Below are positions 1 to 64,000 of a DNA stretch of 64,000 nt, piece after piece (the stretch's first letter is position 1; every line of letters starts with the position of its first letter). Position numbers and translations under genes: made by a program. Under the pieces are notes generated by a model, which was not told the origin of the DNA, did no database searches, and worked only from the letters and a program-made list of their open reading frames with translations. Origin of the DNA: Actinotalea sp. Marseille-Q4924 (GTDB lineage Bacteria > Actinomycetota > Actinomycetes > Actinomycetales > Cellulomonadaceae); assembly GCF_916618755.1 (NCBI RefSeq), contig NZ_CAKAKB010000003.1, forward strand, positions 558,001 through 622,000, read 5' to 3'.

Positions 1-636
1 TACCGCCGGCCCGTACGCGATGAGCGTCACGTCGGAGCCCTCGCGTCGCACGACGGCACGCCCGATCGGCGGCACGTCGGCGTCGACGTCCACCTCCTCC
101 TTGGTGAAGTACTGCCGCTTCGGCTCCAGGAAGACCACGGGGTCCGGGCTCTCGATCGCCTGCCGGAGCAGCCCGTAGGCGTCCTCGTTGGTGGCCGGCG
201 CGACGACCGTCAGGCCCGGCGTGTGCGCGTAGTAGGCCTCGGAGGAGTCGCAGTGGTGCTCGACCCCGCCGATCCCGCCGCCGTAGGGGACCCGCACGAC
301 GACGGGGAGCCGGACGCGGCCCCGCGTGCGGTTGCCCATCTTCGCCAGGTGGCTCACGACCTGCTCGAAGGCCGGGTACGCGAAGGCGTCGAACTGCATC
401 TCGACGACCGGACGCATGCCGTTCATCGCCATGCCGATCGCGAGGCCCATGATCCCGGACTCGGCCAGCGGGGTGTCGAAGCAGCGCTGCTCGCCGAACT
501 GCGCCGTCAGCCCGTCGGTGACGCGGAAGACGCCCCCCAGCGGGCCGACGTCCTCGCCGAGCACGAGGACGGTCGGGTCGGCCTCCATCGCGTCACGCAG
601 GGCCGCGTTGAGCGCGCCCGCCATGGTGGTCTTCAT
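1..636 (-). CDS. bkdB: 2-oxoacid dehydrogenase E1 beta subunit (partial, 3' end beyond window)
   Basis: The 212 visible N-terminal residues match the transketolase-like E1 beta subunit of branched-chain 2-oxoacid or pyruvate dehydrogenase, the partner of the adjacent E1 alpha in thiamine-diphosphate-dependent decarboxylation. Visible motifs are LGEDVG near residue 28, DTPLAESGI, EMQFDAF and GGIGGVEHHCD. The ATG start overlaps the E1 alpha stop in an ATGA, so the two are translationally coupled. The C-terminal half and any E2 gene lie left of the window. The divergent Lrp/AsnC gene recalls the bkdR-bkd arrangement of Streptomyces and favours branched-chain keto acids over pyruvate as substrate. 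That choice is an inference, because the subunit families are very close. Confidence 0.85.
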   Translation of the reverse strand, partial: MKTTMAGALNAALRDAMEADPTVLVLGEDVGPLGGVFRVTDGLTAQFGEQRCFDTPLAESGIMGLAIGMAMNGMRPVVEMQFDAFAYPAFEQVVSHLAKMGNRTRGRVRLPVVVRVPYGGGIGGVEHHCDSSEAYYAHTPGLTVVAPATNEDAYGLLRQAIESPDPVVFLEPKRQYFTKEEVDVDADVPPIGRAVVRREGSDVTLIAYGPAV

Positions 637-1736
637 CGGTCGCCCTCCTCGGCGGCGAGCTCGGCACGCAGCAGGTCCCGCTGGGCCAGGAGCTGGGGCG
701 TGGGCGAGGCGTAGACGTGCGTGAACAGCTCGTCCGGCTCGCTCGGTGGCGTCCGGTTGAGCCCTGCGCGCACCGTCGCGGCCAGCTCCTCGGCTCTCGC
801 TGCGAGCTCCTCCTCGGTCGAGTCGTCCAGGGCGCCCTGGGCGCGCAGGTACGTGCGCAGCCGGCTGATCGGGTCGCGCAGGACCCACTCGTGCACCTCC
901 GCCTCGGTGCGGTAGCGCGTCGGGTCGTCGGCGTTCGTGTGGGCCTGGATGCGGTACGTGTCCGCCTCGACGAGCGTGGGCCCGCCGCCGGACGCGGCGC
1001 GGGAGACGGCTTCTCCGAGCACGGCCGACAGCGCCGCGACGTCGTTGCCGTCCACGAGGATCCCCGGGACGCCGTAGCCGACGCCCTTGCTCGCCAGCGA
1101 CGGCGCGACGGACTGGCGCGACAGCGGCACCGAGATCGCGTACTTGTTGTTCTGCACGAGGAAGACCACCGGGGCGCCGAACACGGCGGCGAAGTTCAGC
1201 GCCTCGTGGAAGTCGCCCTCGCTCGTGGCCCCGTCGCCGCACAGCGCGAGGACGACCGTGTCCTCGCCCTTGAGGCGGGCGGCGTGCGCGACGCCGACGG
1301 CGTGCAGCAGCTGGGTGGCCAGCGGGGTGGTCTGGGGGGCGACGTGGTGGGTGACCGGGTCGTAGACGGAGTGCCAGTCGCCGCGCAGCCACGCCAGCAC
1401 GTCGACCGGATCCACCCCACGCGTCGCGACGGCGACGCTGTCGCGGTAGGTGGGGAACAGCCAGTCGCCCGGTCGCAGCGCCAGCGCGGCCGCGACCTGG
1501 CAGGCCTCCTGGCCGTGCGACGACGGGTAGACCGCGAGCCGGCCCTGGCGGACGAGGGCGCCCGCCTGGTCGTCCAGCCGCCGGCCGAGGACCATCGCCT
1601 GGTACCGCTCGAGGAGGTCGGGGAGGGGGAGGAGCCCGTACCTCTCGTGACCCACGAGCCGCCCCTCGGCGTCCAGCAGCCGCACCGGGTCCACGGCGGC
1701 ATCCGCCGACCGGTCTGCGGACGTGTCGACGGACAT
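633..1736 (-). CDS. bkdA: 2-oxoacid dehydrogenase E1 alpha subunit
   Basis: This 367-residue protein is the thiamine-diphosphate-binding E1 alpha subunit. The cofactor motif is GDGATSEGDFHEALNFA, followed by VQNNKYAIS, and the YRIQAHTNADDPTRYR segment is typical of the phosphorylation-loop region of the family. It would form an alpha2beta2 E1 with the downstream beta subunit and feed an E2 outside the window. I chose the ATG at 1736 because AGGAGG lies 5 nt upstream; a GTG two codons earlier would sit inside that ribosome binding site. Substrate class (branched-chain or pyruvate) cannot be settled from sequence alone, but the divergent Lrp regulator favours branched-chain acids. Confidence 0.88.
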   Translation of the reverse strand: MSVDTSADRSADAAVDPVRLLDAEGRLVGHERYGLLPLPDLLERYQAMVLGRRLDDQAGALVRQGRLAVYPSSHGQEACQVAAALALRPGDWLFPTYRDSVAVATRGVDPVDVLAWLRGDWHSVYDPVTHHVAPQTTPLATQLLHAVGVAHAARLKGEDTVVLALCGDGATSEGDFHEALNFAAVFGAPVVFLVQNNKYAISVPLSRQSVAPSLASKGVGYGVPGILVDGNDVAALSAVLGEAVSRAASGGGPTLVEADTYRIQAHTNADDPTRYRTEAEVHEWVLRDPISRLRTYLRAQGALDDSTEEELAARAEELAATVRAGLNRTPPSEPDELFTHVYASPTPQLLAQRDLLRAELAAEEGDR

Positions 1737-1891
1737 GCGCACCTCCTCGTCGAGAGCTCCTTCTGACTATGGACCCTCGGAGGCGGATGGGTATGTTCAG
1801 CGGGGAGAGACGAGACATTTGGCCCGGCCGAGGCCGTGGTTAAGGCCGGATGGCCCGCGACGGCGCGGTACCGAGGAGGCGACGGCGACAG
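1737..1891. promoter_or_regulatory. Divergent control region between E1 operon and Lrp regulator
   Basis: These 155 bases separate the divergent start codons and contain some of the most AT-rich stretches of this part of the window. A TATGTT at 1792-1797 could be a rightward -10, and CATAGT on the minus strand near 1768 a leftward one. Lrp-type regulators usually bind such shared regions, so autoregulation and control of the E1 operon from here are plausible. No palindrome clear enough to name as the operator was found. Confidence 0.4.
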
Positions 1892-2335
1892 ATGGACGTT
1901 CACCTGGACGAGACCGACCGACGGATCCTCCACGAGCTGACGCGGGACGGCCGGATGTCCGTGCGCGCCCTGGCCGAGGCGGTCAACGTCTCCCGGTCCC
2001 ACGCCTACAGCCGGATCGAGCGGCTGCAGGCGGCGGGCGTCCTGGAGGGCTTCACCGCCGTCGTGGACCCGGTGCGCAGCGGGCTCGGGACCTCCGCGTA
2101 CGTGACCCTCAGCGTGCGGCAGAGCTCGTGGCGCGACCTCAGCGAACGCCTGCGTCGCGTCCCCGAGGTCAAGCACATGGCGCTCGTCGGTGGCGGCGAC
2201 GTGGACGTGATCCTGCTCGTGCGCACGCGTGACAACGAGGCGTTGCGCCGGGTGGTGCTCGACGTGCTGCAGGGCATCCCGGGCGTGCTGTCGACCCGCA
2301 CGCTGCTGATCTTCGAGGACATGCCGAACCGCTGA
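1892..2335 (+). CDS. Lrp/AsnC family transcriptional regulator
   Basis: This 147-residue protein has an N-terminal winged helix-turn-helix (about residues 5-60, containing LDETDRRIL and VSRSHAYSRIERL) and a C-terminal RAM ligand-binding domain (about 65-147). I chose the ATG at 1892 because the protein then begins directly at the HTH and a GAGGAGG lies at 1873-1879; an ATG at 1850 would add 14 arginine-rich residues. It is divergent from the E1 genes and probably regulates them in response to a branched-chain amino acid or keto acid, as BkdR does. That role is inferred from position. Confidence 0.88.
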   Translation: MDVHLDETDRRILHELTRDGRMSVRALAEAVNVSRSHAYSRIERLQAAGVLEGFTAVVDPVRSGLGTSAYVTLSVRQSSWRDLSERLRRVPEVKHMALVGGGDVDVILLVRTRDNEALRRVVLDVLQGIPGVLSTRTLLIFEDMPNR

Positions 2336-2401
2336 CGGCGTCGCCGGGCCGGGCTCCCGGCGGACTGCTGGGACGCCGTGCGCGCACGGGTCATCGCCCA
2401 C

Positions 2402-3676
2402 TCAGCCGCCGGTGGAGCGGAGTGCCGCCAACCCCTCGAGCAGGCGCGTCACGTCGTCGTCGTCCGTGTACGGCGCCAGCCCCACGCGAACCGCCCCGCC
2501 GTCCCCCAGGCCGAGGTGCCGTGACGCCTCCAGCGCGTAGAAGGACCCGCGGGGCGCGTTCACGCCTCGCTCCGCCAGCCGGCGCGTGACCACCTCGTCG
2601 GGGACGCCGTCGACGCGCAGGAGGACCGTGGGGGTCCGACGGCGTGCCCGCGACCACGACGTGATCCCGCCGAGGTCGGTCACGGCCGTCTCCAGGCGCG
2701 CCCGCAGCCGGTCCTCGTGCGCCTCGACGGCCGCCATGCCGGCGAGCACGCGCTCCCGCCGTGTCGTGAGCGGTCCGTCCGCGGCCTCGTCGCCGAGCCC
2801 GGCCAGCACCTCGACCGCCGCGGTGCACCCGGCGAGCAGCTCGTAGGGCAGGGTGCCCAGCTCGAACCGTTCGGGCACGGCGTCCGTGGAGGGCAGGAGC
2901 TTCGCGGGGTGGAGCGTCTCGAGGAACGCCGGCGCGGCCGCCATGACCCCGACGTGCGGTCCCATGAGCTTGTACGGCGAGCACAGGTACACGTCCGCGC
3001 CGAGGGCCGGGACGTCGGTCGGCACGTGCGCGGTGGAGTGCACACCGTCCACGACGAGCAGGGCCCCCACCTCGTGCGCGACGCGCGCGATGGCGGGGAC
3101 GTCGGGGCGCGTGCCGATGAGGTTGGACGCCGCGGTGACGGCCACGACCCGGGTGCGGGGTCCCACGACCGCGGCGACGGCGTCCACGTCCAGCTCGCCG
3201 GTGGACGGCTCGAAGTCCGCCCAGCGGACGGAGACGCCGGCGGCCTCGGCGGCGAGCACCCACGGGCGGATGTTCGCGTCGTGGTCCAGCCGGCTGACCA
3301 CGACCTCGTCACCGAGACCCCAGCCGGCCGCGAGCGTCCGCGCGAGGTCGAACGTCAGCTGCGTCATGCTCCGGCCGACGACGACGCCGCGCGGGTCCAC
3401 CCCGAGCAGGTCTCCCAGGGCCGCACGGGCGCCGAGGACGACGTCCCTGGCCCGCAGCTCCGCGCGGGTCACCGTGCCCGCGTTCGCCGTCGCCGCCGTC
3501 ATCGCGTCGGCGACGGCCCGCGCGACGTCCCCGGGCACCTGCGAGCCGCCCGGGCCGTCGAAGTGTGCGGCGCCCTCGACGAGCGCGGGGAAGCGGGCCC
3601 GGAAGGCGGCGACGTCGTACGTCCCCGGTGCGGGACCGGCGGGAGCGGGGCGTGCGGCGGGGGCTGGTGTCGTCAT
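2402..3676 (-). CDS. Cysteine desulfurase-like class V aminotransferase
   Basis: This 424-residue PLP enzyme belongs to the aminotransferase class V fold, in the cysteine-desulfurase-like group often annotated as TIGR01976. The PLP-binding lysine is in CSPYKLMGPHVG, and the upstream VVDGVHSTAHV holds the cofactor aspartate. N-terminal FDGPGGSQVP is characteristic of the group. No adjacent iron-sulfur assembly genes are present, so a role in housekeeping Fe-S synthesis is not supported and the physiological substrate is unknown. The ATG at 3676 begins a normal-length protein; a longer reading frame upstream encodes arginine-rich sequence and crosses the divergent small gene. A CAGACT hexamer lies 6 nt upstream. 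Confidence 0.85.
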   Translation of the reverse strand: MTTPAPAARPAPAGPAPGTYDVAAFRARFPALVEGAAHFDGPGGSQVPGDVARAVADAMTAATANAGTVTRAELRARDVVLGARAALGDLLGVDPRGVVVGRSMTQLTFDLARTLAAGWGLGDEVVVSRLDHDANIRPWVLAAEAAGVSVRWADFEPSTGELDVDAVAAVVGPRTRVVAVTAASNLIGTRPDVPAIARVAHEVGALLVVDGVHSTAHVPTDVPALGADVYLCSPYKLMGPHVGVMAAAPAFLETLHPAKLLPSTDAVPERFELGTLPYELLAGCTAAVEVLAGLGDEAADGPLTTRRERVLAGMAAVEAHEDRLRARLETAVTDLGGITSWSRARRRTPTVLLRVDGVPDEVVTRRLAERGVNAPRGSFYALEASRHLGLGDGGAVRVGLAPYTDDDDVTRLLEGLAALRSTGG

Positions 3677-3772
3677 CCGGACAGTCTGCCGCCGGTCCGG
3701 CGGGGCTGCCGGGGTCCGGGCGGGCCCGGGCGTCCGGTCGCGGGCGGGCCGCGTCGGGACCAGGGTGGTCCT

Positions 3773-3988
3773 ATGTCGATGATGGAGCCGTTCGTGCCGC
3801 ACCCGAAGGACGAGGAGACCGTCGCCGCCGCCGACCCGGGGGCGGGAGCCCCCGCGCGGGCCGACGGCGTCGGCACGGAGCCGACCGCCCCGGAGGAGTT
3901 CGCGCGCGAGGGCAGGGACCCGTTGACGCACGAGCCGATCGGCGCGGACGCTGCCGACCGGGAAGGTCAGCGCCCCGACGCTCCGTGA
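3773..3988 (+). CDS. Small acidic, probably disordered hypothetical protein
   Basis: This 71-residue reading frame starts MSMMEPFVPHPKDEE, is rich in Ala, Glu, Asp, Gly and Pro, and has no hydrophobic core or membrane segment. A conserved-looking block DPLTHEPIGAD lies near the C-terminus. No ribosome binding site is visible, but CAGGGT ends 6 nt before the ATG, matching the leaderless pattern seen elsewhere in this window. It is divergent from the aminotransferase. I do not recognise a family and cannot assign a function. Confidence 0.55.
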   Translation: MSMMEPFVPHPKDEETVAAADPGAGAPARADGVGTEPTAPEEFAREGRDPLTHEPIGADAADREGQRPDAP

Positions 3989-3994
3989 TCTTCA

Positions 3995-4044
3995 TCATGT
4001 TCAGGTCATGACTCTGTCATTTCTCCGCAGGGCCTTCGTAACCT
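3995..4044 (+). promoter_or_regulatory. Phased TCAT direct repeats and candidate -10 upstream of membrane protein
   Basis: TCAT occurs at 3995, 4006 and 4017, exactly 11 bp apart, in an unusually AT-rich stretch, and TAACCT at 4039-4044 could be a -10 element. Eleven-base spacing of short direct repeats is typical of OmpR/PhoB-type response regulator sites. The gene starting at 4089 would be the target. This is pattern evidence only. Confidence 0.4.
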
Positions 4045-4088
4045 GAGCGGGCCGGGACCCCGGCGCATCCCGACCTCCAGGGGCCGAC

Positions 4089-5405
4089 ATGACCTCCCGC
4101 ATGCCGACCGTCCTCCGCAGCCGGCTCCGTCGCCCGCGTGGTGGCGTCCGTGCCGCCCGCCCGCTCGCGCGTGCCGCCGCAGCGACGTCCCTCGCGCTCG
4201 CCGCCGCCGTGGTCGCCGCGGGACCGGCCGCCGCCCACGCGCGGTGGTTCGCCGAGCACGCCACCGGTGGGCAGTGGTCGTTCTTCCTCTCCCCGGTGCC
4301 GCTGGTCCTGACCGCCGCCGTCGTCGGCGTCGCTGCCGTGTGGCGCCTGGTCGCCCGCCGCCTGCCGACGCCCGAGCTGCCGTTCCTGGCTCCGCTCGGC
4401 CGGCTCGCGCCCTACGTCCCGCGCGTGCTCGGGATCCACATGGGCGTCTCGCTCCTGGCGTTCTCCGTGACGGGAGCGTTCCTCACGCCGTCGCTGCCGC
4501 TGGACGAGGTGCCGGGCGGGGTCCTGGCGGGTGTCGTCCAGGGCGCCGTCGGCATCTGGCTCATCACCGGCGCTCGACTGCGTCCCGCCGCGCTGGCGGT
4601 CGTGCTGCTCGGCCCGCCGGTCCTGCTCGCGGCGGGTCCGGTCGCGCTGCTCGAGACGGCCGACACGCTCGCCGTCGCCCTGTTCCTGGCGGTGCTGCCA
4701 CCGTCGGACCGGACCTTCGGCCGCGTCGCACCGAGCCCGGCACACCTGCGCTGGGCCGTGCTCCTGCTGCGCGTCTTCGTCGGCGTCGCCCTCATCACGC
4801 TCGCGTTCAGCGAGAAGCTCACGAACCCGGACCTCGCGCGCAACCTGCTCGCGGAGTACCCGCAGCTGAACCTCCCCGACGTGCTCGGGGTACCCGTGCC
4901 GGTCGACGTCTTCGTCGCGTTCGCCGGGGCGATGGAGATCCTCTTCGGCCTGCTCATCATCTCCGGCGCGCTGCCGCAGGTGACGGTCCTGGTCGCGCTC
5001 GTGCCGTTCAACCTCACGCTGCTCGTCTTCGGCACGACGGAGACGATCGGGCACCTGCCCGTCTACGGGGTGTTCCTGGCGCTGCTGGTCTACGGCTCCG
5101 ACCGGCGGACAGCGGCCGCCCTGCCGTGGTTCCCCGGACGGTCGGACCTCCTGGACGCGCGAGCGGCACTGCTGGACGCCCGCGCGGCACTGCGGGGCGC
5201 CGTCGTGGACGGCGCCGCCGCGGTGCGGTTGCTGCTGGGCGGCTCAGGAGCGCGCGGAGCCCGCGCCGCCCGCGGCGGCGGCGCCACCACGGCGACGGCC
5301 GGCCCCACCGCGCCGACGACGCCGGGGCATGCCGTCGGCGGGGTGGTTCCCGGCGCGAGCCTCGGCGCCCGAGGGTCCGGGGGCGACGTGGCCGGGCCGG
5401 CCTGA
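4089..5405 (+). CDS. DoxX-like multi-pass membrane protein
   Basis: This 438-residue protein has an N-terminal hydrophobic segment (about residues 34-52, ending AAAHARWF) and roughly eight further membrane helices. The stretch from about 219 to 335 (LLLRVFVGVALITLAFSEKL, then MEILFGLLIISGAL) resembles the DoxX family of membrane proteins. The C-terminal 100 residues are soluble and low complexity, with a tandem duplication of LLDARAA. Its last 162 bp are antisense to the 3' end of the convergent DEAD-box helicase, so both tails are coded by the same DNA. Substrate and function are unknown. Confidence 0.75.
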   Translation: MTSRMPTVLRSRLRRPRGGVRAARPLARAAAATSLALAAAVVAAGPAAAHARWFAEHATGGQWSFFLSPVPLVLTAAVVGVAAVWRLVARRLPTPELPFLAPLGRLAPYVPRVLGIHMGVSLLAFSVTGAFLTPSLPLDEVPGGVLAGVVQGAVGIWLITGARLRPAALAVVLLGPPVLLAAGPVALLETADTLAVALFLAVLPPSDRTFGRVAPSPAHLRWAVLLLRVFVGVALITLAFSEKLTNPDLARNLLAEYPQLNLPDVLGVPVPVDVFVAFAGAMEILFGLLIISGALPQVTVLVALVPFNLTLLVFGTTETIGHLPVYGVFLALLVYGSDRRTAAALPWFPGRSDLLDARAALLDARAALRGAVVDGAAAVRLLLGGSGARGARAARGGGATTATAGPTAPTTPGHAVGGVVPGASLGARGSGGDVAGPA

Positions 5406-6686
5406 CGTCGCCGCGGCGCGGGCGGGTGCCGCGCTGCGGGTCCGTCCGGTGCCTGGGCCTCGCCCCGTGCGTGCGGCCGGCGGCGCGGCGGGCGCCGCCG
5501 TCGGCCGGACCGGAGCGGCGAGCGCCCCGACGAGGGCGTCGAGCCGCGGGTCGCCGGGGCGCACGGGTACCGGCTTGACGTCGATCCGTGCCGCCCGGGT
5601 CAGCGCCCGCACGTCCTGGCGCTGCTCGGGGAGCATGACGGTGACGACGTCCCCGCCGGAGCCGGCCCGAGCCGTCCGTCCGCTGCGGTGCAGGTACGCC
5701 TTGTGCTCGGCCGGCGGGTCCACGTGCACGACGAGCTCGATCTCGTCGACGTGGATGCCGCGGGCGGCGATGTCGGTGGCCACGAGGACGCGCACGTCAC
5801 CGCCGGAGAACGCCTCGAGGTTGCGCTCGCGGGCGTTCTGGCTGAGGTTGCCGTGCAGGTCGACGGCCGGGATGCCCGCCGTCGTGAGCTGCTTGGCGAG
5901 CTTCTTGGCCTGGTGCTTCGTGCGGGTGAACAGGACGCGGCGCCCCTGGCCGGAGGCGAGGTGGTGGACGACGTCCTTCTTCGCGTCGGCGTCGGCGACC
6001 TCGAGCACGTGGTGCGTCATCTCCACGACCGGGGACTCCGCCGGGTCGACCGAGTGCTGCACGGGCGTGGTGAGGAAGCGCTGCACGAGCTGGTCCACGC
6101 CGTTGTCGAGGGTCGCGGAGAAGAGCAGGCGCTGCCCCTTCTTCGGCGTGCGGTCCATGATGCGGCGGACGCCGGGCAGGAAGCCCAGGTCGGCCATGTG
6201 GTCGGCCTCGTCCAGGACGGTCACCTCGACGGCGTCCAGCGTCAGCAGCTTCTGGTTGAGCAGGTCCTCGAGGCGTCCGGGGCAGGCGACGAGGATGTCG
6301 ACGCCGGCGTCCAGGGCCGTGACCTGACGGTGCTGGGAGACGCCACCGAAGATCGTCGTCGTGCGCAGCCCGAGGGACTGGGCCAGCGGCGCGACGACGG
6401 CCTCGATCTGGTTGGCGAGCTCGCGGGTCGGGCAGAGCACCAGGCCTCGCGGGCGGCGGGGGCGGCGGCGCTGGGCGGCGTCCCCGGCGGCGGCGAGCCG
6501 GGCGACGAGGGGCAGCGCGAAGGCGAGCGTCTTGCCCGAGCCGGTCCGGCCGCGGCCGAGCACGTCGGCGCCGCGGAGCGAGTCGGGCAGCGTGGCGGTC
6601 TGGATGGGGAACGGGGTGGTGATGCCCTGGTCCGCGAGGACGCGGACGACAGGGGTGGGCAGGCCGAAGTCGGCGAAGGTGGTCAC
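5244..6686 (-). CDS. DEAD-box ATP-dependent RNA helicase
   Basis: This 480-residue helicase shows the motifs in order: Q motif FADFGL..., motif I GRTGSGKT, Ia PTRELANQI, motif II DEAD within VLDEADHMADLGF, motif III SAT, then ATDIAARG and HRSGRTARAG. It probably unwinds structured RNA in mRNA decay, ribosome assembly or cold adaptation; it resembles RhlE-type proteins, but I do not assign a symbol. The last 80 or so residues are a basic, Arg/Gly/Ala-rich tail that could bind RNA. The GTG at 6686 gives the standard N-terminus; the upstream extension of the frame is not helicase-like. The 3' end overlaps the convergent membrane protein gene. Confidence 0.9.
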   Translation of the reverse strand: MTTFADFGLPTPVVRVLADQGITTPFPIQTATLPDSLRGADVLGRGRTGSGKTLAFALPLVARLAAAGDAAQRRRPRRPRGLVLCPTRELANQIEAVVAPLAQSLGLRTTTIFGGVSQHRQVTALDAGVDILVACPGRLEDLLNQKLLTLDAVEVTVLDEADHMADLGFLPGVRRIMDRTPKKGQRLLFSATLDNGVDQLVQRFLTTPVQHSVDPAESPVVEMTHHVLEVADADAKKDVVHHLASGQGRRVLFTRTKHQAKKLAKQLTTAGIPAVDLHGNLSQNARERNLEAFSGGDVRVLVATDIAARGIHVDEIELVVHVDPPAEHKAYLHRSGRTARAGSGGDVVTVMLPEQRQDVRALTRAARIDVKPVPVRPGDPRLDALVGALAAPVRPTAAPAAPPAARTGRGPGTGRTRSAAPARAAATSGRPGHVAPGPSGAEARAGNHPADGMPRRRRRGGAGRRRGGAAAAGGAGSARS

Positions 6687-6993
6687 AGGTGGGGGCCTCT
6701 CGGGGCTCTCGGGGGTCGGGGTCCGCCGCCAGACAATCCGGGGGGATCTCCACGACGCAGGGCGCGCAGTCGAGCGCCGCCTCTGCGGCCACTCTCGCAC
6801 ACATCCCACGAATGCACGAGGTCGTGCTCGCCGGGGACGCCGCGCTGCCGGCTGTGACGTCGCTCTCGTCGAGGCCCAATAGTGTGAGAGCGCTCCACCT
6901 CCGGGCGTACCGTGCAGGGTGCCCGACCGGCACGAGGTGGCAGGGCGTCGGCCCGGCCACCCGGCAACGACAGCCCCAGGAGGGCCCCCCACG
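6687..6993. promoter_or_regulatory. 307-bp divergent intergenic region, helicase and PASTA lipoprotein promoters
   Basis: This region holds no supported gene. It must carry the promoters of the leftward helicase and the rightward lipoprotein. An imperfect palindrome TGAGAGCGCTCCAC at 6885-6898 has the GAGCGCTC core common in actinobacterial LacI-family operators such as CelR boxes, but two flanking positions fail the symmetry. AGGAGGG at 6978-6984 is the ribosome binding site of the lipoprotein gene. The long 5' leader of the helicase could form structures, as cold-shock helicase leaders do, though none stood out. Confidence 0.4.
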
Positions 6994-7383
6994 ATGATGC
7001 GTTCTTCCGTGCGTCCTGCACTGGCCGGCCTCGCGGCCGCCGCCGTCCTCATGACCGCCGCCTGCTCCGCGCAGGAGGAGCCGACCGGCACGGCGACCAC
7101 CGCGTCCCCGGAGGCCACCGAGTCGGCCGAGGCCACCGAGGAGCCCGCCGAGGAGGAGCCGGCCGACGGCCCCTCGGCGGTGCCGAACGTCACCGGTCTG
7201 ATCCTCGAGACCGGGCAGGCGAACCTCATGCTCGCCGGCCTGGAGGTCGAGCTCGTCGACGCGGCGGGCGCGCCGGTCGAGGTCGCGGACCCGATGACGT
7301 ACCTCGTCGTCGCGCAGGACCCCGCCGACGGCGAGCTGGAGCGTGGCGAGACGGTGACGCTCACGGTCGAGCCGCGCGGCTGA
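6994..7383 (+). CDS. Lipoprotein with a single PASTA domain
   Basis: This 129-residue protein has a signal peptide and a lipobox-like TAAC with Cys24, then a Thr/Glu/Pro-rich linker (about 25-60) and one PASTA domain (about 63-128, beginning VPNVTGL and ending VTLTVEPRG). PASTA domains bind peptidoglycan fragments in penicillin-binding proteins and PknB-type kinases, but here there is no kinase or transpeptidase domain. A cell-envelope sensor or scaffold role is an inference. The ATG at 6994 has AGGAGGG 9 nt upstream. A strong hairpin follows 27 nt after the stop, so it is probably monocistronic. Confidence 0.78.
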   Translation: MMRSSVRPALAGLAAAAVLMTAACSAQEEPTGTATTASPEATESAEATEEPAEEEPADGPSAVPNVTGLILETGQANLMLAGLEVELVDAAGAPVEVADPMTYLVVAQDPADGELERGETVTLTVEPRG

Positions 7384-7410
7384 CCCACCGACGGCGACGT
7401 CGCACACCAC

Positions 7411-7442
7411 AGGAGCCGGGACCCGGTCGGGTCCCGGCTCCT
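7411..7442 (+). terminator. Perfect 14-bp hairpin after PASTA lipoprotein gene
   Basis: Arms AGGAGCCGGGACCC and GGGTCCCGGCTCCT pair perfectly around a GGTC loop. No U-tract follows, which is common for actinobacterial terminators. Confidence 0.8.
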
Positions 7443-7513
7443 GCGCGTCGGGCGCCCGCAGGGGAGGACCTTCCGACCTGGGGCGTCCGCGACCACCGCG
7501 CGACGCTGGACGC

Positions 7514-8980
7514 ATGGGCGACCACCCGACACTGCGCTTCCTCGGTGCCGCGGGCACCGTCACCGGCAGCCGCTTCCTGGTCGAGTGGCACGGGCACCGG
7601 CTGCTGGTCGACTGCGGGCTGTACCAGGGGGAGCGGGAGTGGCGACGGCGGAACTGGGAACCGTTCCCCGTCGACCCGGCGTCGATCGACGTCGTCCTGC
7701 TGACCCACTGCCACCTGGACCACAGCGGCTGGCTCCCGCGACTCGTCCGCGACGGCTTCACCGGGTCCGTCTGCATGACGGAGGGCACCGCAGCCCTGAC
7801 GGAGATCGTCCTGCGGGACAGCGCGCGACTCAACGAGCGCGACGCGGCGCAGGCGCGCGCGGGCGGCTGGTCGCGCCACGACCCGCCCCTGCCGCTGTAC
7901 TCCGCCGCCGACGCGGAGCTCGCCATCCGGCAGTTCCGCGCCGTCCCGACCGGCGTGCCCGTCGACGTCGCCGACGGCGCCCGGGCGACCTTCCGTCCGG
8001 CGGGGCACGTGCTCGGCGCCGCGAGCGTCCGGCTCGAGGTCGGGCGGGCGCCCGGTGCCACCGTCCTGTTCTCCGGCGACCTCGGGCGGGACGACCACCC
8101 GGTGCTGCGCCGGCGCGCCGCACCGGCGGCGGCGACGACCGTCGTCGTCGAGTCGACCTACGGCGACCGGACGCACCCGCGCGTCCAGCCGGCCCACGAG
8201 CCCTTCGCCGACGCGATCCGGCGGACCGTCGCCCGCGGTGGCTCGGTCCTCGTCCCCGCGTTCGCCGTCGACCGCACCGAGCTCGTGCTCCATGCCCTGC
8301 AGGCGATGCGGCGTGAAGGACGCATCCCCCGCGTCCCGGTGTACGTGGACAGCCCCATGGCGCTCGCGGCGCTCGACGTCTACCGGCGCCCCTCGCTGCG
8401 GCCCGAGCTGCGGCCGGACGTCCCGGTGCCCCTCGTCGACCTTGCCGACGTCCACGCCGCCCGCACGCCGGAGGAGTCCATGGCGCTCAACGCGCCGCAC
8501 GTGCCGTGCATCGTCGTGTCCGCGTCGGGCATGGCCACCGGAGGCCGGGTCGTCCACCACCTGCGGCACATGCTGCCCGACCACCGCAACGCCGTCGTCC
8601 TGACCGGCTACCAGGCGCCCGGGACGCGTGGCCGCGCCCTGCGCGACGGTGCGCGTGAGCTCAAGGTCCACGGCCGGTACGTGCCCGTGCGGGCCGAGGT
8701 CGTCGTGGACGAGGAGTTCTCCGTCCACGCCGACGCCGACGAGCTGGTCTCCTGGCTGCGCGAGCTGCCGGCTCCGCCCGCCGTCGTCTACGTGGTCCAC
8801 GGCGAACCGGAGGGGTCGGCGGCGCTCGCCGCACGCATCCGGACCGAGCTCGGCTGGCTCGCCGTCGTCCCCCGGGCGGGGGAGCGCGTCGCGCTCGACG
8901 ATGCGCCGGTGGACCTGGGGACCGGCGACGCCCCAGCCGTCGGTGCGGCGGTCGTACCACCGGCCGACGTTCAGGCGTAG
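7514..8980 (+). CDS. Beta-CASP metallo-beta-lactamase-fold hydrolase (RNA specificity domain type)
   Basis: This 488-residue protein carries the metal-binding LTHCHLDHSG near residue 62, GHVLGAASVR, FSGDLGR, a beta-CASP domain (about 210-340) with VESTYGDRTHP, and C-terminal SASGMATGGR and GYQAPGTRGR. Members of this group are RNA nucleases or related phosphodiesterases of the CPSF73/YSH1 type. It probably acts on RNA, but no substrate can be inferred. GACGCT ends 6 nt before the ATG. The last 10 bp overlap the convergent kinase gene. Confidence 0.88.
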   Translation: MGDHPTLRFLGAAGTVTGSRFLVEWHGHRLLVDCGLYQGEREWRRRNWEPFPVDPASIDVVLLTHCHLDHSGWLPRLVRDGFTGSVCMTEGTAALTEIVLRDSARLNERDAAQARAGGWSRHDPPLPLYSAADAELAIRQFRAVPTGVPVDVADGARATFRPAGHVLGAASVRLEVGRAPGATVLFSGDLGRDDHPVLRRRAAPAAATTVVVESTYGDRTHPRVQPAHEPFADAIRRTVARGGSVLVPAFAVDRTELVLHALQAMRREGRIPRVPVYVDSPMALAALDVYRRPSLRPELRPDVPVPLVDLADVHAARTPEESMALNAPHVPCIVVSASGMATGGRVVHHLRHMLPDHRNAVVLTGYQAPGTRGRALRDGARELKVHGRYVPVRAEVVVDEEFSVHADADELVSWLRELPAPPAVVYVVHGEPEGSAALAARIRTELGWLAVVPRAGERVALDDAPVDLGTGDAPAVGAAVVPPADVQA

Positions 8981-9741
8981 CGCTCGACGAGTGCCTCGAG
9001 CTGCCGGCCGTAGCCGCCACCGAAGAGGACCGCGTGCATCCCGACGGGGTGAACCTGGTGCAGGCCGAGGAGGTCACGCCAGCCGTCCGGCAGGGTGCCG
9101 CCCGCCGCCTCGGCGTACGCGGCGAGCACCCGCTCCAGGTGGGGCAGCCCGAAGAGGTCCAGCATCGCGAGGTCGGTGAGGGCGTGGCCGCCGTGCGCCG
9201 CCGGGTCGACGAGCACGGCGCCGCCGGCCGTCCAGACGACGTTGCCCGACCAGAGGTCCCCGTGCACGCGGGCGGGCGGCGTGTCGTCGTTGAACGCCCC
9301 GCTCTCCAGCCGGATCGCGAGCCGCTCGAGGAGGAGCGCGAGCCGTGCGGGGAGCGCGTCGGCGGCGGCCAGCTGGTCGCGCACGGCACGGACGCGGCAC
9401 CGGGCGTAGAAGGCGCCCCATGTCGGCTCGTCACCGGCGGGCAGCGGGCGCGGGTCGTCCAGCGGCCCGAAGAACCCGTCGCCCGTCCAGCCGGCCGCGG
9501 GGGCACCGAAGGCGGGCGCGCCGGCCGCGTGCGTCGGGACGAGGGCGTGGCCGAACGCCTCGGCGACGGCGGGCGTCGGTCGTTGCGGCGTGAGGCGCTC
9601 CAGCTGCAGCCCGTCCTCGGACACGCCCCGCACCTCGACCACGCGCGCGCCGCCGGGCACGGCCAGCCAGCGCAGGCCGGCGGCCTCGCACGCGAAGAAG
9701 CCCGGCGGGGCGCCGCGGCGCTGCTTGACGTACGTCGTCAT
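8971..9741 (-). CDS. Fructosamine kinase family protein
   Basis: This 256-residue protein has the aminoglycoside-phosphotransferase-like kinase fold. The catalytic loop is VHGDLWSGNVVW and the metal-binding aspartate is in VLVDPAAHGGH. Fructosamine kinases phosphorylate sugar-protein adducts (fructosamines, ribulosamines) so they fall off, repairing glycated proteins. Length matches the usual bacterial form of about 250-290 residues. The stop overlaps the convergent metallo-hydrolase gene by 10 bp, a compact tail-to-tail arrangement. Confidence 0.85.
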   Translation of the reverse strand: MTTYVKQRRGAPPGFFACEAAGLRWLAVPGGARVVEVRGVSEDGLQLERLTPQRPTPAVAEAFGHALVPTHAAGAPAFGAPAAGWTGDGFFGPLDDPRPLPAGDEPTWGAFYARCRVRAVRDQLAAADALPARLALLLERLAIRLESGAFNDDTPPARVHGDLWSGNVVWTAGGAVLVDPAAHGGHALTDLAMLDLFGLPHLERVLAAYAEAAGGTLPDGWRDLLGLHQVHPVGMHAVLFGGGYGRQLEALVERYA

Positions 9742-9814
9742 CGCAGCAGTCGACCACGTGCGGGCGTGCTCACGGGTGGCCGGTACGGTGCGGTCTCGGT
9801 CGCGTCAGGCGCAT

Positions 9815-9866
9815 CATCCTGCAGATTTCGTCGTCGGGGCATCCTGAAACTGCTGACCCCTACTGT
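9815..9866 (+). promoter_or_regulatory. Candidate ald promoter with CATCCTG direct repeats
   Basis: CATCCTG occurs at 9815-9821 and 9840-9846, 25 bp apart, just upstream of a -10-like TACTGT at 9861-9866. The repeats would sit about 27-58 bp before the likely start of transcription, where an Lrp-type activator such as AldR acts on ald in other actinobacteria. The regulator is an inference. Confidence 0.4.
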
Positions 9867-9919
9867 TCCAGGAGCCCGGGACGTGTCATTCTCGCACCAG
9901 GCGACCAAGGAGGCTCCCC

Positions 9920-11032
9920 ATGCAGATCGGCATCCCTGCCGAGGTGAAGAACCACGAGTACCGCGTGGCCATGACGCCCGCGGGCGTCCACACGCTCGTC
10001 GGGCACGGTCACGAGGTGCTGGTCGAGGCGGGCGCCGGTACCGGCTCCGGGATCCCGGACGAGGACTACGAGCGCGCCGGCGCACGCATCGTCCCCACCG
10101 CAGCCGATGCGTGGGCGGCCGAGATGGTGTGCAAGGTCAAGGAGCCGGTCGAGTCCGAGTACGGGCACCTGCGCCGGGACCAGGTGCTCTTCACGTTCCT
10201 CCACCTCGCCGCGAGCCGGCCGTGCACCGAGGCGCTGCTGGGCGCCGGCACCACCTCCATCGCCTACGAGACGGTCGAGACGCCCGACGGCGGCCTGCCG
10301 CTGCTGGCCCCGATGAGCGAGGTCGCGGGACGGCTGTCCACGGGGGTGGGCGCGTACCACCTGCTCAGGAGCGAGGGCGGCCGCGGCACGCTCCTCGGTG
10401 GCGTGCCGGGCGTCGCGCCGGCCCGCGTCGTCGTCATCGGTGGCGGCGTGTCCGGGCGGCACGCGGCGGACATCGCGGTCGGTCTGCGCGCGGAGGTGAC
10501 CATCCTCGACGTGAGCCTGCCGCGCCTGCGTCAGCTCGACGTCGAGTACGGCGGCCGTGTGCGCACCATCGCGTCGAGCGCCTACGCCATCGAGGAGGCG
10601 GTGCTCGCCGCGGACCTCGTCATCGGCGCCGTGCTCGTGCCGGGCCGGCGCACCCCGACCCTGGTGACGAACGAGCTCGTCAGTCGGATGAAGCCGGGCT
10701 CCGTGCTCGTCGACATCGCGGTGGACCAGGGCGGCTGCTTCGAGGACACCCGGCCGACGACGCACGCCGAGCCGACGTTCCGCGTGCACGACTCGATCTT
10801 CTACTGCGTGGCCAACATGCCGGGCGTCGTCCCCGTGACCTCCACGCACGCGCTCACGGCGGTCACGCTGCCGTACGTGACCGCGCTCGCGGACCACGGC
10901 TGGCGCGGCGCGCTCGCGGCCGATCCCGTGCTCGCGAAGGGCCTGACCACGCACGAGGGCGTCCTCCTGCACGCCGGGGTCGCCGAGGCGCACGGGATGA
11001 CGAGCCAGGCGCCCGAGGCCGTCCTGGTCTGA
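9920..11032 (+). CDS. ald: Alanine dehydrogenase
   Basis: This 370-residue enzyme interconverts L-alanine and pyruvate plus ammonia with NAD. It starts [16 protein letters not shown], the family signature, with the conserved lysine in CKVKEP, the NAD-binding GGGVSG near residue 174, and DIAVDQGGC at about 270. Full length equals the family norm. AAGGAGG lies 6 nt before the ATG. It is probably monocistronic, because a very strong hairpin begins 12 nt after the stop. Direct repeats upstream suggest regulation by an Lrp-family activator. Confidence 0.95.
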
Positions 11033-11043
11033 CCGTCGCTCCC

Positions 11044-11102
11044 GACGACGACGGCGCCGCAGGCCGCCCCGAGAAGCGGCGGCCCGCGGCGCCGTCGTCG
11101 TC
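11044..11102 (+). terminator. Very strong hairpin terminator after ald
   Basis: Outer arms of 17 bp (11044-11060 with 11086-11102) pair perfectly, an A-C mismatch follows, then GGCCGCC pairs with GGCGGCC around a 9-nt loop. The right arm ends two bases before the TACGCT promoter element of the next gene. Confidence 0.85.
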
Positions 11103-11103
11103 C

Positions 11104-11109
11104 TACGCT
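11104..11109 (+). promoter_or_regulatory. -10 element TACGCT, leaderless arrangement, before acetyltransferase
   Basis: TACGCT ends 6 nt before the ATG at 11116, the same geometry as the leaderless starts elsewhere in this window. It supports 11116 as the original start of the acetyltransferase gene, although that ATG is now out of frame with the conserved domain. Confidence 0.55.
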
Positions 11110-11162
11110 GCGCGGATGCACCCGGTGACCCTCGGCGACCCGAGATCCAGGCGTGGACGACG

Positions 11163-11648
11163 GTGCCGACCCCGTACCGGCGCGAGCACGCCGTCTGGTT
11201 CGTGGAGGAGCTGGTCGACGGCGGCTGGCGGGAGGACCGCGAGCGCACCTGGGCCGTCCGGGTCGGGGGCGACCTCCGCGGGATGGTGGGGCTGGCCCGC
11301 CGACCGGTGCGCAGCGCGGAGGTCGGGTACTGGATGGCCCCGGAGGCCCGGGGTCAGGGGCTGCTGGACCGCTCCCTCGGCCTGGTGCTCGACCACGCGT
11401 TCGACCCCACCGGCATGGACCTGGACCGGGTCGAGTGGAAGGCGTTCGGCGGGAACTGGCGGTCGTGGCGGGCGGTGTGGCGGCACGGCTTCCGCTTCGA
11501 GGGCGCCCTGCGGCTCGGCGGCGTGCAGCGCGACACCCGCCGCGACGACTGGGTGGGCGGACTGCTCCGTGACGACCCCGCGAGCCGGCCCGGCCCTGGC
11601 CCGGCACCACCGTGGAGGTCGCGCTGCCACCGGCATGAACCCCCGTGA
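11163..11648 (+). CDS. GNAT family N-acetyltransferase, apparently frameshifted at 5' end
   Basis: The frame 11163-11648 encodes 161 residues of a RimJ/RimL-type acetyltransferase: GYWMAPEARGQGL is the acetyl-CoA loop and FGGNWRSWRAVWRHGFRFEG a typical late motif. The same frame read upstream of the GTG gives PEIQAWTTVPTPY, the classic beginning of the family, but no start codon. The ATG at 11116, which has a well-placed -10 element, reads MHPVTLGDP in another frame. The two halves join as GDP-EIQ if one base is restored near 11140. The gene is therefore either a recent pseudogene, a sequencing error in a C run, or translated from GTG 11163 as a truncated protein. Confidence 0.6.
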   Translation: MPTPYRREHAVWFVEELVDGGWREDRERTWAVRVGGDLRGMVGLARRPVRSAEVGYWMAPEARGQGLLDRSLGLVLDHAFDPTGMDLDRVEWKAFGGNWRSWRAVWRHGFRFEGALRLGGVQRDTRRDDWVGGLLRDDPASRPGPGPAPPWRSRCHRHEPP

Positions 11649-11711
11649 GCACAGCGCCACCGGCGTGACCCCCGGGGGCGCGTCCGGTCCGACCACGAGA
11701 GGATCCACCCC

Positions 11712-13808
11712 ATGACATCGACGACCTCGACCGTCCCCGCCCTCGACCCGGCCAACCCCTTCGCGACGCCGTCGGACCTCCCGTACGCCCTGCCCGACTT
11801 CGCCGCGATCCGCGACGAGCACTACCTGCCCGCGTTCGAGGCAGGCATGGCCGAGGAGCGCGCGGAGGTCGAGACGATCGTCACGAACCCGGAGCCGCCG
11901 ACCGAGGAGAACCTGCTCCTGGAGCTCGAGCTCTCCGGCGCGCTCCTGGACCGCGTGAGCACGGTGTTCTTCAGCCGCACCAGCGCGGACACGACGGACG
12001 CCCTCGACGCCCTCGAGGAGCAGCTCGCACCGCGGCTCGCGGAGCACCACGACGCCATCTACCTCGACCGTCGGCTGCACGACCGGCTCGAGGCGCTCCA
12101 GGCGCGGGTGGAGGCCGGCGAGGTCACGCTGCCCGACGACTCCGCCTGGCTGCTGCACACCCTGCGCCGCGACGTGCGCCGGGCCGGGGTCGCGCTGGAG
12201 GAGGGCGCCAAGACCCGCCTGCGCGAGCTGAACGCCCGCATCACCTCTCTGGAGACCGCCTTCGGGCGGGAGCTCCTCGCCGACACCAACGCCTCCGCCG
12301 TCCTGCTCGAGGACGAGGCGGACCTGGAGGGTCTGCCGGAGGACGCCGTCGCCGCGGCCCGCCAGGCCGCGCAGGACCGCGGGCACGACACCGGCTGGCT
12401 CGTCGAGCTCATGCTGTACAGCCAGCAGCCCGTGCTGGCCTCGCTGCGGCGCCGCGACGTCCGACGCCGCGTCCACGAGGCGTCGGTCCGGCGCGGTGGC
12501 CACGGGGGCGAGCACGACACCCGCGCGATCCTGCTCGAGCTGGCGCTACTGCGGGCCGAGCGCGCGCGCCTCCTGGGGTTCGATCACCACGGCGCGTACG
12601 TCGCCGACGACTCCACCGCGCGGACGACCGAGGCCGTCGACGGCATGCTTCACCGGCTGGCTCCCGCGGCGGCGGCGAACGCCCGCCGCGAGGCGGCCGA
12701 CCTCGAGCGCGCGCTCCAGGCGGACGAGCCCGGCGCGACGCTCGAGCCGTGGGACTGGTCCTTCTACGCCGAGCGGGTGCGCCAGGAGCGCTACGCCCTC
12801 GACGACGCCCTGCTGCGGCCGTACCTCGAGCTGGACCGGGTGCTCCACGACGGCGTCTTCCACGCGGCCACCGAGCTCTACGGCATCACCTTCACCCGCC
12901 GCAAGGACCTGGTCGGCTACCACCACGACGTCCAGGTCTACGAGGTGCACGACGCGGACGGCACGGGCATCGGCCTGTTCCTCGCCGACTGGTACACCCG
13001 TGCCTCCAAGCGCGGCGGCGCGTGGATGAACAACCTCGTCGACCAGAGCGGCCTGCTGGGCGACCTGCCGGTCGTCATGAACAACCTCAACATCCCCAAG
13101 CCGCCGGCGGACGAGCCGACGCTGCTGTCGTGGGACGAGGTCATCACCATGTTCCACGAGTTCGGCCACGCGCTGCACGGCCTGTTCTCGGCGGTCCGTC
13201 TGCCCTCGCAGTCCGGGACCGCCGTACCGCGCGACTTCGTGGAGTACCCCTCGCAGGTGAACGAGATGTGGGCGTGGGAGCCGTCGGTCCTGCGCCGCTA
13301 CGCCGTGCACCACGAGACGGGCGAGCCGATGCCGGAGGAGTGGGTCGGGACGATGATCGCGTCGCGGCAGTTCAACGAGGGCTTCTCCACGACCGAGTAC
13401 CTCGCCGCCGCGCTGCTGGACCAGGCGTGGCACCAGCTCCAGGCGGACGAGGTGCCCACCGACGTCGAGGAGGTCGAGGCGTTCGAGGCCCGGGCGCTGG
13501 AGGCCGCAGGTGTCGCGGTGCATGCCGTCCCCCCGCGCTACCGCACGACCTACTTCAACCACGTCTTCGGCGGCGGGTACGCCGCGGCGTACTACTCGTA
13601 CATCTGGTCCGAGGTGCTGGACGCGGACACGGTCGAGTGGTTCGCGGAGAACGGCGGACTGCTCCGGGAGACCGGCGACCGGTTCCGGCAGGCGCTGCTG
13701 TCCCGCGGTGGCTCGCTGGACGTCATGGACACCTTCCGCGAGCTGCGCGGACGCGAGCCCCGCATCGAGCCGCTGCTCGCGCGGCGGGGCCTGGCGGACG
13801 GCGCCTGA
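11712..13808 (+). CDS. M3 family oligopeptidase (peptidyl-dipeptidase Dcp / oligopeptidase A type)
   Basis: This 698-residue zinc metallopeptidase has the catalytic HEFGHALHG at about residue 480, with the third zinc ligand in the following NEMWAWEPS segment and the C-terminal substrate-tyrosine region YFNHVFGGGYAAAYYSYIW. M3 peptidases are soluble and trim short peptides, including proteasome products. Length and motif spacing are normal. A GAGAGGAT precedes the ATG. A hairpin and the promoter of the M20 peptidase gene follow the stop, so the neighbour is probably separately transcribed. Confidence 0.93.
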   Translation: MTSTTSTVPALDPANPFATPSDLPYALPDFAAIRDEHYLPAFEAGMAEERAEVETIVTNPEPPTEENLLLELELSGALLDRVSTVFFSRTSADTTDALDALEEQLAPRLAEHHDAIYLDRRLHDRLEALQARVEAGEVTLPDDSAWLLHTLRRDVRRAGVALEEGAKTRLRELNARITSLETAFGRELLADTNASAVLLEDEADLEGLPEDAVAAARQAAQDRGHDTGWLVELMLYSQQPVLASLRRRDVRRRVHEASVRRGGHGGEHDTRAILLELALLRAERARLLGFDHHGAYVADDSTARTTEAVDGMLHRLAPAAAANARREAADLERALQADEPGATLEPWDWSFYAERVRQERYALDDALLRPYLELDRVLHDGVFHAATELYGITFTRRKDLVGYHHDVQVYEVHDADGTGIGLFLADWYTRASKRGGAWMNNLVDQSGLLGDLPVVMNNLNIPKPPADEPTLLSWDEVITMFHEFGHALHGLFSAVRLPSQSGTAVPRDFVEYPSQVNEMWAWEPSVLRRYAVHHETGEPMPEEWVGTMIASRQFNEGFSTTEYLAAALLDQAWHQLQADEVPTDVEEVEAFEARALEAAGVAVHAVPPRYRTTYFNHVFGGGYAAAYYSYIWSEVLDADTVEWFAENGGLLRETGDRFRQALLSRGGSLDVMDTFRELRGREPRIEPLLARRGLADGA

Positions 13809-13828
13809 GCCGTCGGGGCGCCCTCGGC

Positions 13829-13855
13829 CGCTCCGGCGCAGGAAGCACCGGAGCG
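13829..13855 (+). terminator. Hairpin after M3 peptidase gene
   Basis: CGCTCCGG and CCGGAGCG pair around an 11-nt loop, 20 nt after the stop codon. The next gene's -10 element begins 8 nt later. Confidence 0.55.
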
Positions 13856-13862
13856 CGGCGGG

Positions 13863-13868
13863 TAGCGT
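13863..13868 (+). promoter_or_regulatory. -10 element TAGCGT, leaderless arrangement, before M20 peptidase
   Basis: TAGCGT ends 7 nt before the ATG at 13876 and there is no ribosome binding site, which suggests a leaderless mRNA. Confidence 0.55.
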
Positions 13869-13875
13869 GCAGCGC

Positions 13876-15213
13876 ATGACGTCGCACGCCCCCGCCGGCA
13901 CCGCCCACCCGACCGCCGAGGACGAGGTCGTCGGCCTCTGCCAGGACCTGCTGCGGATCGACACGTCCAACTTCGGCGACGGCAGCGGACCGGGGGAGCG
14001 CGTCGCGGCCGAGTACGTCATGGGCGCGCTCACCGACGTGGGCCTGGACCCGGAGCTCTTCGAGAGCGCGCCGGGGCGGGCGAACGTCGTCGTGCGCCTG
14101 CCCGGCGTGGACCGCTCGAGGCCCGCCCTCGTCCTGCACGGTCACCTCGACGTCGTGCCCGCCGCCGCGGAGGACTGGTCCGTGGACCCCTTCGCCGGCG
14201 AGGAGCGCGACGGGCTGCTGTGGGGACGCGGCGCCGTGGACATGAAGGACATGGACGCGATGATCCTGTCCGTCGTGCGCCAGATGGCTCGCGAGGACCG
14301 CCGCCCGGCGCGCGACGTCGTCGTGGCGATGTTCGCCGACGAGGAGGCCGGTGGGCGCTTCGGCGCGGGCTGGGCGGTCGAGCACCGCCCCGACCTCTTC
14401 GAGGGCGCCACCGAGGCGATCAGCGAGGTCGGCGGGTTCTCCGTGGACGTCGGTGGGCACCGCACCTACCTGCTCCAGACGGCCGAGAAGGGCATCGGGT
14501 GGCTCCGGCTCGTCGCGGAGGGCCGGGCCGGCCACGGCTCGCAGGTCAACACCGAGAACGCCGTCACCGAGCTGGCTGCCGCCGTCGCCCGCGTCGGCAC
14601 GTACGCCTGGCCGCAGCAGCTGACGCCGACGGTCCGAGCGCTGCTCGAGGGCGTGGCCGAGCTGACCGGCCTGCCCTTCGAGCCGGAGGACGAGGGGGCG
14701 GTGGGCCGGCTCGTCGACGCCCTCGGGCCGGCGGCGCGGTTCGTCGGGGCGACGGTCCGCAACACGGCCAACCCCACCCAGCTCGCGGCGGGCTACAAGG
14801 CGAACGTCATCCCGGGGCGCGCGGAGGCGGTCCTGGACACGCGCTTCCTGCCGGGCCGCGAGGACGAGGCACGGGCCACGCTCGAGCGGCTCGCCGGGGA
14901 GCACGTGCGCGTCGAGGACATCCACCGGGACGTCGCGCTGGAGGTGCCCTTCGAGGGCGACCTCGTCGACGCGATGGTGGCGGCCCTGCACCAGGAGGAC
15001 CCGGAGGCGACGGTCCTGCCGTACATGCTCTCCGGCGGCACGGACAACAAGTCCCTGTCGCGCCTCGGGATCACCGGCTACGGCTTCGCGCCGCTGCGGC
15101 TGCCCGGTTCGCTGGACTTCTCGGCGATGTTCCACGGCGTCGACGAGCGCGTCCCCGTCGACGCCCTGAGGTTCGGCACGCGCGTCCTGGACCGGCTGCT
15201 GGCGACCTGCTGA
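13876..15213 (+). CDS. M20 family metallopeptidase (amidohydrolase)
   Basis: This 445-residue protein has the di-zinc M20 motifs: LHGHLDVVPA, WGRGAVDMKD, and the general-base FADEEAGG, followed by a dimerisation domain (about 195-330) with GRAGHGSQVN and a C-terminal catalytic segment with SGGTDNKS. Members remove N-terminal or side-chain groups from peptides and N-acyl amino acids; the exact substrate cannot be told. The gene follows the M3 peptidase, which would supply it with short peptides. Confidence 0.9.
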   Translation: MTSHAPAGTAHPTAEDEVVGLCQDLLRIDTSNFGDGSGPGERVAAEYVMGALTDVGLDPELFESAPGRANVVVRLPGVDRSRPALVLHGHLDVVPAAAEDWSVDPFAGEERDGLLWGRGAVDMKDMDAMILSVVRQMAREDRRPARDVVVAMFADEEAGGRFGAGWAVEHRPDLFEGATEAISEVGGFSVDVGGHRTYLLQTAEKGIGWLRLVAEGRAGHGSQVNTENAVTELAAAVARVGTYAWPQQLTPTVRALLEGVAELTGLPFEPEDEGAVGRLVDALGPAARFVGATVRNTANPTQLAAGYKANVIPGRAEAVLDTRFLPGREDEARATLERLAGEHVRVEDIHRDVALEVPFEGDLVDAMVAALHQEDPEATVLPYMLSGGTDNKSLSRLGITGYGFAPLRLPGSLDFSAMFHGVDERVPVDALRFGTRVLDRLLATC

Positions 15214-15249
15214 GGCCGGCCGGGCGACATCACCCGGGAGGACGAGTCC

Positions 15250-15525
15250 TCAGAGGGTGCTGACCGCTCGGATGATCTTCCGCCGCAGCCAGACCTTCCG
15301 CTCGCCGCCCGCCTGGACCAAGGTCCGGGCGAGCTCCCAGCGGCCGTACTCGGCCTCCTCGGTGAGCAGCCGGCGGGCGTCGTTGACCCGCGTGCCACGG
15401 TCGAGGGTCAGCACGCGGTACGCGTACTCGCCCCGTGCGCGCCACCCCTGCACGGCCGGACGCCGCGTCGTGCTGATCTCCACGTGGACCTCCGTGGTGT
15501 CGACGGATCGAGTGTCATTGTGCAC
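15250..15525 (-). CDS. DUF5703 family small protein
   Basis: This 91-residue protein has the core GEYAYRVLTLDRGTRVNDARR followed by a basic C-terminus with WLRRKIIRA, a small actinobacterial family of unknown function usually named DUF5703. The GTG at 15525 is preceded, after 6 nt, by TAGCGC. Another GTG lies about 16 codons later. It is divergent from the small acidic gene at 15548, with only 22 bp between start codons. Confidence 0.7.
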   Translation of the reverse strand: MHNDTRSVDTTEVHVEISTTRRPAVQGWRARGEYAYRVLTLDRGTRVNDARRLLTEEAEYGRWELARTLVQAGGERKVWLRRKIIRAVSTL

Positions 15526-15547
15526 GTCCCGGCGCTACGGTCAGGGC
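15526..15547. promoter_or_regulatory. Overlapping divergent leaderless promoters
   Basis: TACGGT (plus strand, 15536-15541) ends 6 nt before the ATG at 15548, and TAGCGC (minus strand, 15537-15532) ends 6 nt before the GTG at 15525. The two -10 hexamers share the TA at 15536-15537, so both cannot be occupied at once. Confidence 0.5.
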
Positions 15548-15835
15548 ATGACGGTAGACCCGCGCGCCGCGCTCGACAGGTTCCAGGCAGCGCTCGAGGC
15601 CCACTTCCACGCCGTGAGCACCCGGCGCAACGAGGACGACCCGGCCGTCGACGACGCGTACGACGTCCTGGCCGACGCGTTCGAGGTCTACGACGACGCC
15701 CTGGTCCGTGTGCACGGCGAGACGCTCCCGTTCTACCCGGCCGACGACGAGGCGGACGAGGACGACGACATCGACGAGGACGACCTCGACGAGGACGACG
15801 AGCTCGACGGCACGGAGCTCGACGAGGACGTCTGA
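15548..15835 (+). CDS. Small protein with acidic C-terminal tail
   Basis: This 95-residue protein has a helical N-terminal part (about 1-62, ALDRFQAALEAHFHAV and DAYDVLADAFEVYDD) and an extremely acidic tail of Asp and Glu from about residue 68. The architecture is conserved-looking, because the N-terminal half is clearly protein-like with balanced residues. Similar actinobacterial proteins have been labelled primosomal protein without evidence, and I do not endorse that. Function is unknown; the tail could mimic nucleic acid or bind a basic partner. Confidence 0.65.
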   Translation: MTVDPRAALDRFQAALEAHFHAVSTRRNEDDPAVDDAYDVLADAFEVYDDALVRVHGETLPFYPADDEADEDDDIDEDDLDEDDELDGTELDEDV

Positions 15836-15850
15836 CCCTCTCCGGGGCCG

Positions 15851-16807
15851 TCAGCGGCGCTCGGGGTACCCGACGACGGGTGCGCTGACCTCGTCCAGGG
15901 CCGCGGTGATCGCGTCCGGCAGGTCGGTCTGCGCCGTGAGCGCCGCCCGCAGCTGCGCCGCCGTCCTGGCCCCGACGACGGCCGAGGCCACCTGCGGGCG
16001 GCCCAGCACCCAGCCGAGCGCCACCTCCAGCGGGCTGCGCGCCAGCCCGTCGGCGGCGGTCACCAGCGCCTCGACGACCGGCGCGGCCTCCCGGCCGAGG
16101 TAGGGCTCGACGAACCCGGCCAGGTGCGCGGACGCCGCCCGCGAGTCGGCGGGCACCGCCCGGCGGTACTTGCCCGTCAGGACGCCCCGACCCAGTGGTG
16201 ACCACGCGAGGACACCCACGCCCAGGTCCGCGGCGGCGGGGACGACCTCGCGCTCGACGCCGCGCTGGAGCAGCGAGTACTCCACCTCGACGGCGGCGAG
16301 GCGGCCCGGTCCGAGCAGCGTGGCCGCGCGCGCCGTCTGCCAGCCGGGGTGGTTGGACAGCCCGACGTACCGGGCCCGCCCGGAGGCGAGGGCCAGCTCC
16401 AGCGCGCTCACCGTCTCGGCCAGGGGCGTCCGCGGGTCCGGCGTCTGCACGAGCCACAGGTCGACGTGGTCCGTGCCGAGGCGCTCCAGCGACCCGTCCA
16501 GGGAGGACAGCAGCGCGCCCCGGGAGGCGTCGACGACCCGGCCGCCGGGGGAGTGGCGCACGCCCGCCTTGGTGCACAGGACGACGTCGTCGCGGGAGAC
16601 CGCCGTGCGCAGCAGGTGACCGATGAGCTCCTCGGCGGACCCGTCGGCGTACGAGGCGGCCGTGTCGAGGAGCGTGCCACCCGCCTCGACGAAGTCGCGC
16701 AGCTGCTCGGCTGCCTCGTGCTCGTCGGTGTCGCGGCTCCAGGTGAGCGTCCCCAGCCCCAGGGCCGAGACACGCAGACCGGTGCTCCCGACGAGTCGTT
16801 CCTCCAT
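15851..16807 (-). CDS. Aldo/keto reductase
   Basis: This 318-residue protein is a TIM-barrel NADPH-dependent oxidoreductase starting MEERLVGSTGLRVSALGLGT. Of the catalytic tetrad, Asp48, Tyr53 (both in LLDTAASY) and Lys80 (LCTKAG) are present, but the usual His position, in DLWLVQTPD, is Gln121. NADPH-binding SPLGRGVLTGK and the C-terminal helix region are intact. A changed tetrad may alter substrate or reaction. TAGCCT ends 8 nt before the ATG. The gene is divergent from uppP, with an 11-bp tandem repeat between them. Confidence 0.88.
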   Translation of the reverse strand: MEERLVGSTGLRVSALGLGTLTWSRDTDEHEAAEQLRDFVEAGGTLLDTAASYADGSAEELIGHLLRTAVSRDDVVLCTKAGVRHSPGGRVVDASRGALLSSLDGSLERLGTDHVDLWLVQTPDPRTPLAETVSALELALASGRARYVGLSNHPGWQTARAATLLGPGRLAAVEVEYSLLQRGVEREVVPAAADLGVGVLAWSPLGRGVLTGKYRRAVPADSRAASAHLAGFVEPYLGREAAPVVEALVTAADGLARSPLEVALGWVLGRPQVASAVVGARTAAQLRAALTAQTDLPDAITAALDEVSAPVVGYPERR

Positions 16808-16815
16808 GGTCGTGC

Positions 16816-16821
16816 AGGCTA
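16816..16821 (-). promoter_or_regulatory. -10 element TAGCCT for aldo/keto reductase
   Basis: On the minus strand TAGCCT ends 8 nt before the ATG at 16807, which fits a leaderless or nearly leaderless mRNA. Confidence 0.5.
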
Positions 16822-16874
16822 CCGGCGGGGAGGGGGACCCGGCCGCAGCGCGCGCGGGGGCGGCAGGGCAGGTG

Positions 16875-16940
16875 GGCTGCAGGTCGGCTGCAGGTCGGCT
16901 GCACGTCGGCTGCACGTCGGCTGCACGTCGGCTGCACGTC
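16875..16940. repeat. 11-bp tandem repeat, six copies
   Basis: Two copies of GGCTGCAGGTC are followed by four copies of GGCTGCACGTC with no spacer. The array lies between the divergent promoters of the aldo/keto reductase and uppP, and a period near one helical turn would place each copy on the same DNA face. Confidence 0.9.
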
Positions 16941-16961
16941 GGAGGCTCGTCCGCTCCCGGG

Positions 16962-16967
16962 TAACGT
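16962..16967 (+). promoter_or_regulatory. -10 element TAACGT for uppP
   Basis: TAACGT ends 8 nt before the GTG start at 16976; no ribosome binding site is visible, so a leaderless mRNA is likely. Confidence 0.5.
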
Positions 16968-16975
16968 TGCCCGCC

Positions 16976-17851
16976 GTGACATGGTGGGAGTCGGTCGTCC
17001 TCGGACTCGTGCAGGGGCTCACCGAGTTCCTCCCGGTGTCCTCCAGCGCGCACCTGCGCATCGTCGGGCAGGTCCTGCCGGGCGGGTCCGACCCGGGCGC
17101 GGCGTTCACCGCCGTGACCCAGATCGGCACGGAGACGGCCGTCCTCCTCTACTTCCGCAAGGACATCGCGCGGATCGTCGTGGCGTGGTGGCGGGCCGTC
17201 TCCGGGCGGAACGGCACGACCCGGCGTGACCGCCTCGGTGCTGACGACCCGGACGCGCGCATCGCCTGGTGGATCGCGCTCGGCAGCGTGCCGATCGTCG
17301 TCCTCGGCCTGCTCTTCGAGGAGCAGATCGTCGGGCCGTTCCGCAACCTCTACGTCGTCGCGGGGATGCTCGCGCTCTTCGCCGTGTTCCTCGGGATCGC
17401 GGACCGCGTCGGCGCCAAGCACCGCACCCTGGACCGGCTGACGTGGAAGCACGCCGTCCTCTTCGGCTTCGCGCAGGCGATGGCGCTGGTGCCGGGCGTG
17501 TCGCGCTCCGGCGGCACCATCACCGCGGGGCTGCTCATGGGCTACACCCGGGAGGCAGCGGCGAGGTACTCCTTCCTCCTGGCCATCCCGGCCGTGCTCG
17601 GCTCGGGCTTCCAGCAGCTGTTCACCAGCCTGGACGAGTTCGGGACCGCCGGGACGCCCTCGCTGGCGCTCACCGCCCTGGCCACCGTCGTGGCGTTCGG
17701 CGTCGGGTACGTCGTCATCATCGGCTTCCTCAAGGTCGTGTCGACGTACAGCTACATGCCCTTCGTCCTCTACCGCATCGCGCTCGCGGTCGTCGTCGTC
17801 GTCCTGCTCGTGGTGGGCGTGCTGGCGCCGCTCGCCGGCGCGGACGCCTGA
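16976..17851 (+). CDS. uppP: Undecaprenyl-diphosphatase
   Basis: This 291-residue integral membrane phosphatase recycles undecaprenyl diphosphate to the monophosphate carrier for peptidoglycan synthesis and confers bacitracin tolerance. Both active-site signatures are present: QGLTEFLPVSSSAHL near residue 15 and VPGVSRSGGT near residue 170. About eight membrane helices follow the family pattern. The GTG at 16976 gives the expected MTWWESVVLGLVQG start; upstream codons are repeat-derived. A hairpin follows the stop. Confidence 0.95.
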   Translation: MTWWESVVLGLVQGLTEFLPVSSSAHLRIVGQVLPGGSDPGAAFTAVTQIGTETAVLLYFRKDIARIVVAWWRAVSGRNGTTRRDRLGADDPDARIAWWIALGSVPIVVLGLLFEEQIVGPFRNLYVVAGMLALFAVFLGIADRVGAKHRTLDRLTWKHAVLFGFAQAMALVPGVSRSGGTITAGLLMGYTREAAARYSFLLAIPAVLGSGFQQLFTSLDEFGTAGTPSLALTALATVVAFGVGYVVIIGFLKVVSTYSYMPFVLYRIALAVVVVVLLVVGVLAPLAGADA

Positions 17852-17855
17852 CCGA

Positions 17856-17885
17856 CCGGTCCCGCCCTGGTGAGGGCAGGACCGG
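17856..17885. terminator. Hairpin between convergent uppP and sugar kinase genes
   Basis: CCGGTCC-C-GCCCT pairs with AGGGC-A-GGACCGG with one internal mismatch around a GGTG loop. It could stop transcription from both sides. Confidence 0.65.
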
Positions 17886-17898
17886 CCGGCCGCATGCC

Positions 17899-18531
17899 TC
17901 AGCGGACGATCAGATCGGCACGCTGCCGCGTGGCCGCTATGAGCTCTGCGTTGCGCTGGTCCGATCCGACGGAGCGCTCACGCGCCTCCGTCGGTGAGCG
18001 GCCGAACCGCTGGTGACGGGCGATGAGTCGCTCGAGCCGCGGGCCCTCGCCGGGCTCCACGTACCAGCACTCGTCCAGGAGCGGCCCTACGGCGCCCCAG
18101 GCCCCCTCGTCGAGCAGGAGGTAGTTGCCCTCGGTGATGACGAGGGGGACGTCGCGGGGGACGGGCACCGACCCGGCGATGGCCTCCTCGATCGACCGGT
18201 CGAAGAACGGGGCGTAGACCACTGCGTCGTCGGCGGACCGCAGACGACGCAGGAGCGCCACGTAGCCGAGAGCGTCGAACGTGTCCGGTGCGCCCTTGCG
18301 GTCGCGGACGCCGAGCCGGCGGAGCTCCGCCTCCGCGAGGTGGAACCCGTCCATGCCGACCAGTCGGGCACGGTCGCCGAGCTCGGCGGCGAGCGCCTCG
18401 GCGAGGGTGGACTTCCCCGCGCCGGGGGCGCCGGTGATGCCGAGGATCCGGCGCCCGCCCGCGTCCGCGAGGCGGTGCGCCCGCTCCAGCAGCGCGGGGT
18501 CGAGCGCCGGCACCGGGTCCGTGCTGCTCAT
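17899..18531 (-). CDS. frcK: P-loop nucleoside/sugar kinase of ABC importer operon (FrcK-like)
   Basis: This 210-residue protein has Walker A GAPGAGKS near residue 35 and the uridine-kinase-like features GMDGFHLAE and DRSIEEAIAG. The last gene of an operon of binding protein, permease and ATPase, it overlaps the ATPase stop by 4 bp (ATGA). The same order is known in the rhizobial frcBCAK fructose importer, where the kinase is proposed to act on imported sugar. Phosphorylation of fructose or a related sugar is thus an inference from context; nucleosides remain possible. Confidence 0.75.
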   Translation of the reverse strand: MSSTDPVPALDPALLERAHRLADAGGRRILGITGAPGAGKSTLAEALAAELGDRARLVGMDGFHLAEAELRRLGVRDRKGAPDTFDALGYVALLRRLRSADDAVVYAPFFDRSIEEAIAGSVPVPRDVPLVITEGNYLLLDEGAWGAVGPLLDECWYVEPGEGPRLERLIARHQRFGRSPTEARERSVGSDQRNAELIAATRQRADLIVR

Positions 18532-19400
18532 GCCTTGCCCGTCTCGCGTCGGTGCGCCCGCTCGTCGTAGTGGCTGCGTCCCCCGACCTCGTCCGGCTCC
18601 ACGGCGCCCGTCATGATCGCCACGGCGTCGGACATGGTGTGCGTCTGAGGGCTGACGACCGCGATCCGCTTGCCGAGGCGGTGGATGTGGATGCGGTCCG
18701 CGATGTCGAAGACGTGCGGCATGTTGTGGGAGATGAGCACCACGGGCAGGCCGCGCGCGCTGATCCGGCGGATGAGGTCGAGGACCATGCCCGACTCCCG
18801 CACACCCAGGGCGGCCGTCGGCTCGTCCATGATGACGAGCTTCGTGCCGAAGGCGGCGGCCCGCGCCACCGCCACGCTCTGCCGCTGCCCGCCGGAGAGG
18901 CTCTCCACCGGTTGGCGGACGTCCGGGATGCGGACCCCGAGGGAGTCGAGCTGGTGCTGCGCCTCCTCCCGCATCGCGCGAGCGTCGACCATGCGCAGGA
19001 GACTGCCGAGCGGTCCGGACCGGCGCACCTCCCTGCCGAGGTACAGGTTGGAGGCGATGTCGAGCGCCGGGGCCACCGCCAGGTCCTGGTAGACCGTCTC
19101 GATGCCCTGGGCGCGCGCCTCGATCGGCGAGTGGAACGAGACCGGCTCTCCGTCGAGCAGCAGCTCGCCGCTGTCCGGTGTCACGGCGCCGGACAGCGCC
19201 TTCACCAGGGTGGACTTGCCGGCGCCGTTGTCACCGATGACGGCGAGGACCTCCCCGGGCATGAGCTCGAAGTCCGCGTCGACCATCGCGCGCACGTGTC
19301 CGTACGACTTCGACAGCTTCCGCCCCTCGAGGACCGGCGTCCGGTCGTCGCCGCGTGCCGCGGTCGCACCGCGCCCGTCCGTGCCTGTGCTGCTGCTCAT
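18528..19400 (-). CDS. frcA: Sugar ABC transporter ATP-binding protein (CUT2, single NBD)
   Basis: This 290-residue ATPase has Walker A GDNGAGKST, the Q-loop in TVYQDLA, signature LSGGQRQS, Walker B LVIMDEPTAAL and switch histidine in LISHNMPH. CUT2 importers such as RbsA usually fuse two such domains; a single-domain version typifies the fructose (Frc) subgroup. The start ATG overlaps the permease stop by 4 bp. The N-terminal 25 residues are a Gly/Asp-rich extension of no clear role. Confidence 0.88.
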   Translation of the reverse strand: MSSSTGTDGRGATAARGDDRTPVLEGRKLSKSYGHVRAMVDADFELMPGEVLAVIGDNGAGKSTLVKALSGAVTPDSGELLLDGEPVSFHSPIEARAQGIETVYQDLAVAPALDIASNLYLGREVRRSGPLGSLLRMVDARAMREEAQHQLDSLGVRIPDVRQPVESLSGGQRQSVAVARAAAFGTKLVIMDEPTAALGVRESGMVLDLIRRISARGLPVVLISHNMPHVFDIADRIHIHRLGKRIAVVSPQTHTMSDAVAIMTGAVEPDEVGGRSHYDERAHRRETGKA

Positions 19401-20419
19401 CGTGCTGCCCTCCTGCGTGACGCCTGGTCGAGAGAGACCGCGACGATGACGAGGACCCCGGTGGCGAGGTCCTGGTACAGGTTGTCGATGCCCGCCTGGG
19501 TGAGCCCCGAGCGCAGGACACCGACGATGAGAGCCCCGATCAGCGTCCCGACGACGCTGCCGCGGCCGCCGAACAGGCTCGTGCCCCCGATGACGACCGC
19601 CGTGATGCTGTCCAGGTTGGCGGTCTGGTAGGCGTTCGGGTCGGCGTTGGGGATGCGACCCAGAGCCTGCCACGCCGCGAGTCCGTAGAGCGCCCCGGCG
19701 GCGACGTACACGGACAGGATCGTCCGGTTGACCTTGATGCCGACCAGCCGGGCCGACTCGGGTGCGTTGCCCACGGCGTACACGTGGCGGCCCCAGGAGG
19801 TCTTCGCGAGTGCGAACCAGAAGGCCGAGAAGACCACGATGAGCAGGAGGGTCCCCCAGGTGATCCGGACGCCCCCCACCGTCGTGCCCTGTCCCCAGAT
19901 CCGCAGGAGCGGCTCGCTCACGGAGTAGCTGCGTGAGCCGGAGTACAGCCGTGCCAGGGCGTAGACGACGGTGAGCATGCCCAGCGTCACGATGAACGGC
20001 GGGAGCCCCAGCCGGGTGACGAGGAGGCCGCTGACCGTGCCGAGCGCGATGGTGACGGTCATGCCCAGCAGGAGGGCCAGCAGCGGGTCCCCGCCGTCGA
20101 AGACCCACTTGGCCATGACGATGGTCCCCAGCACCGCGATCGCGCCGTTGGCCAGGTCGATGCCGGCAGTGAGGATGATGAGGGTCTGCCCCAGCGCGAG
20201 CGTGCCGATGACGATCGACTGCTGGAGGATCAGCGACGCGTTGCCCGCGGTCGCGAAGGTGTCGGTCGTGACCGTGAAGACCACGATCGCGAAGAGAAGT
20301 GCTGCGAGCGGACCCACGAGCGGGTTCCGCAGTGCTCGTCCGAGCGCCTCCCGGCGTTCGGTCGACGCGGGGGCCGGTCCGCCCGAGGGCGGGTCGGCGG
20401 CAGTGGTCGTGTCGGTCAT
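19397..20419 (-). CDS. frcC: Sugar ABC transporter permease (CUT2 family)
   Basis: This 340-residue permease has about ten membrane helices and family motifs ILTAGIDLANGAI and GGTSLFGGRGS near the C-terminus. It would form a homodimeric channel with the FrcA-like ATPase. A 133-bp gap separates it from the binding protein gene upstream, unlike the 4-bp overlaps downstream, and that gap holds two overlapping hairpins. GAGGA precedes the ATG at 20419. Confidence 0.88.
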   Translation of the reverse strand: MTDTTTAADPPSGGPAPASTERREALGRALRNPLVGPLAALLFAIVVFTVTTDTFATAGNASLILQQSIVIGTLALGQTLIILTAGIDLANGAIAVLGTIVMAKWVFDGGDPLLALLLGMTVTIALGTVSGLLVTRLGLPPFIVTLGMLTVVYALARLYSGSRSYSVSEPLLRIWGQGTTVGGVRITWGTLLLIVVFSAFWFALAKTSWGRHVYAVGNAPESARLVGIKVNRTILSVYVAAGALYGLAAWQALGRIPNADPNAYQTANLDSITAVVIGGTSLFGGRGSVVGTLIGALIVGVLRSGLTQAGIDNLYQDLATGVLVIVAVSLDQASRRRAAR

Positions 20420-20470
20420 GGTCGGTCCTCGTCTCGTCGTCAGGTCCCTGCGGCGGCTCGGCCGCGGCGA

Positions 20471-20510
20471 CCGCGGTGGGGAGGGCGCTGTGCCGCCCTC
20501 CCCACCGCGG
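20471..20510 (-). terminator. 17-bp hairpin between binding-protein and permease genes (downstream alternative)
   Basis: Perfect 17-bp arms (20471-20487 with 20494-20510) close a 6-nt loop. It shares 20499-20510 with the hairpin 20499-20533, so the two are mutually exclusive in one RNA. Confidence 0.75.
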
Positions 20511-20533
20511 CCGGGCGCCGGCCGCGGTGGGGA
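20499..20533 (-). terminator. 16-bp hairpin directly after binding-protein gene (upstream alternative)
   Basis: Perfect 16-bp arms (20499-20514 with 20518-20533) enclose a 3-nt loop, starting 20 nt after the stop codon. In the leftward transcript this forms first and would block the second, longer hairpin. Confidence 0.7.
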
Positions 20534-20552
20534 CGTCTGCGTCCGTGCGCGG

Positions 20553-21599
20553 TCAGCCCCAGCAGTTCTCCAGGCCCCACTCGGTGTCCTCGGACTCGAT
20601 GCCTTCCACCGGGTCGTCGGTGATGACGACACTGCCCGTGTCGACGAAGCCCGACGGCGGTTCGCCGCCCTCGGCGGCCTCGATGATGGCGTCGATGCCC
20701 TGGCGCACCATCTCGGCGGGGAACTGCATGACGGTGGCCGCGTACTTGCCGTCGGCGACGTCCTGGACGCCCTCGCAGCCGCCGTCGATCGAGCCGATGG
20801 TGATCTGGTCGGTGAGGCCCCGGGCCTCGATGGCGGCGTAGGCACCGCGCGCCGCCGGCTCGTTGATCGTGTACACCGCGTTGACGTCCGGGCTGCGCTG
20901 GAGGAGGTTCTCCATCGCTGTCTGCGCCGTGTTCTGGTCGCCCTGGGTGTTCTCCATGCCGACGATCTCCGGGTCGCCCTCCTCCAGCCCGAATCCCTCG
21001 AGGAAGCCGTCGTGCCGGAGGGTGTCGACCGTGCCCCCGGCCGTGCCGTCGAGCATGATGAGCTTCGGCTCCTCGTCGCCGAGGACGGCGCGGACGTAGG
21101 CGCCCTGGAGCCGCCCGGCCTCGAAGTTGTCCGTGGCGAAGGTCGCGTCGACCGCGTCCTCGGGATCGGTGGCCGTGTCCAGGGCGACGACGACGATGCC
21201 CTGCGAGCGGGCCTGCTCGATCGCGCCGAGCACGCCGCTGGAGTTGCTCGGCGTGATCATGATGCCGTCGACACCCTGCGCGATGAGGTCCTCGATCGCC
21301 CGGACCTGGCCCTCGTTGTCCCCGTCGAACTCGCCCGCGAGCGCGGTCAGCTCGGCGCCCTGCTCCTGGGCGTACTCCGACGCGACCTCACGCATGGTGA
21401 CGAAGAACGGGTTGGTCTCGGTCTTGGTGACGAGCCCGATGCTGACGTCACCGCCCCCGGTCTCGCCGCCCGCCCCGTCGTCGGGTGCTTCTCCCTCGGA
21501 GCCGCACGCGGCCACCAGGCCTGCCACGGCGACCGCCGCGATCACGTGGCCGGGCAGGCGCCGTGGCCGTCCGCTGGTCCTCGGTCGGTGGGTTCTCAC
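20553..21599 (-). CDS. frcB: Sugar ABC transporter substrate-binding lipoprotein
   Basis: This 348-residue protein has a signal peptide and lipobox LVAAC (Cys32), then a type I periplasmic-binding fold of the ribose/fructose group, starting VSIGLVTKTETNPFF, with GVDGIMITP, FATDNFEAGR and SIDGGCEGV. It captures the sugar at the cell surface for the FrcCA-like transporter. The GTG at 21599 is preceded by AAAGGAG 7 nt upstream. Expression is probably repressed by the divergent LacI protein and activated by a CRP-like factor, given the sites at 21656-21704. Fructose as ligand is inferred from operon order. Confidence 0.88.
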   Translation of the reverse strand: MRTHRPRTSGRPRRLPGHVIAAVAVAGLVAACGSEGEAPDDGAGGETGGGDVSIGLVTKTETNPFFVTMREVASEYAQEQGAELTALAGEFDGDNEGQVRAIEDLIAQGVDGIMITPSNSSGVLGAIEQARSQGIVVVALDTATDPEDAVDATFATDNFEAGRLQGAYVRAVLGDEEPKLIMLDGTAGGTVDTLRHDGFLEGFGLEEGDPEIVGMENTQGDQNTAQTAMENLLQRSPDVNAVYTINEPAARGAYAAIEARGLTDQITIGSIDGGCEGVQDVADGKYAATVMQFPAEMVRQGIDAIIEAAEGGEPPSGFVDTGSVVITDDPVEGIESEDTEWGLENCWG

Positions 21600-21655
21600 T
21601 GTGGCGCTCCTTTGCGTTACTGGTGCGTTTCTTTGGCACCTTTGTGGGTACAGCG

Positions 21656-21671
21656 AGTGAAACAGATCACA
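21656..21671. promoter_or_regulatory. CRP-like binding site in sugar operon control region
   Basis: AGTGA-AACAGA-TCACA matches the CRP/GlxR consensus TGTGA-N6-TCACA with one mismatch. It lies 11 bp from the LacI-type palindrome, between the divergent starts. Confidence 0.65.
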
Positions 21672-21682
21672 GTTAGGACGGG

Positions 21683-21704
21683 CAAGCGTTTGCGCAAACG
21701 CTTG
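21683..21704. promoter_or_regulatory. LacI-family operator, perfect 22-bp palindrome
   Basis: The half-site CAAGCGTTTGC is followed at once by its exact complement GCAAACGCTTG. Even-length palindromes with a central CG-type step like this are typical of LacI-family operators. It lies 21 bp before the regulator start and 83 bp before the binding protein start, so it can control both. Confidence 0.85.
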
Positions 21705-21725
21705 TCTGGGAGCGATCATTGAGGC

Positions 21726-22736
21726 GTGGTCACCATCACCGACGTCGCACGGCGGGCCGGCGTGTCCGCCTCCACCGTGTCCCACGTGCTCAACAGCACC
21801 CGCTTCGTGAGCCAGGAGGCGCGGGACAGGGTGCTCGAGGCCATCGACGCCCTCGACTACGTGCCCAACCACCAGGCGCGTTCGCTGGTGCGGTCGCAGA
21901 CGCAGCAGATCGGCGTCGCGATGTCTGCGTTGACGAACCTCTACTTCGGTGAGGTCGTCCACGCCATCGAGGAGGCCACGAGCAAGGTCGGATACACCCT
22001 TGTCCTCGCCGACACGCACGACGACCCCGCGACGGAGGCGAAGGTCGTCGCGGCGCTGCGCGAGCGACGCCTGGACGGGCTCCTCCTGGCGCCGTCCGCC
22101 GGAGCAGGGACCGTCCTCGACCGCCTCGCCCGGAGCGGCCTCCCGACCGTGCTCGTCGACCGGTCACCCGATCCTCGTTTCGACTCGGTCTGCAGCGAGA
22201 ACGTCAAGCCGATGGCGCAGCTGGTGCTGCACCTGGCGCAGCGCGGTCACCGGAGGATCGCCATGGTGTCGGGGATGCCAGGCCTGACCACCAGCGACGA
22301 ACGGGTGACGGGCTACCGCAGGGGCCTGGCGGCGGCAGGTCTGCCCGAGGTGCCGGAGCTGATCGTCCGCGGCGACTCCGACGCCGAGCGGACCCATGCC
22401 GTCGTCGGGGCGCTCATGGACCTCCCGGAGCCCCCCACCGCGATCGTGGCGGCCCAGAACACGATGGTGATCGCCACCATGCGCACCCTGCGGAGCCGGG
22501 GGCTCGCCGTGCCGGCGGACGTCGCCGTCGTCGGCTTCGACGACTTCGAGTGGGCGGACGTGTTCTCACCCCGCCTCACGACGGTCGCGCAGGACGCCGG
22601 CGCGATCGGTGCCATGGCGGTGAAGCTGCTGCTGAGGCGCATCGCCGGCACGGCATCGGAGCCCAGGGCGGTGCGGATCCCCGCCACGGTGCAGCATCGC
22701 GACTCCTGCGGCTGCACCCATCGGCGCGCGGGATGA
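21726..22736 (+). CDS. LacI family transcriptional regulator of the sugar operon
   Basis: This 336-residue repressor has an N-terminal helix-turn-helix and hinge (about 1-58: TITDVARRAGVSASTVSHVLN, then DYVPNHQARSL) and a sugar-binding core of the periplasmic-binding fold with LVDRSPDPRF and GFDDFEWADVFSPRLTTV. It is divergent from the ABC importer, and the 22-bp palindrome 21 bp upstream is the obvious operator, so it probably represses both directions until the imported sugar or its phosphate binds. GATCAT ends 6 nt before the GTG start, suggesting a leaderless mRNA. Confidence 0.9.
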   Translation: MVTITDVARRAGVSASTVSHVLNSTRFVSQEARDRVLEAIDALDYVPNHQARSLVRSQTQQIGVAMSALTNLYFGEVVHAIEEATSKVGYTLVLADTHDDPATEAKVVAALRERRLDGLLLAPSAGAGTVLDRLARSGLPTVLVDRSPDPRFDSVCSENVKPMAQLVLHLAQRGHRRIAMVSGMPGLTTSDERVTGYRRGLAAAGLPEVPELIVRGDSDAERTHAVVGALMDLPEPPTAIVAAQNTMVIATMRTLRSRGLAVPADVAVVGFDDFEWADVFSPRLTTVAQDAGAIGAMAVKLLLRRIAGTASEPRAVRIPATVQHRDSCGCTHRRAG

Positions 22737-22828
22737 CAGGTGTGGGCACGGACGCCGTGAGCCTGTGCGCACGCGGTCGCCGCCATCCGGCCGGGAGGAC
22801 GTCGGCACGAGTGGTGGGACCACTGGCT

Positions 22829-22834
22829 TAGGCT
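22829..22834 (+). promoter_or_regulatory. -10 element TAGGCT, leaderless arrangement, before mshC
   Basis: TAGGCT ends 6 nt before the GTG start at 22841, so the first base of the mRNA is probably the first base of the start codon. Confidence 0.6.
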
Positions 22835-22840
22835 TCGTGG

Positions 22841-24100
22841 GTGCAGACCTGGCCGGCCCCCCACGTGCCCGAGCTCCCCGGTCACGGCCCCGAGGTCCGG
22901 GTCGTGGACACCACCTCCGGCGAGCTGGTCGTCGCCGCCCCCGGTGCGGTCGCCGAGCTGTACGTCTGCGGGATCACCCCGTACGACGCGACCCACCTCG
23001 GTCACGCGGCCACCTACGTCGCCTTCGACCTGCTGCACCGTGCCTGGCTCGACGCCGGCAAGGAGGTGCACTACGCGTCCAACGTCACGGACGTCGACGA
23101 CCCGCTCCTGGAACGTGCCACGGCCACGGGGGTGGACTGGGAGAAGCTCGCCGAGGAGCAGACCGCCCTGTTCGCGGAGGACATGACCGCTCTGGGTGTG
23201 CTCCCTCCGACCACGTACCTCGGTGCTGTGGAGACCATCCCCACCATCGCGGACGCCGTGCAGCGGCTGCTCGACCAGGGCCTGGCCTACCGCGTGCCCA
23301 TCGAGGAGGGCGCGGGCGGCGACCGTCCCGACCTCGGCGACGTCTACGCGGACGTCCAGGCGGACCCGCACTTCGGCTCCGTGGCGGGCCTGGGCCACGA
23401 CGAGACCGTCGCGCTGTTCGCGGAGCGGGGCGGCGACCCGAGGCGTCCCGGCAAGCGCGACCCGCTGGACCCGGCGCTGTGGCGCCGCGAGCGTCCCGGT
23501 GAGCCCGCCTGGGAGGCGGGGGAGCTGGGGACCGGACGGCCCGGCTGGCACATCGAGTGCACCGTCATCGCCCAGGACGCCCTCGGGTCCGAGTTCGACG
23601 TGCAGGGGGGCGGGCGTGACCTGTGCTTCCCCCACCACGAGATGAGCACGGCGCACGCCCGCGCCCTCGGGGGTGAGGGAGCGCGCGCCCACATGCACGC
23701 CGGGATGGTCGCCTACGACGGCGCCAAGATGAGCAAGTCGCTCGGGAACCTCGTCCTCGTCTCGCGCCTGCGGGAGCACGGCGTGGACCCGATGGCGGTG
23801 CGCCTGGCGATCCTCGCCCACCACTACCGCGAGGACTGGGAGTGGACCGACGAGGCGCTCCGCCGCGCCGCCGCGCGGCTCGAGCGGTGGCGCTCGGCGC
23901 TGTCCGGCAACGGCGGTCCCGACGCGACGTCGACGATCGAGGCGATCCGCACCGCGATGGCCGAGGACCTCGACGCCCCGGCCGCGCTGCGGGCCGTCGA
24001 CACGTGGGCGGACGCCGCACTGAGCGTCGGCGGGGACGACATCGGCGCCCCGGGGCTCGTGGCCCGAGCGCTCGACGCCCTCCTCGGCGTCCGGGTCTGA
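22841..24100 (+). CDS. mshC: Cysteine--1-D-myo-inosityl 2-amino-2-deoxy-alpha-D-glucopyranoside ligase
   Basis: This 419-residue enzyme joins cysteine to GlcN-inositol, the third dedicated step of mycothiol synthesis in the cytoplasm. It is a cysteinyl-tRNA synthetase relative: the HIGH-type motif is in [14 protein letters not shown] is KMSKSLGN near residue 298, and the zinc-binding part has WHIECTVIA. The C-terminal anticodon domain of true CysRS is missing and the protein has the MshC length of about 410-420. Mycothiol is the main thiol of actinobacteria and supports the taxonomic call. No other msh gene is adjacent. Confidence 0.92.
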
Positions 24101-24125
24101 CGCTCCGGGTCCGACGTCGCGGGCG

Positions 24126-24986
24126 TCAGCCCCCGGTGCTGCCCGGTCCGCCGTCGCGACGCCGCAGGTAGCGCTCGAACTCGCGCGCGATGGCCTCGCC
24201 GGACGCCTCGGGCAGCTCGGCGGTGTCCTTCGCCTCCTCCAGCTGCGCGACGTACTCGGCGATCTCCGCGTCCTCGGACGCGAGCTCGTCGACGCCGATC
24301 TGCCATGCCTCGGCGTCCTCGGGGAGGTCCCCGAGCGGGACGCTCCCGCCGAGGAGCTCCTCGAGGCGTGCCAGCAGCGCCAGCGTCGCCTTGGGGGACG
24401 GTGGGTGCGCGACGTAGTGCGGGACGGCGCTCCACACGGACAGGGCGTGCATGCCCCGCCGGGCCGCCTCGTGCTGCAGCACGCCGACGATGCCCGTCGG
24501 CCCCTCGTAGCTGGCCGGCTCGAGGTTGAGCGCCTCGCGCAGCCGCCGGTCGTCGGACGTCGTCGTCACGGGGATGGGGCGCGTGTGGGGGACGTCCGCG
24601 AGCAGCGCGCCGACCGTCACCACCGTGCGGACGTGGAGCCGCTCGGCGATCTCCAGCAGCTCGGCGCAGTACGTGCGCCAGCGCATCGACGGCTCGATGC
24701 CGTGCACGAGCACCACCTGGCGCCCGGGAGCCGGCTCGGCGAGGGCCACCGTGGTGGACGGCCACGTGATGACACGCGTGCCGTCCTCGGTCGTGCCGAT
24801 CGTCGGCCGGTTCACCTGGAAGTCGTGGTACTCCTCGGGGTCGAGCTCGTCGACCTGCTCGGCGCCCCAGACCTCGTGCAGGTGCGCGAGCGCCTGCGTC
24901 GCGGCGGAGCCCGCGTCGTTCCAGCCCTCGAACGCTGCGAGGAGCACCGGGCCGGGAAGCTGCTCGTCCGGGAGTCCTGCGGTCAT
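24126..24986 (-). CDS. PAC2 family protein
   Basis: This 286-residue protein matches the PAC2 family (proteasome assembly chaperone 2 fold): LLAAFEGWNDAGSAATQAL at the N-terminus, VLVHGIEPSMRWRTY, and SVWSAVPHYVA. In actinobacteria the family is conserved but its role is not established; despite the name, a link to proteasome assembly is not shown. The locus lies about 4 kb from the proteasome genes, which could be coincidence. TAGGCT ends 6 nt before the ATG. The gene converges on mshC with a 25-bp gap. Confidence 0.85.
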   Translation of the reverse strand: MTAGLPDEQLPGPVLLAAFEGWNDAGSAATQALAHLHEVWGAEQVDELDPEEYHDFQVNRPTIGTTEDGTRVITWPSTTVALAEPAPGRQVVLVHGIEPSMRWRTYCAELLEIAERLHVRTVVTVGALLADVPHTRPIPVTTTSDDRRLREALNLEPASYEGPTGIVGVLQHEAARRGMHALSVWSAVPHYVAHPPSPKATLALLARLEELLGGSVPLGDLPEDAEAWQIGVDELASEDAEIAEYVAQLEEAKDTAELPEASGEAIAREFERYLRRRDGGPGSTGG

Positions 24987-24992
24987 GACGCC

Positions 24993-24998
24993 AGCCTA
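24993..24998 (-). promoter_or_regulatory. -10 element TAGGCT, leaderless arrangement, before PAC2 gene
   Basis: On the minus strand TAGGCT ends 6 nt before the ATG at 24986; no ribosome binding site is present. Confidence 0.6.
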
Positions 24999-25070
24999 GG
25001 TGCTGCCCGTCAGGGCGCCCGGCCGACGCACGCGGGGGGCCGCGGCCGACGACGCGACCGGCGCCCTCCG

Positions 25071-25076
25071 TAGACT
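25071..25076 (+). promoter_or_regulatory. -10 element TAGACT, leaderless arrangement, before HAD phosphatase
   Basis: TAGACT ends 6 nt before the GTG start at 25083. Confidence 0.6.
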
Positions 25077-25082
25077 TCGCCG

Positions 25083-25835
25083 GTGCCCACCAGCCCAGCC
25101 GTGCCCCCGGCCCCGCCCCACGTCGACCGACCCGCCGTCCTGCCGGCAGCCGTCCTGTGGGACATGGACGGCACGCTCGTCGACACCGAGCCGTGCTGGA
25201 TGGCGGCCGAGCGCCTTCTCGTGGCGGAGCACGGCGGGACGTGGGGGCAGGAGGACGCGGAGGCCGTCGTCGGCCTGCCGCTGACCGACGGCGCGGCGGC
25301 GCTGCAGGCGGCGGGCGTCGCGCTCCCCGTGCCGGAGATCGTGGAGCGGATGCTCGACCACGTCATCGCGACGCTGGACGAGCACGCCGACTGGCAGCCC
25401 GGCGCGCGCGAGCTGCTCGTCGCCCTGCGCGACGCGGGCGTGCCGTGCGCGCTGGTCACGATGTCCTACCGACGGCTGGCCGAGGCGGTCCTGCGGTCGG
25501 CCCCGGACGGGGCGTTCTCGGTCCTCGTCACGGGCGACGAGGTCACCCACGGCAAGCCGCACCCCGAGCCCTACCTCACCGCGGCCGCGGCGCTCGGCGT
25601 CGAGGTGACCGAGTGCGTCGCGATCGAGGACTCCCCGCCGGGGATCGGGTCCGCGCTGGCCTCCGGCGCGCGCACCCTCGGCGTCCAGCACATCGTCCCC
25701 GTCGACCCGCGGCCCGGCCTGAGCCGCGTGGGCTCGCTCGACGGCGTCACGCTCGACGACCTCGCCCGCCTGCGGGCCGGCGAGGTCATCGACCGCCTGC
25801 CCGCGCCGTCGTCGTCCGCCGCGGGCGCGCCCTGA
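25083..25835 (+). CDS. HAD family phosphatase (beta-phosphoglucomutase-like)
   Basis: This 250-residue protein has HAD motif I WDMDGTLVDTEP near residue 22 (nucleophile and acid/base aspartates), motif II VTMSYRRL, motif III HGKPHPEPY and motif IV AIEDSPPG. The helical cap between motifs I and II is the subclass I type shared with phosphoglycolate phosphatase and beta-phosphoglucomutase. The small-molecule substrate cannot be inferred. It ends 9 bp from the convergent RecB-like gene. Confidence 0.87.
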   Translation: MPTSPAVPPAPPHVDRPAVLPAAVLWDMDGTLVDTEPCWMAAERLLVAEHGGTWGQEDAEAVVGLPLTDGAAALQAAGVALPVPEIVERMLDHVIATLDEHADWQPGARELLVALRDAGVPCALVTMSYRRLAEAVLRSAPDGAFSVLVTGDEVTHGKPHPEPYLTAAAALGVEVTECVAIEDSPPGIGSALASGARTLGVQHIVPVDPRPGLSRVGSLDGVTLDDLARLRAGEVIDRLPAPSSSAAGAP

Positions 25836-25844
25836 CCGACCTGG

Positions 25845-26825
25845 TCAGTCCCGCGGCGTGATGCCCAGGGCGAGCTCCACCGCCCCGGCGGGCAGGTCCG
25901 GTGGTTCCCCGCCGAACGCCGGGCACACGCTCTGGTGGGCGCACCATCCGCAGAGCGCGCTCGTCCGCGGCAGCCACCGACCGGTCTCGGCCGCCGAGCG
26001 GATGCCCGCCCAGATCGCTCGGATACGCCTCTCCGTCGTGGCGAGCTCCGCGGGGTCCGGGCAGTGGCGCAGCACCACGCCGTCGCCCAGGTAGACGAGC
26101 TGCAGCATCGCCGGCGCGCGCCCGCGCAGCCGCGAGACGACGAGCGCGTAGAACCGCATCTGGAACAGTGCTCCGGACTCGTAGCCCTCTCGCGGCGACC
26201 GGCCGGTCTTGTAGTCGACGATGCGGATGGCGCCGTCGGGCGCCACGTCGAGCCGGTCGACGATGCCGCGCAGCTCCAGGCCGTCCTCCAGCGACGTGGC
26301 GACGGCCATCTCCCGCTCCGCCGGCTCCAGCCGGTTCGGGTCCTCCAGCGTGAAGTACGTGTCGAGCAGCGCCCCCGCGCCCGAGAACCAGGCCTCGACG
26401 TCCTCCGGGTCCTCGAGCACCTCGACCACCTCGGGACGCTCGGTGACGAGGCGGTCCCACTCCTGGGGGACCAGGGCCCGCGCCGTCTGCGGCGTCCGGG
26501 TGCCGGCCGGCGCGTCGTAGAGGTTCTCGAGCACCGCGTGCACCAGGGTGCCCCGCACCGCCGCCGCGCTCGGCGGCTCCGGCAGCCGGTCCACCACGCG
26601 GAAGCGGAAGAGCAGGGGGCACTGGAGGAAGTCGTTCGCCCGGGACGGCGACAGGCCGGGTCGTCGTCGGCGCGCCGTCTCGTCCGTGCCCGCCGCGCCG
26701 TCCGGGGCCGCCACCTCGGCGACGCCACCGGGCAGCACCCCCCCGTCGGGCCCCGCCCCACCGGGCACCGGCCCGGTGGGCAGGGTCGGGGCGGTGGCAG
26801 GGTTCACGAGCTCGTCCGTCGGCAC
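25845..26825 (-). CDS. RecB family exonuclease (PD-(D/E)XK, Cas4-like iron-sulfur type)
   Basis: This 326-residue nuclease has LSPSRANDFLQCPLLFRFR, the helical GTLVHAVLE motif, and the PD-(D/E)XK core RIVDYKTGRSP. One cysteine near the N-terminus (LQCPLLF) and three in CGWCAHQSVCP near the C-terminus are placed like the Fe-S cluster ligands of Cas4 and AddB. Members are standalone actinobacterial nucleases thought to act in DNA repair. I chose GTG 26825 over 26873 because TACCCT ends 7 nt before it. No CRISPR genes are nearby. Confidence 0.85.
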   Translation of the reverse strand: MPTDELVNPATAPTLPTGPVPGGAGPDGGVLPGGVAEVAAPDGAAGTDETARRRRPGLSPSRANDFLQCPLLFRFRVVDRLPEPPSAAAVRGTLVHAVLENLYDAPAGTRTPQTARALVPQEWDRLVTERPEVVEVLEDPEDVEAWFSGAGALLDTYFTLEDPNRLEPAEREMAVATSLEDGLELRGIVDRLDVAPDGAIRIVDYKTGRSPREGYESGALFQMRFYALVVSRLRGRAPAMLQLVYLGDGVVLRHCPDPAELATTERRIRAIWAGIRSAAETGRWLPRTSALCGWCAHQSVCPAFGGEPPDLPAGAVELALGITPRD

Positions 26826-26832
26826 GCGCCCC

Positions 26833-26838
26833 AGGGTA
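26833..26838 (-). promoter_or_regulatory. -10 element TACCCT, leaderless arrangement, before RecB-like gene
   Basis: On the minus strand TACCCT ends 7 nt before the GTG at 26825, which supports that start. Confidence 0.5.
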
Positions 26839-26923
26839 CGAGCCGCCACCGACACGGCCGGGCGCCGACCCACCCGCCTGAGGGCCAGGGCGCACGCGAC
26901 GTGGTCGGCGGCGGTGCGGGACC

Positions 26924-26929
26924 TAGGGT
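26924..26929 (+). promoter_or_regulatory. -10 element TAGGGT, leaderless arrangement, before site-2 protease
   Basis: TAGGGT ends 6 nt before the GTG at 26936. Confidence 0.6.
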
Positions 26930-26931
26930 GA

Positions 26932-29202
<2,271 letters not shown>

Positions 29203-29234
29203 GCGCCATCCCGCGCCGGGGACCAGCCCGGACG

Positions 29235-29240
29235 TAGGGT
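29235..29240 (+). promoter_or_regulatory. -10 element TAGGGT upstream of mpa
   Basis: TAGGGT would start transcription near 29247, giving a leader of about 67 nt with AAGGAGG at 29303-29309 before the mpa ATG. It is a leadered promoter, in contrast to most others here. Confidence 0.5.
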
Positions 29241-29313
29241 TGAGGTGCTGCGAGGCGCACCGGACGTCGTCGGCCGACGACGCCCGGCCGGCCCCGTCGT
29301 CCAAGGAGGCACC

Positions 29314-31074
29314 ATGAGCCAGACGCCTGAGCACGAGAACCGGCACGCCGCGGGCCCGGACCGTCCCGCCGTGGGCTCGCCGACCACGCCGTCCGCCCTG
29401 CCGTCCTCCGGAACCGTGCCCAGCACCTCCGAGCACTACGCCGAGCGGCGCCGCGCCGCCGACGACGCCCGACAGCTGGCCCTCCTCGCCGCGAAGAACG
29501 AGCGGCTCGCCGACGCGCTGCGCCAGGCCCGCGAGAAGCTCGCCGAGATGCAGGAGCAGCTGGACGAGCTGGGCCGTCCGCCCGCCACCTTCGCCACCTT
29601 CCTCGAGGCGCGTGGGGACGGGACCGCGGAGGTCATCTCCTCCGGGCGCAAGATGCAGCTGCAGGTGGCGCCGCAGGTGGAGCTCGGGACGTTGCGGCCC
29701 GGGCAGGAGGTCAAGCTCAACGAGGCGATGACCGTCGTCGAGGCGGGCGCCTACGAGAACGTCGGCGAGATCGTCACGGTGAAGGAGCTGCTCGAGGGCG
29801 GCCGCGCGCTGGTGGTCGGCCGTGCCGACGAGGAGCGGGTCGTCCGGCTCGCGGGCCAGGTGCTGGACGGGCCCCTGCGGGTGGGTGACGCGCTGACGGT
29901 CGAGTCGCGGACCGGCTTCGTCTTCGAGCGCATCCCGCGGGCCGAGGTCGAGGAGCTCGTCCTCGAGGAGGTGCCGGACATCGACTACACGGACATCGGC
30001 GGCCTCACCTCGCAGATCGAGCAGATCAAGGACGCCGTGGAGCTGCCGTTCAACCACCCGGACCTGTACCGGGAGCACGGGCTGCGCCCGCCCAAGGGCG
30101 TCCTGCTCTACGGCCCGCCCGGGTGCGGCAAGACCCTCATCGCGAAGGCGGTGGCGCGCTCCCTCGCGCAGACCCGCACCACGGTGGGACCGGACGGGAC
30201 GTCCGTGCCGGCCGGGACGAGCTACTTCCTCAACGTCAAGGGCCCCGAGCTGCTCAACAAGTACGTCGGCGAGACCGAGCGGCACATCCGGCTGATCTTC
30301 GCCCGGGCCCGCGAGAAGGCCTCCCAGGGGACCCCCGTGGTCGTCTTCTTCGACGAGATGGAGTCGCTGTTCCGCACCCGCGGGACCGGCGTCTCCAGCG
30401 ACGTGGAGACGACGGTCGTGCCGCAGCTGCTCAGCGAGATCGACGGCGTCGAGCGGCTCGACAACGTCATCGTCATCGGTGCCTCCAACCGCGAGGACAT
30501 GATCGACCCCGCCATCCTCCGTCCCGGACGCCTCGACGTGAAGATCAAGATCGAGCGGCCGGACGCCGAGGCCGCGCGCGACATCTTCACCAAGTACCTG
30601 ACGCCGGACCTGCCGCTGCACCCCGACGACCTCGCCGAGCACGGCGGCGACGCGTCGGCCGCCGTCGACGCCATGATCCAGCGGACGGTCGAGCGCATGT
30701 ACGCGGAGACGTCGGAGAACGAGTTCCTCGAGGTCACGTACGCCTCGGGGGACAAGGAGGTCCTGTACTTCAAGGACTTCAGCTCCGGCGCGATGATCCA
30801 GAACGTCGTGGACCGCGCGAAGAAGTCCGCGATCAAGGAGTTCCTCGCCACGGGCACCCGCGGCATCCGGGTGGACCACCTGCTGGCGGCGTGCGTGGAC
30901 GAGTTCAAGGAGAACGAGGACCTGCCGAACACGACCAACCCGGACGACTGGGCACGGATCTCCGGCAAGAAGGGCGAGCGGATCGTCTTCATCCGCACGA
31001 TCGTCCAGGGCAAGGGCGGCAAGGAGGCCCACCGCTCGATCGAGACGATGACGCCCACCGGCCAGTACCTCTGA
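29314..31074 (+). CDS. mpa: Proteasome-associated ATPase
   Basis: This 586-residue AAA ATPase (Mpa, also Arc) unfolds pupylated proteins and threads them into the 20S core. It has an N-terminal coiled coil that captures Pup (about 45-90, rich in heptads such as [16 protein letters not shown]), tandem OB folds (about 95-235), and an AAA domain with Walker A GPPGCGKT and Walker [10 protein letters not shown]. It ends GQYL, whose penultimate tyrosine is the signal that docks the hexamer on PrcA. AAGGAGG lies 4 nt before the ATG. Confidence 0.97.
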
Positions 31075-31158
31075 CCTGCTCTCGCGGGTCCCGGCCGGAG
31101 GGTGCGGCCGGCCGAGCCCGACCGGACCCGAGCGAGCCCGGGCCGCCTGGCGCTGACC

Positions 31159-31164
31159 TACGCT
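31159..31164 (+). promoter_or_regulatory. -10 element TACGCT, leaderless arrangement, before dop
   Basis: TACGCT ends 6 nt before the GTG at 31171. A GC-rich imperfect inverted repeat lies between the mpa stop and this promoter. Confidence 0.55.
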
Positions 31165-31170
31165 GACGGG

Positions 31171-32820
31171 GTGACCGTGCGCCGGGTGATGGGGATCGAG
31201 ACCGAGTTCGGCATCGTGGAACCCGGGCGGCCGCAGGCCAACCCGATGCTGCTGTCCAGCACCGTCGTCTCCGCGTACGCGGCGCTCGCAGCCGGGGCAG
31301 GGCGGGCGCGCTGGGACTACGAGGACGAGGACCCGCTGGCCGACGCCCGCGGCTTCCGCCTGCAGCGCGCGGCCGCGCACCCCTCGATGCTCACCGACGA
31401 CCCGTCCCAGCCCGCCCCCTCGGGCGACGCGACCGCCGACGACGACGCCGCCGGCTGGGACGACGCGGCGGGGCCCCGGCTCGGAGCCACGCACCGCGAG
31501 CGGCCCCTCGTGGAGGAGTACGACGACCCGGGGGCCGCCACCACCATCCTGAGCAACGGCGCCCGGTTCTACGTCGACCACGCCCACCCGGAGTACTCCA
31601 GCCCGGAGGTGACCGGGCCCCGCGCCGGCGTCGTCTGGGACAAGGCGGGCGAGGAGGTGGCCCTCCAGGCGGTCCGAGCGCTCGCGGGCACACCCGGGAT
31701 GCCCGACGTGGTCCTCTACAAGAACAACGTCGACGGCAAGGGCGCCTCCTACGGCACGCACGAGAACTACCTCGTCGACCGCGCGGTCCCGTTCGACGTC
31801 CTGTCGGCCGCTCTCATCCCGTTCCTCGTCACCCGGCAGGTGTTCACCGGGGCCGGCCGCGTCGGCCTGGGCCAGGCGGGGCAGTCCGCCGGGTTCCAGC
31901 TCTCCCAGCGGGCGGACTACATCGAGGCGGAGGTGGGCCTGGAGACGACACTGCGGCGGCCGATCGTGAACACCCGCGACGAGCCGCACGCGGACCGCAC
32001 GCGCTGGCGCCGGCTCCACCTCATCATCGGGGACGCCACGATGCTCGAGGTGGCCACGTGGCTCCGGCTCGGCACGGCGTCCCTGGTGCTCTGGCTCGTC
32101 GAGGCGGCGCAGGCGCGACCGGACCTGCTCGGCACGGTGGCCGAGGTCGCCCTCGCGGACCCGGTCGCGGAGGTGCGCGAGGTGAGCCGCGACCTCGCGC
32201 TCACCCACCGCCTGACGCTGGCGGACGGCCGCCGGCTCACGGCGCTGGAGATCCAGCGGGTGTACCTCGAGGCCGTACGCGCCGCCGTCGGGGCCGACCT
32301 CGACGAGGAGACCCGGTCCGTGCTGGAGCGATGGGACTCGGTGCTGACGCGCCTCGCCGAGGACCCGCGTCTCTGCGCCCGCGAGGTCGAGTGGGTCGCG
32401 AAGCTGCGGCTGCTCGACGGGATGCGGCGGCGGGACCACCTCGCGTGGGACCACCCCCGGCTCGAGGCCATGGACATCCAGTGGTCGGACGTGCGTCCGG
32501 AGCGCGGGCTGTACCACCGGCTGCTCGCGGCAGGCGCGGTCGAGCGGCTGGTCGACCCGACGGAGGTCCAGGCGGCGGTCACGGAGCCGCCCACCGACAC
32601 GCGCGCCTACTTCCGGGGCACGGTGGTGAGCCGGTACGGCCCCCAGGTGCGCGCCGCGAGCTGGGACTCGGTCGTCCTGGACGTGCCCGGCCTGGCGACC
32701 CTGCAGCGGATCCCGCTGCGGGACCCGTGGCGCGGCACGCGCGCGCACGTGGGGGCGCTGCTCGAGGAGTGCGCCGACGCCGGTGAGCTCGTGGCACGGT
32801 TGGCACCGGCGGCCCGCTGA
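31171..32820 (+). CDS. dop: Deamidase of Pup / depupylase
   Basis: This 549-residue glutamine-synthetase-fold enzyme converts the C-terminal Gln of Pup to Glu and also removes Pup from substrates. It starts MTVRRVMGIETEFGIV, contains the ATP-site NNVDGKGASYGTHENY and [18 protein letters not shown] loop at about 50-120, rich in Asp, Ala and Pro (WDDAAGPRLG), is the Dop-specific insertion that distinguishes it from PafA, here rather long. The Pup gene encodes Gln at its end, so Dop is required for tagging. GTG start fits a leaderless mRNA. Confidence 0.95.
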   Translation: MTVRRVMGIETEFGIVEPGRPQANPMLLSSTVVSAYAALAAGAGRARWDYEDEDPLADARGFRLQRAAAHPSMLTDDPSQPAPSGDATADDDAAGWDDAAGPRLGATHRERPLVEEYDDPGAATTILSNGARFYVDHAHPEYSSPEVTGPRAGVVWDKAGEEVALQAVRALAGTPGMPDVVLYKNNVDGKGASYGTHENYLVDRAVPFDVLSAALIPFLVTRQVFTGAGRVGLGQAGQSAGFQLSQRADYIEAEVGLETTLRRPIVNTRDEPHADRTRWRRLHLIIGDATMLEVATWLRLGTASLVLWLVEAAQARPDLLGTVAEVALADPVAEVREVSRDLALTHRLTLADGRRLTALEIQRVYLEAVRAAVGADLDEETRSVLERWDSVLTRLAEDPRLCAREVEWVAKLRLLDGMRRRDHLAWDHPRLEAMDIQWSDVRPERGLYHRLLAAGAVERLVDPTEVQAAVTEPPTDTRAYFRGTVVSRYGPQVRAASWDSVVLDVPGLATLQRIPLRDPWRGTRAHVGALLEECADAGELVARLAPAAR

Positions 32821-32829
32821 CGCCGACCT

Positions 32830-32856
32830 GAGGGCCCGCTGACCGGTGGGCCCCTC
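32830..32856 (+). terminator. Hairpin between dop and pup
   Basis: GAGGGCCC pairs with GGGCCCCTC (one bulged C) around a 10-nt loop, 10 nt after the dop stop. Together with a promoter-like TAGGAT downstream it would give pup its own transcript. Confidence 0.55.
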
Positions 32857-32917
32857 GAACGGACCACGACGGCGCACCGGTGTGCGGACACGCAGGCCAG
32901 GTGTCGGTGCGCATGCC

Positions 32918-32923
32918 TAGGAT
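32918..32923 (+). promoter_or_regulatory. -10 element TAGGAT upstream of pup
   Basis: TAGGAT predicts a start of transcription near 32930 and a leader of about 46 nt with AGGAGG at 32965-32970 before the pup ATG. Confidence 0.5.
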
Positions 32924-32975
32924 CGACAGTGTCCCGACCGTCCCCGGCCCGCCGGGGAGGAGGCAGGAGGTCACC

Positions 32976-33176
32976 ATGGCCGACCAGGAGCACGTCCAGC
33001 GTCGTCACGAGGACGCGGAACCAGCCGGACCGCCCGAGAACCCGCCCGCGTCGGCGGCCCCCAGCACCCAGGCGCGCGACGCCGAGGTGGACTCCCTGCT
33101 GGAGGAGATCGACGAGGTGCTCGAGTCCAACGCGGAGTCGTTCGTGCGCGGGTTCGTGCAGAAGGGCGGTCAGTGA
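32976..33176 (+). CDS. pup: Prokaryotic ubiquitin-like protein
   Basis: This 66-residue disordered protein is the tag that is joined to lysines of target proteins. The C-terminal part SLLEEIDEVLESNAESFVRG and the final QKGGQ are the hallmark: the last Gln must be deamidated to Glu by Dop before PafA can attach it. The middle is charged and disordered with helical potential for the Mpa coiled coil. AGGAGG lies 5 nt before the ATG. It ends 6 bp before prcB. Confidence 0.97.
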   Translation: MADQEHVQRRHEDAEPAGPPENPPASAAPSTQARDAEVDSLLEEIDEVLESNAESFVRGFVQKGGQ

Positions 33177-33182
33177 GCCGCG

Positions 33183-34007
33183 ATGACCGACCTGCACGGA
33201 GCACTGCCGCCTGCCTTCCGGATGACGGGCACGTCGTCGTTCCTGGACTTCCTCGCCGCGCACGACCCGAGCCTGCTGCCGGGCGCGCGCGCCGTGCCTG
33301 CCGGTGAGGTGAGCGCGCCGCACGGCACGACGATCGTCGCGCTCGCCTTCGACGGCGGCGTCGTCATGGCCGGCGACCGGCGCGCGACGGCCGGGTCGAT
33401 GATCGCCAGCCGCACGATCGAGAAGGTGTTCCCGGCCGACGAGTACTCCGCCGTGGGCATCGCCGGCACGGCCGGGCTCGCCCTGGAGCTCGTCCGGCTC
33501 TTCCAGCTCGAGCTGGAGCACTACGAGAAGATCGAGGGCTCGCTCCTCTCGCTGGAGGGCAAGGCGAACCGGCTCGCGACCATGGTGCGGGGAAGCCTCG
33601 GGATGGCCATGCAAGGCCTCGCGGTCGTCCCGCTCTTCGGCGGGTACGACCTGGACGCGGGCACCGGGCGGATCTTCTCGTTCGACGTGACGGGCGGTCG
33701 GTACGAGGAGCGGGAGCACCACGCCGTCGGTTCCGGCTCGGTCTTCGCCCGCGGCTCCCTGAAGAAGCTGTGGCGCCCCGGCATGGGCGTGCCCGAGGCG
33801 ATCCGCACCGCGGTGCACGCCCTGGTCGACGCCGCGGACGACGACTCGGCCACGGGCGGGCCCGACACGCTGCGGCGGATCTACCCCGTCGTCGCGACGG
33901 TGACGGCGTCCGGGTACCTGCGGGTGCCGGACGCCGACCTCGCGGACGTCTGCCGCGAGGTCGACGCCCTCCGGCAGCGCACCGAGGGAGCGGGGGAGCC
34001 GACATGA
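33183..34007 (+). CDS. prcB: 20S proteasome beta subunit
   Basis: This 274-residue precursor has a propeptide of 48 residues that is removed autocatalytically, exposing Thr49 in [15 protein letters not shown] as the N-terminal nucleophile. Lys and Asp of the catalytic set lie in [10 protein letters not shown] and further on. Fourteen copies form the inner rings of the core. The gene overlaps prcA through ATGA, ensuring balanced synthesis. Propeptide length is within the actinobacterial range. Confidence 0.96.
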
Positions 34008-34711
34008 CCATGCCGTTCTACGTCTCGCCCGAGCAGCTCATGAAGGACCGGGCGGACTACGCGCGCAAGGGGATCGCGCGCGGCCGGTCGGTGGTCGTCG
34101 TGGCGTACGACGACGGCATCGCGTTCGCCACCGAGAACCCCTCGCGGGCCCTGCACAAGATCTCGGAGATCTACGACCGCATCGCCTTCGCGGCGGTCGG
34201 CAAGTACAACGAGTTCGAGAACCTGCGGGTCGCCGGCGTGCGCTACGCCGACCTGCGCGGCTACTCCTACGACCGCTCGGACGTCACCGCCCGCGGGCTC
34301 GCCAACGCCTACGCCCAGACGCTCGGCACCGTCTTCACGACCGAGTCCAAGCCGCTCGAGGTCGAGCTCGTCGTCGCGGAGGTCGGCGACTCGGCCGACG
34401 AGGACCAGGTCTACCGCCTGTCGTACGACGGATCGGTCGCGGACGAGCGCGGACACGTCGTCCTCGGCGGTCAGGCGGAGCTGCTCGCCGAGCGGCTCGA
34501 GGAGGGGTGGCGCCCGGGCATGGCCCTCGCCGAGGTCGTGAGCCTCGCCGTCGACGTCCTCGGGACGCAGCCGGAGGGACCCGTCCGCGTGCTGGAGCCG
34601 GCACAGCTCGAGGTCGCGGTCCTGGACCGGACACGCCCGCGCCGGGCCTTCCGCCGCCTGCCGGCCGTGCTGCTCGCCGACCTCCTGGCCGCCGACGTGG
34701 GCGAGGGCTGA
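34004..34711 (+). CDS. prcA: 20S proteasome alpha subunit
   Basis: This 235-residue subunit forms the outer rings and gate. The N-terminal [23 protein letters not shown] is the gating helix region, followed by [15 protein letters not shown] and the substrate-channel loop. The ATG overlaps the prcB stop. The last 40 residues ([18 protein letters not shown]) are typical of actinobacteria. It ends 3 bp before pafA. Confidence 0.96.
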
Positions 34712-34714
34712 CGC

Positions 34715-36076
34715 GTGGACCGCCGGATCTTCGGCCTGGAGACCGAGTACGGCGTCACGTGCGCGGTCGACACCGGCCGGGGGCTGTCGGCGGACGAGGT
34801 CGCGCGCTACCTGTTCCGCAAGGTCGTCGCGTGGGGCCGCTCGTCCAACGTGTTCCTGCGCAACGGGTCGCGGCTGTACCTCGACGTGGGCTCGCACCCC
34901 GAGTACGCCACCGCCGAGTGCGACGACATCCGGGACCTCGTCGCCCACGACCGGGGTGGGGAGCGGATCCTCGAGGGGCTCGTGGCCGACGCCCAGCAGC
35001 GGCTGGAGCACGAGGGCCTGCCGGGGCGGATCCACCTGTTCAAGAACAACACCGACTCGGCCGGGAACTCCTACGGGTGCCACGAGAACTACCTGGTGCG
35101 GCGCCAGGGCGACTTCGGCCGGCTCGCCGACGTCCTCGTCCCGTTCCTCATCACTCGCCAGGTCCTCACCGGCGCCGGGAAGGTCCTGCCCACGCCGCGC
35201 GGCGCCGTGTACTGCCTCTCCCAGCGCGCGGACCACATCTGGGAGTCGGTCTCGAGCGCCACGACGAGGTCGCGCCCCATCATCAACACGCGCGACGAGC
35301 CGCACGCGGACGCCGAGTCCTACCGCCGGCTGCACGTCATCGTCGGCGACTCCTCGATGGCGGAGCCCACGACGCTGCTCAAGACCGGCGCGACGGACCT
35401 CGTCCTGCGGCTGGTCGAGGCCGGCGTCCCGATGCGGGAGATCGGTCTCGAGAACCCCATGCGCGCGATCCGGGAGATCAGCCACGACATGTCGGGACAC
35501 GCGCAGGTGCGCCTGACCAGCGGTCGCACCGCGACCGCCATCGACATCCAGGAGGAGTACCTCGGGCGGGTCCAGGAGTTCGTGGCCCAGTCCGTGGAGC
35601 CGACCGACGTCATCAAGCGCACGCTCGACCTGTGGGAGCGGGGCCTGCGTGCCCTGCGCACCGGCGACCTGTCGCTCGTCGACCGCGAGCTGGACTGGGT
35701 GATCAAGCACCGGCTCATCGAGCGGTACCGCGCCAAGCACGACCTCGGGCTCGACGACCCGCGGGTGGCCCGGCTCGACCTGGCCTACCACGACATCTCC
35801 CGCACCGAGGGGCTGTACAACCTCCTGGCCGCCCGCGGCATGGTCGAGCGGGTCGTCACGGACCTGGACACCTTCGAGGCCACGGCGGTGCCGCCCCAGA
35901 CGACCCGGGCGAAGCTCCGTGGGGACTTCGTGCGCCGTGCGCAGGAGGCGCGGCGGGACTACACCGTCGACTGGGTGCACCTGAAGCTCAACGACCAGGC
36001 CCAGCGGACCGTGCTCTGCAAGGACCCCTTCCGCAGCGTGGACGAGCGCGTCGAGAGGCTCCTGGAGTCGATGTGA
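34715..36076 (+). CDS. pafA: Pup--protein ligase
   Basis: This 453-residue glutamine-synthetase-fold ligase activates the C-terminal Glu of Pup with ATP and joins it to substrate lysines. It starts [16 protein letters not shown], with [19 protein letters not shown] and [17 protein letters not shown] as ATP and Pup site segments. It lacks the long Dop loop. The GTG lies 3 bp after the prcA stop, so pup, prcB, prcA and pafA are probably one transcript. Confidence 0.96.
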
Positions 36077-36081
36077 CCGGC

Positions 36082-36114
36082 GCCGGCGGACCGCCCGACC
36101 GGGTCCGCGCCGGC
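36082..36114 (+). terminator. Bulged hairpin after pafA
   Basis: GCCGGC-GGACC pairs with GGTCC-GC-GCCGGC, leaving a 2-nt bulge and a 9-nt loop, 5 nt after the stop codon. It probably ends the proteasome operon. Confidence 0.45.
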
Positions 36115-36245
36115 CGCCGACGCCGCCGGTCGGCCGCCGTCCCGGCGCCGTCGACCATGCCGTCGACCACCCAGCCGGCGCGCAGCCGGACCCCGTACAG
36201 TTCCTGACCGTGCCCGCCGTCACGACCACCCGCAGGAGGCCACGC

Positions 36246-37130
36246 GTGCGCCGTCGACCCGCCGTGACCACGGTCGTGCTCGCGCTCGTCGTGGGCCTGG
36301 CCGCGTGCACCACCGAGCCGGAGCCGACGGGCGAGGTCACCGTGCAGGGCGAGGCCGGCAGCGCTCCCGACCTCGTCTACGAGACGCCCCTCGTCGTCGC
36401 CGAGCCGACCGTGGAGGTGCTCGCCGAGGGCGACGGGCCCGAGCTCGTCGACGGCGAGCCGGTGCTCGTCGACTACTACGCCGAGGACGGCTCGGACGGC
36501 ACGGTGGTGGGGGAGACCTACTCCTCCGAGCCGAAGCCGTACCTGCTGAGCGCCGAGTCGCTCGGCGTGGCCATCCACGACGCCCTGCAGGGCAGGACCG
36601 TCGGGTCGCGCATCCTCCACCTCGTGCCCCCGGAGGGCGACCGTGGCGGTCCGACCGTCGCCGTCTACGACATCCTGCCGACCCGCGCGTCGGGCGAGCC
36701 CGTCGAGCCCCGCGAGGGTCTGCCCACCGTCACGCTGGCGGACGACGGCGAGCCCGAGATCGAGGTGCCCCCGACGGCACCGCCGGAGGACCTCGTGGTG
36801 CAGCCGCTGCTGCGCGGCTCGGGCCCCCAGGTGCAGCCCGGCCAGGTGATCATCGTCCAGTACAAGGGCGTGACGTGGTCCGACGGCACCGTCTTCGACT
36901 CCAGCTGGGACGACGGCGAGCTCCCCACACCGTTCCCCATCGGGGTCAACTCGGTCCTGCCGGGCTGGGACCTGGGTCTCGTGGAGCAGACGGTCGGGTC
37001 GCAGGTGCTGCTGGTCGTCCCGCCGCGCCTGGGCTTCGGCGCCGGGGACACCGAGCTCGCCGACGAGACCCTCGTGTTCGTGGTGGACATCCTCGCCGCC
37101 CGGGGCGGCCCGACGGAGGTGGAGAGCTGA
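36246..37130 (+). CDS. FKBP-type peptidyl-prolyl isomerase lipoprotein
   Basis: This 294-residue protein has a signal peptide with lipobox GLAAC (Cys21) and two FKBP-like halves: a divergent first (about 50-150) and a second with the family pattern [18 protein letters not shown] and [16 protein letters not shown], ending FVVDILA. The second is likely the active isomerase, helping fold exported proteins. I chose GTG 36246 because AGGAGG ends 6 nt before it; an in-frame GTG at 36210 lies 8 nt after a TACAGT and could give a leaderless form with 12 more residues. It overlaps hisF by one base. Confidence 0.85.
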
Positions 37131-37900
37131 TGGCTGTCGCGGTCCGGGTCATCCCGTGCCTGGACGTCGACGCGGGCCGTGTGGTCAAGGGCGTCAACTT
37201 CCAGGACCTGCAGGACGCCGGTGACCCCGTCGGGCTGGCGCGCCGCTACGACCTCGAGGGCGCCGACGAGATCACGTTCCTCGACGTGTCGGCGTCGTCG
37301 TCGGACCGCAGCACCACCTACGACATCGTGAGCAGGACGGCCGAGGAGATCTTCGTGCCGCTGACGGTCGGCGGCGGCGTCCGCACCACCGAGGACGTCG
37401 ACCGGCTCCTGCGGGCGGGCGCCGACAAGGTGGGCGTCAACACGGCGGCGATCGCCCGGCCGCAGCTCATCTCCGAAATCGCCCGGCGCTTCGGCAGCCA
37501 GGTGCTCGTGCTGTCCCTGGACGCGCGCCGCGTGGTCGACGGGCCGCCCACGCCGTCCGGCTACGAGGTCACCACGCACGGCGGACGGCGCGGCACGGGG
37601 ATCGACGCGGTGGCCTGGGCCCGTCAGGCGGTCGAGCTCGGCGCCGGTGAGGTGCTCCTCAACTCCATGGACGCCGACGGCACCAAGGACGGCTTCGACC
37701 TGCAGATGCTCGCGGACGTGCGCCGGGAGGTGCAGGTGCCGCTCATCGCCAGCGGCGGCGCCGGGACGGTCGAGCACTTCGTCCAGGCCGCCCGGGCCGG
37801 CGCCGACGCGCTGCTCGCGGCGAGCGTGTTCCACTTCGGCGTGCTGACCGTCGGCGACGTCAAGGCGGCCCTGCGCGACGCGGACGTCCCCGTCCGCTGA
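37130..37900 (+). CDS. hisF: Imidazole glycerol phosphate synthase cyclase subunit
   Basis: This 256-residue TIM-barrel enzyme makes imidazole glycerol phosphate and AICAR from PRFAR using ammonia from HisH. Catalytic Asp in [11 protein letters not shown] and Asp in the C-terminal [14 protein letters not shown] are both present, with phosphate-binding VGGGVR and ASGGAG. Length is normal. The ATG shares an A with the TGA of the preceding gene (TGATG), so the FKBP and hisF genes are cotranscribed. The hisH and hisA partners are outside the window. Confidence 0.96.
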
Positions 37901-37946
37901 CGCACGCCGGACGCGCGGTCCCCACGACCCGCGCTGCGTCAAGCCG

Positions 37947-38597
37947 TCACGAGGACTGGGGGCGGAACGCCTCCAGCGCGGCGAGCTGTTCCGGGCTCCC
38001 GGTCACCTCGACGTGCGCGACCGCGGGGCGCTCGTAGGCCCACAGCAGCAGCTCGCCGACGTCACCGTGCACCGTGGCAGGAGCGTCCCCACGGGGCCCC
38101 GCCCGCAGGACCTGGTCGCCGTCGGTCAGCACCACGGGGACGGGCGCACGGCCCAGCAGCAACGGCGCCATCCGGCGCAGTGCCGTCCACAGCGCCGCCG
38201 TGTGCCGGGCCTCCCGGGGGCGTCCCGGCACGGCTCGCCCGTCGGCACCGCCACGGCGCACGTCCTCGGTGTGCACGAAGTACTCCGCGAGCTGCGCCGG
38301 GTCGCCCGCCCACCGCAGCGGGCTCCAGACGGGCGGGCCCTCGGCGAGCCGGTGCAGCAGCGCCTCCCAGGCCGCGGGGGTCGCCGCGCGCGCACCGACC
38401 TCCTGCGTGCGGCGCTCCGTCCGGGCCGCCAGCGGCGGCACGACGACGCCCGCGGCGGTGAGCGGGTCGCGCTCCCGCAGGACGAGGTGGGCGGCGAGCT
38501 GCTCCGTCCGCCAGCCGTCGCAGAGGGTGGGTGCGCCGGGCCCGGCCTCGCGCAGGGCCGCGACGACGGCGGCGCGTTCCAGGGGGTGCCACGACAT
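37947..38597 (-). CDS. TIGR03085 family maleylpyruvate-isomerase-like protein
   Basis: This 216-residue protein has the DinB-like four-helix-bundle beginning LERAAVVAALREAGPGAPTLCDGWRTEQLAAHLVLRERDP, the TIGR03085 signature, which includes potential metal ligands in the AAHL segment and in AEYFVHTEDVRRG. The family is thought to bind metal and perhaps mycothiol, but function is unproven. Start ATG 38597 (MSWHPLER) fits the usual N-terminus; an ATG three codons earlier is possible. It converges on hisF. Confidence 0.78.
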   Translation of the reverse strand: MSWHPLERAAVVAALREAGPGAPTLCDGWRTEQLAAHLVLRERDPLTAAGVVVPPLAARTERRTQEVGARAATPAAWEALLHRLAEGPPVWSPLRWAGDPAQLAEYFVHTEDVRRGGADGRAVPGRPREARHTAALWTALRRMAPLLLGRAPVPVVLTDGDQVLRAGPRGDAPATVHGDVGELLLWAYERPAVAHVEVTGSPEQLAALEAFRPQSS

Positions 38598-38706
38598 GCC
38601 GGTCATGCTCGCACGCACGTCGACCGCCGACCTGAGAACGGCCCGTCGGGGGTGGAGGCGCGCGGCCGAGCCCGGCCGGAGCAGTCGCTGAGCGCGGACC
38701 GGACGC

Positions 38707-38727
38707 TTCTTGCGGTGCGTGCAAGAA
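38707..38727. promoter_or_regulatory. Inverted repeat upstream of ABC exporter operon
   Basis: TTCTTGC and GCAAGAA are perfect inverted arms separated by 7 bp, 32 bp before the exporter start. This is the size and position of a TetR- or MarR-type operator. Confidence 0.5.
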
Positions 38728-38759
38728 TCGTTTCGACCCCCTCGTCAGGAAGGACCCGT

Positions 38760-40631
38760 GTGCGCGCGCGCTCCCAGCCCAGCAGGTCGGTGCCCCGCGC
38801 CGGCCGGCCCGCGGCGCTGACCGGCGGCACCGTCCGGCGGTCCCTGCACCTCATCGGCCGCGGCATGGCCTCCCAGCCGCGCACGTACGTCCTCGCGGTC
38901 ATCACCTCGGCGCTGTTCGGAGCCCTCACCGTCGCGGTGAGCCAGCTCCTCGGCTGGGCGACGGACGCCGTCGTCGTGCCGGCGCTGGAGGGCGACGCCC
39001 TGGCCCGGGGGCGGCTCGGGTGGGCCGGCCTCGCGCTCGTCGGCGTCGCCGTCACCCTGGCGCTGTCCGTCGCGGGCCGGCGCATCTTCGCCGGCATCGG
39101 CTACGCGGACATCCAGGCGGACCACCGCCGAGCGGTCACCCGCCAGTACGTCCGGCTGCCCATGTCCTGGCACCGCGCGCACCCGACGGGCCAGCTGCTG
39201 TCCAACGCGAGCTCGGACGTCGAGGCGGCGACCGGGGTGTTCAACCCGCTGCCGTTCGCCATCGGCGTCGTGGCGATGATCCTCGTCGCGGCGGTGGCGC
39301 TCTTCGCCGTCGACCCGTGGATCGCGGTGACGGCCCTCGCGGTGCTGCCGCTGGCGGTCCTCGCGAACTTCGTCTTCCAGCGGTACATGTCCCCGGCCGC
39401 CACGCGCGCGCAGCAGCTCCGGGCGGAGGTGGCGGACGTCGCGCACGAGAGCTTCGAGGCGGCCCTGCTGGTCAAGTCGCTCGGCACCGAGGACCGCGAG
39501 GCCGAGCGGTTCTCCGAGCGCGCCCACACCCTGCGTGCCGCCAACGTCCGCGTCGGCACCATCCGCGCCGTGTTCGACCCCGTCATCGACCTGCTGCCGA
39601 GCCTCGGCACCCTCCTCGTCCTGCTCGTCGGCGCGAACCGCGCGGCGGCGGGGGCGGTCGACACCGGTGGCATCGTCTCGGCGGCCTACCTGCTGACCCT
39701 CATGGCCGTGCCCGTGCGCGCGTTCGGCTGGGTCCTCGGCGAGCTCCCGCGCGGGCTCGTCGGCCACGACCGCATCGCCCGCGTGCTCGACGCCGAGGGC
39801 GAGCTGGCGCCCGGTCGCCGCCCCCTCCCCGGCGGCGGCACCGGCCTGGCGGTCCGCATGGAGGACGTCGGCGTGCAGGTGGACGGACCGACCGGCCCCG
39901 CGCACCTGCTGCACGACGTCACGCTCGAGGTCCGGCCCGGCAGCACGGTCGCCGTCGTCGGCGCGACGGGCGCCGGGAAGACGACGCTCGTGTCCCTCCT
40001 GAGCCGCCTGCAGGACCCCTCGACCGGCCGGGTCCTCCTGGACGGGGCCGACCTGCGCGACGTCGCCGCCGAGGACCTCACCCGCCAGGTCGCCCTCGTC
40101 GCCCAGAACGCCTTCCTCTTCGAGGACACCGTGCGCGCGAACGTCACGCTCGCGGACGCCGACGACCCGGACGCCCCCGACGACGAGGCGGTGTGGGCGG
40201 CGCTGCGCCTGGCGCGCGTCGACGACGTCGTCCGAGCCCTGCCCGACGGGCTGGACGCGCCGCTCGGTGAGCGCGGCGCCAACCTCTCGGGGGGCCAGCG
40301 CCAGCGCATCGCGATCGCGCGGGCCCTGGTGCGCCGGCCGCGCCTGCTCGTCCTCGACGACGCGACCTCGGCCGTCGACCCCCGCGTGGAGCAGGAGATC
40401 CTCGCCGGCTTCCGGCGCACCGACGGTGCCGGGGCGACGGTCGTCATGGTCGCCTACCGGATGGCGTCGGTCCTGCTCGCCGACGAGGTCGTCCACCTCG
40501 ACGGCGGGACCGTCGTGGACCGGGGGACCCACGAGGACCTGCTCCGCCGTGACCCCGGGTACCGCGAGCTCGCGACCGCCTACCTGCAGGAGTCGGCGCG
40601 GCGCGCCGAGGCGCTGGAGGAGGCCCGATGA
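38760..40631 (+). CDS. ABC exporter half-transporter, subunit 1 (degenerate ATPase)
   Basis: This 623-residue protein has six membrane helices (about 35-330) and a nucleotide-binding domain (about 365-600). Walker A is GATGAGKTT and the signature is LSGGQRQ, but the catalytic Glu after Walker B is Asp (LVLDDATSAVD) and the switch His is Tyr (VAYRMAS), so its own ATP site is weakened. It forms a heterodimer with the next gene. AGGAAGG precedes the GTG. The stop overlaps the second gene in an ATGA. Export of a drug, peptide or lipid is likely, substrate unknown. Confidence 0.88.
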   Translation: MRARSQPSRSVPRAGRPAALTGGTVRRSLHLIGRGMASQPRTYVLAVITSALFGALTVAVSQLLGWATDAVVVPALEGDALARGRLGWAGLALVGVAVTLALSVAGRRIFAGIGYADIQADHRRAVTRQYVRLPMSWHRAHPTGQLLSNASSDVEAATGVFNPLPFAIGVVAMILVAAVALFAVDPWIAVTALAVLPLAVLANFVFQRYMSPAATRAQQLRAEVADVAHESFEAALLVKSLGTEDREAERFSERAHTLRAANVRVGTIRAVFDPVIDLLPSLGTLLVLLVGANRAAAGAVDTGGIVSAAYLLTLMAVPVRAFGWVLGELPRGLVGHDRIARVLDAEGELAPGRRPLPGGGTGLAVRMEDVGVQVDGPTGPAHLLHDVTLEVRPGSTVAVVGATGAGKTTLVSLLSRLQDPSTGRVLLDGADLRDVAAEDLTRQVALVAQNAFLFEDTVRANVTLADADDPDAPDDEAVWAALRLARVDDVVRALPDGLDAPLGERGANLSGGQRQRIAIARALVRRPRLLVLDDATSAVDPRVEQEILAGFRRTDGAGATVVMVAYRMASVLLADEVVHLDGGTVVDRGTHEDLLRRDPGYRELATAYLQESARRAEALEEAR

Positions 40632-42484
40632 GCAGCGCGACGACGGGCGCCCGAGGGGCGCGGGGCCCGGGCACGGCGACCGCGGACGGCGTCCGCCTGG
40701 AGACCACGAGTGCGCTCGGACCCTGGGCGACCCTGCGTCGCGGCGTGCGGATCTCGCCGCAGCTGCTCGACGGGCTGACCCTGACCGTCCTGCTCGCGCT
40801 CGTCGCCGCGGGCGGACGGGTCGTCGTGCCGATCGCCGTCCAGCAGACGGTGGACACCGGCATCCTCGGCGCGGGTGGGCCGGACACCGGCCGCGTGGGG
40901 CTCCTCGTGGCCGGAGCGGCCGCCTGCCTCGTCCTCGCCGGCGTCGCGTCGGCGCTGGTCAACGTGCGGCTCTTCCGCTCCAGCGAGGCGGGCCTGGCGC
41001 AGCTGCGCACGCGGGCGTTCCGTCACGTGCACGACCTGTCGTCGCTGACGCAGAACACGGAGCGCCGCGGGAGCCTCGTCTCCCGCGTGACGAGCGACGT
41101 CGACACCATCTCGCTGTTCGTGCAGTGGGGCGGGATCATGCTGCTCGTCTCGGTGCTGCAGATCGCGGTGGCGACGGTCCTCATGCTCGTCTACTCCTGG
41201 CAGCTGACGCTCGTCGTCTGGGCGTCGTTCGTGCCGCTCATCCTCCTGCTGCGACCGGCGCAGCGGCGCGTCAGCGACGCGTACGCGCAGGTGCGCGTCA
41301 AGGTCGGCGCCATGCTCGGCGCCATCTCGGAGTCGGTCGTGGGTGCGGAGACGATCCGCGCGTACGGTGTGGGCGCCCGCACGCAGCGCTCGATCGACCG
41401 GGCGGTGCGCGCGACCCGGGACGCCATGGTCCGCGCCCAGACCCGCGTCGCGCTCGTCTTCTCCAGCGGCGTCCTCGTCGCGAACGCCGTGCTCGCCGCC
41501 GTCGTCGTCGTCGGCACGCTGCTCGGGGTCGACGGAGGGCTGAGCGTCGGGCAGCTGCTCGCGTTCCTCTTCCTGGTCCAGCTCTTCACCGGCCCCGTCC
41601 AGATGGCGACGGAGATCCTCAACGAGCTCCAGAACGCGTTGGCGGGGTGGCGCCGCGTCATCGGCGTCATCGACACCGAGGCGGAGGTCACCGACGGGCC
41701 CGACGCCGTCGACAGCCCGCGCGGGCCCGCCGCCTTCGCCCTCCGCGACGTGTCGTACGCCTACCCCGGCGGCCCGCTGGTCCTGCGCGACGTGGAGCTG
41801 GAGCTGCCGCGCCAGGCGAAGGTCGCCGTCGTGGGCCGGACCGGTTCGGGCAAGACGACCCTCGCGAAGCTGCTCACCCGCATGGCGGACCCGGTGTCGG
41901 GCCACGTCGAGCTCGACGGCGTGGACCTGCGCGACATCAGCCTGCGGAGCCTGCGCCACCGCGTCGTGCTCGTCCCGCAGGAGGGCTTCCTCTTCGACGG
42001 GACGCTCGCGGAGAACGTCGCCTACGGCGCCCGCGACGTGTTCGCGGACGACGACGCCGCGGCGCGCGACCGCGCGGCGGGACGCGCCTTCGCCGACCTG
42101 GGTCTGGAGGACTGGCTCGAGGCGCTGCCCGGCGGCCTGCACGCCGACGTCGGCCAGCGCGGTGAGCGCCTCTCCGCGGGGGAGCGGCAGCTCGTGGCCC
42201 TCGCCCGCGCCCACCTCGCCGACGCCGACTACCTCGTCCTCGACGAGGCGACGAGCGCGGTCGACCCGGCCACCGAGGTCCGGATCGCGCGGGCGCTGGA
42301 CCAGCTCACCGCGGGGCGCGGCACCCTCACGATCGCCCACCGGCTGTCGACGGCCGAGGCGGCGGACGTCGTGGTCGTGGTCGACGAGGGCCGCGTCGTG
42401 CAGGTGGGGCACCATGCCGCGCTCCTCGGGCAGGAGGGGCCGTACGCGGCGATGCACGCCGCGTGGCTCTCCCAGACGCGCTGA
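40628..42484 (+). CDS. ABC exporter half-transporter, subunit 2 (canonical ATPase)
   Basis: This 618-residue half transporter has six membrane helices (about 45-335) and an ATPase domain with Walker A GRTGSGKTT, Walker B LVLDEATSAVDP and switch His in IAHRLST, all canonical. Its signature is LSAGERQ rather than LSGGQ. Paired with subunit 1, the degenerate site would contain exactly this altered signature plus the weak Walker B and switch of subunit 1, while the other site is fully canonical. The ATG overlaps the upstream stop. Confidence 0.9.
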   Translation: MSSATTGARGARGPGTATADGVRLETTSALGPWATLRRGVRISPQLLDGLTLTVLLALVAAGGRVVVPIAVQQTVDTGILGAGGPDTGRVGLLVAGAAACLVLAGVASALVNVRLFRSSEAGLAQLRTRAFRHVHDLSSLTQNTERRGSLVSRVTSDVDTISLFVQWGGIMLLVSVLQIAVATVLMLVYSWQLTLVVWASFVPLILLLRPAQRRVSDAYAQVRVKVGAMLGAISESVVGAETIRAYGVGARTQRSIDRAVRATRDAMVRAQTRVALVFSSGVLVANAVLAAVVVVGTLLGVDGGLSVGQLLAFLFLVQLFTGPVQMATEILNELQNALAGWRRVIGVIDTEAEVTDGPDAVDSPRGPAAFALRDVSYAYPGGPLVLRDVELELPRQAKVAVVGRTGSGKTTLAKLLTRMADPVSGHVELDGVDLRDISLRSLRHRVVLVPQEGFLFDGTLAENVAYGARDVFADDDAAARDRAAGRAFADLGLEDWLEALPGGLHADVGQRGERLSAGERQLVALARAHLADADYLVLDEATSAVDPATEVRIARALDQLTAGRGTLTIAHRLSTAEAADVVVVVDEGRVVQVGHHAALLGQEGPYAAMHAAWLSQTR

Positions 42485-42550
42485 ACCGGGCAGGGGAGCG
42501 GTGTTCGGACGGCTTCGGGACGCGCCGCCGCGACGTGGCAGGATCGTCCG

Positions 42551-42970
42551 GTGCCTGAGAACGACCCGTCCGACGACCGACACGTCACCGCCCTGGACCC
42601 GACCGTCGCCGCCCGCCTCAAGCGGGACGAGGCGGGACTGGTGTGCGCCGTCGTGCAGCAGCACGACACGGGGGAGGTCCTCATGGTCGGGTGGATGGAC
42701 GACGAGGCCCTGCACCGCACCCTGACGACGGGCCGGGTGACGTTCTGGAGCCGGTCCCGGCAGCAGTACTGGCGCAAGGGGGACACCTCCGGCCACGTGC
42801 AGCACGTGCGCTCGGTGGCGCTGGACTGCGACGGCGACGCCGTGCTCGTCCGGGTCGACCAGGTGGGCGCGGCCTGCCACACGGGCACGCGGACGTGTTT
42901 CGAGGCGGGCGGGGACCTCGGTGCGGTCGTCGGCGGCACGCTGGGTGCGACGACGGCGGAGCAGCGGTGA
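42551..42970 (+). CDS. hisI: Phosphoribosyl-AMP cyclohydrolase
   Basis: This 139-residue zinc enzyme opens the purine ring of phosphoribosyl-AMP in histidine synthesis. Signatures are [28 protein letters not shown], and the metal-binding CDGDA and [10 protein letters not shown]. It is the single-domain cyclohydrolase without the HisE pyrophosphohydrolase. CAGGAT ends 6 nt before the GTG. The stop overlaps the GTG of trpE, linking his and trp genes. Confidence 0.95.
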
Positions 42971-44583
42971 CCGGCGACGGACCGGCCCTGCCGACGACGG
43001 ACGGGGCCGCCGTGGGCGCCGGCGTCGCCGACGACGCCCCCGGCCCCGGGGACCTCGCCTGGGGGTCGACGTGGCCGCACCTGACGACGTTCCGCGAGCT
43101 GGCGCGTCGGCGCCGGGTCGTCCCCGTCGTGCGCAGGCTCCTCGCCGACGACGTGACCCCGGTGGGGCTGTACCGGACGCTGGCGCAGGGCCGCCCGGGG
43201 ACGTTCATCCTCGAGTCCGCGGAGGTCGACGGGACGTGGGCGCGCTACTCCTTCGTCGGCGTGCGCTCGCGTGCGACGCTCACCGTGGCGGACGGCGAGG
43301 CGACGTGGACCGGTGACGTGCCGGTCGGCGTGCCCCGGTCGGGCGACGTGCTGGACGTCCTGGGCGAGACGCTGGAGGTTTTGCGCACCCCGGCGATCGC
43401 CGGTCTGCCGCCGCTCACCGGTGGCCTGGTCGGGGCCATGGGATGGGACGTCGTGCGGCACTGGGAACCGACGCTGCCCGCGAAGGCGCCGGACGAGCTC
43501 GGCGTGCCGGAGCTGACCCTCTGCCTCGCGACGGACCTCGCCGTCGTCGACCACGTCGACGGCTCCGTCTGGCTCGTCGCGAACGCCATCAACTTCGACG
43601 CCACGGACGAGCGCGTCGACGAGGCGCACGCCGACGCCGTCGCCCGGCTGGACGCCATGCAGGCGGCGCTCGCCGAGCCGGTCCGCGTCCCCCCGTCGGT
43701 GCTGGGGGACGGGGAGGAGCCGGAGCTGGAGTTCCGCAGCACTCGCGCGGAGTTCGAGGAGGCGGTCCGGGCCGGGAAGGACGCGATCCGCGAGGGCGAG
43801 GTCTTCCAGGTCGTCCTCTCCCAGCGGCTCGACCTCGCGTGCCCCGCGACGCCCCTGGACGTCTACCGCGTGCTCCGCACGATCAACCCGAGCCCGTACA
43901 TGTACTGCTTCCAGCTGCGTGACGCGGCGGGCAAGGACTTCGCCGTCGTCGGCTCGAGCCCGGAGACGCTGGTCAAGGTGACCGACGGGCGCGTGCTCAC
44001 CTACCCCATCGCAGGCTCGCGCCCGCGGGGGGACGGCCCGGAGGAGGACGCCGCGCTGGCCGAGGAGCTGCTGGCGGACCCGAAGGAGCGGGCGGAGCAC
44101 ATCATGCTCGTCGACCTCTCCCGCAACGACCTGGTCAAGGTGTGCGTGCCGACGAGCGTCGAGGTCGTCGAGCTCATGGCCGTCAAGCGGTTCAGCCACA
44201 TCATGCACATCTGCTCGACCGTGGTCGGCCGTCTGCGGCCCGGCGCGACGGCCCTGCAGACGCTCGCGGCCACGTTCCCCGCCGGGACGCTGTCCGGCGC
44301 GCCGAAACCTCGGGCGATCGCCCTCATCGACGAGCTGGAGCCGGCCCGGCGCGGGATCTACGGCGGGACGGTCGGCTACTTCGACTTCGCGGGCAACATG
44401 GACATGGCCATCGCCATCCGGACGGCGCTCATCCGCGACGGCCGTGCCAGCGTGCAGGCGGGAGGCGGGATCGTCGCGGACTCCGTCGAGGCCCTGGAGT
44501 ACGCGGAGTCGCGGAACAAGGCCGCCGCCGCGGTCCGTGCCGTGCAGGTCGCGTCGCGGCTGCGGACCGCGACCCGCGGATGA
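42967..44583 (+). CDS. trpE: Anthranilate synthase component I
   Basis: This 538-residue enzyme makes anthranilate from chorismate with ammonia from TrpG. It has the N-terminal regulatory FILESAEV (tryptophan-binding segment) and the C-terminal chorismate-binding domain with [40 protein letters not shown] and [11 protein letters not shown]. The first 40 residues are a Gly/Ala-rich extension. The trpG glutaminase gene is not in the window. GTG overlaps the hisI stop, and the stop overlaps the next ATG. Confidence 0.95.
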
Positions 44584-45230
44584 CCGTGCCCGCCCGCACC
44601 GGAGGGCGGGCGCTCCCCGACCGCCGGCGCGCCGTGGTCGGTGCCCTCGCGCTCGGTGCCGTCGCCCTCGCCGCGACGGCGACGACCTGGGTGCGCGCCA
44701 CGACGTCGAGCGCGCTGCGGTCGCAGGTCGCCCTCGCCGTGCCGGGCTCCGACGCCGCGGCGGCGTCCGCGGCGGGCGCCCTCGTCGTCGTCGCCGCGGC
44801 CCTCGCCATGGCCCTCGGTGGCCGCTGGGGAGCCCGGGTGGCCGGGGTCGGCGTCGTCCTCGGCGGCGTGCTCGTCGTGGCGTCGGCCGCCGGGGTGCTG
44901 GCCGACCCGCAGGCGCCGGCGGCCTCCGCGGCACAGCGCGCGGTGGGAGTCGGCACCCTCGAGGGCGCCGCGACGACGACGGCCGCGGTGTGGGTCGCGC
45001 TGGTGGCCGGCGGGATCGCCGTCGTCGTCGGCCTGCTGGCCGTCGGTGCGGCGGGACGCTGGTCGCGCGGCGGGAGGCGGCACGACCGGCCCACCGGCAC
45101 CGCGACCGCGGAGCCGGCCCCCGACCGTCCTGACGCGACGGCGGGTCCCGAAGCGACCGGACCCGCCGGCCGGAGGGTCGACGACCAGGACGCCTGGGAC
45201 GCCCTCAGCCGGGGCGAGGACCCCACATGA
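44580..45230 (+). CDS. Trp biosynthesis-associated membrane protein
   Basis: This 216-residue protein has four membrane helices (about 18-38, 57-78, 83-105 and 137-160) and a C-terminal soluble tail ending DAWDALSRGEDPT, the usual end of the TIGR02234 family. The family is found next to trpE in actinobacteria, and its function is not known. It overlaps the trpE stop by 4 bp, so it belongs to the same transcript. Confidence 0.82.
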   Translation: MTVPARTGGRALPDRRRAVVGALALGAVALAATATTWVRATTSSALRSQVALAVPGSDAAAASAAGALVVVAAALAMALGGRWGARVAGVGVVLGGVLVVASAAGVLADPQAPAASAAQRAVGVGTLEGAATTTAAVWVALVAGGIAVVVGLLAVGAAGRWSRGGRRHDRPTGTATAEPAPDRPDATAGPEATGPAGRRVDDQDAWDALSRGEDPT

Positions 45231-45282
45231 GGACACGTCGCCCGCAGGTCCCCACGACGCCACGGCGGCCCCCGCCGTTCGA

Positions 45283-45288
45283 TAGGGT
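45283..45288 (+). promoter_or_regulatory. -10 element TAGGGT upstream of HGxxPAAW gene
   Basis: TAGGGT predicts a start near 45295 and a leader of about 24 nt with GAAGG before the ATG at 45318. Confidence 0.45.
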
Positions 45289-45317
45289 GCGCCCAGTCCA
45301 CGAAAGGCACGAAGGCA

Positions 45318-45620
45318 ATGGCTGACGATTCCCTCGACAGAACGACGGAGCGGGTCCACCTCCCGGTGGCGTCACCGCCGCGCAACCACGGTCACACGCT
45401 GGCCGCGTGGGTGACGGTCATCGTCATCATGTCCGGTGCCGTGACCGCGGCGCTCGCCGTGCTGTTCTCCATGCCCTGGCTGTTCTGGGTGGGCATGGCG
45501 ATCGTCGTCGTCGGCGGCGTCGTGGGCTACGTCCTGAAGATGCTCGGCTTCGGGCAGCCGACGTCGGGCAGCGGGACGTCGCGGGGCCGGGGCACCGCCG
45601 CCGGCCGGACATCCGACTGA
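45318..45620 (+). CDS. HGxxPAAW family small membrane protein
   Basis: This 100-residue protein has the short NHGHTLAAWV motif after about 22 residues, then two membrane helices (about 33-52 and 56-76), followed by a Gly/Ser/Thr-rich tail. The family sits near trp genes in actinobacteria and is functionally unknown. The first His-Gly followed by an Ala-Ala-Trp is the name-giving motif, here with Leu in place of Pro. Confidence 0.72.
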   Translation: MADDSLDRTTERVHLPVASPPRNHGHTLAAWVTVIVIMSGAVTAALAVLFSMPWLFWVGMAIVVVGGVVGYVLKMLGFGQPTSGSGTSRGRGTAAGRTSD

Positions 45621-45638
45621 TCTCGAGGGAGAGAGCAC

Positions 45639-46148
45639 GTGAGCAACCCGACCGGTCCTCAGGACCCGTACGGACAGCAGGGGGACGGGTCCTCGTGGAC
45701 CCCGGGGCAGGCCGGAGGGTCGTCCTCGGGACCGGGTCAGGGCAGCGGGCCGTCGTGGGGCCAGGGACAGGGCGGCGCACCCGGCGGTGACATGGGAGGC
45801 GGGTACTCCGCCCCGCCGCCCCCGCCGGGCTACTACGGCGGCGGCGCCGGCGGTCCGATGTTCTCGGGCACCGAGAAGAACAACCTCGGGGTGTGGGCGC
45901 TCGTCCTCGGCATCCTCGGACTGGTGTGCTGCGGCTTCGTCACCGCGATCCCCGCCGTCATCCTCGGCAACAAGTCGAAGGAGGCCGCCGCCATGGGGCA
46001 GGCCGACAACGGTGGCCTGGGCCAGGCGGGCGTGGTCCTCGGCTGGATCGGCATCGTGTGGGGCGTCCTGGCCCTCATCTGGCTCTTCTTCCTCGGTGGC
46101 ATGGCCGTGATCACGGAGGTGTCGACGGGGACCGGCACCGGGTTCTGA
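45639..46148 (+). CDS. DUF4190 domain membrane protein
   Basis: This 169-residue protein has a Gly/Pro/Gln/Ser-rich disordered N-terminus (about 1-80) and a DUF4190 domain with two membrane segments (about 88-108 and 128-155) around AVILGNKSKEAAAMGQAD. Function is unknown. The GTG is preceded by GAGGGAGAG 9 nt upstream. It lies between the HGxxPAAW and DUF2752 genes, part of a row of small membrane proteins inside the trp region. Confidence 0.75.
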   Translation: MSNPTGPQDPYGQQGDGSSWTPGQAGGSSSGPGQGSGPSWGQGQGGAPGGDMGGGYSAPPPPPGYYGGGAGGPMFSGTEKNNLGVWALVLGILGLVCCGFVTAIPAVILGNKSKEAAAMGQADNGGLGQAGVVLGWIGIVWGVLALIWLFFLGGMAVITEVSTGTGTGF

Positions 46149-46185
46149 GCGCACCGGATCGCGACCCACCGGGCCCGAGCGCACC

Positions 46186-46722
46186 GTGCACCGCCGCACC
46201 CTCGACGCCCCCGCGGACCGGGACCCCGGCCCGCGGGGCCTCGTCGTGCCCGGGTCGGGCCGCCCGTCCTCCGGCCCGGCCGCGCGACCCGCATGGCTCG
46301 CCCCGGCCGCCGTCGGCGTGCTGACGACGGCGGCCACGGTCGCCCTCGCGGTCCGCACGCCCTACGCCGGCGGCAGCTACGGCGCGTGCCCGTTCCTGGC
46401 GCTGACCGGGCTGTGGTGCCCGGCGTGCGGCGGGCTGCGCGCGGTGCACGACCTCGCGCGCCTCGACGTCGCGGGCGCGTGGGGCATGAACCCGCTCCTC
46501 GTGCTCGCGGTGCCGCTGCTCGTCGCGGCGTGGGGGCTGTGGCTCGCCCGGAGCACCGGGCGGCTGCGGCCGGTCGGCGGGCGCGCCTGGCCGGACCGTC
46601 TCGCCCGGATCGCCGGGGGTGCCCGGTCGGCCCGAGCCGCGTGGGCCGTGCTGGCCCTCGCGACCGTGTTCACGATCGCACGCAACGTCCCGGCGCTGGA
46701 GCCGTGGCTCGCGCCGGTGTGA
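46186..46722 (+). CDS. DUF2752 domain membrane protein
   Basis: This 178-residue protein has the DUF2752 core [16 protein letters not shown], with three cysteines, then [22 protein letters not shown] and three to four membrane helices. The cysteines could bind metal or form a disulfide. Function is unknown. The GTG start at 46186 is the longest choice; the Pro-rich first 45 residues may be partly untranslated. Confidence 0.75.
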
Positions 46723-46791
46723 CGTCTCGCGACCGTGCCGCGCACGGCGGTCCGGCAGGCGGGCGTGGCGTGGGCCACATCCCGGCGGCCC

Positions 46792-46797
46792 TACGAT
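46792..46797 (+). promoter_or_regulatory. -10 element TACGAT upstream of trpC
   Basis: TACGAT predicts a start near 46804, exactly at an in-frame GTG (46805), while the preferred ATG is 42 bp later. Confidence 0.45.
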
Positions 46798-46846
46798 GGC
46801 GGAGGTGGAGCGGCGGGGGAGCCGCATCCCGACGGGAGGTGTGGCG

Positions 46847-47659
46847 ATGACGGTCCTGGACGACATCGTCGCGGGAGTGCGGCAGGACCTGGCGGAGCGC
46901 GAGGCCCGGACGCCCCTGACGGCGGTCAAGGAACGTGCAGCCCGTGTCCCGGGCGCGAAGGAGTGCCTGGGTCGGCTGCACGACGAGGAGGCCGTCGGCG
47001 TCATCGCCGAGGTGAAGCGGTCCAGCCCGAGCAAGGGGGCCCTGGCGGCGATCACGGACCCGGCGCAGCTCGCCACGCAGTACGAGCTCGGCGGGGCCGC
47101 GGCCATCTCGGTCCTCACGGAGCAGCGGCGGTTCGGCGGGAGCCTCGCCGACCTCGACGCCGTCCGTGCCGCCGTGGACGTCCCGGTCCTGCGCAAGGAC
47201 TTCGTCGTCACGCCGTACCAGGTCTGGGAGGCGCGCGCGCACGGCGCGGACCTCGTGCTGCTCATCGTGGCCGCCCTCGAGCAGACGGTCCTCACGTCGC
47301 TCGTGGAGCGCGTGCACTCCCTCGGCATGACGGCCCTCGTGGAGGTGCACGACGAGGAGGAGGTCTCCCGCGCCCTGGACGCCGGCGCACGCTGCGTCGG
47401 CGTCAACGCCCGCAACCTCAAGACGCTCGAGATCGACCGGACGACGTTCGCCCGCCTCGCGCCCCTCATCCCGGACGGCGTGGTGCGGATCGCGGAGTCC
47501 GGCGTCCGAGGTCCTCACGACGTCATGGACTACGCGCGGTCGGGTGCCGACGTGGTCCTGGTCGGCGAGAGCCTCGTCACCGGCCGCGACCCGCGGGACG
47601 CCGTCGCCGACCTCGTCGCCGCCGGGGCGCACCCCTCGCTGCGGGCCGTCCGGCACTGA
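46847..47659 (+). CDS. trpC: Indole-3-glycerol-phosphate synthase
   Basis: This 270-residue TIM-barrel enzyme closes the indole ring in tryptophan synthesis. It shows [40 protein letters not shown] and AESGV, all standard active-site segments. GGGAGGT lies 6 nt before the ATG at 46847. An in-frame GTG at 46805, 7 nt after TACGAT, could give a leaderless form with 14 additional residues. The trpD and trpF genes are absent; in actinobacteria PriA commonly supplies TrpF activity. Confidence 0.95.
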
Positions 47660-47848
47660 CGGCGAGCCGGGCGCTGGACGAGTCCTGAGACGCGGCGGGA
47701 GCAGCACCGCGGGCGGACGAGAATCGTCACGTCCCTCCTTGCCGGCCGCGCGTGGCCGGTGGCCACGACGGGGGGACAGCACGAGCCGGCCCCAGCAGCC
47801 CCAGCCCAGCACGACAGGGACGACGCACGACCAGGAGTGGACCAGCCC

Positions 47849-49147
47849 ATGACGCAGCAGAGCGCGGAGCAGCCGACGACCCTCGCCGGGGGGCGGCACG
47901 GTCCCCCCGAGCCCGAGCTCGGCCCCTTCGCCGCCCTCGCCGGCTCCGGCCCGTACTTCGGCGACTTCGGCGGGCGGTTCGTGCCCGAGGCGCTCATCGA
48001 GGCGCTGGACGAGCTGGACAGCGAGTACGCCAAGGCGAAGGCCGACCCCACGTTCGCCGACGAGCTGTCGTCGCTGCACCGCACCTACACGGGCCGGCCG
48101 AGCATCATCACCGAGGTGCCGCGCTTCGCCGAGCACTGCGGCGGCGTGCGCGTCGTGCTCAAGCGCGAGGACCTGAACCACACCGGATCGCACAAGATCA
48201 ACAATGTGCTGGGCCAGGCGCTGCTCACCCGTCGTCTGGGCAAGAAGCGCGTGATCGCGGAGACCGGCGCCGGCCAGCACGGCGTCGCGACGGCCACCGC
48301 GGCCGCCCTCTTCGACCTCGAGTGCGTCATCTACATGGGCGAGGAGGACACCCGGCGCCAGGCGCTCAACGTCGCACGGATGCGCCTGCTCGGGGCCGAG
48401 GTGGTCCCGGTGACGACGGGCTCCCGCACCCTCAAGGACGCCATCAACGAGGCGCTGCGCGACTGGGTCACCAACGTCGGGACGACCAACTACGTGTTCG
48501 GGACCGTCGGCGGGCCGCACCCGTTCCCTGCGATGGTCCGCGACCTGCAGCGCATCATCGGTGTCGAGGCGCGGGCGCAGGTGCTGGAGCTCACGGGCCG
48601 CCTGCCCGACGCCGTCACCGCGTGCGTCGGTGGCGGCTCCAACGCGATCGGCATCTTCCACGCGTTCCTCGACGACCCGGGGGTCCGGCTGCTCGGGTTC
48701 GAGGCCGGCGGTGACGGCGTCGAGACCGGTCGCCACGCCGCGACGATCACGGGCGGTGCGCCCGGCGTCCTGCACGGCGCACGCTCCTTCCTCCTCCAGG
48801 ACGACGACGGCCAGACGATCGAGAGCCACTCGATCTCCGCCGGGCTGGACTACCCGGGTGTGGGCCCGGAGCACGCGTGGCTGGCCAGCATCGGCCGGGC
48901 CGAGTACCGGCCGGTGACGGACGCCGAGGCCATGGAGGCGTTCCGCCTGATGTGCCGGACGGAGGGCATCATCCCGGCCATCGAGTCCGCGCACGCCCTC
49001 GCCGGCACGATGCGCCTCGGGCGGGAGCTGGCGGAGGCCGGGCACGGCGACGCCGTCGTGCTGGTGAACCTGTCCGGCCGTGGCGACAAGGACGTGGAGA
49101 CCGCGGCGCGGTACTTCGACCTGCTCGACGAGGGAGCGCCGCAGTGA
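47849..49147 (+). CDS. trpB: Tryptophan synthase beta chain
   Basis: This 432-residue PLP enzyme joins indole and serine. The PLP lysine is in [10 protein letters not shown], with [12 protein letters not shown] and [10 protein letters not shown]. An AGGAG lies 11 nt before the ATG at 47849; an upstream in-frame GTG at 47759 would add 30 Ala/Pro-rich residues. The 189-bp gap after trpC has no supported gene. trpB, trpA and lgt overlap by 4 bp each. Confidence 0.96.
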
Positions 49148-50007
49148 CGACGGAGCAGGCGACGAGCGACCAGGGGACCGGCCGGCACCGGGCCGGCGAG
49201 CCGGTGACCAGCAGGACCGGGGAGCGCCTCGACGCGCTGCGGGCGGAGGGCCGCGCCGCGCTCGTCGGCTACCTGCCGGTCGGCTTCCCCGACGTCGACG
49301 GGTCGATCGCCGCCGCCACGGCGATGGTGGAGGCGGGCGTCGACGTGGTCGAGCTCGGCGTGCCGTACTCGGACCCGGTGATGGACGGCCTCGTCATCCA
49401 GGGCGCCGTCGAGAAGGCGCTGGCCGGCGGGGTCAGGGTGCGGGACACCTTCCGCGTCGTGGAGGCGGTCGCCGCCACCGGCGCTCCCGTCCTGGTGATG
49501 ACCTACTGGAACCCGGTTGTGCGGTACGGGGTCGACGCCTTCGCGCGTGACGTGGCGGCCGCCGGGGGAGCGGGCCTCATCACGCCCGACCTCATCCCCG
49601 ACGAGGCCGCCGACTGGCTGACCGCGTCCGACGCGCACGGGCTGGACCGGGTCTTCCTCGTGGCCCCCAGCTCGACCCCGGAGCGCCTCGCCCTCACGGC
49701 CGGCGCGAGCCGTGGCTTCGTCTACGCCGCGTCGACCATGGGTGTCACGGGCACGCGGGCGAGCGTCGGGTCGGACGCCGAGCGCCTCGTCCGCGACACG
49801 CGCGCCGCCGGCGCCGGTCACGTGTGCGTCGGTCTGGGCGTGAGCACCGGGGAGCAGGCCGCGGAGGTGGCCGGCTACGCCGACGGCGTCATCGTGGGCA
49901 GCGCGTTCGTCCGCGCCCTCGCCGAGGGCGACCGGGAGGCCGGCCTCGCCGGGCTGCGCCGCGTCGTCGGCGAGCTCGCGTCGGGTGTCCGGTCGGTGAC
50001 CCGGTGA
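49144..50007 (+). CDS. trpA: Tryptophan synthase alpha chain
   Basis: This 287-residue TIM-barrel subunit splits indole-glycerol phosphate and channels indole to TrpB. The catalytic Glu is in [15 protein letters not shown] and the phosphate site in GVTGTRAS and VGLGVST. The first 20 residues are an extension common in actinobacteria. The GTG overlaps the trpB stop and the gene's own stop overlaps lgt. Confidence 0.96.
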
Positions 50008-50891
50008 CCGGGCTCGCGGCGCGGCTGCCCGCGGCCATCCCCAGCCCCCCGGAGTCCGTCTGGTACCTCGGCCCGGTCCCGCTGCGCGCCTACGCGCTGG
50101 CGATCCTCGCGGGGATCGTCGCCGCCGTCTGGCTCACGCAGCGGCGCTGGGCCGCGCGCGGCGGCGACCCCGAGACCGTGCTGGAGGTCGCGTACTGGGC
50201 GGTGCCGTTCGGCATCGTCGGCGGCCGGATCTACCACGTCTTCTCCTCGCCCGACGCGTACTTCGGCGCGGACGGCGACCCGGTCAAGGCCTTCGCCATC
50301 TGGGAGGGCGGCCTGGGGATCTGGGGCGCGATCGCCCTCGGCGCGGTCGGCGCGTACATCGGCTGCCGGCGGCAGAAGGTCAGCTTCGCGGTGTTCGCCG
50401 ACGCCGTCGCGCCCGGCCTGCTCGTGGCCCAGGCGATCGGCCGGCTGGGGAACTGGTTCAACCAGGAGCTCTTCGGCTCACCCACCGACCTCCCGTGGGG
50501 CCTGCGGATCGACCCCACGAGCCCCACGTTCCCCGACGGGCTGCCGGCGGACACGCTGTTCCACCCGACGTTCCTGTACGAGATGCTCTGGAACCTCGCG
50601 GCCGCGGCCGTGCTCATCTGGGCGGACCGTCGCTTCCGGCTCGGCCACGGCCGGGTCTTCTGGCTCTACGTCGTGCTCTACACGGCGGGCCGCGTGTGGA
50701 TCGAGGCCCTGCGGATCGACCCCGCCGAGACCGTCCTCGGTCTGCGCCTGAACGTCTGGACGTCCATCCTGGTGGGTGGTGCGGCGCTGGTAGCCTTCGT
50801 CGTGGTCGGACGTCGCCACCCCGGGCGCGAGACCACTGTGCAGTCGCGGTCCGTGGACGACGAGGACGCCCACGTCGTCGGACCCGGCTGA
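50004..50891 (+). CDS. lgt: Phosphatidylglycerol--prolipoprotein diacylglyceryl transferase
   Basis: This 295-residue membrane enzyme attaches diacylglycerol to the lipobox cysteine of lipoproteins. Motifs are LRAYALAIL, GGRIYHVF, and the Lgt signature GRLGNWFNQELFG with its essential Arg and Asn; about seven membrane helices follow. Location directly after trpA is common in actinobacteria. It would modify the PASTA, FKBP and sugar-binding lipoproteins of this window. Confidence 0.95.
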   Translation: MTGLAARLPAAIPSPPESVWYLGPVPLRAYALAILAGIVAAVWLTQRRWAARGGDPETVLEVAYWAVPFGIVGGRIYHVFSSPDAYFGADGDPVKAFAIWEGGLGIWGAIALGAVGAYIGCRRQKVSFAVFADAVAPGLLVAQAIGRLGNWFNQELFGSPTDLPWGLRIDPTSPTFPDGLPADTLFHPTFLYEMLWNLAAAAVLIWADRRFRLGHGRVFWLYVVLYTAGRVWIEALRIDPAETVLGLRLNVWTSILVGGAALVAFVVVGRRHPGRETTVQSRSVDDEDAHVVGPG

Positions 50892-51008
50892 GGCGTTCGG
50901 GCGCTGAGCCGACGACGTGAGGCGGTCAGGGACCCCGCTCCGCGTCGCCGTAGGCGCCCGTCCCGACGCAACGGGCCGACGGCGTCCCGGTGTGACCCCC
51001 CGATCAGG

Positions 51009-51027
51009 ACCCGGGCAGTGCCCGGGT
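51009..51027. promoter_or_regulatory. Inverted repeat just upstream of gltB
   Basis: ACCCGGGCA and TGCCCGGGT are perfect inverted arms around a single G, ending 19 bp before the gltB ATG. It could be an operator or a leader hairpin near the ribosome binding site. Confidence 0.55.
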
Positions 51028-51046
51028 GACAGCGAGGACGGTACAC

Positions 51047-54000
51047 ATGAACCGGCCGGCTCACAGCGCCATGCCCGCGGCCCAGGGTCTGTACGACCCT
51101 GCCGCCGAGCACGACGCCTGCGGCGTCGCCTTCGTCGCGACGCTGCGGGGCACGCCCGGGCGCGACATCGTCGACGCGGGGCTCACCGCCCTGCTCAACC
51201 TGGACCACCGCGGCGCCGTCGGCGCCGAGACCGACAGCGGTGACGGCGCCGGGATCCTCACCCAGATCCCGGACGCGTTCCTGCGCGACGTCGTCCACGC
51301 CGAGCTGCCGGCACCGGGCCGCTACGCCATCGGCATGGCCTTCCTACCCACCGACGACGACGCCCGCCGCGCCGCCGTCGACGGCGTCGAGAGCCTGGTG
51401 GCGGCCGAGGGCCTGGAGGTCCTGGCGTGGCGCGACGTGCCGGTGACCGCCGAGCTCGTCGGCCCCACCGCCCGCGCCAGCATGCCGGTCTTCCGCCACC
51501 TCGTCGTCGCGGCCCCCGACCGCGCCCTGGCGGGCCTCGAGCTGGACCGCCGCGCCTACCGGGTCCGCAAGCGCGCGGAGCGCGAGCTCGGGATCTACTT
51601 CGCGTCGATGTCGGCGCGCACGCTCACCTACAAGGGCATGCTGACGACGTCCCAGCTCGAGCCGTTCTTCCCGGACCTGTCCGACCCGCGCTACGCCTCC
51701 GAGCTCGCGCTCGTGCACTCGCGGTTCTCCACCAACACGTTCCCGTCGTGGCCGCTCGCGCAGCCCTTCCGGCTCATCGCCCACAACGGCGAGATCAACA
51801 CGGTGCGCGGGAACCGGAACTGGATGGCCGCCCGGCAGTCGACGCTGAGCAGCGACCTCCTCGGCGACCTCGCGTCGCTGCTTCCCGTCTGCACCCCCGG
51901 CGCCAGCGACTCCGGCACGTTCGACGAGGTGCTCGAGCTGCTCCACCTGGCCGGGCGGAGCCTGCCGCACGCGGTGCTGATGATGGTCCCCGAGGCGTGG
52001 GAGAACCACGCCGAGATGGACCCGGACCGGCGCGCGTTCTACGAGTACCACGCGTCGCTCATGGAGCCCTGGGACGGCCCCGCCGCCCTGACGTTCACGG
52101 ACGGCACGGTGATCGGCGCGGTGCTCGACCGCAACGGTCTGCGCCCGGGCCGCTACTGGGTCACGGACGACGGGCTCGTCGTGCTCGCCAGCGAGAGCGG
52201 CGTGCTGGACCTGGACCCCTCGACCATCCGCGAGAAGGGCCGCCTGGAGCCGGGGAAGATGTTCCTCGTCGACACCCGCGCCGGCCGGATCGTCGACGAC
52301 AAGGAGATCAAGGCCACGCTCGCGGCGCAGCGGCCGTACGCCCAGTGGGTCCAGGACCACTCCGTGTTCCTGGACCAGCTCCCCGAGCGGGAGCACGTCC
52401 AGCACAGCCCGGCCTCGGTCCGGCGACGTCAGCGGGCGTTCGGGTACACCGAGGAGGAGCTGCGCGTCATCCTCACGCCCATGGCGGCCGTGGGCGCCGA
52501 GCCCCTCGGCGCCATGGGGTCGGACACGCCCATCGCCGTCCTGTCGCAGCGTCCGCGCCTGCTGTTCGACTACTTCACGCAGATGTTCGCCCAGGTGACC
52601 AACCCGCCGCTGGACGCCATCCGCGAGGAGCTGGTCACCTCGATCGGCGGGGCGATCGGGCCCGAGCCCAACCTGCTGGCCGACGTGCCCGAGCACGCGC
52701 GCAAGCTCGTGCTCCCGTTCCCGGTGCTGGACAACGACCAGCTCGCGAAGATCGTGCGCATCGACCGCGACCCGCACCTCGCCGGCGTGTTCCGGACGGT
52801 GACGATCCGCGGTCTGTACCGGGTGGACGGCGGCCACGAGGCGCTCGCCAAGCGCCTCGAGAAGATCTTCGCCGAGGTGGACCAGGCGGTCGAGGAGGGC
52901 GTGTCCTTCATCGTCCTGTCCGACCGCGACTCCGACGCCGACCAGGCCCCGATCCCGTCGCTGCTCCTCTCGAGCGCCGTGCACCACCACCTCCTGCGGC
53001 GACACACGCGGACCCGGGTGAGCCTGGTCGTCGAGGCGGGCGACGTGCGCGAGGTCCACCACGTCGCGCTGCTCATCGGGTACGGGGCGGCCGCGGTCAA
53101 CCCCTACCTGGCGATGGAGACGGTCGAGCGCATGGCCCGCGAGGGCGCGCTGGGCGACGTCAGCCCCGAGAAGGCGGTCGCCAACCTCATCAAGGCGCTC
53201 GGCAAGGGCGTCCTCAAGGTGATGAGCAAGATGGGCATCTCGACCATCGCCTCGTACCGCGGCGCCCAGGTGTTCGAGGCGGTCGGGCTCGCCCAGGAGG
53301 TCATCGACCGCTACTTCGCGGGCACGACGAGCCGGCTCGGCGGCGTCGGGCTCGACGTGCTGGCCGCCGAGGTCGCCTCGCGGCACGCCGACGCGTACCC
53401 GGCGTCCGGCAACCCCCAGGCGCACCAGCGCCTCACCGTGGGCGGGGAGTACCAGTGGCGCCGTGACGGCGAGGAGCACCTCTTCGACCCGGAGACCGTG
53501 TTCCGCCTCCAGCACTCGACCCGGACCCGACAGCTCGACGTGTTCCGGCAGTACACGCGGCGGGTCGACGACCAGGCGCGTCGCCTCATGACGCTGCGGG
53601 GCCTGCTGACCTTCGCCGAGGGCTCTCGTCCGCCCGTCCCGCTGGACGAGGTGGAGCCGGTCAGCGAGATCGTCACGCGGTTCAACACCGGCGCGATGTC
53701 CTACGGCTCGATCTCGGCGGAGGCGCACGAGACGCTCGCCATCGCGATGAACCGCCTCGGCGGCCGGTCGAACACCGGTGAGGGCGGAGAGGACCCGGAC
53801 CGGCTGCACGACCCGGAGCGGCGCAGCGCGATCAAGCAGATCGCGTCCGGCCGGTTCGGCGTGACCGCGGAGTACCTCACCAACGCGGACGACCTCCAGA
53901 TCAAGATGGCGCAGGGCGCCAAGCCCGGCGAGGGCGGTCAGCTGCCCGGGACCAAGGTGTACCCGTGGGTCGCCAAGACCCGGCACTCGACCCCTGGCGT

Positions 54001-55606
54001 GGGGCTCATCTCGCCGCCGCCGCACCACGACATCTACTCGATCGAGGACCTCGCCCAGCTCATCCACGACCTCAAGAACGCGAACCCGTCGGCGCGGGTC
54101 CACGTCAAGCTGGTCAGCGAGTTCGGCGTCGGGACGGTCGCGGCCGGTGTGTCCAAGGCGCACGCGGACGTCGTCCTCATCTCCGGGCACGACGGCGGCA
54201 CGGGCGCGAGCCCGCTCACGTCGCTCAAGCACGCGGGCACCCCGTGGGAGATCGGCCTGGCGGAGGCCCAGCAGACGCTCGTCCTCAACAACCTGCGCGA
54301 CCGCATCGTGCTGCAGGTGGACGGCCAGATGAAGACCGGCCGCGACGTCGTCGTCAGCGCCCTCCTGGGCGCCGAGGAGTTCGGCTTCGCGACGGCGCCG
54401 CTCGTGGTGAGCGGCTGCGTCATGATGCGGGTCTGCCACCTCGACACGTGCCCCGTGGGCGTCGCCACGCAGAACCCCGAGCTGCGCGCCCGGTTCACCG
54501 GCAAGCCGGAGTTCGTCGAGACCTTCTTCGAGTTCATCGCCACCGAGGTGCGCGAGTACCTCGCCGCGCTCGGGTTCCGGTCGATCGACGAGGCCGTCGG
54601 CCACGTCGAGTCGCTCGACACGCGCGCCGCGGTCGACCACTGGAAGGCCTCGGGCCTGGACCTCGGCCCGGTGCTCGCGCGCCCGCAGCCCGCTCCCGGC
54701 AGCGCCCTGCGCCACACGACCGACCAGGACCACGGGCTCCACAAGGCCCTGGACAACCAGCTCATCGCCCTGGCCGGGGACGCCCTCGAGCGGCGTGAGC
54801 CCGTGCGGGTGTCGCTGCCGGTGCGCAACGTCAACCGCACCGTCGGCACGATGCTCGGTCACGAGGTCACGAAGCGGTTCGGCGGCGAGGGGCTCCCGGA
54901 CGACACCATCGACGTGACGCTCACCGGCTCGGCCGGGCAGTCGCTCGGCGCGTTCCTGCCGCGCGGCATCACGCTGCGCCTGCTGGGCGACGCCAACGAC
55001 TACGTCGGCAAGGGGCTGTCGGGCGGCCGGATCGTGGTCCGGCCCGACCACGCCGCGGTGCTGTCGGGCGACCGCGACGTCATCGCCGGCAACGTCATCG
55101 GCTACGGCGCCACGGCGGGCGAGGTCTACCTGCGCGGGGTCGTCGGCGAGCGGTTCGCGGTCCGGAACTCCGGGGCGACGCTCGTCGTCGAGGGCGTCGG
55201 CGACCACGGCTGTGAGTACATGACCGGCGGGACCGTCCTGGTGCTGGGCCGGACCGGACGCAACTTCGGCGCCGGCATGTCCGGCGGCGACGCGTACGTG
55301 CTCGACCTGCGTCCCGGGGCGGTCAACGCGCCGGCGCTGGCGACGGGCGAGCTCGAGCTGCGGGCGCTCGGGGACGAGGACGGCGTCGTCGTCGAGACGC
55401 TCCTGCGCCGCCACCATGAGGAGACGGGGTCGCTGCGGGCCGCCGAGCTCCTCGCCGACCTGCCCGCCTCGCTCGAGCGGTTCACGAGGGTCGTGCCGAC
55501 GGAGTACGACCGGATGCGGGCGATGCTCGCGAGCGCGCACGAGCAGGGCCTCGACCTGACCGCCCCCGGTGTGTGGGACCAGATCCTGGAGGTGTCCCGT
55601 GGCTGA
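51047..55606 (+). CDS. gltB: Glutamate synthase (NADPH) large subunit
   Basis: This 1519-residue enzyme makes two glutamates from glutamine and 2-oxoglutarate. Domains in order are the N-terminal glutaminase with nucleophile Cys25 (after a propeptide, in HDACGVAF), the central domain, the FMN-binding synthase domain with the 3Fe-4S cysteines in CHLDTCPVG (near residue 1130), and the GXGXG helix domain (about 1270-1430). GAGGA precedes the ATG. It overlaps gltD by 8 bp. The product pool feeds the trp, his and ald genes nearby. Confidence 0.97.
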
Positions 55607-57080
55607 CCCCCGCGGCTTCCTGAAGGTCCGCGACCGCGAGGTCCCGGCCTCGCGCCCCGTGCCGGTCCGGCTCATGGACTGGAAGGAGGTCCACGAGCAC
55701 CGGTCGTCGCTCGAGGACCCCCAGGGCGCCGTCGTCCTGCAGCGGCAGGCCGGGCGCTGCATGGACTGCGGCATCCCGTTCTGCCACTCCGGCTGCCCGC
55801 TGGGCAACCTCATCCCCGAGTGGAACGACCTCGTGCACAAGGGCCTGTGGGCCGAGGCGAGCGACCGCCTGCACGCGACGAACAACTTCCCGGAGTTCAC
55901 CGGGCGGATCTGCCCGGCGCCGTGCGAGACCTCGTGCGTCCTGGGCATCACCCAGCCGCCCGTCACGATCAAGAACGTCGAGGTCTCGATCGCCGAGGAG
56001 GCGTTCGCGCGCGGGCTCGTCACGCCGCAGCTGCCGCACTTCCTCACCGGCTCCACGGTCGCCGTGGTCGGGTCGGGCCCCGCCGGTCTGGCCGCCGCCC
56101 AGCAGCTGACGCGGGCCGGCCACACGGTCGCCGTCTTCGAGCGCGACGAGCGCATCGGGGGCCTGCTGCGGTACGGCGTGCCGGACTTCAAGCTCGAGAA
56201 GGACCTCATCGACCGTCGGATCGCCCAGATGGAGGGCGAGGGCACGCGCTTCCGGCCGGGCGTCGAGATCGGCGTCGACATCACCTGGAAGGAGCTGCGC
56301 GCCCGCTACGACGCGGTCGTCGTCGCGACGGGCGCCCTCGTGCCCCGGCGTCTTCCGGTGCCCGGGAGCGACCTCACGGGGATCCACGTCGCGATGGACT
56401 ACCTGCACCAGGCGAACGACGTCGTCGCGGGCGTGCCGGTTCCGGACCAGGTCACGGCCACCGGCAAGCACGTCGTCATCATCGGCGGCGGCGACACCGG
56501 CTCGGACTGCCTCGGCACCGCCCTGCGCCAGGGCGCCGCGTCGGTCACGACCCTCGCCATCGGCAAGCAGCCGCCGACGGAGCGCCCCGAGAACCAGCCG
56601 TGGCCGGTCGACCCGGTGCTCTTCGAGGTCTCCACCTCGCACGAGGAGGGCGGCGACCGGACGTACCTCGCCTCCACGGTCGCGTTCGAGGGCGACGCCG
56701 CCGGCCGGGTCACGGGGCTGCGCGTCGCGCGGACCGAGTACCTGCCCGACGGGCGCCGTGTGCCCACGCCAGGGACCGAGTCGGTCATCCCGGCGGACCT
56801 GGTGCTCATCGCCATGGGGTTCACCGGTCCGGAGGCGCAGACGCTCACGGAGCAGACCGGCGCGGACGTGACGGGCCGGGGGCTCGTCGCGCGCGGCGAG
56901 GACTACGCGACCTCAGTGCCCGGCGTGTTCGTCGCCGGGGACGCGGGTCGCGGGCAGTCGCTGATCGTGTGGGCGATCGCCGAGGGCCGGGCTGCGGCCG
57001 CAGCCGTCGACAAGTACCTTCGCGGGAGCAGCGAGCTGCCGGCTCCTGTCACGCCGAGCACCCGCGCGATGCGTCCGTAG
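55599..57080 (+). CDS. gltD: Glutamate synthase small subunit
   Basis: This 493-residue subunit passes electrons from NADPH to GltB. It has N-terminal 4Fe-4S cysteine motifs [17 protein letters not shown] and [13 protein letters not shown], an FAD-binding GSGPAG near residue 155, and an NADPH-binding GGGDTGSD near 298. The GTG overlaps the gltB stop by 8 bp. Length is normal for the family. Confidence 0.96.
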
Positions 57081-57157
57081 GCCGCCGCAGACGAATACCA
57101 CAGCCGCGGTGGCCCGTCCGGGGACCGTGGCCCGCGGGGCCTGGGGCCCCACCGACA

Positions 57158-57163
57158 TAGGCT
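57158..57163 (+). promoter_or_regulatory. -10 element TAGGCT before pyk
   Basis: TAGGCT ends 6 nt before the ATG at 57170, a leaderless arrangement independent of the glt operon. Confidence 0.6.
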
Positions 57164-57169
57164 GGAGAC

Positions 57170-58597
57170 ATGCGCAGAGCCAAGATCGTATGCACCATCG
57201 GACCCGCGACGGCGTCGCCCGAGCAGCTCCAGGCCCTGGTCGACGCGGGCATGGACGTGGCGCGGATCAACCGCAGCCACGGTGACGCCTCCGAGCACGA
57301 GGTCGTCTACCACAACGTCCGTGCCGCGGCGCAGGCCGCCGGCCGCGCCGTCGCGGTCCTCGTCGACCTCCAGGGCCCGAAGATCCGCCTGGGGCGGTTC
57401 GTCGACGGCAAGCACGAGCTCGCCGAGGGCGACGTGTTCACCATCACCACGGAGGACGTCCCGGGCACGAAGGAACTCGTCTCCACCACCTACAAGGGGC
57501 TGCCCGGCGACGCCAAGGTGGGCGACCGCATCCTCATCGACGACGGCCGCGTGGCCGTCCGGATCACCGCCGTCGAGGGTCCCCGCGTGGTGACACGCGT
57601 GGAGGTCCCGGGCCCCGTCTCCAACAACAAGGGCCTCAACCTCCCGGGTGTCGCGGTGAGCGTGCCCGCCATGTCCGACAAGGACGAGCAGGACCTGCGC
57701 TGGGCGCTGCGCCTGGGCGCGGACATCATCGCCCTGTCGTTCGTCCGCAGCGCCGCGGACTACGAGGACGTCGCGCGCATCATGCGCGAGGAGGGCCGGA
57801 CGGTCCCCGTCATCGCCAAGGTCGAGAAGCCGCAGGCGGTCGAGAACCTCGCCGAGATCGTCGACGCGTTCGACGGCGTCATGGTCGCGCGCGGTGACCT
57901 GGGCGTCGAGCTCCCGCTCGAGCAGGTGCCGCTGGTCCAGAAGCGCGCCATCGAGCTGTCGCGTCGCTCCGCCAAGCCGGTCATCGTCGCGACCCAGGTC
58001 CTGGAGTCGATGATCTCGGCACCGCGGCCGACGCGCGCCGAGGCCAGCGACTGCGCGAACGCCGTCCTGGACGGGGCGGACGCCGTCATGCTGTCCGGCG
58101 AGACCAGCGTCGGCGAGTACCCCATCGAGGCCGTGCGCACCATGGCGCGGATCATCGAGAACACCGAGGAGCACGGCTTCGAGCGGATCGCCCCGCTCGG
58201 GTGGACGCCGCAGACCCGCGGCGGCGCCATCACGCGTGCGGCGGCGGAGATCGGCGAGACGCTGGGCGCGAAGTACCTCGTCACCTTCACGCAGTCCGGC
58301 GACTCGGCCCGGCGCGTGTCGCGACTGCGCGCGCACATCCCGCTCGTCGCGTTCACGCCGGTCAAGCATGTGCGGAACACCCTGGCGCTGAGCTGGGGCG
58401 TGCAGACGTACGAGGTGCCGACCGTCGAGCACACCGACGCGATGGTGCGGCAGGTCGACCAGACCCTGCGCGCGAACGGCATGGCGGAGGACGGCGACAT
58501 CGTCGTCATCGTGTTCGGCGCGCCGGTCGGCGTCCCGGGCACGACCAACTCCCTCACCGTGCACCGCATCGGCACGGAGGCCCAGCGCAAGGGCTGA
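57170..58597 (+). CDS. pyk: Pyruvate kinase
   Basis: This 475-residue enzyme makes pyruvate and ATP from phosphoenolpyruvate and ADP in glycolysis. It starts MRRAKIVCTIGPA, with phosphate-site Arg in VARINRSHG, the catalytic IAKVEKPQAVENL, the metal-binding DGVMVARGDLGVE, and domain C with TQSGDSARRVSR. The gene has its own leaderless promoter and a strong terminator, so it stands alone after gltBD. Confidence 0.97.
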   Translation: MRRAKIVCTIGPATASPEQLQALVDAGMDVARINRSHGDASEHEVVYHNVRAAAQAAGRAVAVLVDLQGPKIRLGRFVDGKHELAEGDVFTITTEDVPGTKELVSTTYKGLPGDAKVGDRILIDDGRVAVRITAVEGPRVVTRVEVPGPVSNNKGLNLPGVAVSVPAMSDKDEQDLRWALRLGADIIALSFVRSAADYEDVARIMREEGRTVPVIAKVEKPQAVENLAEIVDAFDGVMVARGDLGVELPLEQVPLVQKRAIELSRRSAKPVIVATQVLESMISAPRPTRAEASDCANAVLDGADAVMLSGETSVGEYPIEAVRTMARIIENTEEHGFERIAPLGWTPQTRGGAITRAAAEIGETLGAKYLVTFTQSGDSARRVSRLRAHIPLVAFTPVKHVRNTLALSWGVQTYEVPTVEHTDAMVRQVDQTLRANGMAEDGDIVVIVFGAPVGVPGTTNSLTVHRIGTEAQRKG

Positions 58598-58604
58598 CCC
58601 GCGC

Positions 58605-58646
58605 CACGACGCCCCCGGGAGCCGCGCGGTTCCCGGGGGCGTCGTG
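58605..58646. terminator. Strong bidirectional hairpin after pyk
   Basis: Perfect 16-bp arms (58605-58620 with 58631-58646) surround a 10-nt loop, between the convergent pyk and flavoprotein genes. Confidence 0.85.
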
Positions 58647-58655
58647 CGTCGCCGG

Positions 58656-60041
58656 TCAGCGCAGCCGATCAGCGGCGACGGGCCGCACGGCGCCACCGGA
58701 CGCGACCGCGCGGTCGGCGTCCTCGAGCACGAGGTCGTGGTCGATCGCGATCGCCGCTCGGGCGCCGTCCGCGGCCGCGGTCACCACCTGTGCCTGCGCC
58801 TGCGCGACGTTGCCCGCGGCCCACACGCCGGGCACGGCCGTCGCCCCCCGCTCGTCCGTCCGGACGCACTCCCCGAAGGGACCGGCCTCGAGCTCGACGC
58901 CGGCGCCGACCAGGAGGTCGTCGCGTGCGACGACGCGCGGCTGCACGACGACGGCGTCGCAGGGCAGCGTCCGTCCGTCCGCCAGGCGCAGGCCGACGAC
59001 CCGGTCGTCCTCGACGAGCAGCCCCTCCACGTCCCCCTCGACGACGTCCACGCCCGTCGCGGCCAGCCGTCGGCGGGCGACCCCGTCGACGGGCTCGCCG
59101 GCGTAGCGGTGCAGGACGAGCGTCACCGTCGGGGACCACTGCCGCACCGTGAGCGCCTTGTCGACCTCGGCCGCGTGCGTCGCGAGCACGACGAGACGCT
59201 GGTCCCGGTGCTCCCAGCCGTGGCAGTACGGGCAGTGCAGCACGTCGCGTCCCCAGCGCTCCTCCATGCCCGCGATCTCGGGGAGCACGTCGCGCATGCC
59301 CGAGGTCACCAGGACGCGCCGCGCCCGGAGGCGCGCTCCGTCCGCGAGGCTGACCGTCAGCGGGTCGGGATGGGGCGTCACCGCCGGCTGCATCCCGGGG
59401 GCCCGCGTCCCGGCAGGCTCCGTGCCGGAGTGCTCCGCGCCGGGCTGCTCCGCCGGCGTCACGGCCGTCACCGTCGCCGTGCGCAGCCGTACGCCGTACC
59501 TCTCGACCTCCTCGCGGCCTCGCGCGAGGAGCTCCAGGGGCCGTGCCCCCTCCTGGCCGAGGTAGCCGTGGACGTGGTCGGCGGCAGCGTTCCGGGGCCG
59601 CCCGTCGTCCACGACGACGACGTCGCGCCGCGACCGCCCGAGCAGGAGGGCGGCGGTGAGCCCCGCGGGCCCGCCCCCGACGACGACGACGTCGTGGACC
59701 CGCCGGTCGTCGTCCTCGTCGGTACCGCCCGCATCCGCCGGGTCGCCCCCGGGCTCGTCCGGGTCGCTGGGGGAGCCGTCCGACGACGTCGGCCGGCTCG
59801 CCGTGACGAGCCGGACGTCGGACACACGGCCGGGGGTGTCCTCGCCGCGCAGGAGGGTCAGCAGGCGGTCGACGTCACGGGCGGAGCCTGCGACCCGGAT
59901 CTCCACGGTGCCGTCCGGCAGGTTCCTGGCCTCGCCCTGCAGGCCGAGCTCGTGGAGCCGCCGGCGCGCCCACCACCGGAAGCCCACGCCCTGGACGCGT
60001 CCGGAGACCAGGACGGTGGCGGTGAGCGGGCTGTCGTCCAC
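58656..60041 (-). CDS. Fusion of acylphosphatase and thioredoxin-reductase-like flavoprotein
   Basis: This 461-residue protein joins two domains in one frame. Residues 6-84 are an acylphosphatase with catalytic Arg22 (GRVQGVGFR) and Asn40 (ARNLPDGT). A linker of Asp, Ser, Pro and Gly (85-115) follows. Residues 117-450 are an FAD/NAD(P) oxidoreductase of the thioredoxin reductase superfamily, with FAD motif GGGPAG at 122-127 and redox pair Cys270-Pro-Tyr-Cys273 in CPYCHGWEHRD. An additional low-complexity insert lies near 197-220. AAGGAG precedes the GTG at 60041. No start codon before the flavoprotein part would allow separate translation. The biological reason for the fusion is unknown. Confidence 0.88.
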   Translation of the reverse strand: MDDSPLTATVLVSGRVQGVGFRWWARRRLHELGLQGEARNLPDGTVEIRVAGSARDVDRLLTLLRGEDTPGRVSDVRLVTASRPTSSDGSPSDPDEPGGDPADAGGTDEDDDRRVHDVVVVGGGPAGLTAALLLGRSRRDVVVVDDGRPRNAAADHVHGYLGQEGARPLELLARGREEVERYGVRLRTATVTAVTPAEQPGAEHSGTEPAGTRAPGMQPAVTPHPDPLTVSLADGARLRARRVLVTSGMRDVLPEIAGMEERWGRDVLHCPYCHGWEHRDQRLVVLATHAAEVDKALTVRQWSPTVTLVLHRYAGEPVDGVARRRLAATGVDVVEGDVEGLLVEDDRVVGLRLADGRTLPCDAVVVQPRVVARDDLLVGAGVELEAGPFGECVRTDERGATAVPGVWAAGNVAQAQAQVVTAAADGARAAIAIDHDLVLEDADRAVASGGAVRPVAADRLR

Positions 60042-60084
60042 GGGCTCTCCTTCGCGCGGGGCGGTACGGGCGGGGGACGAACGA

Positions 60085-60109
60085 AGGGGCGGCCCGGTGG
60101 GCCGCCCCT
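60085..60109 (-). terminator. Hairpin after DUF4383 gene
   Basis: AGGGGCGGCCC and GGGCCGCCCCT pair perfectly around GGT, 41 nt downstream of the leftward stop codon. Confidence 0.75.
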
Positions 60110-60149
60110 CGTCCAGGCTACGCGCGGGAGAAGGTCGCCGCGCGCACCG

Positions 60150-60593
60150 TCACACGCGGTCGCGGTGGCGGTCCGGCCACAGGGCGATGACGAGGCCGGC
60201 GAGGGCGCTCACCAGGTGCAGCACGTTGTCCGCACCGTTGATGTTGAGGAAGTTGATGTCGGGGTTGTTCACGGCGAGGAGCCCGTACAGGAACGTCGCG
60301 CCGTAGCCGACGGCGAGCAACCAGCCGTACGTCCGCGCGCCCGACCGGGTGCGCCACAGGGCCACACCGGCCGCGCCGATGATCAGGTGGACGATGTTGT
60401 GCAGCGGGTTCACGTGGAAGCCCAGCAGGCTCTTGCTGTCGTCGTGCTGGGCGAAGCCGTCGAACCCGGTCACGAGGAAGCCTGCGAGCCCCACGAGAAG
60501 GTAGACGACGCCGATCGTGAGCGCGAGGTACTGGTACGGCGCACGGTCGGTCGTGCGGGCGGTCCCGGCTGAGCCGGTCGTCGGGTGGGACAT
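60150..60593 (-). CDS. DUF4383 domain membrane protein
   Basis: This 147-residue protein has four membrane helices and the DUF4383 features QYLALTIGVVYLLVG, FHVNPLHNIVHLIIGA and INGADNVLHLVSALAGL. Repeated His and Asn residues next to the membrane are family features. Function is unknown. AAGGGGG precedes the ATG at 60593. Confidence 0.82.
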   Translation of the reverse strand: MSHPTTGSAGTARTTDRAPYQYLALTIGVVYLLVGLAGFLVTGFDGFAQHDDSKSLLGFHVNPLHNIVHLIIGAAGVALWRTRSGARTYGWLLAVGYGATFLYGLLAVNNPDINFLNINGADNVLHLVSALAGLVIALWPDRHRDRV

Positions 60594-60781
60594 GCGGTTC
60601 CCCCTTGGTCGATGCATGGTCGGGGCAGGACGGCGTCGGTGCGACGGCCGTCCTGCGTCCGTGTCGGGCCCAGCATGGGTGCCCGTGCTGCCGCGCGCAT
60701 CTGGGCGTGCACCCGATTGCGGGACGTCCGCCCAGGTGGTCGGCTGGTCGTCCCGGACCCACCCGCCGACGAGGAGCACCC

Positions 60782-60985
60782 GTGAGCGACAGCATCTCGA
60801 CCCCCATACCCGACGAGCCGGGGCAGGACCCGGAGGCGTCGCTCGACGAGCCGGGCCGGGACGGCCACGGCCTGTCCGGCTCCCCGCACTCCGGCTACGA
60901 GGAGGAGATGGCCGCCGACGGCGTCGGCGTCCCGGCGGCCGACCGGGTGCAGGAGGGCGAGGTCCCGCCCGCCGACCTGCCGTGA
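60782..60985 (+). CDS. Small acidic, probably disordered hypothetical protein
   Basis: This 67-residue protein is rich in Glu, Asp, Gly and Pro, with a central GYEEEMAADGVGVPAADRVQEG. It has no membrane segment or known domain. The GTG at 60782 has GAGGAG 7 nt upstream. Its composition resembles the small protein at 3773-3988, but the sequences are not clearly homologous by eye. It could be a stress-related or plant-type disordered protein; no function can be assigned. Confidence 0.5.
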   Translation: MSDSISTPIPDEPGQDPEASLDEPGRDGHGLSGSPHSGYEEEMAADGVGVPAADRVQEGEVPPADLP

Positions 60986-61016
60986 TCGCGCGTCGGCGCT
61001 GACGGCGGTCCCCGCG

Positions 61017-62489
61017 TCAGGTCGACGTGCGCGGGGCGTCCGACGGGGGACGTCCCGCCGCGGCGGTGAGGTGGCGCAGCTGCTCGCCGGCGGCAGAGGC
61101 GTCGTCCTCGTCCCGCTCCCGGGCGGCCTGGTCCTCCAGGGTCGCGAGCGCCTGGCGCGCCCGCACCTGCTGGAGGGTGGCCGTCCGTTCCGAGCGGCCC
61201 CGCCCGATGAAGCTCACGGTCCAGTGCAGCAGGGTGGTGACGCGGTTCTTGAACCCGATGAGGTAGAAGACGTGCACGGCGAGCCACATCACCCACGCCG
61301 GCAGTCCCGACAGCTCCAGCCCGCGCACCTCGGCGACGGCGTGGAAACGCGAGACCGTGGCCATGCTGCCCTTGTCGCGGAAGCGGAACGGGCGCGTCGT
61401 CGTCTCGCCGCGGAGGCGGGCCCGGATGGTGCCCGCCACGTGGTTCCCCGCCTGCATGGCCACCTGCGCCACCCCGGGCAGGTCGTCCAGCGCCATCATG
61501 TCGCCGATGACGAACACCTCCGGGTGCCCGGGCAACGAGCAGTCGGGCTCCACCCGGACACGGCCGGCGCGATCGGTGGAGGCGCCCGACTCCTGGGCGA
61601 GCTGGGCGCCGAGCGGCGACGCCGCGACGCCCGCGGCCCACACCTTGCACTGCGCCTCGATGCGGGTGGTCGTCCCCGCCTCGTCGCGCAGGTCGACAGC
61701 GTCGGCGTCCACGCCGGTGACGAGCCGTCCGAGCTGGATCTCGACCCCCAGGTCCTCGAGCTGCCGCGCCGCCGCGCGCGAGAGGCGTTCGCTGAACGTC
61801 CCCAGGATCGACGGGGCGGCGTCCACCAGGACGATGCGGCTCCCGCGCGGGTCGATGTGCCGAAAGTTCCCGCGCAGAGCGCGGTGCGCGAGCTCGGCGA
61901 TCTGCCCGGCCATCTCCACGCCGGTGGGGCCGGCGCCGACGACGACGAACGTCATCAGGCGTCGGCGCTCGTCGGGGTCGGTGGACAGCTCCGCCAGCTC
62001 GAAGGCGCCGAAGATCCGGCCCCGCAGCTCCAGGGCGTCGTCGATGCTCTTCATGCCCGGCGCGTAGCGCGCGAAGTGGTCGTTCCCGAAGTAGGACTGG
62101 CCCGCGCCCGCGGCGACCACCAGGCTGTCGTAGGACGTCGTCGTCGTGCCGCCGGGCGAGGTCGAGGTGACCTGCCTCCGGGCCAGGTCCACGTCCGTCA
62201 CCGTCCCCAGGAGCACGCGGGCGTTGCGCTGGCGGCGCAGCACGTCCCGCGTGGCGGGAGCCACCTCTCCCTCGGACAGGATGCCCGTGGCCACCTGGTA
62301 GAGGAGGGGCTGGAACAGGTGGTGCCCGGTCGCGGCCACCAGGGTGACCTTGACCCGGCGGTCGCGTGCCAGGGCGCGCGTGGTGAACAGCCCGCCGAAG
62401 CCGGAGCCCACGACGACGACGTGGTGCCGGCCGTGCCTGCCCCCGGCGGAGCGGTCGGACGGGGCGCCCGGCGTGCCCGGTGCGTGCAT
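61017..62489 (-). CDS. ndh: Type II NADH dehydrogenase
   Basis: This 490-residue peripheral membrane flavoprotein passes electrons from NADH to menaquinone without pumping protons. It has FAD motif GSGFGG near residue 28, HHLFQPLLYQVATG, NADH motif GAGPTGVEMAGQ, and the quinone-site GVAQVAMQAG. A C-terminal amphipathic part (WVMWLAVHVFYLIGFKNR) anchors it to the membrane. The ATG at 62489 has AGGAGA close upstream. A 17-bp palindrome overlaps its likely -10 element. Confidence 0.92.
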   Translation of the reverse strand: MHAPGTPGAPSDRSAGGRHGRHHVVVVGSGFGGLFTTRALARDRRVKVTLVAATGHHLFQPLLYQVATGILSEGEVAPATRDVLRRQRNARVLLGTVTDVDLARRQVTSTSPGGTTTTSYDSLVVAAGAGQSYFGNDHFARYAPGMKSIDDALELRGRIFGAFELAELSTDPDERRRLMTFVVVGAGPTGVEMAGQIAELAHRALRGNFRHIDPRGSRIVLVDAAPSILGTFSERLSRAAARQLEDLGVEIQLGRLVTGVDADAVDLRDEAGTTTRIEAQCKVWAAGVAASPLGAQLAQESGASTDRAGRVRVEPDCSLPGHPEVFVIGDMMALDDLPGVAQVAMQAGNHVAGTIRARLRGETTTRPFRFRDKGSMATVSRFHAVAEVRGLELSGLPAWVMWLAVHVFYLIGFKNRVTTLLHWTVSFIGRGRSERTATLQQVRARQALATLEDQAARERDEDDASAAGEQLRHLTAAAGRPPSDAPRTST

Positions 62490-62511
62490 GAGAGTCTCCT
62501 CGCGTCGGTCC

Positions 62512-62528
62512 TCCGACCGTAGGTCGGA
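62512..62528 (-). promoter_or_regulatory. Palindrome overlapping -10 of ndh
   Basis: TCCGACC-GTA-GGTCGGA is a perfect inverted repeat. On the minus strand TACGGT (62521-62516) inside it is a -10 candidate for ndh, so a repressor bound here would block the promoter. Confidence 0.55.
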
Positions 62529-62578
62529 CGGCGGTGCCCCGCGCGACGGGGAGCCATGCGCCGGGAGGAGGGGTGGGG

Positions 62579-63121
62579 ATGGCGTCCGAGGGTCCGGGCG
62601 GCGCGTCGGTCCGGGTGCTGCTGCTGGCGGACACGCACTGGCCGCGGCGTGCCCGAGAGCTGCCCGAGCCGGTCTGGGCGGAGGTGGACCGCTGCGACGT
62701 CGTCGTGCACGCCGGGGACTGGGTCGACGTCCGGCTCCTCGACGCCCTCGAGGAACGGTCGCGCCGTCTCGTGGCGTGCTGGGGCAACAACGACGGCGCC
62801 GCGCTGCGGGCACGCCTGCCGGAGGTCGCCCGCGTGACGCTGGGCGGGGTCCGGGTCGCCGTGGTGCACGAGACCGGCCCCGCTGCCGGACGGGAGCGTC
62901 GTGCCGACGAGGCGTACGGGTCCGACACGGACCTCCTCGTCTTCGGTCACAGCCACATCCCCTGGGACTCGACGACGCCGTCCGGGCTGCGCCTGCTCAA
63001 CCCGGGGTCCCCGACGGACCGCCGTCGCCAGCCGCACGCCACGTTCATGACCGCGCGCGTCGGCGCGGACGTGCCGGGACGTGCCGAGGTGACGCTGCAC
63101 CCGCTGCCCCGCCGGACCTGA
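62579..63121 (+). CDS. Metallophosphoesterase (YfcE/MJ0936 type phosphodiesterase)
   Basis: This 180-residue enzyme has the calcineurin-like motifs in order: LADTHWP, VVHAGDWVD, CWGNND, VVHETG and FGHSHIPW. Such small proteins are cyclic-phosphodiester or other phosphodiesterases. Substrate is unknown. The ATG at 62579 is preceded by GGAGGAGG. Convergent or divergent neighbours give no clue to its role. Confidence 0.9.
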   Translation: MASEGPGGASVRVLLLADTHWPRRARELPEPVWAEVDRCDVVVHAGDWVDVRLLDALEERSRRLVACWGNNDGAALRARLPEVARVTLGGVRVAVVHETGPAAGRERRADEAYGSDTDLLVFGHSHIPWDSTTPSGLRLLNPGSPTDRRRQPHATFMTARVGADVPGRAEVTLHPLPRRT

Positions 63122-63175
63122 CGCGCGCGACGACCGACGGGGGGGTCTGCCGTGCCGAGGTGCGAGGCTGGGGCC

Positions 63176-63931
63176 GTGGACCTCAACAGCGACGTGGGTG
63201 AGTCCTTCGGGGCGTGGCGGATGGGTGACGACACCGCGGTGCTGCCGCACGTGTCCAGCGCCAACGTGGCGTGCGGCTTCCACGCCGGGGACCCGCCGAC
63301 CGCCCGGACGACCTGCGCGCTCGCCGCCCGGCACGGCGTCGTCGTCGGCGCGCACGTGTCCTACCGCGACCTCGCCGGGTTCGGGCGGCGCTTCCTGGAC
63401 GTGGAGCCCGCCGAGCTCACCGACGAGGTCGTCTACCAGATCGGGGCGCTGCAGGCGCTGGCCCGGTCCGCCGGGACGGCGGTGCGCTACGTCAAGCCGC
63501 ACGGCGCGCTGTACAACGCGATCGTCCACCACGAGCAGCACGCGGCCGCCGTCGTCCGGGCGGTGGTGGAGGTCGACCCGACGTACCCGCTGCTCGCGCT
63601 GCCGGGCAGCGCCGTGGGACGACTCGCGGAGCGCGCGGGCCTGCGGGTGGTCCTCGAGGCCTTCCCCGACCGCGGCTACACCGCGGACGGCAGGCTCGTG
63701 CCCCGGACGGCGGCCGGCGCGGTGCTGCACGAACCCGCGGACGTCGCCTCGCGTGCGGTGCGCATCGCCGTCGACGGCACCGTCCCCACCGCCGACGGCG
63801 GCACCGTGCGGCTCGACGTGGAGAGCCTCTGCGTGCACGGGGACACGCCCCGGGCGGTCGCCGTCGCCGCGGCGACGCGTGCCGCGCTGGACGCCGCCGG
63901 GGTACCGGTGTCCGGCTTCCTCCCGCCGTGA
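63176..63931 (+). CDS. pxpA: 5-oxoprolinase subunit A (LamB/YcsF family)
   Basis: This 251-residue protein begins [14 protein letters not shown], with the family motifs [26 protein letters not shown], and KPHGALYN. Together with PxpB and PxpC it opens 5-oxoproline to glutamate with ATP. The GTG at 63176 gives the standard start; GAGGCT ends 6 nt before it. The stop overlaps the pxpB start (GTGA), marking an operon that continues beyond the window. Confidence 0.93.
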
Positions 63932-64000
63932 GCGAGCGCGCGCGGACCACCGGGCGCGTCCTGCCGGTGGGGGATCGTGCGCTCCTCGTGGAGTGCGACG
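63928..64000 (+). CDS. pxpB: 5-oxoprolinase subunit B (partial, cut by window edge)
   Basis: Only 24 codons are visible: a short leader followed by [14 protein letters not shown], the start of the KipI/allophanate-hydrolase subunit 1 fold. Its GTG overlaps the pxpA stop. Identity rests on the short motif and on the gene order pxpA-pxpB. Confidence 0.8.

Follow-up and report, generated by a model that had tools for sequence, protein, structure and literature searches.

A small clade of Actinotalea carries a short-type acylphosphatase fused to a probable HlmI-like dithiol oxidase

We conclude that a gene of Actinotalea sp. Marseille-Q4924 is probably a clade-specific, vertically inherited-looking fusion of a short-type acylphosphatase to an HlmI-like dithiol oxidase, with halves that probably act independently. 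It lies in a 64,000-nucleotide stretch of DNA, the window (positions 558001-622000 of contig 3 in a genome of 3.64 Mb). In the explanation we propose, two genes adjoining pyk, the pyruvate kinase gene, one for a short-type acylphosphatase and one for an HlmI-like FAD dithiol oxidase, would have lost the stop codon that separated them; the product would be a single chain whose two catalytic domains, each folded, are joined by a flexible linker. The N-terminal half would most likely hydrolyze small acyl phosphates, and the C-terminal half would pass dithiol electrons via CPYC to FAD and then, presumably, to O2. Probably independent in function, the halves would gain joint expression and a fixed 1:1 ratio from their fusion. 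The fusion itself is real, its significance probably modest. The gene, its parts and its neighbors are as follows.

57170..58597, plus strand: pyruvate kinase gene (pyk), convergent neighbor, used as synteny anchor
58656..60041, minus strand: fusion gene, 461 amino acids, GTG start, with counterpart frames in genomes G013 and G011
58698..59702, minus strand: HlmI-like FAD domain, residues 114-448
59223..59234, minus strand: CPYC redox pair, residues 270-273, a CxxC in the former NADPH domain
59703..59792, minus strand: linker, residues 84-113, predicted disordered, not conserved
59793..60041, minus strand: acylphosphatase domain of the short type, lacking the last edge strand in the model, residues 1-83 (PF00708 over 9-83)
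59922..59924, minus strand: Asn40 codon, motif aligned to solved acylphosphatases
59976..59978, minus strand: Arg22 codon, motif aligned to solved acylphosphatases
60047..60052, minus strand: AAGGAG, Shine-Dalgarno sequence of the fusion gene, 5 nt upstream of the GTG
60086..60108, minus strand: terminator-like GC hairpin between the DUF4383 gene and the fusion gene, followed by TTCGTTCG
60150..60593, minus strand: gene of a DUF4383 protein (PF14325), upstream neighbor, start assumed
G013, L178, 6890 (start taken) to 8167: fusion gene, fused frame like that of the window
G011, L179:7362-8681: fusion gene, fused frame like that of the window

By ORF reading, the frame is open from its GTG to its stop. 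The Pfam search placed PF00708 over residues 9-83 of the product (70.3 bits, cut-off 22.5) and Pyr_redox_2 over residues 116-426 (79.5 bits, cut-off 26.1). Both matches are far beyond chance, which bears out the proposal of the preliminary description that an acylphosphatase and a flavoenzyme share one frame. PF00708 was also matched in the fusion proteins of G013 and G011, and in the window genome the fusion protein is its sole match. That description had also stated that there is no internal start. In-frame GTGs do exist, but none is conserved. The window protein has them at residues 73 and 144, both lacking a Shine-Dalgarno sequence at the proper spacing. In G013, a GTG coincides with the start of the flavin domain but has no such sequence; in G011, one falls in the first strand of that domain (residue 118), and GAGG precedes it by 8 nt. 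No start being common to the three fusions, we rejected a conserved internal start for the FAD half.

Searching the genus, we found the fused frame in three of 19 genomes (the window genome, G013 and G011). Identity to the window protein is 79% for G013 and, for G011, about 50% over the acylphosphatase and 58% over the FAD part. The three genomes share the gene order gltB, gltD, pyk, fusion gene (convergent to pyk), DUF4383 gene, ndh-like gene, metallophosphoesterase gene and PxpA gene. We read the ndh-like neighbor as ndh, its match to NDH2_C falling slightly short of the cut-off.

Among the matches listed, the family search returned the fusion in three of 221 genomes. A candidate fourth case, G193, with a match over residues 17-184, was rejected, as it has no acylphosphatase and combines an FAD domain with a methyltransferase. 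Two further draws, of 396 genomes from the order and 396 from the phylum, gave a match over both domains in the window genome alone among the matches listed; since G013 and G011 were not among these, the two draws have no independent positive control. An acylphosphatase is absent from all 46 other loci fetched in the order and phylum searches. Some matches extend over a part of the acylphosphatase columns (49-186 in G906 and 56-184 in G748, for example); of these two, the locus of G906 was checked. Candidates scored per genome numbered 15 for the family, eight for the order and eight for the phylum, and family matches were taken as listed, so a divergent fusion could be missed. Among 72,556 plasmid records, 295 matched and none had one place covering 80% of the query, and fused copies on plasmids were rejected at that coverage. 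We found the fusion confined to one small species group among the genomes searched.

The site adjacent to pyk varies across the genus: of the 19 genomes, three hold the fusion, three an FAD gene alone (G006, G007 and G009) and one an acylphosphatase alone (G017); in 11, neither gene was found (among them G010, viewed over about 1 kb because of a contig end), and one has an assembly gap. Since related genomes carry either partner alone at this place, the fusion looks local. The simplest history that we infer is that the two genes were neighbors beside pyk and that the stop codon between them was then lost. This is a clear case of gene fusion, both unfused states being still visible at the same locus in relatives. 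The acylphosphatase of G017 (L220:6947-7222) is a stand-alone, short-type protein encoded directly beside pyk, the unfused counterpart of the fusion's first half; the frame upstream of it encodes a putative acyltransferase.

Phylogenies were built for pyk and for both domains. In the pyk tree, the three fusion genomes and G004 form one clade (100/99). G004 has no PF00708 match, but the locus falls in an assembly gap, with pyk truncated close to the start of one contig and the DUF4383 gene at the start of another, so this genome is uninformative on the fusion. The FAD tree, which comprises 43 of the 55 rows of alignment A5, unites the fused FAD domains, the pyk-side FAD genes and one from G005 in a group of seven (100/99), inside which the three fused domains group together (87/92, not starred). 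The acylphosphatase tree sets two kinds of the genus, stand-alone or fused, on separate branches (99/92): the fused domains and the G017 protein are of a short, FRWW type, and the remaining nine rows of the genus are of the other type. The tree did not show a single clade of the three fused acylphosphatase domains, nor was one rejected (p-AU 0.33). Another four matches to PF00708 in the genus (L062, L065, L066 and L067) look like HypF; L065 exceeds the cut-off of TIGR00143 (HypF), and L062 is a truncated piece below the cut-off with HypF as its only match.

The 90-nt region with the hairpin folds 3.6 standard deviations below shuffles, and a similar inverted repeat lies between the DUF4383 and fusion genes of G013. 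The gap between these genes is 108 bp in the window, 115 bp in G013 and 3 nt in G011. The hairpin or inverted repeat, together with the gaps of 108 and 115 bp, suggests separate transcription in the window and G013, and the 3-nt gap suggests translational coupling to the DUF4383 gene in G011.

As a coupled bifunctional enzyme, the protein would have both halves serve one pathway or substrate (for example, one clearing an acyl phosphate and the other oxidizing a dithiol of a shared metabolite or regulator). Against this, an acylphosphatase occurs at none of the 80 best of 538 named FAD loci (viewed up to 6 kb on each side, shorter at contig ends), and such an FAD gene at none of 20 loci with a stand-alone acylphosphatase (a few kb on each side). 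The pyk-side FAD genes of G006, G007 and G009 are found in genomes without any PF00708 match, and the fusions are free in linker length and composition. Coupling is thus unlikely, even though both active sites are intact in all three fusions, the fusion has been kept across a clade, and a distant parallel exists in TrhO/TSTD2, one enzyme in which an acylphosphatase-like domain accompanies a rhodanese domain that bears a thiol, as described in the available part of PMC10135228. The suggestion made from the sequence alone, that acyl-phosphate hydrolysis is coupled to thiol redox, found no support: no genomic association was seen outside the clade in the loci examined, and each partner stands alone beside pyk in related genomes. 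A specific form of the idea, very doubtful in our judgment, is that one enzyme links the acyl-phosphate pool to disulfide formation, in that the acylphosphatase would sense or clear a high-energy acyl phosphate and the oxidase, using O2, would introduce a disulfide into the same metabolite or regulator; acyl phosphates in keeping with the glycolytic neighborhood would be 1,3-bisphosphoglycerate and acetyl phosphate. Such a link, if true, would be a new metabolic redox coupling in one small bacterial clade. Should the halves cooperate, bacterial acylphosphatases would gain a function, and an HlmI-type oxidase would be at work outside antibiotic synthesis.

We retain a fusion of probably independent halves as the preferred reading and turn to what each may do. 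Judging from sequence comparisons, the C-terminal half most likely oxidizes a small-molecule or cellular dithiol to a disulfide via CPYC. The Pyr_redox_2 match and the CPYC at residues 270-273 agree with the initial view of an FAD enzyme with this redox pair, and HCPYC is invariant in all 55 rows of A5, the window protein among them. HlmI is the best match of the window protein by structure and by sequence (the acylphosphatase part being barely tested by the fold search), and the FAD half is nearer to the HlmI, GliT and DepH enzymes than to TrxB on both counts. HlmI is an O2-using FAD dithiol oxidase, according to the available part of PMC3826145.

The enzyme had been described at first as an NADPH-dependent disulfide reductase, an assignment that the comparisons do not support: the NADPH motifs are missing and the nearest characterized solved relatives (HlmI and DepH) form disulfides. 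Where the genome's own TrxB has GGGDSA and HRR, the window protein has ATHAAE and LHR, so that both the glycine motif (GGGxSA) and HRR are gone. TIGR01292 gave 66.6 and 30.0 bits in two stretches, 96.7 for the whole, far under its cut-off of 343.45, and the genome's separate TrxB exceeds that cut-off at 380.9 bits. The Pfam search found no PF00070 match in the window protein; the product of the neighboring ndh-like gene has one. An NADPH- or NADH-dependent thiol-disulfide reductase fused to an acylphosphatase is therefore quite improbable, despite the thioredoxin-reductase fold, the CxxC at the usual place and the G.G kept at the NADPH motif columns in seven of 55 aligned relatives. A CPYC flavoprotein that resembles thioredoxin reductase, yet lacks the usual NADPH motifs, is easily mis-annotated, and the mis-annotation is corrected here.

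Three observations concern the wider FAD family. The FAD domain of the window protein contains an extra low-complexity loop of ~24 amino acids (59364-59435, residues 203-226) that is absent in G013 and G011. Another FAD protein of this family is encoded elsewhere in the window genome (C4:385535-386446; L038, L043 and L299), with 40% and 64% identity in two pieces; this one is unfused, the fusion protein being the only PF00708 match in the genome. Other genomes encode HlmI-like FAD domains with a C-terminal SAM methyltransferase (Methyltransf_25; L106:5956-7500, L083:6031-7842, L104:6001-7581 and L167:1525-3357). TPMT (thiopurine S-methyltransferase) also matches these proteins, over its cut-off in two of the four. 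Pairing an oxidase with a possible S-methyltransferase would make sense as two means of disarming a dithiol.

The acylphosphatase family hydrolyzes small acyl phosphates, namely acetyl phosphate, 1,3-bisphosphoglycerate and carbamoyl phosphate; the physiological role of the bacterial enzymes is, to our knowledge, unsettled. Arg22 and Asn40, which we take to be the phosphate-binding and the catalytic residue, lie in stretches that align with two motifs found in solved acylphosphatases, VQGVGFR/VQGVGYR and RNLPDG/ENLPDG. Whereas both residues are present, as first noted, the domain can be called complete only as a short subtype. Its PF00708 match ends at profile position 76 of 85, and the predicted fold is beta-alpha-beta-beta-alpha-beta over residues 5-82 (pLDDT block means of 90-96), with the final edge strand absent. 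Judged by where the sequences end, stand-alone acylphosphatases of the family and order stop near the same point in G025, G030, G043, G198 and G209.

Selection on the two domains was estimated as dN/dS by the Nei-Gojobori method. In the closest pair, the window genome and G013, the acylphosphatase (dN/dS 0.25) and the FAD domain (0.20) evolve under purifying selection, but the linker, with a value of 0.93 over 14 codons, does not. In comparisons with G011, the acylphosphatase gave 0.65 and 0.56 and the FAD domain 0.35 and 0.46, figures that much synonymous change makes rough. These higher acylphosphatase values could be read as the sign of a neutral read-through fusion of which one half is now a passenger, and the domain seems dispensable in the genus, a PF00708 match being absent in five of 19 genomes (including G004 with its assembly gap at the locus). 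We consider such a history highly doubtful given the dN/dS of 0.25 in the closest pair and the invariance of Arg22, Asn40 and the loop motifs in all three fusions.

The model of the window protein was built on alignment A5, whose 55 rows are the three fusions and 52 stand-alone FAD proteins; the FAD rows were hand-picked from 90 listed of 130 FAD frames, and stand-alone acylphosphatases were left out. It has a mean pLDDT of 88.4 and a pTM of 0.73, with a well-formed FAD domain and a low-confidence linker (mean pLDDT of 40-63 in blocks over residues 81-110). The linker measures 30 amino acids in the window protein and 14 and 28 in the other fusions. It had been called acidic, and markedly so it is in the window protein (D/E at 11 of 30 residues), but not in the other two (four of 14 and two of 28). 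The fusion was neither absent from relatives nor broken by a stop in the linker, and the impression that the linker is not frameshift-like holds, G013 and G011 having fused frames with different linkers and no stop. An assembly or frameshift artefact, in which two genes with a missed stop pass for one, is virtually impossible: three of 19 genomes in the genus carry the in-frame fusion in a conserved gene order, their linkers differ and none contains a stop, so we reject a missed stop or frameshift and sequencing error as its source.

Each half belongs to a known family. The combined architecture appears undescribed in the open-licence literature searched, where neither the fusion nor its domains joined were found, in line with the original remark that no described system combines these activities. 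HlmI of Streptomyces clavuligerus (PDB 4NTD) has no acylphosphatase, in contrast to the fusion. Its gene sits in the holomycin cluster, as the available part of PMC3826145 describes, whereas the fusion gene lies between pyk and the DUF4383 gene and, with gltBD, pyk, DUF4383 and ndh-like neighbors, not in a natural-product cluster. DepH, the FAD dithiol oxidase of romidepsin synthesis, has 34% identity to the window protein, lower than HlmI. DnoP, likened here by description and not by sequence, is an FAD dithiol oxidase of dithiol-toxin defence; the genes of HlmI, GliT and DepH have a natural-product-cluster setting and that of DnoP does not, so this feature is not obligatory.

Small bacterial acylphosphatases (for example, PDB 8JFS and 1V3Z) share PF00708 and the R and N motifs with the window protein, in which the domain is instead fused and the last edge strand missing from the model. 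HypF, with an N-terminal acylphosphatase domain in a larger carbamoyltransferase, is the only other multi-domain PF00708 protein recognized in the genus, and its partner domains differ. TrhO/TSTD2, likened by description and not by sequence, places an acylphosphatase-like domain ahead of a reactive-cysteine domain, as here, but the partner differs; according to the available part of the source, no biochemical data support acyl-phosphate hydrolysis by it (PMC10135228). The closest likeness on the flavin side is with the FAD-methyltransferase fusions (L106, L083, L104 and L167), in which the same FAD family has also gained an extra enzyme, but with the methyltransferase on the C-terminal side.
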